This document shows, piece by piece, positions 1 through 26,343 of a stretch of DNA of 26,343 bases; position 1 is the stretch's first letter, and each line of letters begins with the position of its first letter. Source of the stretch: a virus; the IMG/VR virus record IMGVR_UViG_3300027797_000118, positions 1-26,343 of that record, one strand, 5' to 3'. The position numbers and the translations under genes were made by a program. The notes beneath the pieces were generated by a model, which saw nothing but the letters and a program-made list of their open reading frames with translations, had not been told where the DNA came from and did not search any database.

Positions 1-264
1 ACATCATTTAACTACAATCAGATAACGTTAAACTATAACGTAATGTATAAACCCCACAAACATAATAATAACATCGGTATAAGTCATATAATGATTATGG
101 GTGAATTCTATGGTGGTGAACTATGTGTTATAGAAAATGATGACGTTATTAAAATAAATAAAAAAAATGAATGGGTAGTATTCAATGGTAAAGATTATCA
201 TTGGGTATTACCATTTGTAGGTGAAAGAATTACATTGGTATTATATAATAAACCAATCAAATAA
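1..264 (+). CDS. 2-oxoglutarate/Fe(II)-dependent oxygenase-like protein, C-terminal part (5' truncated)
   Basis: The reading frame is open from the first base of the window, so the gene begins upstream; the ATG at 43 is probably internal. About 87 residues are visible. They match the C-terminal half of a double-stranded beta-helix 2OG/Fe(II) oxygenase: a metal motif region PHKHNNNIG, then GEFYGGEL, then VVFNGKDYHWVLPFVGER. The histidine in YHW would be the distal iron ligand and the arginine of GER would bind 2-oxoglutarate. In the family the first motif is normally HxD; here it reads H-K-H (codon CAT at 61-63), so the acidic ligand is replaced by histidine. Phage members of this family are usually suspected of modifying proteins or nucleic acids; the substrate here is unknown. 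It is followed by a 47-base A/T-rich gap before the methyltransferase gene. Confidence 0.6.
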   Translation, partial: TSFNYNQITLNYNVMYKPHKHNNNIGISHIMIMGEFYGGELCVIENDDVIKINKKNEWVVFNGKDYHWVLPFVGERITLVLYNKPIK

Positions 265-311
265 TCGCTACAAATAATCAAAAAATAATACTTCCAATAA
301 AATTATATAAT

Positions 312-1145
312 ATGGTAAATTACATTGGAGGAAAAAACAGAATAAGTAAATTTATAATCCCATTCATCCCAACCGATATTGAAACGTATGTAGAGGTATT
401 TGGTGGTGCTGGATGGGTTTATTTTAATATGGATATAACAAAGTATCCTAATCTAAAAACAATCGTTTATAACGACATTAATCCATTGAACTCAAATCTA
501 TTTAGATGTGTTCAAGAAGACCCACACAAACTATTGGAATTATGTAAGGACATCCCATCTGAGGATGATGAATTATTTTACCAATACCAAAAAGAATTAT
601 TCCCAACACCAAACATCATTGAACCTAACTATGAAATGGCATACAAATACGTATATCTACTAACACAAGTATGGAGTGGTAATAATCCCGAAAAGGCGAG
701 GTTAGTTAAGAAGGGTGGATACATCAATAAGAATGGTGTATATGTAAGTAAGTTTGATATGTTTAGGAATAAACTAAAAGAAACCAAGTGGACGGATAAG
801 ATGAAATCAATCACATACGTTGAAAAGATGGATTTTAAGGAACTAATAACCAAGTGGGATGGTGATACTACCTATTTCTATTTAGACCCCCCTTATTTCA
901 CAAAAGAATTATATTACTCAAATCATAAGTTTGGGTTTCATCAACACAATGAATTGGTAACATTAATCAAAACAATCAAATCTAAATGGTCGTTATCTTA
1001 CTATGATTTTGATTTATTAAATGAATGGTTGCCGAAGGATGAGTATGAATGGAAGAGTAAGGAATTTGTTAAATGTAGTGGTGTAACTAAAGGTAAATCC
1101 CCTTCAAAGGGAACTGAACTATTAATTATGAATTATACCCTATAA
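312..1145 (+). CDS. dam: D12-class (Dam-type) DNA N6-adenine methyltransferase
   Basis: This 277-residue protein should transfer a methyl group from S-adenosylmethionine to N6 of adenine in DNA. The N-terminal YIGGKNRI (residues 4-11) and VEVFGGAGWV (27-36) fit the K-containing and FxGxG S-adenosylmethionine-binding motifs of the D12/Dam family. VYND (52-55) supplies the conserved acidic residue and DPPY (192-195) is the catalytic motif IV. The length is typical for the family. The C-terminal part has the family-like KGTELLIMNY stretch. The obvious guess for its target is GATC, but no GATC was found in this window, so the true target may differ. In phages such enzymes usually protect DNA from host restriction or regulate packaging and expression; which applies here is not shown. 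Confidence 0.9.
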   Translation: MVNYIGGKNRISKFIIPFIPTDIETYVEVFGGAGWVYFNMDITKYPNLKTIVYNDINPLNSNLFRCVQEDPHKLLELCKDIPSEDDELFYQYQKELFPTPNIIEPNYEMAYKYVYLLTQVWSGNNPEKARLVKKGGYINKNGVYVSKFDMFRNKLKETKWTDKMKSITYVEKMDFKELITKWDGDTTYFYLDPPYFTKELYYSNHKFGFHQHNELVTLIKTIKSKWSLSYYDFDLLNEWLPKDEYEWKSKEFVKCSGVTKGKSPSKGTELLIMNYTL

Positions 1146-1203
1146 ACGTTTATCTACACTTTAATACTTCTAGGAAACATATAACAACATAATATCTACG
1201 AAA

Positions 1204-1617
1204 ATGGCTAGAAAGAAAACCCCAACATATAAGAAAGATGACCTTATCAAAATAATTATTGAAAGGTTTACATCGGGAGTTCCCCAAGCGAGTGTAGTTC
1301 AAGAGATAATTAGTATGGGTTATTCAACTCCATATTTTTATGATTTGTATAGAGAAGCTAAACCATTAATACAACAAGCATTAAAGGGGATAGCTGAGAA
1401 CAGATTAGAGACGACTATAATTGAAATGGAAACCCAATACCAAACATCCCTAACAAATGGGGATAGAAGGTTAGCGAATGAGATTAGAAAAGAGATAAAT
1501 AAAATTAGTGGTCTTCACCAACAAAAGATTGATATTACAACTGATGGTGATAAGATTAATAATATACAAATAATAAAACTAATAGAAATTAAAAACAATG
1601 AAGATGGCGAAGTATAA
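1204..1617 (+). CDS. terS: terminase small subunit (putative)
   Basis: This 137-residue protein starts with a basic segment (MARKKTPTYKKDD) followed by a predicted helix-turn-helix-like region (about residues 14-50, containing QASVVQEIISMGYSTPYFYDLY). A long helical region (about 52-105) follows, and then a short beta-like tail with ITTDGDKINN. That architecture, DNA-binding head plus oligomerising helices and a tail, is what phage small terminase subunits show; they recognise the packaging site and deliver DNA to the large subunit. The position three genes upstream of the large terminase supports this. The start at 1204 follows a 58-base gap ending in an A-rich leader (aatatctacgaaa). The 3' end overlaps the next gene by 14 bases. 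The call rests on architecture and context rather than on a diagnostic motif. Confidence 0.65.
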   Translation: MARKKTPTYKKDDLIKIIIERFTSGVPQASVVQEIISMGYSTPYFYDLYREAKPLIQQALKGIAENRLETTIIEMETQYQTSLTNGDRRLANEIRKEINKISGLHQQKIDITTDGDKINNIQIIKLIEIKNNEDGEV

Positions 1618-1918
1618 GTTAAAAGAAGAATTTGAAGGTGTGATTGTATCACGTCAAGTTCCAGGTTTGGGGAATGTAATATTTGACCCTACCAAAGTAG
1701 AACAACATAAATTTGAGAACTATGTAAGATTGGGGTTTGAATATATGTTTGAATTGGTGATTGAAGATGTTATTGAATGGATTGGTGAAAAGATTGAGGA
1801 TTGGATTGAAGATAAGTTTGATGAAACCCCCGATGTTAGTTCAACACCAATATTGAGTGATGTAGTTAAAACCCCAATCCCAACACCTAATATAAAAAGA
1901 CCAATTAAAAAGAAATAA
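1604..1918 (+). CDS. hypothetical protein between the terminase genes
   Basis: I do not recognise a family. The product is 104 residues from the ATG at 1604, or 106 from the ATG at 1598; both starts lie inside the end of the small terminase gene, so translation is probably coupled. The N-terminal half has mixed charge with short predicted strands (VIVSRQVPGLGNVIFDP). The middle is a run of acidic and tryptophan-containing residues likely to form helix (IEDVIEWIGEKIEDWIEDKF). The C-terminus is proline-rich and strongly basic (KRPIKKK). A compact fold with an acidic helix and a basic tail would suit a protein-protein or DNA contact in packaging or head completion, but that is only a guess from location. 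The next gene starts three bases after the stop. Confidence 0.55.
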   Translation: MAKYKLKEEFEGVIVSRQVPGLGNVIFDPTKVEQHKFENYVRLGFEYMFELVIEDVIEWIGEKIEDWIEDKFDETPDVSSTPILSDVVKTPIPTPNIKRPIKKK

Positions 1919-1921
1919 GTT

Positions 1922-2422
1922 ATGCCGATAGATACTAATAAAGATAGTCAAGGTTGTTTCGTTAGATGGGGGATTGAAGGTAAGAAATACTATTATGAGT
2001 GTGGCAACCAAGAGGAACGTAATCAAGCGAAAGAGAAGGCATACAAACAAGGTTATGCTATTGGTGATTTAACCGAACAAGATAAGTTGGTTCAGAAGAT
2101 TACAAGAATGAAACAAAGAAACCTTCAATCGGGTAGAATATCATTTGACTATGATGGTGTGGTTACAAGTTCATCTATGAAACAAAAGATTAGAACCCTT
2201 ATTGAAGGTGGGGTGGATGTCTATATCATTTCAGCTAGAGATAGTCGTTTAGATATGATGAATACTGCCACATTGTTGGGGGTTAAATCAGACCACGTAT
2301 TTGCTACGGGTTCAAACTCTGAGAAGATTAAGAAGGTTAAACAATTAAGAATTGGGAAACATTATGATAATAACCCCAATGTAATAAAGGAACTACCAGG
2401 TATTGGTGTATTAGTAAGATAA
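1922..2422 (+). CDS. HAD-superfamily phosphatase domain fused to a phage head-associated N-terminal domain
   Basis: This 166-residue protein has two parts. Residues 10-47 (CFVRWG...KKYYYECGN...AKEKAYKQGYAIG) match a short domain I know from phage head and structural proteins, usually of the pattern WGxxGKKYYYxxGN followed by a basic helix. Residues 72-166 look like a small, capless HAD hydrolase: the nucleophile motif FDYDGVV (D76, D78), motif II in YIISAR (S104), a lysine candidate for motif III (K135), and motif IV HYDNNP (D149). HAD enzymes of this size often remove phosphates, for example 3' phosphates of nucleic acid as in T4 polynucleotide kinase. A role in end repair or packaging is suggested by its place directly before the large terminase, with which it shares a TAATG stop/start overlap, but the substrate is unknown. 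Confidence 0.75.
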   Translation: MPIDTNKDSQGCFVRWGIEGKKYYYECGNQEERNQAKEKAYKQGYAIGDLTEQDKLVQKITRMKQRNLQSGRISFDYDGVVTSSSMKQKIRTLIEGGVDVYIISARDSRLDMMNTATLLGVKSDHVFATGSNSEKIKKVKQLRIGKHYDNNPNVIKELPGIGVLVR

Positions 2423-3621
2423 TGGAACTACAACTGAAACATAGTAATGTATTTACAAGGAACTATGACGCTCTGAATGACACCACAAAAAGGTTCGTAA
2501 TTAATCAAGGGGGTTCACGTAGTAGTAAGACATATTCCCTATGTCAGTTGTTAATAGTGTATTCACTACAAAATAATAATAAGGTAATATCAATTGTCCG
2601 TAAGTCACTTCCCTCATTAAAGGCAACTATAATGAGGGATTTCTTTGAAGTGATGAGGGGATTGAATTTATATGATGAGAAGAAACATAATAAAACTGAA
2701 AACATATATTCATTTTCAAATGGTTCAGTAGTTGAATTCTTTTCACTTGATGATAGTCAGAAGGTTAGGGGTCGTAAAAGAGACATCCTATTATGTAATG
2801 AGGCGAATGAGTTGGAGTATGAAGAATTCCTTCAGTTAAATATGAGAACAACATTCAAAGTATTTTGTGATTTCAACCCCTCAGATACAGAACACTTCCT
2901 ATATGATTTAGCTGAGAAGGAAGATAGTGTGTTAATACATTCAACCTATAAAGATAACCCATTCTTAGAGAAGGAGATTATTAAACAGATTGAAGAACTT
3001 ATATTGACGGATAAGGATTACTATAACATCTATGCTTTAGGTATCCCATCTAAATCAACACACACAATCTATAACCATCAGAAAATATTCTTAAACAAAG
3101 ATAAACCCGAAGGTATAGTTGACACCATATTGGGGATTGACTTTGGATACCAACATCCCACTGCTCTAATCAGATGTGATTTCACTACCAACAATGAAGT
3201 GTATGTTACTGAGTTATTATATGAAAGTTATTTAACATCATCAGATTTAATCCCAAGAATTAAAGAAATATTAGATAGGGAAGGATTATCTTATTCAACA
3301 ACAATGGTGGGGGATTACTCAAGACCCGAAATCATCACAGAACTTAATCGTAATGGATTTAATTGTGTTAACGCTAACAAGAGTGTTAAAGAAGGAATTG
3401 ATGCCGTTAAATCAAAGATTTTATATATTCATTGTGATAGTATTAATTTGTTGAAGGAGTTTAAGAACTACAAGTGGAAATCAACCAAAGATGATAAATT
3501 ATTGGATGAACCAATTAAAATGTGGGATGATGGAATGGACGCTATGAGATACTCAATATTACATTACAAAAATAATAATGTTACAACGGGGTCTTGGAGT
3601 TTTGATACTTTTTCATTTTAA
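2422..3621 (+). CDS. terL: terminase large subunit
   Basis: This 399-residue protein is the ATP-driven DNA-packaging motor and headful or site-specific nuclease. The N-terminal ATPase has a Walker A variant GGSRSSKT (residues 30-37) and a Walker B with catalytic glutamate DILLCNE (121-127); FCDFNPSD (148-155) lies at the usual place of the coupling region. The C-terminal RNase H-like nuclease domain shows GIDFGYQHP (first acidic residue D240), VGDYSRPE (D298) and MWDDGMDAMRYS (D370/D373), the three-acid pattern of the PBSX-like/Terminase_3 group. The length is at the compact end for the family but complete. It overlaps the preceding HAD gene by one base (TAATG), and a 35-base gap precedes the next gene. 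Confidence 0.95.
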   Translation: MELQLKHSNVFTRNYDALNDTTKRFVINQGGSRSSKTYSLCQLLIVYSLQNNNKVISIVRKSLPSLKATIMRDFFEVMRGLNLYDEKKHNKTENIYSFSNGSVVEFFSLDDSQKVRGRKRDILLCNEANELEYEEFLQLNMRTTFKVFCDFNPSDTEHFLYDLAEKEDSVLIHSTYKDNPFLEKEIIKQIEELILTDKDYYNIYALGIPSKSTHTIYNHQKIFLNKDKPEGIVDTILGIDFGYQHPTALIRCDFTTNNEVYVTELLYESYLTSSDLIPRIKEILDREGLSYSTTMVGDYSRPEIITELNRNGFNCVNANKSVKEGIDAVKSKILYIHCDSINLLKEFKNYKWKSTKDDKLLDEPIKMWDDGMDAMRYSILHYKNNNVTTGSWSFDTFSF

Positions 3622-3644
3622 TATGTTCTTTTACTAAAAGACAG

Positions 3645-3656
3645 ATATTTATAAGT
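3645..3656 (+). promoter_or_regulatory. ATATTTA leader element exactly 12 bases before a start codon
   Basis: The 12 bases before the ATG at 3657 read atatttataagt. The same element at the same distance precedes the ATG at 4779 (4767-4778, atatttagtagt) and 20559 (20547-20558, atatttaatgtt). Close variants precede 25139 (25127-25138, atactttcaatt) and 1204 (1192-1203, atatctacgaaa). None has a Shine-Dalgarno sequence. The fixed spacing points to a translation-initiation element or a promoter producing very short leaders; the sequence alone does not decide. Confidence 0.4.
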
Positions 3657-4253
3657 ATGAGTTATAAAAAAATTATAGATACATTCTTAACAAAGAGATA
3701 TAATTATCTGATGGAGTGTTCAACTAACATTCTAAAATATAATACGATAGTTGAACCTACAGAATTAGTTGGGGAATTGGCATTATATTTATACACTAAT
3801 AAACCCAAGATTGAAGAATACCTAGCGATTGATAAGTTAGAAGCGTTCTGTGTCAGTTGGATGACAATCAATGGGAAATACAATACATCCCCCGTGAATA
3901 GGAAACACTCACAAAGGGAATATGAAATTGATGAGAAATATGATGTGGTGTGTAATGACGTGGGGTTTGATAATCATATTGGTATGGATGAGTATGAGAA
4001 AGATTTATCTAACATATTCAATGAAGACCAAATCAAAAAGATATTATCAATGGATAAAGTAATTGATAAGTTAACCAAGAGTGAGTTAATATTATTCAAG
4101 GCATACTTCGTTGAGAATTTAAGTTATGATAAGATATGTAAGAAATATACATTCTATCGTGAGAAGGATGGTAAGAAGATTACCTATAAATCAAAGAAGT
4201 CCATATACACATTGATGAATGGATTGAAAAATAAAATAAGAGAAAACATATGA
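3657..4253 (+). CDS. sigma-factor-like (sigma-70 family) protein, putative
   Basis: This 198-residue protein has two helical blocks joined by an acidic linker. Residues 1-85 contain VEPTELVGELALYLY and FCVSWMTINGKY, which resemble sigma region 2 (the 'dLvqEv...' helix followed by an aromatic helix and a basic RK end). Residues 137-196 resemble region 4: LTKSELILFKAYFVENLSYDKICKKY, then a basic segment and SIYTLMNGLKNKIRE as a recognition helix. Between the two halves of the region-4-like helix-turn-helix there is an insertion (about 165-180, REKDGKKITYK). If it is a true sigma factor it would redirect host RNA polymerase to phage promoters. Its place inside a structural operon is unusual for that role; it could instead be a DNA-binding packaging or recombination protein. 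It overlaps the next gene by ATGA. Confidence 0.5.
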   Translation: MSYKKIIDTFLTKRYNYLMECSTNILKYNTIVEPTELVGELALYLYTNKPKIEEYLAIDKLEAFCVSWMTINGKYNTSPVNRKHSQREYEIDEKYDVVCNDVGFDNHIGMDEYEKDLSNIFNEDQIKKILSMDKVIDKLTKSELILFKAYFVENLSYDKICKKYTFYREKDGKKITYKSKKSIYTLMNGLKNKIRENI

Positions 4254-4519
4254 TAGATTTGATTACATTATTTGGGATACCAACATTGGGGATTTTGTTC
4301 GTTGAGGCAGAACCAATGATTAAATTAAAAAGAATGATTGGATTTAATGATGAGGATTACTTCCGATGGAAAGAAAGTAAGAAGTTCATATATAGATTAA
4401 TCAATTGTGTAACTTGTTCCACATTTTGGATTGGGTTAATCATCACGGGTAATATCTATCTGGCAGCAATAACCTCAATACTTGGGGAATTAATATATAA
4501 AATAAAAAATAGATTATGA
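4250..4519 (+). CDS. small membrane protein with a CxxC motif
   Basis: The 89-residue product has two hydrophobic segments, about residues 3-19 and 58-80, separated by a charged loop, which suggests two membrane-spanning helices. The sequence INCVTCSTFWIGLI puts a C53-x-x-C56 pair right before the second helix. This resembles the CxxC-x-x-F/W arrangement of small DUF1360-type membrane proteins found in bacteria and phages, whose function is not established. The ATG at 4250 overlaps the TGA of the sigma-like gene (ATGA), and its own stop overlaps the next start in the same way, so the three are likely translated as a coupled unit. It could be mistaken for a holin because of its size, but holins normally lack such a conserved cysteine pair and there is no endolysin next to it. 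Confidence 0.6.
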   Translation: MIDLITLFGIPTLGILFVEAEPMIKLKRMIGFNDEDYFRWKESKKFIYRLINCVTCSTFWIGLIITGNIYLAAITSILGELIYKIKNRL

Positions 4520-4764
4520 TAAATGTAGTATGGGAAGAAGTCAGACACATCACTGACGAACAATTATTAGATAAGGTAAAAGAATTAATAGATGAGTTTG
4601 ACGCTATGGATTATAACACACCAACACAAGTTGAGAAGTTATTTTACTTCCATAATAGAATTTATCCCCAATCAAGAGAGGATGGTAAAGGATGTCCACC
4701 TTGTAGAGCTAGGGTAAGAAATAGAATAGGTCAATGGATTAATGAAAAACAAAATAATGATTAA
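4516..4764 (+). CDS. small CPPC-motif protein, function unknown
   Basis: This 82-residue soluble protein is mostly helical and acidic in the first half (residues 1-45). A basic C-terminal half follows, containing YFHNRIYPQSREDGKGCPPC (residues 44-63), then RARVRNRIGQWI. The C60-P-P-C63 pair close to an arginine-rich helix suggests a metal-binding half-site or a redox-active pair. I have an impression that short proteins with a Cys pair followed by an R-rich helix recur in Bacteroidota phage structural operons, but I cannot name a family or function. Translation is coupled to the membrane protein by an ATGA overlap. A 14-base gap follows before the tail chaperone gene. Confidence 0.6.
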   Translation: MINVVWEEVRHITDEQLLDKVKELIDEFDAMDYNTPTQVEKLFYFHNRIYPQSREDGKGCPPCRARVRNRIGQWINEKQNND

Positions 4765-4778
4765 TAATATTTAGTAGT

Positions 4779-5474
4779 ATGAAATGGTTTAATAATAAGG
4801 TTGAGGAAAGAGAATTAGGATGGGGTGATATAACATTACGTAAGTTTCAATTGATTGATGGTTTTGAACCCTCTGGTGATGAGATTGAGGATATGTTGAC
4901 ACAACTATCCATCTTGACTGATAAAACACTTGAGGAGTTAGATAATCTATCTGTTAAGAAATTAACTAATGAATTAACCAAATATGAATTCTTGAAACAA
5001 GTTCCCGATGAAAAGAAGATTGACGTTGTGGAAGTTGGGGGTAAGAAGTTTGGTCTATGTGATTTGAATGAATTAACCCTAGCTCAATTTGTTGATATTG
5101 AAACTTATGTAAAAGGTGGATTGATTAATAACATCCATAAGATTATGTCGGTTCTTTATCTACCAATTATTAAACAAAACCTTATTACAAAGAAGTATGA
5201 GTTAGAACCCTATGAGACATCTGAAGAACGTGAGACGTTATTATTAGAGGTGGGGATGGATAAAATATATCCTACACTACTTTTTTTTTATCGTATCGTA
5301 AAGGTTTATTTGACGATTATTCAGTTATATTCAATACAGATGGAGGAGGAGAAGATGATGATTATGACAGCGAAGGTGAAGATGGAGATGAAGGGGATGA
5401 ACGAAGAACAATTGAGGATATTAAATACGAAGCTCAACAACGTGTTAGAGAACAATGGAATTGGTATGACTTAA
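4779..5474 (+). CDS. tail assembly chaperone, short form (no frameshift)
   Basis: Without slippage the frame from 4779 continues to a TAA at 5472-5474 and gives 231 residues. The first 170 residues are shared with the long form and look like a Bacteroidota phage tail chaperone: WGDITLRKFQLIDGF near the N-terminus, LTLAQFVDIETYV (100-112) and NNIHKIMSVLYLP (117-129). The last 61 residues (from YRIVKVYL to GIGMT) are methionine- and lysine-rich and have no protein-like pattern, as expected of out-of-frame sequence, though the cell would still make them if no shift occurs. The gene follows the CPPC protein by 14 bases and has the ATATTTA element 12 bases before its ATG. Confidence 0.65.
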   Translation: MKWFNNKVEERELGWGDITLRKFQLIDGFEPSGDEIEDMLTQLSILTDKTLEELDNLSVKKLTNELTKYEFLKQVPDEKKIDVVEVGGKKFGLCDLNELTLAQFVDIETYVKGGLINNIHKIMSVLYLPIIKQNLITKKYELEPYETSEERETLLLEVGMDKIYPTLLFFYRIVKVYLTIIQLYSIQMEEEKMMIMTAKVKMEMKGMNEEQLRILNTKLNNVLENNGIGMT

Positions 5475-5617
5475 TATATAAGATGGCGAATGGTAACTTC
5501 CTAAGTATGGAAAAGGTAGTAACCAAATCCGTTAGAGAATGTTTTACCTTTATGGCATATAAAATACAAATGGGTGGTAATAATAATATAAATACAAATA
5601 ATGATGATGACATATAA
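4779..5617 (+). CDS. tail assembly chaperone, long form made by -1 frameshift (G-T type)
   Basis: The first 170 residues are read in frame from 4779. At 5281-5289 there are nine T residues (codons CTT TTT TTT TAT). A -1 shift here joins a second open frame that begins LSYRKGLFDDYSV at 5288 and runs to a TAA at 5615-5617, giving a 279-residue product. The added 109 residues contain an acidic linker (GGGEDDDYDSEGEDGDEGDE) and a helical tail with WNWYDLIYKMANGNF. This domain has no start codon of its own near its beginning, so frameshifting is the natural way to express it. In lambda-like phages such G and GT pairs keep the tape measure soluble and recruit tube subunits. The domain content and LLFF at the shift site fit that family. 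A sequencing indel in the T run is the alternative. Confidence 0.75.
5281..5289 (+). other. T9 slippery site for -1 ribosomal frameshifting
   Basis: Nine consecutive T residues sit exactly where coding potential moves from the frame of 4779 to the -1 frame. The zero-frame codons give T TTT TTT, a perfect X XXY YYZ-type heptamer. No strong downstream hairpin is obvious; a short direct repeat tatcgtatcgta follows immediately. Confidence 0.65.
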
Positions 5618-6041
5618 TCAAATAATAGACACATTTCAATCAATCGCTAATAGTCACTTACAGATACATAATTTTGGGGATGGACTATTGGAAGATATAA
5701 ATACTATCAAAGAGAATGGTGGTAAGTTCCCCGTGTTATGGGTAATTCCCCAATCTGCTGAGTTAGGTGAGAATGGATTGAATTATAAGATGAGGGTATT
5801 GGTTTTTGATATTGATGAAACTGCTGACACCTTTAGAAGAAACATCCTAAGTGATACTCTTCAAATACTGAATGACGTAATTAAAAATTTTAAGAATGAT
5901 AGTGATGATTACTATGTTGGTGGAGTTAACACCGCATTACCTTTTACTCAAAACTTCGCTGACTATGTTACGGGTTGGTATATTGACATTAATATTGAGA
6001 CGGGTATAGATAATAACCCTTGTGATAGCCCCGAAGAATAA
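5601..6041 (+). CDS. head-tail connector / tail terminator-like protein (putative)
   Basis: The product is 146 residues from the ATG at 5601; ATGs at 5604 and 5607 are equally good, because the start is ATGATGATG overlapping the end of the chaperone's long frame. This overlap supports the reality of the -1 frame. The sequence (IDTFQSIANSHLQIHNFGDG, KFPVLWVIP, YKMRVLVFDID, NILSDTLQILNDVI, WYIDINIET) is an alpha/beta pattern that I associate with a family found just after the tail chaperone or near head completion genes in Bacteroidota phages. Its expected role is as a ring that closes the tail tube or joins it to the head. No catalytic motif is present. The stop overlaps the next start (TAATG). 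Confidence 0.6.
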   Translation: MMMTYNQIIDTFQSIANSHLQIHNFGDGLLEDINTIKENGGKFPVLWVIPQSAELGENGLNYKMRVLVFDIDETADTFRRNILSDTLQILNDVIKNFKNDSDDYYVGGVNTALPFTQNFADYVTGWYIDINIETGIDNNPCDSPEE

Positions 6042-6514
6042 TGGATGAGAACGATGTATTAGAATTACTTAATAGTTTAGGTGAGGATGTATTAGAACAA
6101 ATGAGGGGGATTATCAGATTGAATGGTAATATCGCTACGGGAACCTTATATAATACGTTGTCAACAAGAGGAATTAAGGTGGGTGATGGTAAGTATACTT
6201 TATTACTTACGATGCCATTCTATGGTAAATTTATTGATAAGGGTAGAAAACCTACAAGACAATCAGCCCCCAAAGGAACTATCACATTATTTGATGAGAT
6301 AAAGAAATGGACCAAGTTAAAAGGTATTCCCGAAGAGGCGGCTTGGCCTATAACACAAAAGATACATAAAGAAGGATTTAAAGCTGGAGGTAGTCAAGGT
6401 AATGGGAAACCATTTACATCCCCATATTACACAATGGTTCAAACTCTTCAAGATAGAATGGGGGATGAATTCTCAAACTATATAATAAAAGAATTATTTA
6501 AAAAACAAACATAA
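6041..6514 (+). CDS. HK97 gp10-like / virion morphogenesis tail completion protein (putative)
   Basis: The product has 157 residues. It begins with a helix (DENDVLELLNSLGEDVLEQMRG), followed by a beta-rich part with YTLLLTMPFYGKFIDKGRKP (residues 53-72), the 'Y-x-x-F-x-D-x-G' pattern typical of HK97 gp10-like and phage virion morphogenesis proteins. A helical region IKKWTKLKGIPEEAAWPITQKIHKEG and GKPFTSPYY complete the family-like order. These proteins sit at the head-tail junction or complete the tail. The one-base TAATG overlap with the preceding gene and the one-base gap to the next place it within the same operon. Confidence 0.7.
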   Translation: MDENDVLELLNSLGEDVLEQMRGIIRLNGNIATGTLYNTLSTRGIKVGDGKYTLLLTMPFYGKFIDKGRKPTRQSAPKGTITLFDEIKKWTKLKGIPEEAAWPITQKIHKEGFKAGGSQGNGKPFTSPYYTMVQTLQDRMGDEFSNYIIKELFKKQT

Positions 6515-6515
6515 T

Positions 6516-8288
6516 ATGCCGACACCAAATGTAACTATAAATCAAAACCCATATGGAACATTAACTACAAGGGTAATTCCAATTGCTAATGGAGCTAATT
6601 ATATGGTGACTTCTAACTTTAATGGTAGGACTAATTTTCAATATAATGCCGAGGTATTTGTTGAGGGGACATCAGTTGCCAGATTAAGACATAATAAAAA
6701 CGTCAGTGCTAATAATCAAGGTATATTTGATGTTAGTAGAGTTGTTGAAAACTATATTAAAACTGATACCCAATTCTTAGACGCTAATGGAGTAACTTAT
6801 CCTAATCCAGGATTAGTTAATAATATTGATGGTTATAAAAGGTTCAGCACTAAATTTGGTGTTGAGTTTGATAGAAATGTTACATTCACAAGTGCGTCAA
6901 GTTTAGGTGGGTATTTATTTCTTCAATATGCCACACCAACAAATCTTGTAATACCATATGGTAATAATTATTTATTCCTAACAAGTAATAATAAGGGTAT
7001 TCAAAATGTCCTTCAAGTTGTAGGTTATACGACATCGGGTGTTTATGTAAACTTCCCCTGGAATGCTAATTTAGCAAACATACAAGCAACGGCATTTGAA
7101 GGTTTTAGATTTTATGATAACTATGGTTATACTGACCCAGTGACGGGAGTATTTATGTTGGGGTTTGTTATTAGAAATAGTGATTATGTAACGGGTTCAT
7201 TTAATGTTGGGGATACATTGTATGTCCTTCAAGAAGCTGGTTATACTTATGCTGGTTATGATGGTGAAGCGAAATGTATGGGAACACAAGGAGTTACTCT
7301 TGGTGGTGTTGGTTATACATTAATTAAAACAAATAAAAGAGTTATAGGTTCAACCCCAGCTCAAGGTGGTTTAATTTATTCAACTGATAAATATAGATTT
7401 AATAGTTTAACAACATCATCAGAAACTTATGGTATTGATGCTGGTGTTGATTATTTAACTTACAATAGTTGGGACCCTAATACTTATAGAATGTCAACGG
7501 GTTATTTGGGTAAATTCTTAACTAATAAACCCGATAGAAACTTTAAGATACCTCCAACAAATAGGTCATTAACATTATCATTGTTAGGTTCATCTGTAAT
7601 GGGGTTTGGTGGTTATAACCAACTTCAAATATCAGCATTTAATTCTGCTGGAGCGGCAATTACCACATTTACAATATCTGTGACAAATAATTATTTAAGA
7701 AATGAGTTACTCCTATCCCCAACTTTATTAGGAGGTTATAGTGGAACATTCAACACTGCGTTAAATAACCAAACGATGGTATACTATCGTGTAAGAATGT
7801 ATAATAATACGACACAAGTAAGTGAAAGTTTTAACATCTATTTAGATTATGAATGTAGTCGTTATGAAAATTACACATTAAAATTTAAAAATAGATTAGG
7901 TGGTTGGGATTATTACAATTTTAGAGCAAGAGCTGACAGAAAAGTGGTGATTGAAAAAAGTAATGTTAGAAAGAAATTAAATAACTATAAATCATCCACA
8001 CAGAAGTATGGATACTTTGTTGGGGATAGAGGTCTATCAACATTTAATGTGAAGGCAAACGACACCTATTCAGTAAATTCGGGGTATCTAACTAACAACA
8101 ACGCACAATGGTTGGAAGAGTTATTCACATCACCCGAAGTATATTGGATGAATGATACTTTAATCAAAGAAATTCCAATTACACTAACTCAAACTGAAGT
8201 GATATTGGGGACTAAAAAGAATATAGGTTTAATTAACTATGTTGTAGAATTCCAAGCGTCATACAATAAAACAATTCAAAGAGCATAA
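6516..8288 (+). CDS. tail structural protein (distal tail / baseplate region, putative)
   Basis: This 590-residue protein is rich in beta strand, Asn, Gly, Tyr and Thr, and has no signal peptide or enzymatic motif. The N-terminus (NPYGTLTTRVIPI, then GIFDVSRVVENYI at residues 69-81) and the C-terminus (QWLEELFTSPEVYWMND, then PITLTQTEVILGTKKNIG and INYVVEFQASY) match a pattern I recognise from large virion proteins of Bacteroidota phages, where it precedes another large tail protein. The C-terminal segment looks like a conserved assembly domain, while the middle (about 120-420) is irregular and may be exposed. Position between tail completion genes and the 996-residue protein suggests a tail tip or baseplate component. 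The exact role cannot be told from sequence. Confidence 0.6.
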   Translation: MPTPNVTINQNPYGTLTTRVIPIANGANYMVTSNFNGRTNFQYNAEVFVEGTSVARLRHNKNVSANNQGIFDVSRVVENYIKTDTQFLDANGVTYPNPGLVNNIDGYKRFSTKFGVEFDRNVTFTSASSLGGYLFLQYATPTNLVIPYGNNYLFLTSNNKGIQNVLQVVGYTTSGVYVNFPWNANLANIQATAFEGFRFYDNYGYTDPVTGVFMLGFVIRNSDYVTGSFNVGDTLYVLQEAGYTYAGYDGEAKCMGTQGVTLGGVGYTLIKTNKRVIGSTPAQGGLIYSTDKYRFNSLTTSSETYGIDAGVDYLTYNSWDPNTYRMSTGYLGKFLTNKPDRNFKIPPTNRSLTLSLLGSSVMGFGGYNQLQISAFNSAGAAITTFTISVTNNYLRNELLLSPTLLGGYSGTFNTALNNQTMVYYRVRMYNNTTQVSESFNIYLDYECSRYENYTLKFKNRLGGWDYYNFRARADRKVVIEKSNVRKKLNNYKSSTQKYGYFVGDRGLSTFNVKANDTYSVNSGYLTNNNAQWLEELFTSPEVYWMNDTLIKEIPITLTQTEVILGTKKNIGLINYVVEFQASYNKTIQRA

Positions 8289-8290
8289 CT

Positions 8291-11281
8291 ATGGAATATT
8301 CATTATTTGTAAAATACCAAATTAACGATAATTGGACTACATTGGATATCTATGATGATACCCCAATTAAGGTGGTATACAACGTCCAAGATGTTAGGGA
8401 ACCACAATCAATTAAGTCCAACTATACTGAAACGTTTAGAATACCTGGAACAAGAAACAATAGACAATTCTTTGAGACCTTAGACCAAAGTGGATTTAGT
8501 TCAAAAGCGTTCTCACCAAACTTAAAAGTATTATCTCAATTATTATCCAATGAGGATGTATTGATTGAGGGATACTTACAAGTGTCTGAAGTATTTAGAG
8601 AAGATAGTTCTGAACTACAAGAATTTGAGGTAATCATCTATGGTGAATTATCATCATTATTCTCAGACATCAGTGGTATGAATTTCACATCAATTGACGT
8701 GTCAGAATATAACCATAAATTATTATCATCTAACATTAAAGATAGTTGGAGTAATAACTTATGGAAGTTCGGTGTAAAGGGTGTTAGAGAAATGGGGGAT
8801 GGTTATGTATACCCTATGGAATATAGAGGTCAACAACTAATCAGTGGTGAAGAAAGATGGGCAGAACAAGATTTCAAACCAGCGTTTTATGTTAAGACAT
8901 TATGGGATAAGATATTCAGAGTAGCTGGAAAAACATATACCTCAGATTTTTTAAATACTGAAAGGTTTAAGAGATTGATTATACCATTCTCAAAAGATAA
9001 CTTATATCTTTCTGACGCTCAAATTAAACAAAAAGAATTTAAAGTTCAAAGAAGTGGATATCAAACTAACACAAATTATTGTCCCCAATTAAACGCTCAA
9101 TTAGCTAATACATCATCATATAATTATGTGTTATTTAATGATGAGATTAATGACCCAAGTAATGTGTGGCAGAGTGATAGCACCTTTAAACCATTTCAAA
9201 CGTTCATTGGGACTTTGTATTGTAATTTTAGAGTTAGAGCAAAGTATGATGCCAATGGTGTTGGTGGTGGGGGAACCTTTAAATTAGTAAATGATAGTAG
9301 TAATACGGGTAGTTTCCCATTAACAATTCGTATATGGGATTTAACTGCTTCACCACAAAAAATTGTATATGAGAAGACATTCCAATATAAGATTGGTTTT
9401 GAGAATAGATTAGGTTCACCATCATATGATACCGACCAAAATTTCTTTATTGAGTGTCCTGGAACATTTATTAAAAATCATAAGTATATTATTAAATATG
9501 CGGCAACAATGCCAGTGGGTGGTGGACAAAGTAAATTTATAAATCTATCGGGTCAATATCTTGGTGGTAGTATAACATTCCAACATTCCCCACAGACAAG
9601 TTCAAATAATCCAAGTGATTTATATTTTGTATTGGAAAACCATTTCATTGGAATTGAGGATGAGATTAATATGAACCTTGCTCTACCCGAAATGGATTTG
9701 GAAAATTATTTATTATCCATCAATAAGATGTTTAATCTATATTGGTATCCTAACCCCGACAAACCAAATGATTTTATAATTGAACCAAAAGATGTAATGT
9801 ATAGTAGGTCCGTTAATAAGTTATTAGATTGGACGTATAAAGCGGATAGGGATGAAACAATTAGTATTAGACCATTAGATGAAATCAACTATAACAAATA
9901 TGTCTTCACCTATAAAGAGGATGGGGATAAATATAATACTGATTACAATAATCAATATGGTGAAATCTTTGGTGAAAGAACTATTGAAGTAGTTAATGAC
10001 TTCAAAACTGAAACTAATAGTGTTGAATTAGATTTCTCACCAACACCTGGTATGGTATATAGGGATGGTAAGGTAATACCTTCATACGTTCAAGAAGATA
10101 GTAATTCATTATTATCACCATTTGACCCTAACATTAGAATTCTACATTGGGGTGGTATGATTAATAAACAAGTTCTTAATTCAACTACTTGGTTTTTGAT
10201 GGCGGATGGTATTAAGTATTATCAGAGTTCAACTATTTATCCATATGCTGGACATTTAGATAATCCATTCAATCCTAACTTTGATTTAAACTTTGGGTTA
10301 TGTAAACAATACTTTCAACCTACCCCAATTTTAACACCTAACAACTTATTCAACTTATATTGGAAGAATACTATAAATGATATTTTATCAATAGATAATC
10401 ATTTATTAACAATGACTGCTCATCTTACACCATATGATTTTTACATATTCAATATTTTTGATACAATCCAAATGGATGAAGTGTATTATAGAATTAATAA
10501 GGTTGAGTATGATATTATTACTGAGATTGCTAAAATTGAGTTATATAAGGTAACCAATGTTTATATTAATAACTATGTTCCACAAACAATTATAACTCCC
10601 CCAAACCCCGTTATAGGTGATGATGGTGGATGGAACCCAGGCGGTTGGAATGGTTGGGGTGTTTATCAAAATAAATCTTGGAATGACAATAAAAAATTCA
10701 ATGATTATGGTAGTAAATCTTATTACTATAATATAATGGATAGTGAATGGTCTAACTATGATGTAATTAAAAATAATTATAAGGTTGGTGATACAATTGG
10801 TTTTACAGAAAATGTAACTCCCGTTCAAACTAATGGTAATATTGTAACTGATTATAGAAATAATCTTTATTATCGTAATCAAGGTGCTCAAGTCAATGGA
10901 ACAAATAACGTTGTTAGAGACGCTTATAATGTTAATGTGATAGGAAACTCTAATATGGTTAGTGATAGTGTCTCTAATGTAAAAATATTGGGTAATAATA
11001 ACTTCGTAGCATCTAATGTTAGGAACGTTGATGTGATTGGTGATAATAACTATGTAACTAAATCAGATGCCACTTATAAAAATGGGATTGTAACAATTAA
11101 TAATAAAACGATGTTTCCAGGAACTTTATTCAGAGGTGGTATTAATACTATTGGAAATCCATATGGAACAACCCCACCCGTGATTAGAGCTGGTGTTGAC
11201 GCTACTGAAAACTTTGGTGGATGTAAAGACGTTCAGATTATTAGGGGTGGAGTTAATAATACATTATTCAATGATTATTAA
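8291..11281 (+). CDS. large tail tip/baseplate protein with C-terminal beta-helix repeats
   Basis: The product has 996 residues. Its start (VKYQINDNWTTLDIYDD, then SNYTETFRIPGTRNNRQFF at residues 43-61) carries the 'T-F-x-I/L-P-G-T-x-x-N' pattern of a family of large Bacteroidota phage tail proteins, probably hub or tip components. Residues about 460-800 include MDLENYLLSINKMFNLYWYPNPD and EVYYRINKVEYDI, a region expected to form hub-like beta domains. After about residue 775 the character changes: a Gly/Trp-rich linker (GGWNPGGWNGWG) leads to three 16-residue repeats (residues 879-926) of the type NVxVIGxxNxV, suggesting a beta-helical, possibly trimeric, tip. The last 60 residues contain a further degenerate copy (KDVQIIRGGVNNTLF). 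It probably connects the tail to fibres or binds the cell surface. Confidence 0.65.
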   Translation: MEYSLFVKYQINDNWTTLDIYDDTPIKVVYNVQDVREPQSIKSNYTETFRIPGTRNNRQFFETLDQSGFSSKAFSPNLKVLSQLLSNEDVLIEGYLQVSEVFREDSSELQEFEVIIYGELSSLFSDISGMNFTSIDVSEYNHKLLSSNIKDSWSNNLWKFGVKGVREMGDGYVYPMEYRGQQLISGEERWAEQDFKPAFYVKTLWDKIFRVAGKTYTSDFLNTERFKRLIIPFSKDNLYLSDAQIKQKEFKVQRSGYQTNTNYCPQLNAQLANTSSYNYVLFNDEINDPSNVWQSDSTFKPFQTFIGTLYCNFRVRAKYDANGVGGGGTFKLVNDSSNTGSFPLTIRIWDLTASPQKIVYEKTFQYKIGFENRLGSPSYDTDQNFFIECPGTFIKNHKYIIKYAATMPVGGGQSKFINLSGQYLGGSITFQHSPQTSSNNPSDLYFVLENHFIGIEDEINMNLALPEMDLENYLLSINKMFNLYWYPNPDKPNDFIIEPKDVMYSRSVNKLLDWTYKADRDETISIRPLDEINYNKYVFTYKEDGDKYNTDYNNQYGEIFGERTIEVVNDFKTETNSVELDFSPTPGMVYRDGKVIPSYVQEDSNSLLSPFDPNIRILHWGGMINKQVLNSTTWFLMADGIKYYQSSTIYPYAGHLDNPFNPNFDLNFGLCKQYFQPTPILTPNNLFNLYWKNTINDILSIDNHLLTMTAHLTPYDFYIFNIFDTIQMDEVYYRINKVEYDIITEIAKIELYKVTNVYINNYVPQTIITPPNPVIGDDGGWNPGGWNGWGVYQNKSWNDNKKFNDYGSKSYYYNIMDSEWSNYDVIKNNYKVGDTIGFTENVTPVQTNGNIVTDYRNNLYYRNQGAQVNGTNNVVRDAYNVNVIGNSNMVSDSVSNVKILGNNNFVASNVRNVDVIGDNNYVTKSDATYKNGIVTINNKTMFPGTLFRGGINTIGNPYGTTPPVIRAGVDATENFGGCKDVQIIRGGVNNTLFNDY
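10925..11068 (+). repeat. three tandem 48-base repeats encoding 16-residue beta-helix turns
   Basis: Units at 10925-10972, 10973-11020 and 11021-11068 encode YNVNVIGNSNMVSDSV, SNVKILGNNNFVASNV and RNVDVIGDNNYVTKSD. Gly at position 7, Asn at 10 and Val at 12 are invariant. A degenerate unit lies just upstream (NGTNNVVRDA). The DNA copies have diverged more than the protein pattern, so this is an old repeat kept by structure. Confidence 0.75.
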
Positions 11282-11325
11282 AAACAAAAAACATAAATAA
11301 AATACTTTAAAATAAAAGATAATAT

Positions 11326-14300
11326 ATGAGTTGCTTTAACATTCAAGATAGTAGATTTCTATTCAAATATTCTACGATAAGTGGAGAAACACCAACTATA
11401 CCAACATCTGACGACCATACTGATGGAACTTGGACCCCTACTGATTTATATGTGGGTGAGTTCTTCTTAAACGCTGCCGATAACGCTATGTGGGTAAGAA
11501 GTATTAGTGGTATTGTTCCAATCACAAGTGGGACTACAAACATAAATGTAACATCATTCGTTAATAAAAGTGGTGACACAATGACGGGTCAGTTAAATGT
11601 CCCTACATTATCGGGTGGAACCATTAGTGGTGATACAATATACTCCCCTCATTTTGAAGGTGTATTTTATGGTGATGGTTCTAATCTAACGGGAATAACT
11701 GCTACCATCTTTACGGGTGGAACCGTAAGTGGTAATACTACATTTTTAGGTGATGTGGATATGTGTAGTGCCAATCTAACTATTCAAGAAATAAATAGTT
11801 GTGGTGGGGTTATAAGATTATTAGATGATACTGAAATTGTTGGTAGTTTATCGGCAACCACATTTTATGGTGATGGTTCCAATTTAACGAATTTACCCTC
11901 AGCTAGTCAGACATTAGAAGATGTATTGGTATTAGGTAATAGAACCTTTAATAATTGGATTGAAATTAATAATGGAGTTGGATTAGGTAATTATGATAAT
12001 GACCCCCAATATATTAATAGTGTAGGTATTAGTGTAAGTGATGACAACGAAGTTTACTTATTTGGTGGAAGTGGAAATACTGAAACCTATGGAAATCACG
12101 GAAGATTTAAGATATTAGGTAATGATGGTTCAATAGTAGGAGAAACTCAAGGTAATGTTGAATTCAATATGAATTACAATAGTTTGGGTAGTGGTAATTT
12201 TATGATAAGTGGTCATACAAATTTTAGTGGTATAACTTACGACCAAGATTACTCAGCTAACTTCACCAATCGTTCATTAGTTGATAAACAATATGTGGAT
12301 AGTTTAATCGGTGGTGGTGGAACATTAGATAGTGTTTTAACAAATGGTAATACAACGGGAGCTAATGACATATCATTAGATGATAATGGTTCGGGGTTTA
12401 CTCAATCAATTAAAGTTGATGGTAATGTTTTAGATGGTGGTTTTAAATTTGAAGATATTGGTAGTGGGGCTTGGGCACCTACAATAAGAGTAAATAATGG
12501 TAACGCTCAAAACTATATTACGATTGGTGATAGTGAGACAATTATTCATAATAGTCAAGCTGACGCATTTGTTAATAGGTTCTCCCGAATAACAAATGGT
12601 CCAACTGAAATAATCTTGAATGTGGATGACATTTATGGTTTACAAGGAACTCAAATAGATATGACGAGTGGTTTCATAACTATTGCTGGAACATCACCAA
12701 CATTTCCAGGTGTTGAATATGATGTTGATTACTCAACTAACTTTACAAACAGAAGTTTAGTTGATAAAGAATATGTTGATAATTCCGTAAGTGGAGTAAC
12801 ATTAGCTAATGTTATAGATAATGGTAATACAACGGGACCTAATAACATAATCGTTGATGATACTTATGGTATCAAAACACAAGACGGATTAGGTGGTATG
12901 ACATTTATCAGTAGTTCTTTTGTTAGAACTTATAAGTCGGATGGTTTTGGTCTTTCTTCAACAATAGATGTGGAAGATGGAGGTATATTACAATATGCAA
13001 GTGATGGAACAAAAACATCAGAAATTGATATTACAGCTAATTATGGTAATAAATTATTAACTGACAATGGGGCTAATGGAACTATTATAGAACAAGGTTA
13101 TAGTGCTATCACAATTACTAATGGTAATACTTCAACTCCAGGTTTACAATATTTTGATGATTACTCACCTTACTTTACAAATAGAACTTTAGTTGATAGA
13201 GAGTATGTTGATAATGCCGTTGCTGGTGTTGGTGGTGGAACTTTAGAAGAAGTTTTAACAAGTGGTAATACAACGGGAGCTAATGATATAGTTGTTAATA
13301 AAGACCAAAAAATATCACACCAAGAAAATTCAACACTTGGATTATATTATACTGAAGACCCAACTATTACAACTATCAAACAAACATTCATTAAAGGTTT
13401 AGCCAATGGTGGTTATGCCAGATTAGGTGTTGATAATAACAATGATGAAACTTGGGGTGTTGTAAGATTACAAACAAGATTATCTGATGGTGTATCGGGA
13501 GCTGATTTATTTATGACACAAGGTGATAATAATATCACTATGAATACTACTGATGGAATTACTTCAACTACATTTGATTTTACACATCAAGCGATTACAA
13601 TCAGTAATCCATCATATGATATTCAAACACCAGGTCTTCAATACGATGCTGATTACTCTGCCAACTTCAATAATAGAACATTGGTTGATAAGGAATATGT
13701 TGATAACAAATTATTAGGTGGTTTAATTGATGACGATGGAGTTCAACACGATGAAGTTAGAGCAAGTATTGTTAATGGGTCGGGAATATTTTCAGATAGA
13801 ACATTAACTTATGGTGATAATTCTTATTTCGTAGTTAAATCTTATGAAGGTCTTGAAGGTAAATCGTGCACAACTAACTATAGTGGAACATCAATATTAA
13901 ACACAGAACAAGCATATAATCAGTTAGAAGAAGGACAACCTGGTATTACGGGTTATCGTAGAATTGAAGATGGTTTATTTTTACAAACTAGACAAACAAC
14001 ATATAGTGAAGATACGGGATATGGTGAGGATGATAAACTAAATGTTAAAGAATATATTATCAACAAATACATAGACCAAACTACGGGAACATTAGATTTA
14101 TTTTATGAAGATTTTACTCAAGAAGATTTAATGGATTATGATGTTGAAATCTATATGAAGAATAGTGACACATACGCTCCCCAAAGAAGATATATGGTTT
14201 GGAAGATGAAGAGAAGTTGTGTATATGATACCTCCAATAATTCATACGATATTAGTCCCGTTGATACACAACAATATGATTATGGTTTTAACCCAACATA

Positions 14301-14427
14301 TGATAGTTGGTCTATTGATAGAAGTAATTCAGCATATGGGGTTAAATGGGTTATGAATTGGTCTTTTGGTAATTACGCTGATTATTCAATTTCAATTAAA
14401 ATAAAAACAACAACTAAAAAATACTAA
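11326..14427 (+). CDS. modular tail fibre protein with GDGSNLTGI and NRSLVDKEYVD repeats
   Basis: The product is a 1033-residue fibre. Residues 1-60 form an N-terminal anchor-like part. SGDTMTGQLNVPTLSGGT (about 85-102) is the classic GDTMTG fibre motif. YGDGSNLTGI and YGDGSNLTNL follow, modules seen in many phage fibres. From 12229 onward a block of the type DYSxNFTNRSLVDKEYVDN, then GNTTGANDI, recurs four times at spacings of 480, 432 and 492 bases, building a long shaft. After about residue 800 the sequence is unique (from VQHDEVRAS to the end), rich in Tyr, Ser and Asp, and is the best candidate for a receptor-binding or chaperone tip. The start follows an A-rich leader containing aatactttaaaataaaag. 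The gene lies directly upstream of a second, shorter fibre that shares the GSLSATTFYGDGSNLT module. Confidence 0.75.
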   Translation: MSCFNIQDSRFLFKYSTISGETPTIPTSDDHTDGTWTPTDLYVGEFFLNAADNAMWVRSISGIVPITSGTTNINVTSFVNKSGDTMTGQLNVPTLSGGTISGDTIYSPHFEGVFYGDGSNLTGITATIFTGGTVSGNTTFLGDVDMCSANLTIQEINSCGGVIRLLDDTEIVGSLSATTFYGDGSNLTNLPSASQTLEDVLVLGNRTFNNWIEINNGVGLGNYDNDPQYINSVGISVSDDNEVYLFGGSGNTETYGNHGRFKILGNDGSIVGETQGNVEFNMNYNSLGSGNFMISGHTNFSGITYDQDYSANFTNRSLVDKQYVDSLIGGGGTLDSVLTNGNTTGANDISLDDNGSGFTQSIKVDGNVLDGGFKFEDIGSGAWAPTIRVNNGNAQNYITIGDSETIIHNSQADAFVNRFSRITNGPTEIILNVDDIYGLQGTQIDMTSGFITIAGTSPTFPGVEYDVDYSTNFTNRSLVDKEYVDNSVSGVTLANVIDNGNTTGPNNIIVDDTYGIKTQDGLGGMTFISSSFVRTYKSDGFGLSSTIDVEDGGILQYASDGTKTSEIDITANYGNKLLTDNGANGTIIEQGYSAITITNGNTSTPGLQYFDDYSPYFTNRTLVDREYVDNAVAGVGGGTLEEVLTSGNTTGANDIVVNKDQKISHQENSTLGLYYTEDPTITTIKQTFIKGLANGGYARLGVDNNNDETWGVVRLQTRLSDGVSGADLFMTQGDNNITMNTTDGITSTTFDFTHQAITISNPSYDIQTPGLQYDADYSANFNNRTLVDKEYVDNKLLGGLIDDDGVQHDEVRASIVNGSGIFSDRTLTYGDNSYFVVKSYEGLEGKSCTTNYSGTSILNTEQAYNQLEEGQPGITGYRRIEDGLFLQTRQTTYSEDTGYGEDDKLNVKEYIINKYIDQTTGTLDLFYEDFTQEDLMDYDVEIYMKNSDTYAPQRRYMVWKMKRSCVYDTSNNSYDISPVDTQQYDYGFNPTYDSWSIDRSNSAYGVKWVMNWSFGNYADYSISIKIKTTTKKY
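12229..13730 (+). repeat. four-copy fibre shaft repeat (NRSLVDKEYVD blocks)
   Basis: Copies begin with a Gly codon at 12229, 12709, 13141 and 13633. Each encodes Y-x-x-D-Y-S followed by N-R-(S/T)-L-V-D-(K/R)-(Q/E)-Y-V-D; the first three are followed by GNTTG(A/P)N(D/N)I and a variable stretch. Spacing is 480, 432 and 492 bases, always a multiple of three. Confidence 0.75.
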
Positions 14428-14430
14428 TAT

Positions 14431-15309
14431 ATGAGTAACTTTCAAAGAATAGGTGATAATTGGAACATTGAAGGTTCATTATCAGCAACCACATTTTATG
14501 GTGATGGTTCAAACCTTACGGGTATAAGTGGGGGTGGTGGAACATTTACGGGTGGAACTATAAGTGGAGCAACCACATTCACAAATGGATTAACCGCCAA
14601 TACAATAAGTGGTGGAACTTTATTTGGTGATGGTTCCAATCTAACGGGTATATCAGCAGCGGCAACACAACTTGTTGTGAATTGTCGTAATCAAAGTGGT
14701 TCAGATATGAGACGAGGGATGGTTGTATTTATAAATGGTTCAACGGGTAATAAACCAACATTACAATTAGCCCAAGCAAATACTGAGGCAACATCAGCTA
14801 GAACTTTTGGGGTATTAAAAAATGACATTCTAAATAACGCTGAAGGTGATGTTGTTGTAATTGGTTCAATAACTAATTTAGATACAAGAAGTTCAGCTAC
14901 ATACCCATTCACAACTGATACTTTAGTTGATGGTGATACATTATACTTATCCCCAACTACTGCTGGTTTTGTAACAAGAGTTAAACCTAATGCTCCCAAC
15001 CATATTGTATATATTGGTAAGGTAATTAGAACATCCCCAACAAATGGATATATAGAATATCAAATTCAAAATGGAACTGAATTAGATGAGTTGGCTGATG
15101 TTAATATAAGTGGTTTAACTCAAGGTGATTTATTGGTCTATAATAGTGGAACAACACTTTGGGATAATACAAAAATATTAAATGGTAATTATACTATTAA
15201 TGGTGGTGTAACAATAACTGATAAAGTTGTTGGTTCAACTACTAACACACAAATCAAAACAAATAATCTTATTAATGCCGCTTATATGGTATTAATTTAT
15301 AATACATAA
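14431..15309 (+). CDS. second tail fibre / fibre tip protein
   Basis: The product has 292 residues. The N-terminal third repeats the module of the preceding fibre: GSLSATTFYGDGSNLTGI, then GGTFTGGTISGATTF, then GGTLFGDGSNLTGI (the two YGDGSNL-type copies start at 14497 and 14623). The remainder, from AATQLVVNCRNQSG, looks like a compact beta domain with NQSGSDMRRGMVVFINGSTG, VVVIGSITNLDTR, LVDGDTLYLSPTTAG and VYIGKVIRTSPTNG, a pattern I know from fibre and virion-associated domains of many phages. ELDELADVNISGLTQGDLLVYN near the end is also a common fibre segment. The gene is four bases after the preceding fibre. Probably it assembles onto or beside it; sharing the same module suggests origin by duplication or recombination. 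Confidence 0.7.
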   Translation: MSNFQRIGDNWNIEGSLSATTFYGDGSNLTGISGGGGTFTGGTISGATTFTNGLTANTISGGTLFGDGSNLTGISAAATQLVVNCRNQSGSDMRRGMVVFINGSTGNKPTLQLAQANTEATSARTFGVLKNDILNNAEGDVVVIGSITNLDTRSSATYPFTTDTLVDGDTLYLSPTTAGFVTRVKPNAPNHIVYIGKVIRTSPTNGYIEYQIQNGTELDELADVNISGLTQGDLLVYNSGTTLWDNTKILNGNYTINGGVTITDKVVGSTTNTQIKTNNLINAAYMVLIYNT

Positions 15310-15329
15310 AAAAGTTAAAAATAAAAATT

Positions 15330-15755
15330 ATGGCAAATTCAATTACTTTTACTTCAGCTCCATTCGCTCAAGTAACAATCTTTTTACCAGCGGATACTAC
15401 AACCGCTAAAACAATATTAACGGCTGATGCCACATACGATAGAAGAGTTTATGGTATCTCAGTATGGACTGATGAGAGTGCGGCTAAAGATGTTGCTCTT
15501 CATCTTTCAGATGGAACGACTACTTGGGAAATGTCAACAATCTCTATTCCAATTAATGCTGGTAATACCAATGCTATCCCACCCGTAGATATATTATCTA
15601 ATACTCAGTTCTCATCATACTTCAAACAAAGAGATGCTTCGGGAGCATCATACTTCAACATACCAAAAGGTTGGTCTTTAAAGTTGGCTTATAATACCGC
15701 TATAACCGCAGCTAAAACTTCCAATGTAACTATTATCGGAGAAACATACGCTTAA
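15330..15755 (+). CDS. small virion-associated beta-sandwich-like protein
   Basis: This 141-residue protein has alternating strands, no cysteine and high Thr/Ala content. FLPADTTTAKTILTADATYDRRVYGISVWTDE, SIPINAGNTNAIPPVDILSN and KGWSLKLAY follow a pattern seen in a widespread family of small phage virion proteins (often beside tail or decoration genes) whose function is unproved. The leader aaaaagttaaaaataaaaatt right before the ATG is very A-rich, like those of the capsid and tail-tube genes, which suggests high expression. The stop overlaps the next start (TAATG). It could be a fibre accessory, a minor tail protein or a decoration protein; context among fibres favours the first. Confidence 0.55.
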   Translation: MANSITFTSAPFAQVTIFLPADTTTAKTILTADATYDRRVYGISVWTDESAAKDVALHLSDGTTTWEMSTISIPINAGNTNAIPPVDILSNTQFSSYFKQRDASGASYFNIPKGWSLKLAYNTAITAAKTSNVTIIGETYA

Positions 15756-16765
15756 TGGAAAACGGAATACATAATGGATTAGTAGTAGGTTCATCTAAGG
15801 GGTCTTATGATGGGTTGAGTGGAGGTTATCTTAACCTCCTAACTAATCGTTGGAATTCATTAAATCCAAATGATATTGATGACCCAAGATATAAACCCGT
15901 ATTTTATGTAAATGCGGATAATTGTGCCACAACTAATAACCAAGCGACTATTCTATATAATCAGATTGATAAAAGGTCTAATGATATCTTCCCACCTTAT
16001 GAGAATATCTTTACTCAAGCTGGAACATCATTCTGTCCTAAATTAGTAATAGGTGGTTTGGGTGGTAAAAATTATTTAGATTTTCAAACCAATGCTTCAT
16101 ATTATATGTTATCAGCGAATGTTACTGCCGCTCCAATGTATTACTCAGTCACATCACCAAATATTGGTAGTGGTAGAGGATTTACTTATATGATGGTAGT
16201 TAAAAGAAAACCTGGAGCGACATATACTTTATTTGATGGAAGGGATAGTAGTTCATTACCAACTCCAAATGATATCTTAATAGAAGTGAATTCTGCTGGT
16301 AGATTAACTTTTGAATTAGGTGGAGGAAGTGCTGGTTCTGTTACTTTATTATCGGGGACTGCTGGTGTTGATTTACTTAATGATTTTAGTTTAGTAACAA
16401 TTAAACACCAATTAAGAATTGATGGTGGTCTTTTACCTCCAACTCAAGCAACTATTGGTAATAAATTTTATGGTAACCCAAGAGATGCCAGAGTTGGAGG
16501 TAATTCTTGTGCTTTAGACATATACGTAAATGGTAACGAACAACCTAAAATTATTACTACTTCAACATATACTAATGCTGACTACAATAGTGATGGTAGT
16601 TATAGAATGTTTGATAGACAAATCTCTATTGGTAATAAGGCATCAACCTATGCCACAAGTGGAACTCACATCGCTATGGTATTAATGATACCATCATACA
16701 TCAGTAGAGCATTACAAACAAGGTTGGAGAACTATTTTAGATACTATTATAATAGACCATTTTAA
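15755..16765 (+). CDS. lectin-like (LamG/concanavalin A-type) tail protein, putative receptor-binding
   Basis: The product has 336 residues. After a short N-terminal part with SSKGSYDGLSGGYLNLL, the body (about residues 45-336) has the strand-rich order of a concanavalin A-like lectin/glucanase fold: KPVFYVNADN, GGKNYLDFQTN, FTYMMVVKRKPG, ITTSTYTNADYNSDGS and MFDRQISIGNK. The end IAMVLMIPSYIS...QTRLENYFRYYYNRPF is a strong hallmark, because this fold's phage versions often finish with a helix of the form 'xxxExYLxxKY'. Such domains usually bind glycans. Following two fibres, it is a good candidate for host-surface recognition. A perfect 8-bp inverted repeat lies early in the coding sequence at 15821-15839. 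Confidence 0.65.
   Translation: MENGIHNGLVVGSSKGSYDGLSGGYLNLLTNRWNSLNPNDIDDPRYKPVFYVNADNCATTNNQATILYNQIDKRSNDIFPPYENIFTQAGTSFCPKLVIGGLGGKNYLDFQTNASYYMLSANVTAAPMYYSVTSPNIGSGRGFTYMMVVKRKPGATYTLFDGRDSSSLPTPNDILIEVNSAGRLTFELGGGSAGSVTLLSGTAGVDLLNDFSLVTIKHQLRIDGGLLPPTQATIGNKFYGNPRDARVGGNSCALDIYVNGNEQPKIITTSTYTNADYNSDGSYRMFDRQISIGNKASTYATSGTHIAMVLMIPSYISRALQTRLENYFRYYYNRPF
15821..15839 (+). other. 8-bp perfect inverted repeat inside the lectin-like gene
   Basis: GGAGGTTA (15821-15828), a loop of three bases, and TAACCTCC (15832-15839) form a perfect hairpin 66 bases after the ATG at 15755. No T-run follows, so it is not a standard terminator. It may be chance or may modulate translation. Confidence 0.4.
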
Positions 16766-16767
16766 TT

Positions 16768-16941
16768 ATGACATATACAATTAAACAAGAATATATGGGG
16801 ACTATCTTGGAGATACAATCATATAGATATGATAATAAAATATTTGATACTAATTTAGTTGACCCCTCCGAATATGAGAAGTATTTCAATGAGGGTTTTG
16901 ATTGGGCGTTTGACGTTACCAATTCAAGTATCAACTTCTAA
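16768..16941 (+). CDS. small conserved-type phage protein upstream of the tape measure
   Basis: A 57-residue open frame from the ATG at 16768 to TAA at 16939-16941 fills the gap between the lectin-like gene and the tape measure gene. Its sequence (MTYTIKQEYMGTILEIQSYR, LVDPSEYEKYFNEGFDWAFD) has a beta start and a helical end with 'P-x-x-Y-x-x-Y-F-x-x-G-F/L-x-x-x-F', a pattern I recognise from very small proteins found beside head-tail or tail genes in Bacteroidota phages. It starts two bases after the lectin-like gene's stop. Function unknown. The minus strand has an overlapping frame here that looks like a shadow. Codon use (many TAT, GAT, AAT) matches neighbours, which supports it being real. 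Confidence 0.65.
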   Translation: MTYTIKQEYMGTILEIQSYRYDNKIFDTNLVDPSEYEKYFNEGFDWAFDVTNSSINF

Positions 16942-16986
16942 TAATCAATTTCAAAGTAACATATACTTTAGTATAAATAGAATACT

Positions 16987-19900
16987 ATGGCTGAAGAAAA
17001 AGATATTAACATAAAAATATTAATAGATGCTGCTGATGCAGCGAAATCCGTTGGACAAACAAGAAAAGCGTTAAAGGACTTATTAGTCGCAGCTCAAAAT
17101 GTGTCTGAGGGTAGTCAAGCGTTTAACGACATCAACAAAGCGGCTGGTTCATTAAAAGATAAAATTGGTGACTTACAAGCGAATGTTAAATTCTTCGCTG
17201 ATGACTTACGTGGATTGACTGCCGCTAATGAGATAGCTCAAGGTATTGCCGCTTCATTTGGATTGGTGACTTCAGCATTTGAGGTTTTGGGATTATCAAC
17301 TCAGAGTGCTGAGGAAGCGACTAAGAAATTAATCATCGTAACCACAACAATCAACTCCCTTCAAACAATTGGGGCATTAATCCAAAAGGAAAGTGCTGCC
17401 AATATCGGTTTGACTAATATCGCTCGTGCCATTGGTATCAACTTGGTGGTAGCTGAGACAACCGCAACTGAGGGTCTTACATTAGCTCAGAAGGCGTTAA
17501 ATCTTGTAATGAAGGTTTCACCTATGGGAATACTATTGGGTGTCGTTACCGCTCTTATTGGAGCTTATACTTTATTAACTAATAAAACTGAGAAACAAGA
17601 AAAAGCTGAGAAACAAGCGGCAGAACAGAAGAAGGCGTTAGCTGAAGCTGAAAAAGAGTATGTTGAATTTATGGGTAAGGAAGGTTCAAGTTACTTATTG
17701 TTAATAGAACAATTAAAAGTTACTAACCCCCTATCTAAGGATAGAAAGGATTTGATTGATAAAATCAACTCAACATATGGAACAACATTAAAAAACTTAT
17801 CTGATGAGACCTTATTCCAAAACCAAGTTAATAAGTCATTGGATGAGTATATTCAATTCTTAAAGGTTAAATACTCATTACAAGTTAATGAAGAAAAGAT
17901 ACAAAAATACTTAGGTGAACAAGCTAAGTTGGAGGATAAATTACTTAAATTACAAAAACAAAAATTACTTAGTCAAACCAATTATGATGTTTTAACAAAG
18001 GGATTACAAGATTTCAATATGGCTCAAGCTGAAGAGGCGAGTGGATTAGCTAATGTTAAAAATGAAATCTCTGATGTTGAAGGTAAATTAAAATCAGTTC
18101 AAGGAGCGTTAAAAGTTGTTGTTAGTAGAGCGATTACTGATACCAATACAATCAATTCAACGGGGTTAAGAACCACTGCTGAAACGATTGATAAGGGTAG
18201 TAAGAAAGTTACTAATGTTAATAAAAAACTTGAAGAAGAGAATAAAAGAATTCTTGATGCTCTTATCCAATCACAAGTTGATGCTTTGGAGAAATTAAAA
18301 CTAATCACTATTGAAATAAATTCTGAGAGTGTTAAACCTAAAATAATTGAGGACTTAACTGATTTAGATACTAAATTAAAAAGTATTAAAGATACTCCAA
18401 AAGACCTTATCCCCAATATCAATGCTTTTAGTGAAGCGTATAAAATTGGTATTCAAGAAAACATTGGTGTATTAGATGAGTTTGGGGCTAAGTTTGATGG
18501 TGTAAGAAAAAGATTAAGTGCTGGGTTCTTTGGTAAAAGGGATGAGTTTGTTAAATCAATACAAGAGATTAGAAAGGAGTTTGAGAATGCTGAACCAGCA
18601 CAATTAAACTATATCAATACAATCACCGAAAGTTATTTAAAAGTTAAAGATATTATCACACCATTAGCTTTAGATAGGATGACGATTGGTGTTGATATTG
18701 ATGGTGTTAAAACACAATTAAAGGGACAAGAAGAAATCTTAGGACAATACTTTGAAAACATTAAAGATAAATTACAATTTGAAGGATTAGAGTTATTTAA
18801 GGTTGATGAAAAAAGTATTAAAGAAACATTTACTCAGATTGATGACGTTACTATATCGGTTGCTGATAAGGTAAAAACATTAAATCAAATTCAAATTACT
18901 GGTAAGGAAGAATTAATTAAATTAAATAAACGATTAATTGAAGAAGAAAAAACCTTAATTGACGAACAATCAAAGGGTTTAGATACAACGGCAACAGAGA
19001 CATATATTACAGACGTTAAGAGTGGAATTAAGACATTAGAGGATGGTATTAAAACAATTCAAACAACTATTAAAACTAAAGATTTTAATGTATTAAGAGA
19101 GTTATTTCCAGCTAAGAATTATACTGAGATTACAGATAATTTAGCATCAATTAGAAAACAAATTATTGATTTTAATACTAAAGAATTTATAACGGAATAC
19201 CCAATGGCTAATACCGCTGAAGGTATTAGTCAATCTAAAAAGTTATTTGGTGAGTATTTAGAAGAGTTTGAGAAAGGTGTTATAGTAACAACAAAAAACG
19301 AAAATGCGGTAAGAGCATACACATTCCAAATACAAGAACTTGGGAAGGAATTTGGTAAAACAACCTCTGATATTGATTTATTCTTCACTGCTATTGAGAA
19401 AGATATTACCAATCTTAAACTTCAAGATTTTGATTTTAGTAAGTTAAAAACATCTTATAAAGATTTTATTGATACTTCAAAAGAGAACGATAAAACATTC
19501 GGTCAAAACGTTAAAAACTTTCTTGGTATATTCCCCGATGAAGTCGCTAAGGGTAATTTAGAAGCAACATTAGAGAATAAAAATTTCTTACAAAAGAATA
19601 CTTTATTAATTAATGATTTCTTAATTAAGAATGGGGTATCAGCTGAGTTATTAGCTAAGTTATCAACAGACCAAATCAAGAAGTTAAATAAGTTATTCCT
19701 TAAAGAAAGTATTAAAACTGATGATGATAGTTTAAAAGATAGAAGAGCGAAATATTTAGATTTCTACTCATCATTGGCTTCATCAATAATTAGTATTATG
19801 AATAATATTAGTGATAATATAACTGATAGTAATGTTAGTGTTATCACTAATGCTAAGGATGCCGCTTTGACCGCTTTTGATGAGGAAACTCAAGCGTATG

Positions 19901-20523
19901 AGGATATGAATTCTGATATGTCAAATGCCGATAAGGCGAAGTTGGATAAGGATAGAGCTAGAGCTAAAGAACGTGAAATAATTCAAAAAGAGTATGATGA
20001 TAAAATAAGAGAAGCTGAATATAAAGGTGAAGTTAGAAAGTGGGAATATGCTATGGTTGAAGCTGGTGTTCAAGCGACATTATCAGTTTTAAAGGCATCA
20101 CCTAACCCATTTGGTATGGCAGCGGCAGCAATCTTAGGGACATTATCGGTAGCGGCAATCGCTTCAAATCCCCCTCAGAAATTGGCAACGGGTGGTATGG
20201 TTAAAGGACCTGGTAGTGGAACATCAGATAGTGTTCCAACATTATTATCAAATGGTGAAAGTGTTATCAATGCTAAATCAACCAAAATGTTCTTACCAAT
20301 GTTAGACCAAATTAACCAAGCTGGTGGTGGAGCTCCATTACTTAAATCATCACCAATGATGGCGATGGGAGGTGTAGTTCAACAAACAAACATTGATACC
20401 ACACGTTTGGAGAACTTAATTGCTCAAATGATGGATAGACCTATCAAGACATACGTTGTATCATCAGATATGACTAATTCCCAAAATAAGGATAATAGAA
20501 TTAAACAACGAACAACATTCTAA
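16987..20523 (+). CDS. tail tape measure protein
   Basis: The product is 1178 residues, mostly alpha-helical with long Lys/Glu/Leu/Ile coiled-coil stretches (about residues 200-1000). There is a hydrophobic segment at about 180-198 (MGILLGVVTALIGAYTLL), an Ala-rich hydrophobic segment at about 1035-1062, and then GGMVKGPGSGTSDSVPTLLS (from about 1069), a C-terminal signature very common in phage tape measure proteins. It sets tail length, is threaded through the tube and helps DNA enter the cell. At the usual 1.5 angstrom per helical residue this would allow a tail of up to roughly 175 nm, so a long-tailed siphophage is likely. Unlike in many phages, the tail chaperone gene is not immediately upstream but about 11 kb away. 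Confidence 0.93.
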   Translation: MAEEKDINIKILIDAADAAKSVGQTRKALKDLLVAAQNVSEGSQAFNDINKAAGSLKDKIGDLQANVKFFADDLRGLTAANEIAQGIAASFGLVTSAFEVLGLSTQSAEEATKKLIIVTTTINSLQTIGALIQKESAANIGLTNIARAIGINLVVAETTATEGLTLAQKALNLVMKVSPMGILLGVVTALIGAYTLLTNKTEKQEKAEKQAAEQKKALAEAEKEYVEFMGKEGSSYLLLIEQLKVTNPLSKDRKDLIDKINSTYGTTLKNLSDETLFQNQVNKSLDEYIQFLKVKYSLQVNEEKIQKYLGEQAKLEDKLLKLQKQKLLSQTNYDVLTKGLQDFNMAQAEEASGLANVKNEISDVEGKLKSVQGALKVVVSRAITDTNTINSTGLRTTAETIDKGSKKVTNVNKKLEEENKRILDALIQSQVDALEKLKLITIEINSESVKPKIIEDLTDLDTKLKSIKDTPKDLIPNINAFSEAYKIGIQENIGVLDEFGAKFDGVRKRLSAGFFGKRDEFVKSIQEIRKEFENAEPAQLNYINTITESYLKVKDIITPLALDRMTIGVDIDGVKTQLKGQEEILGQYFENIKDKLQFEGLELFKVDEKSIKETFTQIDDVTISVADKVKTLNQIQITGKEELIKLNKRLIEEEKTLIDEQSKGLDTTATETYITDVKSGIKTLEDGIKTIQTTIKTKDFNVLRELFPAKNYTEITDNLASIRKQIIDFNTKEFITEYPMANTAEGISQSKKLFGEYLEEFEKGVIVTTKNENAVRAYTFQIQELGKEFGKTTSDIDLFFTAIEKDITNLKLQDFDFSKLKTSYKDFIDTSKENDKTFGQNVKNFLGIFPDEVAKGNLEATLENKNFLQKNTLLINDFLIKNGVSAELLAKLSTDQIKKLNKLFLKESIKTDDDSLKDRRAKYLDFYSSLASSIISIMNNISDNITDSNVSVITNAKDAALTAFDEETQAYEDMNSDMSNADKAKLDKDRARAKEREIIQKEYDDKIREAEYKGEVRKWEYAMVEAGVQATLSVLKASPNPFGMAAAAILGTLSVAAIASNPPQKLATGGMVKGPGSGTSDSVPTLLSNGESVINAKSTKMFLPMLDQINQAGGGAPLLKSSPMMAMGGVVQQTNIDTTRLENLIAQMMDRPIKTYVVSSDMTNSQNKDNRIKQRTTF

Positions 20524-20558
20524 TATCTACAAATAAATGAAACTAAATATTTAATGTT

Positions 20559-21632
20559 ATGAATAAATTACCTTTATATAGAATTGTAGTAAACCCAAAT
20601 GATGAGAGTGGAGTTTACTCAGTGTCATTGGTAGACGAACCAGCAATTGAGGTAGATTGGATTAAACTATCTAAAATGATTGAAGTTAAATTCTCTGCCA
20701 ATAAAGATAAACAATTACTTTATGGTCCATTACTAATTCCCGATAAAATGATTTATCGTAGGGATGATAATGGGACTGAATACAACATTGTATTTGATAA
20801 AGAAACGATTGAATTAATCGCTGACAAATATAATAAGAATAAGTTTAATGATGTATTCAACTTCCAACATTCAGACAAGATGGTTGAAGCTTATTTAAAA
20901 GAGAATTGGATTGTAGGTCAGATTGATAAATCACAAAACTATGGATTTGAATTACCCGAAGGAACTTGGTTCGGAGCGGTTAAAGTTGAAGACCAAAACT
21001 TTTGGAATGATTATGTATCCAATGGAGAAGTAAAAGGTTTCTCAGTTGAACTTAAATGTGATGTTGAGTTGGTTGAATTATCAGCACATAATAAAATAAA
21101 TATAAATATAAATCTAATGGAAATTAAAAGAAAAGATGGTGTAGTAATATACTACGATGGTGACTTAGGAGTTGGAACTCAATTGTTCTTAGACCCAGAA
21201 ATGACACAATTAGCACCCGAAGGTGAACACGAATTGGAAGATGGTAGTGTAGTTGTTATTGATGCTGAAGCTAAAATAGTTGAAGTATCATCATCAGAAG
21301 AAGAAGTTGTTGAAGAAGAAATGTCAACTGAAGAAGAAGTTGTTGTTGAACCTACAACTGAAAAATTAACTAATGAAGAAGTTTTAACAATAGTTCAACC
21401 TTTATTTGATGAATTTAAAAACGCTTATGCTGAATTAGAGGCGAAAGTCGCTGAGTTGGAAGCTAAGTTAACTGAAGCTAAAAAAGTTGAAGAAGAGTTA
21501 TCAACTAAAGTTGAAACTTTATCTAAAACTGCTGGAGCGGATACTATCTCTAAGAAAGATGATAGAAGTGAAAAACAACTTAAAAACGATGAGTTCATCT
21601 TATCAAGAGTAAGAGCATTCTCAAAACATTAA
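20559..21632 (+). CDS. XkdF-like prohead protease fused to acidic coiled-coil scaffold
   Basis: The product has 357 residues. Residues 1-185 form the protease: the start LYRIVVNPNDESGVYSVSLVDEPAIEVDWI is typical of the XkdF-like group, with a likely catalytic histidine H104 (NFQHSDKMVEAYL) and serine S162 (VKGFSVEL), the latter being the usual 'KGFSVE' motif. Residues 187-245 form a small beta domain (DGVVIYYDGDLGVGTQLFLD, LEDGSVVVIDAEAKIVEV). An acidic linker (about 244-267) leads to a coiled coil (about 285-322, AELEAKVAELEAKL) and a basic end, as expected of an internal scaffold. The protease trims scaffold and capsid during head maturation. It is two bases from the next gene and upstream of the capsid gene. 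An internal start at 21117 may yield the scaffold alone. Confidence 0.85.
   Translation: MNKLPLYRIVVNPNDESGVYSVSLVDEPAIEVDWIKLSKMIEVKFSANKDKQLLYGPLLIPDKMIYRRDDNGTEYNIVFDKETIELIADKYNKNKFNDVFNFQHSDKMVEAYLKENWIVGQIDKSQNYGFELPEGTWFGAVKVEDQNFWNDYVSNGEVKGFSVELKCDVELVELSAHNKINININLMEIKRKDGVVIYYDGDLGVGTQLFLDPEMTQLAPEGEHELEDGSVVVIDAEAKIVEVSSSEEEVVEEEMSTEEEVVVEPTTEKLTNEEVLTIVQPLFDEFKNAYAELEAKVAELEAKLTEAKKVEEELSTKVETLSKTAGADTISKKDDRSEKQLKNDEFILSRVRAFSKH
21117..21632 (+). CDS. predicted internal in-frame start: free scaffold protein (Nu3-like arrangement)
   Basis: Codon 187 of the protease-scaffold gene is an ATG preceded by aaataaatataaatataaat within 21092-21111, an A/T-rich stretch that looks just like the leaders in front of this phage's real starts and encodes an odd linker (NKININININL-like). 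Translation from here would give about 171 residues: the small beta domain, acidic linker and coiled coil without the protease. This copies the lambda C/Nu3 arrangement, where the scaffold is made in excess from an internal start. It is an inference from the leader and domain boundary, not proved. Confidence 0.45.
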   Translation: MEIKRKDGVVIYYDGDLGVGTQLFLDPEMTQLAPEGEHELEDGSVVVIDAEAKIVEVSSSEEEVVEEEMSTEEEVVVEPTTEKLTNEEVLTIVQPLFDEFKNAYAELEAKVAELEAKLTEAKKVEEELSTKVETLSKTAGADTISKKDDRSEKQLKNDEFILSRVRAFSKH

Positions 21633-21634
21633 TT

Positions 21635-22243
21635 ATGTGTCAGAATATCAAATTTGGATTAAATATGGATAACTTTGACCCCCAATCAAGGGGGTTAAAC
21701 ATCCTATCATCAGATTTGGAACAACATTATTTATCAGTGTTGGAAGACGATACTTTATTTATAAGTTTTGAAGAGTTAGGTATTACTGAAGAACAAGTAA
21801 ATGACCCACAATATTACGTAAGAGTTGGTGGTATTGATGATGTAGAACACGGAGATAACATTGAGTTCGCAGCAACTAAAGTAATTAACCTATACAGATA
21901 TATTTCTGATGAGTATGGTTCAACTAATGTTGGTCCTAATAGTCGTAATTTCTGTATTAAGTTAGTTAATCGTTCAAGTTTATCAATGTTACCATACCAA
22001 TCAATTATATCATTAAACTCAACTAATCCAGGTCAAGGTCCAAATGGGGTTGACACATACTCAATTTTTGATTGGCGTGGAGGAGCAAGATGTAAACATT
22101 ATTGGGTTAAATACTTCTATCAACAAGATACTAAAAATTTAGTGATAGCTCCTAAATCAGAACAACCTACACAAGTTGGTAATGGTAATGTTCCAAATAT
22201 CCCCGAAAGTAAAAGAAGAGAAGGATGGGGAACTTCTAAATAA
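21635..22243 (+). CDS. Cys/His-containing head-associated protein (putative)
   Basis: This 202-residue protein begins two bases after the protease gene's stop; an ATG at 21665 is a possible alternative start. The core (about residues 100-170) has NFCIKLVNRSS, then MLPYQSIISLN, then YSIFDWRGGARCKHYWVKYFY. The spacing of a first FC, a beta hairpin and a final GGxxCxHxW resembles a small putative zinc-binding domain seen at the C-terminus of MuF-type head morphogenesis proteins, where CRHxW is common. That resemblance is from memory and the rest of a MuF protein is absent. The C-terminal tail is polar (ESKRREGWGTSK). Lying between the protease and the capsid genes, it is likely a minor head component. 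A strong hairpin occurs in its 5' coding region (21674-21699). Confidence 0.55.
   Translation: MCQNIKFGLNMDNFDPQSRGLNILSSDLEQHYLSVLEDDTLFISFEELGITEEQVNDPQYYVRVGGIDDVEHGDNIEFAATKVINLYRYISDEYGSTNVGPNSRNFCIKLVNRSSLSMLPYQSIISLNSTNPGQGPNGVDTYSIFDWRGGARCKHYWVKYFYQQDTKNLVIAPKSEQPTQVGNGNVPNIPESKRREGWGTSK
21674..21699 (+). other. GC-rich hairpin in the 5' coding region of the Cys/His protein
   Basis: TTTGACCCCC, loop AATCAA, GGGGGTTAAA form a 10-pair stem with one G-U pair. It is about 40 bases after the ATG at 21635 and nine bases after the alternative ATG at 21665. There is no T-run. Its strength stands out in such an A/T-rich genome. Confidence 0.45.
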
Positions 22244-22330
22244 TAAAAATCTACGAATATAACTACAAATATAATTTCATTTATAATCGTAAAAATAAAA
22301 AATAAATAATAAAAAATAAAAAGTTAAAAA
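22244..22330 (+). promoter_or_regulatory. A-rich leader of the major capsid gene
   Basis: These 87 bases before the capsid start are almost pure A/T. They contain tctacgaatataactacaaa (22251-22270), then tataatttcatttataatcg (candidate -10-like TATAAT at 22268-22273 and 22282-22287), and then an A-rich run with no C up to the ATG. A strong promoter plus an unstructured ribosome-loading leader would suit the most abundant virion protein. No Shine-Dalgarno sequence is visible. Confidence 0.45.
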
Positions 22331-23242
22331 ATGAAAGATTTCAAATTAACATTTACAAACAACACGACTTACTACGGAAAAGATGCTGAAGGGTTTTACT
22401 CAACTGCATTGTTAGAAGCGTCAACGGCTAAAAACTTTAGATTAATTCCTAATGTTAAGTCAAAAATTAAATTAGCGTCATTAGATATGGGGACTTTGTT
22501 ACAAGACGAAAGTTGTTCGTTCTCTAATACGGGTGAAGGAACATTGGCTCAAAAATCATTTGAGGTTTGTTCTATGAAAGTTAACTTAGCTTATTGTGTT
22601 AACACATTAGAAACTTCTTACTTATCTGAATTGATGAGAGCTGGTTCAAACAACTCTGATATCCCAGCTACGGTTGAGGCATATTTGTTGGAACAAGTTG
22701 CTAAGAAAATCGCTCAAGATTTAGAATACTACACTTGGGTTGGAACGGGAGTTACTCAAACATCTTTGTTAACTTGTGATAATGGATTACAAAAACAATT
22801 ATTGGCGGATGCTTCAGTTGTTGACGTAACGTCTTCAGCTTTAACAATTTCAAACATTGTAACTGCTATCTCTAAAGTATATGACGCTCTACCAACTACG
22901 GTTAGAACTAAAGAAGATTTGGCTATCTTTATGAACCCTAAAGCGGCATCTTTATACAGACAATCATTGGCAGCAGCATCAGCTGAAGCTTACTACAGAC
23001 AAGATTTACCATTAACTTTCTTAGGTGTGGAAATCATCGTAGCTAATGGATTAGGTGATAACAAAATGGTAGCTGGAGCAAAATCTAACTTCGTATTGTT
23101 AACTGACTTAGTTTCTGACTTTGAAGAAATCAACATCATCCCACAAAGAGCAATCAGTGGAGCTCCAGAAGTAAGATTTACGGCTCACTTGAAATATGCG
23201 GTAGGATACTTAGTTGGTTCTGAGATTGTATACTTCAACTAA
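22331..23242 (+). CDS. major capsid protein (HK97 fold)
   Basis: The product has 303 residues. Its order matches HK97-fold capsid proteins of Bacteroidota phages: an N-terminal arm (KDFKLTFTNNTTYYGKDAEG), an E-loop-like part, a long spine helix (VEAYLLEQVAKKIAQDLEYY, about residues 115-134), and the P- and A-domain segments (EDLAIFMNPKAASLYRQSL; LTFLGVEIIVANGLGD). The end FTAHLKYAVGYLVGSEIVYF is typical. A delta or scaffold domain is not fused here, in keeping with the separate protease-scaffold gene upstream. The very A-rich leader and the well-placed hairpin after the stop suggest a separately boosted transcript. The next gene starts 80 bases downstream. Confidence 0.9.
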   Translation: MKDFKLTFTNNTTYYGKDAEGFYSTALLEASTAKNFRLIPNVKSKIKLASLDMGTLLQDESCSFSNTGEGTLAQKSFEVCSMKVNLAYCVNTLETSYLSELMRAGSNNSDIPATVEAYLLEQVAKKIAQDLEYYTWVGTGVTQTSLLTCDNGLQKQLLADASVVDVTSSALTISNIVTAISKVYDALPTTVRTKEDLAIFMNPKAASLYRQSLAAASAEAYYRQDLPLTFLGVEIIVANGLGDNKMVAGAKSNFVLLTDLVSDFEEINIIPQRAISGAPEVRFTAHLKYAVGYLVGSEIVYFN

Positions 23243-23259
23243 TCAATACATACAAATTG

Positions 23260-23281
23260 GGGGTAGTTCGTTGACTACCCC
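23260..23281 (+). terminator. GGGGTAGT hairpin after the capsid gene (weak terminator or processing site)
   Basis: GGGGTAGT (23260-23267), loop TCGTTG, ACTACCCC (23274-23281) make a perfect 8-bp stem 17 bases after the capsid stop. Only tattatta follows, not a T-run, so it may attenuate transcription or protect the 3' end of the capsid transcript rather than stop it fully. Confidence 0.55.
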
Positions 23282-23295
23282 TATTATTAAGAAAT

Positions 23296-23315
23296 AATAA
23301 ATTAAATTAAAAATA
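23296..23315 (+). repeat. leader repeat of the tail-tube paralogues, copy 1
   Basis: The 20 bases aataaattaaattaaaaata occur here and, identically, at 23916-23935, exactly 620 bases later, each time shortly before an ATG GCA ATA TG start. The duplication therefore included the 5' leader as well as the gene. Confidence 0.8.
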
Positions 23316-23322
23316 TATAAAA

Positions 23323-23850
23323 ATGGCAATATGTTCGGCATTATCCGCTGGTATCGCAAAGAGTTGTGATACTAACACGGGAGGGATTTTAAAAATGTAT
23401 ATCGCTGACTTTGAAAATGTATCTTCAACCACTGAAGTAAGTGGTGAGATTACAGCAATTTCAATGGTTGGTTCTACTAAGTTTTATGAATTCCAATTCA
23501 ACAGAAATACTTCTTCATTTGAAGAAACAATAAACGTTTCGTTGGAAAACGGAACAACCTTCTTTGAACAAAGAGCGACTTTGGTATTATCAAGACGTGA
23601 AAAATTAAAAAGAGAGGCGATTAAGAAATTGGCTGCTGGTCAGAAACAATTGGCTATCATCGTAAAAGATAGTAATAACTTGTATTGGTTTATCGGTTTG
23701 ACTGATGGAGCAATTCTTCAAGAATTATCGGGTGGTTCGGGTGTCGCTAAGGCAGACGCTAATAACTATCAATTGGTATTTGTAGCTCAAGAACCAGCTC
23801 CAATGCCAGAGGTTGATGACGCTATTATCGCAGCGATTATATCTATCTAA
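23323..23850 (+). CDS. major tail tube-like protein, copy 1
   Basis: The product has 175 residues. The start MAICSALSAGIAKSCDTNTGGILKMYIADF follows a pattern (short Cys-containing beginning, then GGI and a strand) I know from abundant virion proteins of Bacteroidota phages that are thought to be tail tube subunits. The rest is strand-rich, with FYEFQFNRNTSSFEETINVS, a helix REAIKKLAAGQKQLAIIV, NNLYWFIGLTDGAILQEL, and GSGVAKADANNYQLVFVAQE, which fits a tail tube fold with its long hairpin and helix. The leader aataaattaaattaaaaata is shared with copy 2. A strong intrinsic terminator follows the stop. Placement after the capsid rather than before the tail chaperone is unusual, so a head decoration role cannot be ruled out. 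Confidence 0.7.
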   Translation: MAICSALSAGIAKSCDTNTGGILKMYIADFENVSSTTEVSGEITAISMVGSTKFYEFQFNRNTSSFEETINVSLENGTTFFEQRATLVLSRREKLKREAIKKLAAGQKQLAIIVKDSNNLYWFIGLTDGAILQELSGGSGVAKADANNYQLVFVAQEPAPMPEVDDAIIAAIISI

Positions 23851-23871
23851 TAGGTAAAAAAATTAAATATT

Positions 23872-23909
23872 AAAACCCACCGCCTAATCATTGGTGAGTG
23901 GGTTTTTTT
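23872..23909 (+). terminator. intrinsic terminator after tail-tube copy 1
   Basis: AAAACCCAC (23872-23880) pairs with GTGGGTTTT (23898-23906), a 9-bp stem whose 3' arm runs into seven T residues (23903-23909). An inner CACC/GGTG pairing is possible. It lies 21 bases after the stop of copy 1 and before the leader of copy 2, so copy 2 probably has its own promoter or depends on read-through. Confidence 0.85.
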
Positions 23910-23915
23910 ATGACT

Positions 23916-23935
23916 AATAAATTAAATTAAAAATA
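23916..23935 (+). repeat. leader repeat of the tail-tube paralogues, copy 2
   Basis: Identical 20-base copy of 23296-23315. It is followed by a slightly different A-rich stretch and the ATG at 23943. Confidence 0.8.
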
Positions 23936-23942
23936 AAAAATT

Positions 23943-24774
23943 ATGGCAATATGTAACGCTTTTAACCAACGGAATTACGACCTCTTGTGGGACGAATACG
24001 GGTGGTATTAAAAAAATGTGGTTAGCTGATTTTGATGTTGTTTCTTACACTCAGAGTGGTGGTGAAGTTTCAGCGATATCAACTAATACACCAACATTAA
24101 TCGCTAACGCTACGGCATCTTGGTCTTTATCAGCATTAGGTGGTGGAGTTTGGGGTTTGAATATACTTACAATACCAGGTAATTATACACAATATTTGGT
24201 AGGAGGAGTAACACAAGTTCGTGCTACTTACATTGATAATTTTGGTGTAACTTATACAATTACTTTTCCTATCATTGGTTCAACTTATAATTCGGGTCCT
24301 AACACAACATCTATTACTCCCGATTGGATTACTTATGGTTTTCAACCATCAGTTGTAGGTAACATCGCTCAAACAAGTAAAAGTGTTTGGATTGGTTCAT
24401 TATTCTATGAATTCCAATTTAACAGAAACACATCAAGTTTTGAAGAAACAATTCAAAATAATATTGAGAATGGAACTACATTCTTTGAACAAAGAATTAT
24501 GTTGATGTTGGCAAGAAGAGATAAGGTTAAAAGAGAAGCTATCATTGATTTATCTGATAGTCAAAAAAGATTGGCTTGTATCATCTTAGATAATAATGGT
24601 CTATATTGGGTATTTGGTATTCAAGATGGTATCGTTCTTCAAGAACTTGCTGGTGGTAGTGGAACTGCTAAAACTGATGCGAATAACTATCAATTAACAT
24701 TTGTAGGTCAAGAAAGTGAACAAGCTTTTGAGATTAGTTCTACATTGGTTAATACTATAGTTGTTAATGTATAA
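23943..24774 (+). CDS. tail-tube-like paralogue, copy 2, with inserted beta-rich domain and an apparent frameshift near its start
   Basis: Removing one T from the tttt run at 23960-23963 gives a 276-residue protein starting MAICNALTNGITTSCGTNTGGIKKMWLADF, which aligns with copy 1 residue by residue. As written, the frame from 23943 stops after 22 codons, and the main frame is open only from upstream of the ATG at 24016. Compared with copy 1, about 80-85 residues (roughly 24090-24390) are inserted between the N-terminal strand and FYEFQFNRN. The insert is strand-like (TPTLIANATASWSLSALGGG, YLVGGVTQVRATYIDNFGVT) and may be displayed on the tube surface. The remaining C-terminal part matches copy 1 closely (FEETIQNNIENGTTFFEQR). 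Possible explanations are a sequencing error, a +1 programmed shift, or use of the A-preceded ATG at 24016. A terminator follows. Confidence 0.7.
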
Positions 24775-24798
24775 ACTGATTAAACTATATTAAATAAG

Positions 24799-24826
24799 AA
24801 ACCCCTCCGATTAAGAGGGGTTTTTT
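24799..24826 (+). terminator. bidirectional intrinsic terminator
   Basis: AAACCCCTC (24799-24807), loop CGATTAA, GAGGGGTTT (24815-24823), with six T residues ending at 24826. On the minus strand the same stem is followed by TCTTATTT, so it can also end the converging minus-strand gene whose stop is next to it (24828-24830). Confidence 0.9.
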
Positions 24827-24827
24827 G

Positions 24828-25040
24828 TTATTTGAGAGGTTCAAATAGTTCGTTGAGTGAAGAGTATTCACTGACAATCGGTAAGGAGGTAGTGTATAAT
24901 AAAATTGATTGTTCTAGGAGATACGAAACTACCATACTTGGGTCATCCTCTCTTGTTATGTATTCCACTTTGTAATATTCAACACCATTAGCTTTACAAC
25001 GGAATAATTCAACATTCTTTAAAAATAATAAAGGGTTCAT
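24828..25040 (-). CDS. lone minus-strand gene, function unknown
   Basis: The product has 70 residues (start MNPLLFLKNVELFRCKANGV, end SSLNELFEPLK). It has a protein-like order: a hydrophobic N-terminal strand, a strand pair around VEYYKVEYITRED, and an amphipathic helix MVVSYLLEQSILLY. Codon use (TTA, AAT, GGT, GTT) matches that of the plus-strand genes. Upstream on its own strand is the A-rich leader ctaaaattaaaaaattaaaa, like those of other genes here, and a terminator sits at its end. No good plus-strand frame covers the region. These points favour a real gene, the only one in the window transcribed leftward. It might be a regulator or an accessory gene inserted between the tail-tube pair and the portal group; no family is recognised. 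Confidence 0.6.
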   Translation of the reverse strand: MNPLLFLKNVELFRCKANGVEYYKVEYITREDDPSMVVSYLLEQSILLYTTSLPIVSEYSSLNELFEPLK

Positions 25041-25138
25041 AAGTTTTAATTTTTTAATTTTAGTTATATACTAATAAATATCTGAAGTTTTATCAAAAGA
25101 CCTTATAAACGAAAAATAAATAAAAAATACTTTCAATT
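25041..25138. promoter_or_regulatory. divergent intergenic region with likely promoters in both directions
   Basis: This is 98 bases of almost pure A/T between the starts of the minus-strand gene and the next plus-strand gene. Rightward, atactttcaattatg places the ATAYTT element 12 bases before the ATG at 25139, and tatctgaagttttatcaaaag lies upstream. Leftward, the leader reads taaaattaaaaaattaaaac. Because a terminator blocks reading from the left, the portal operon must start here or rely on read-through. Confidence 0.5.
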
Positions 25139-25543
25139 ATGATAGTAATAAATAAAAACGAACTAAACCCTATAGTAGTGACTTTAACTGAAAGTCCTAA
25201 CTATAACAACAATACTTTTTTCTTATTTGTATTTGAGAATAAAGCGAATGGTAATGTTAAATACTTTCAATCTGAGGATATTACAACATTTGGTTTAAGG
25301 TATAACAAGTTTTTGGTAAATGAAGACGTTACAGAAGACCTATTGAACGCTACGATACATCTAACGGGTAATACTCAACAATTAAATTATAAGATTTTTG
25401 GATTAGATAGTGAGATTACAACTGACGAAGATTTAACAATCGCTTATAATGATAAAATGACCTATGGTAATCCTTGTGAAGAAGGGTTGGTAAGAGTAGT
25501 AGGTCTTGAAGAAGATATAACAATAAATAATATATACTTATAA
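25139..25543 (+). CDS. small beta-rich phage protein upstream of the portal gene
   Basis: The product has 134 residues. Its pattern (IVVTLTESPNYNNNTFFLFVFENKANG, DITTFGLRYNKFLVNED, NATIHLTGNTQQLNYKIFGLD) is that of a family of small strand-rich proteins common in Bacteroidota phage structural operons, with 'tltE...ylF.F' at the start, 'RYNxF' in the middle and 'l.G.y.Y.iy' near the end. Its role has not been established, and I call it a virion or assembly protein by context only. The stop is followed two bases later by the portal start, so the two are co-transcribed. The C-terminal YGNPCEEGLVRVVGLEEDI ends as a likely strand. Confidence 0.6.
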   Translation: MIVINKNELNPIVVTLTESPNYNNNTFFLFVFENKANGNVKYFQSEDITTFGLRYNKFLVNEDVTEDLLNATIHLTGNTQQLNYKIFGLDSEITTDEDLTIAYNDKMTYGNPCEEGLVRVVGLEEDITINNIYL

Positions 25544-25545
25544 AA

Positions 25546-26343
25546 ATGGGATTAATAGATAACTTTTTTAATAAAAAGACCCCACAAGAAATTGTAACAA
25601 CACCAAGTGGTAGTGTTCCCGACACTATAGTTAATTTAGCTATGGAGGCATCATTACCATTCATATCAGCTCAAAAGAATAGTGAATGGGTTGATTACAA
25701 AACTGATGAGGGAGAACAATATCCAATCTACTTGGAGAAATTATACAACACATCCCCAACACACCAAGCGATTTTAACTACTAAATCGTTATTGGTTGCT
25801 GGTGATGGATTTGAAGTTGATGAAACATTATTAACTGAGAAATCAAAACTTGAACTAAACAGATGGTTAAACTTCTTCAATGGTAAGGATGATATAACTG
25901 AGTTCTTGAAGATGGTTGGAATAGACCAACAATTATATGGTGCCTACGCTCTTGAAGTGATTTGGTCGTTAGATTTCAGTCAGATAGTTAAAGTTAATAG
26001 GATATCACCTAAACACTTGAGAAGTGGTAAATTCGTTGATGGTGAGATTAGAGAATACTTCTATAAAAGAGATTGGAATGATAGAAGAGAAGAGGCGGTT
26101 TGTATTAATGTATTTGATATAACCGATAACGAAAATCATCGTCAATTAATATATGTTCCAAATCAATTGATAAGTAATGATTACTATGGTGAACCATCAT
26201 ATTTGGCATCAACAAATTGGATACAATTAGAAGGTCAAACGGGGTTATTCTATAAGTCATTCATTGAGAATGGATTTAACCCTTCAATGATAGTTCAATT
26301 CTATCGTAAACCAGCGTCATTAGAAGAAAGAAGACAAGTTCAA
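25546..26343 (+). CDS. portal protein (3' end outside the window)
   Basis: An open frame runs from the ATG at 25546 to the window edge, giving 266 residues. After a polar N-terminus (MGLIDNFFNKKTPQEIV) it shows YPIYLEKLYNTSPTHQAILTTKSLLVAGDGF, FLKMVGIDQQLYGAYALEVIW, KVNRISPKHLRSG, IYVPNQLISNDYYGEPSYLA and SFIENGFNPSMIVQFY. These are the expected order for a phage portal: the clip and wing region, the 'GxPxY/GEPSY' motif and the following helix. The portal is the dodecameric DNA gateway that the terminase binds and that starts capsid assembly. Most phages place it right after the large terminase; here it lies 22 kb downstream, after the capsid. Confidence 0.88.
   Translation, partial: MGLIDNFFNKKTPQEIVTTPSGSVPDTIVNLAMEASLPFISAQKNSEWVDYKTDEGEQYPIYLEKLYNTSPTHQAILTTKSLLVAGDGFEVDETLLTEKSKLELNRWLNFFNGKDDITEFLKMVGIDQQLYGAYALEVIWSLDFSQIVKVNRISPKHLRSGKFVDGEIREYFYKRDWNDRREEAVCINVFDITDNENHRQLIYVPNQLISNDYYGEPSYLASTNWIQLEGQTGLFYKSFIENGFNPSMIVQFYRKPASLEERRQVQ

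Follow-up and report, generated by a model that had tools for sequence, protein, structure and literature searches.

Organization of the locus

The window analysed here is the whole of IMG/VR virus record IMGVR_UViG_3300027797_000118, a stretch of 26,343 nucleotides whose genes include those for a terminase, a tape measure protein, a protease, a capsid protein and a portal protein. A probable tail assembly chaperone gene in this window is read in two frames that meet at a run of nine T residues (T9). Its features, all on the + strand, are listed below together with the neighboring gene and the presumed partner.

4779–5474 (+): zero-frame open reading frame (ORF) of 231 aa, the short form, made up of a 170-residue N-domain and a 61-residue zero-frame tail
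4779–5288 (+): N-domain, a probable tail assembly chaperone domain (AlphaFold2 mean pLDDT 93.6; weak profile matches in some relatives)
5249–5278 (+): predicted RNA hairpin (−9.1 kcal/mol), its 3' end two nt short of the run
5281–5289 (+): T9 run, the proposed slippage site; T9–T11 at 194 of 196 non-redundant homologous sites
5282–5617 (+): −1 frame from the run to the stop at 5615–5617, encoding the C-terminal part of the long form
5339–5401 (+): acidic linker in the −1 frame, with 13 D/E among its 21 residues
5402–5614 (+): predicted helical C-terminal domain (C-domain), with a W-x-W-Y motif kept in relatives
5601–6041 (+): next gene, which starts within the last part of the −1 frame; its homologue adjoins other tail genes in relatives
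16987–20523 (+): tape measure protein (PHROG 25241, E = 5e-16), the presumed partner, 11 kb downstream

Across the run the zero-frame codons are CTT TTT TTT TAT. The −1 frame is open from upstream of the run, and its stop lies past the ATG at 5601 of the next ORF. Counting along the two frames, a switch at the run would produce a 279-residue long form (170 + 109). A first-pass annotation made from the letters alone had described the T9 run, the zero-frame ORF and the ATG overlap of the −1 frame with the next gene, and all three are present in the sequence. Counting both strands, the window holds a single run of nine T's against 4.2 expected from shuffles. T9 by itself is thus unremarkable in this AT-rich window, and comparison with relatives must decide its significance.

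Two further observations concern the distal part of the window. Positions 21635–22243 and 25546–26343 both match the portal family PHROG 33693, the contig 3' end corresponding to the N-terminal part of the family and 21635–22243 to a 38-residue stretch near its C-terminus. The translations of the adjoining genes at 23323–23850 and 24016–24774 share a long similar stretch (around SSFEETI...NGTTFFEQR), apparently the result of a duplication.

Conservation of the −1 switch

Relatives were taken from three wider viral scans and from searches of bacterial genomes. The viral scans contributed the best 80 of 216 matches, the best 80 of at least 502 and at least 68 in the third, and so represent a part of the relatives. 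Our scripts sought a T run near the expected end of the N-domain, favoring a long run if there were several, and kept run-less sites apart. Sites are called non-redundant after removal of identical 60-nt flanks; some loci are one contig fetched repeatedly. Loci L005 (no match), L168 (contig stops before the site) and L181–L183 (spurious, see below) were set aside.

The relatives listed comprise 272 site records, 196 of them non-redundant, with run lengths of T9 (147 sites), T10 (44), T11 (3) and T6 (2). At least nine T's are found in 42 of 43 clusters at 50% N-domain identity. One of the two T6 sites, L112, is a broken contig that diverges from its T10 siblings within the run and has the C-domain in no frame; in the other, L317, the two domains share a frame.

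Cross-trained models place the C-domain in the −1 frame at 161 of 165 viral and phage loci. The four loci without such a call are L029 and L171, which are the same site and reach only E 0.006 in the −1 frame, L102, where the contig ends just past the run, and the broken L112. The same placement is obtained at 41 of 44 bacterial-genome loci, the other three (L093, L185, L209) being one T10 prophage site of Dysgonomonas sp. 520 with a single ORF, and at 61 of 63 further viral sites, where the exceptions are L317 and L307, whose contig is likewise cut just past the run. The −1 placement holds across several run registers and lengths. A C-domain model trained on 53 relatives from beyond the window's own clade, when applied to 300 stop-to-stop frames, gave E = 3e-22 for the −1 frame of the window and 0.22 for the next best frame.

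Through the terminase, three contigs that carry a homologue were reached: L002, with 67% terminase identity, and L003 and L004, with 39%. All three share the position and register of the T9 run as well as the −1 domain. The L003 zero-frame tail was considered as the true C-terminus and ruled out by an all-frame comparison. A homologue is also present in the Nonlabens isolate phages P12024S and P12024L, where the register of the T9 run and the −1 domain are again shared. They differ in that N-domain identity to the L003 query is about 26% and in that the P12024S gene directly follows the terminase gene.

Other searches returned less. The window protein alone as query retrieved no relatives from viral contigs or from phage records, and the next genes as query in a distant DNA search found none among phages. 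Of five other queries run by tblastn against a phage collection, two were without match and three retrieved the Nonlabens phages only. No further copies of the gene were found in 108 genomes of the order of G003. A phylum-wide search of 395 genomes gave three weak matches (L181–L183) that proved spurious, with no such gene on reading.

Since the C-domain is conserved in the −1 frame and the same run recurs in relatives, the two domains are parts of one protein, with access to the −1 frame conserved at the run. Judged by this comparison, the T run is a conserved recoding site that would yield a short and a long version of what is probably a tail assembly chaperone. The first-pass annotation had called the site a −1 programmed frameshift. 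There is strong support for access to the −1 frame at this site being conserved and selected; a ribosomal mechanism is possible, and slippage of the polymerase fits somewhat better, as discussed below.

The strong acidity of the linker, which is real in the window, is not family-wide. The most acidic 20 residues contain at most five D/E in 60 of 88 representatives, against 12 in the window and 15 in L008, and a strongly acidic linker is a property of the window's own clade.

Some relatives lack the long run. L309, L310 and L312 are run-less single ORFs holding both domains; L311 is run-less too and lies outside the four loci that were read. In all four of these (L309, L310, L312 and the T6 locus L317) a single ORF carries both domains, and these relatives may therefore be able to do without the short form. 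The genome of Dysgonomonas sp. 520 combines a prophage copy (L093/L185; T10, single ORF) with a related copy (L184; T9, split), which together form a natural pair for the question of mechanism.

Predicted function of the two domains

The AlphaFold2 model of the N-domain has a mean pLDDT of 93.6. It matches no PDB entry at E 0.001, and at the same threshold it matches 33 viral structures that are uncharacterized or unnamed, the P12024S gene product included. The predicted model of the C-domain is helical, as first proposed from the letters, at low to middling confidence (mean pLDDT 67). Sequence searches against solved structures gave nothing convincing for either domain.

Profile matches are scattered over the family. 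Phage_TAC_7 is matched weakly in 10 of 60 members (best E 6e-4) and the tail protein family PHROG 166 in 11 of 60 (best 1e-6), in neither case by the window member. PHROG 32199, a family of unknown function, is matched in 43 of 60, the window member at E = 3e-4. Five members from bacterial genomes matched no Pfam family at E 0.1, and a search of NCBIfam gave nothing relevant. A tail assembly chaperone gene usually sits just upstream of the tape measure gene; the window gene does not, since 11 kb separate it from the start of the tape measure gene at 16987. The earlier label of tail chaperone is nevertheless plausible and is our best guess for the gene product, drawing on the weak family matches in some relatives, the two-product layout and the tail gene neighborhood.

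Comparison with known systems

The layout resembles that of lambda G/GT and similar pairs in dsDNA phages, which, in the excerpt of PMC5009743, share an N-terminus and enter the −1 frame late in the first ORF to make the long product. The tail gene neighborhood is a further likeness, and here the two products are predicted from comparison. The present gene differs from lambda G/GT in carrying a homopolymer of nine or more T's rather than only a heptamer, in lying 11 kb from the tape measure gene and in matching named chaperone families weakly.

A second set of parallels is provided by genes that use transcriptional slippage, namely Thermus thermophilus dnaX (A9), IS1447 (A9) and Citrobacter rodentium tssM1 (A11) (excerpts of PMC5009743, PMC1088944, PMC6211511 and PMC4256274). 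According to these excerpts, an A/T run of at least nine residues allows a frame switch that gives two functional lengths, and in IS1447 a stem-loop stands ahead of the run (PMC6211511). Our case differs in being a T run rather than an A run, in a phage gene, and in its kind of evidence, which is sequence comparison here and RNA or protein data for those genes.

Mechanism of the frame switch

We consider slippage of RNA polymerase at the T run to be the probable, if by no means certain, source of the long form. One start codon would then serve two proteins. Ordinary reading would give the short form, consisting of the N-domain and the zero-frame tail. At T9 the polymerase, presumably that of the host, would slip and produce some mRNAs with one extra U (or two fewer), on which ribosomes would continue in the −1 frame of the DNA into the acidic linker and the helical C-domain. 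If lambda G/GT is a guide, the tape measure protein may be bound by many short copies and a few long ones, and the long form may recruit the tail tube protein.

Polymerase slippage is somewhat favored because split genes never have fewer than nine T's, such runs are depleted elsewhere, the RNA downstream is unstructured and, in a subset, a hairpin abuts the run. In 263 kb of other coding sequence from the same loci, A or T runs of at least nine residues were seen three times against 25 expected; for T runs alone the count is 0 against 2.6 expected, too few to judge by themselves. Avoidance of homopolymer runs appears at length nine in many bacteria, according to an excerpt of PMC1088944. Nine is no strict threshold, since IS1447 slips on seven A's with a stem-loop (PMC6211511, in part), and homopolymers of eight or longer are named for slippage in the excerpt of PMC3711429. 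Part of the run could also be preserved by Phe/Leu constraints in two overlapping frames.

Upstream of the run, the 24 nt immediately before it are more stably folded than control windows from the same genes (z −0.73 versus −0.13, p = 0.0006, for representatives that are not fully independent). The hairpin at 5249–5278 of the window has z = −2.58, with 4 of 200 shuffles folding as well; it is bulged and scores 0 in an ungapped stem scan. Within the window's clade, the upstream fold has z of about 0 or above in three of seven members. Over 65 representatives, the upstream stem ranks in the top 5% of positions in its own gene in 10, with a median rank of 0.23. In one T10 subfamily the run is directly adjoined by a stem in which 82% of cells pair and an A-U to G-C exchange occurs in 4 of 13 sequences; its covariation score is reached by 12 of 500 shuffles, and its count of doubly changed pairs (1) by 325 of 500. 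Most family members are without a notable upstream stem, which is far from universal. As a separate observation, among the windows tested in the 65 representatives, the one 100–150 nt past the run has the most stable fold (mean z −0.71).

The main competing explanation, which we regard as a substantial but lesser possibility, is classical −1 programmed ribosomal frameshifting at the heptamer T TTT TTT (5282–5288), the mechanism of lambda G/GT and further phage tail chaperones. A perfect X XXY YYZ heptamer stands in register in the window and in all 65 representatives, all split sites that were scored shift in the −1 direction, and the layout agrees with known tail chaperones as excerpted in PMC5009743. 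Weak Shine-Dalgarno-like motifs, somewhat enriched before the run (17 of 65, against a control rate of 0.14; strong motifs in 1 of 65), would favor the ribosome as well, although Flavobacterium johnsoniae, a member of the Bacteroidia, seldom uses Shine-Dalgarno signals according to the excerpt of PMC8710568. Frameshifting on a heptamer needs only seven T's, yet split genes never have fewer than nine. The last base of the heptamer is T in 65 of 65 representatives, though TTC accounts for 104 of 382 upstream Phe codons. The downstream RNA structure that is usual, if not obligatory, for ribosomal frameshifting is absent from the 60 nt after the run, with a mean z of −0.13 in 88 representatives and z of +1.85 in the window.

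The remaining explanations carry far less weight. With DNA-level phase variation, mutation of the run length would turn the long form on and off between generations, and the one Dysgonomonas genome that pairs a single-ORF T10 prophage copy with a split T9 copy would fit. A phase-variable run should often show both phases, yet just one scored T-run site unites both domains in one frame, so we think phase variation very improbable. Both forms would still be expected from that pair under polymerase slippage. Much the same small probability attaches to two separate proteins, the second begun in or after the run by re-initiation and without a frame switch. GenBank gives the P12024S pair as two hypothetical proteins, in keeping with re-initiation, but the conserved −1 alignment starts inside the run, and the run-less relatives are single ORFs. 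A sequencing error or a decayed gene might be suspected at a homopolymer within a metagenomic contig; its probability is negligible and it is refuted by comparison, as the same run and frame relation occur in independent contigs, bacterial genomes and two isolate phages and the C-domain is conserved as protein. The first-pass annotation had itself pointed to related phages as a check and to eight or ten T's uniting both parts as the result that would speak against a frameshift. Among the relatives this arrangement is absent, except in the one T10 prophage copy.

Slippage by RNA polymerase remains our preferred reading. The literature matches listed contain nothing on a phage tail chaperone made by transcriptional slippage. 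For T4-like chaperones, Vladimirov (2022) reportedly suggests an alternative to translational frameshifting.

A dispersed phage gene set in Dysgonomonas-type genomes

The T-run gene also occurs in bacterial chromosomes. It is present in 28 of 101 genomes of the family of G001, once in 25 and twice in three; G001 holds locus L091, whose record names Dysgonomonas capnocytophagoides, and the family is presumably the Dysgonomonadaceae. In G001 and G431, the two genomes compared, genes for terminase, chaperone, tail, tape-measure-like, protease and capsid proteins stand apart among host genes, recognized as such by eye, over about 130–150 kb and on both strands. Members of the set, the T9 chaperone included, stand singly or in small groups over more than 100 kb. 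The observation covers loci L090–L098, L215–L247 and L250–L264, the last at the following places.

G001:C1, 620–760 kb: dispersed gene set
G431:C1, 2825–2985 kb: dispersed gene set

Eight genomes chosen for having the gene were compared. A strong terminase match is found in 8 of 8, with a second one in G427 and G408, a tail protein in 8 of 8, a tape-measure-like protein in 8 of 8 and a protease in 7 of 8. The capsid gene is found in 21 of 23 genomes with the chaperone and in one of two without it, the match in G406 being partial. The capsid protein and terminase of the window are 26% and 32% identical, respectively, to their Dysgonomonas-type homologues.

Gene transfer agents are domesticated phages with dispersed operons, of which few are known outside the Alphaproteobacteria, according to the excerpt of PMC12946183. 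The dispersed, conserved and mostly single-copy set of phage genes resembles such an agent and is a candidate for one. Among the literature matches listed, none described an agent of this kind in Bacteroidota.

Implications

The long protein is missed by present annotation, as in P12024S, where two hypothetical proteins are given, and the case offers a clean RNA-versus-protein test of how the second product arises. Taking the observations together, we tentatively suggest, as an overall picture about which we are less than evenly convinced, that across a large group of Bacteroidota tailed phages slippage of RNA polymerase on a T run, and not the ribosome, determines the tail chaperone ratio, and that the same slip-dependent gene has been kept in a scattered set of Dysgonomonas chromosomal genes resembling an undescribed gene transfer agent. 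Recoding of tail chaperones is usually treated as ribosomal. A phage group in which the run never falls below nine T's would mean that the same two-product design is reached by another molecular route.
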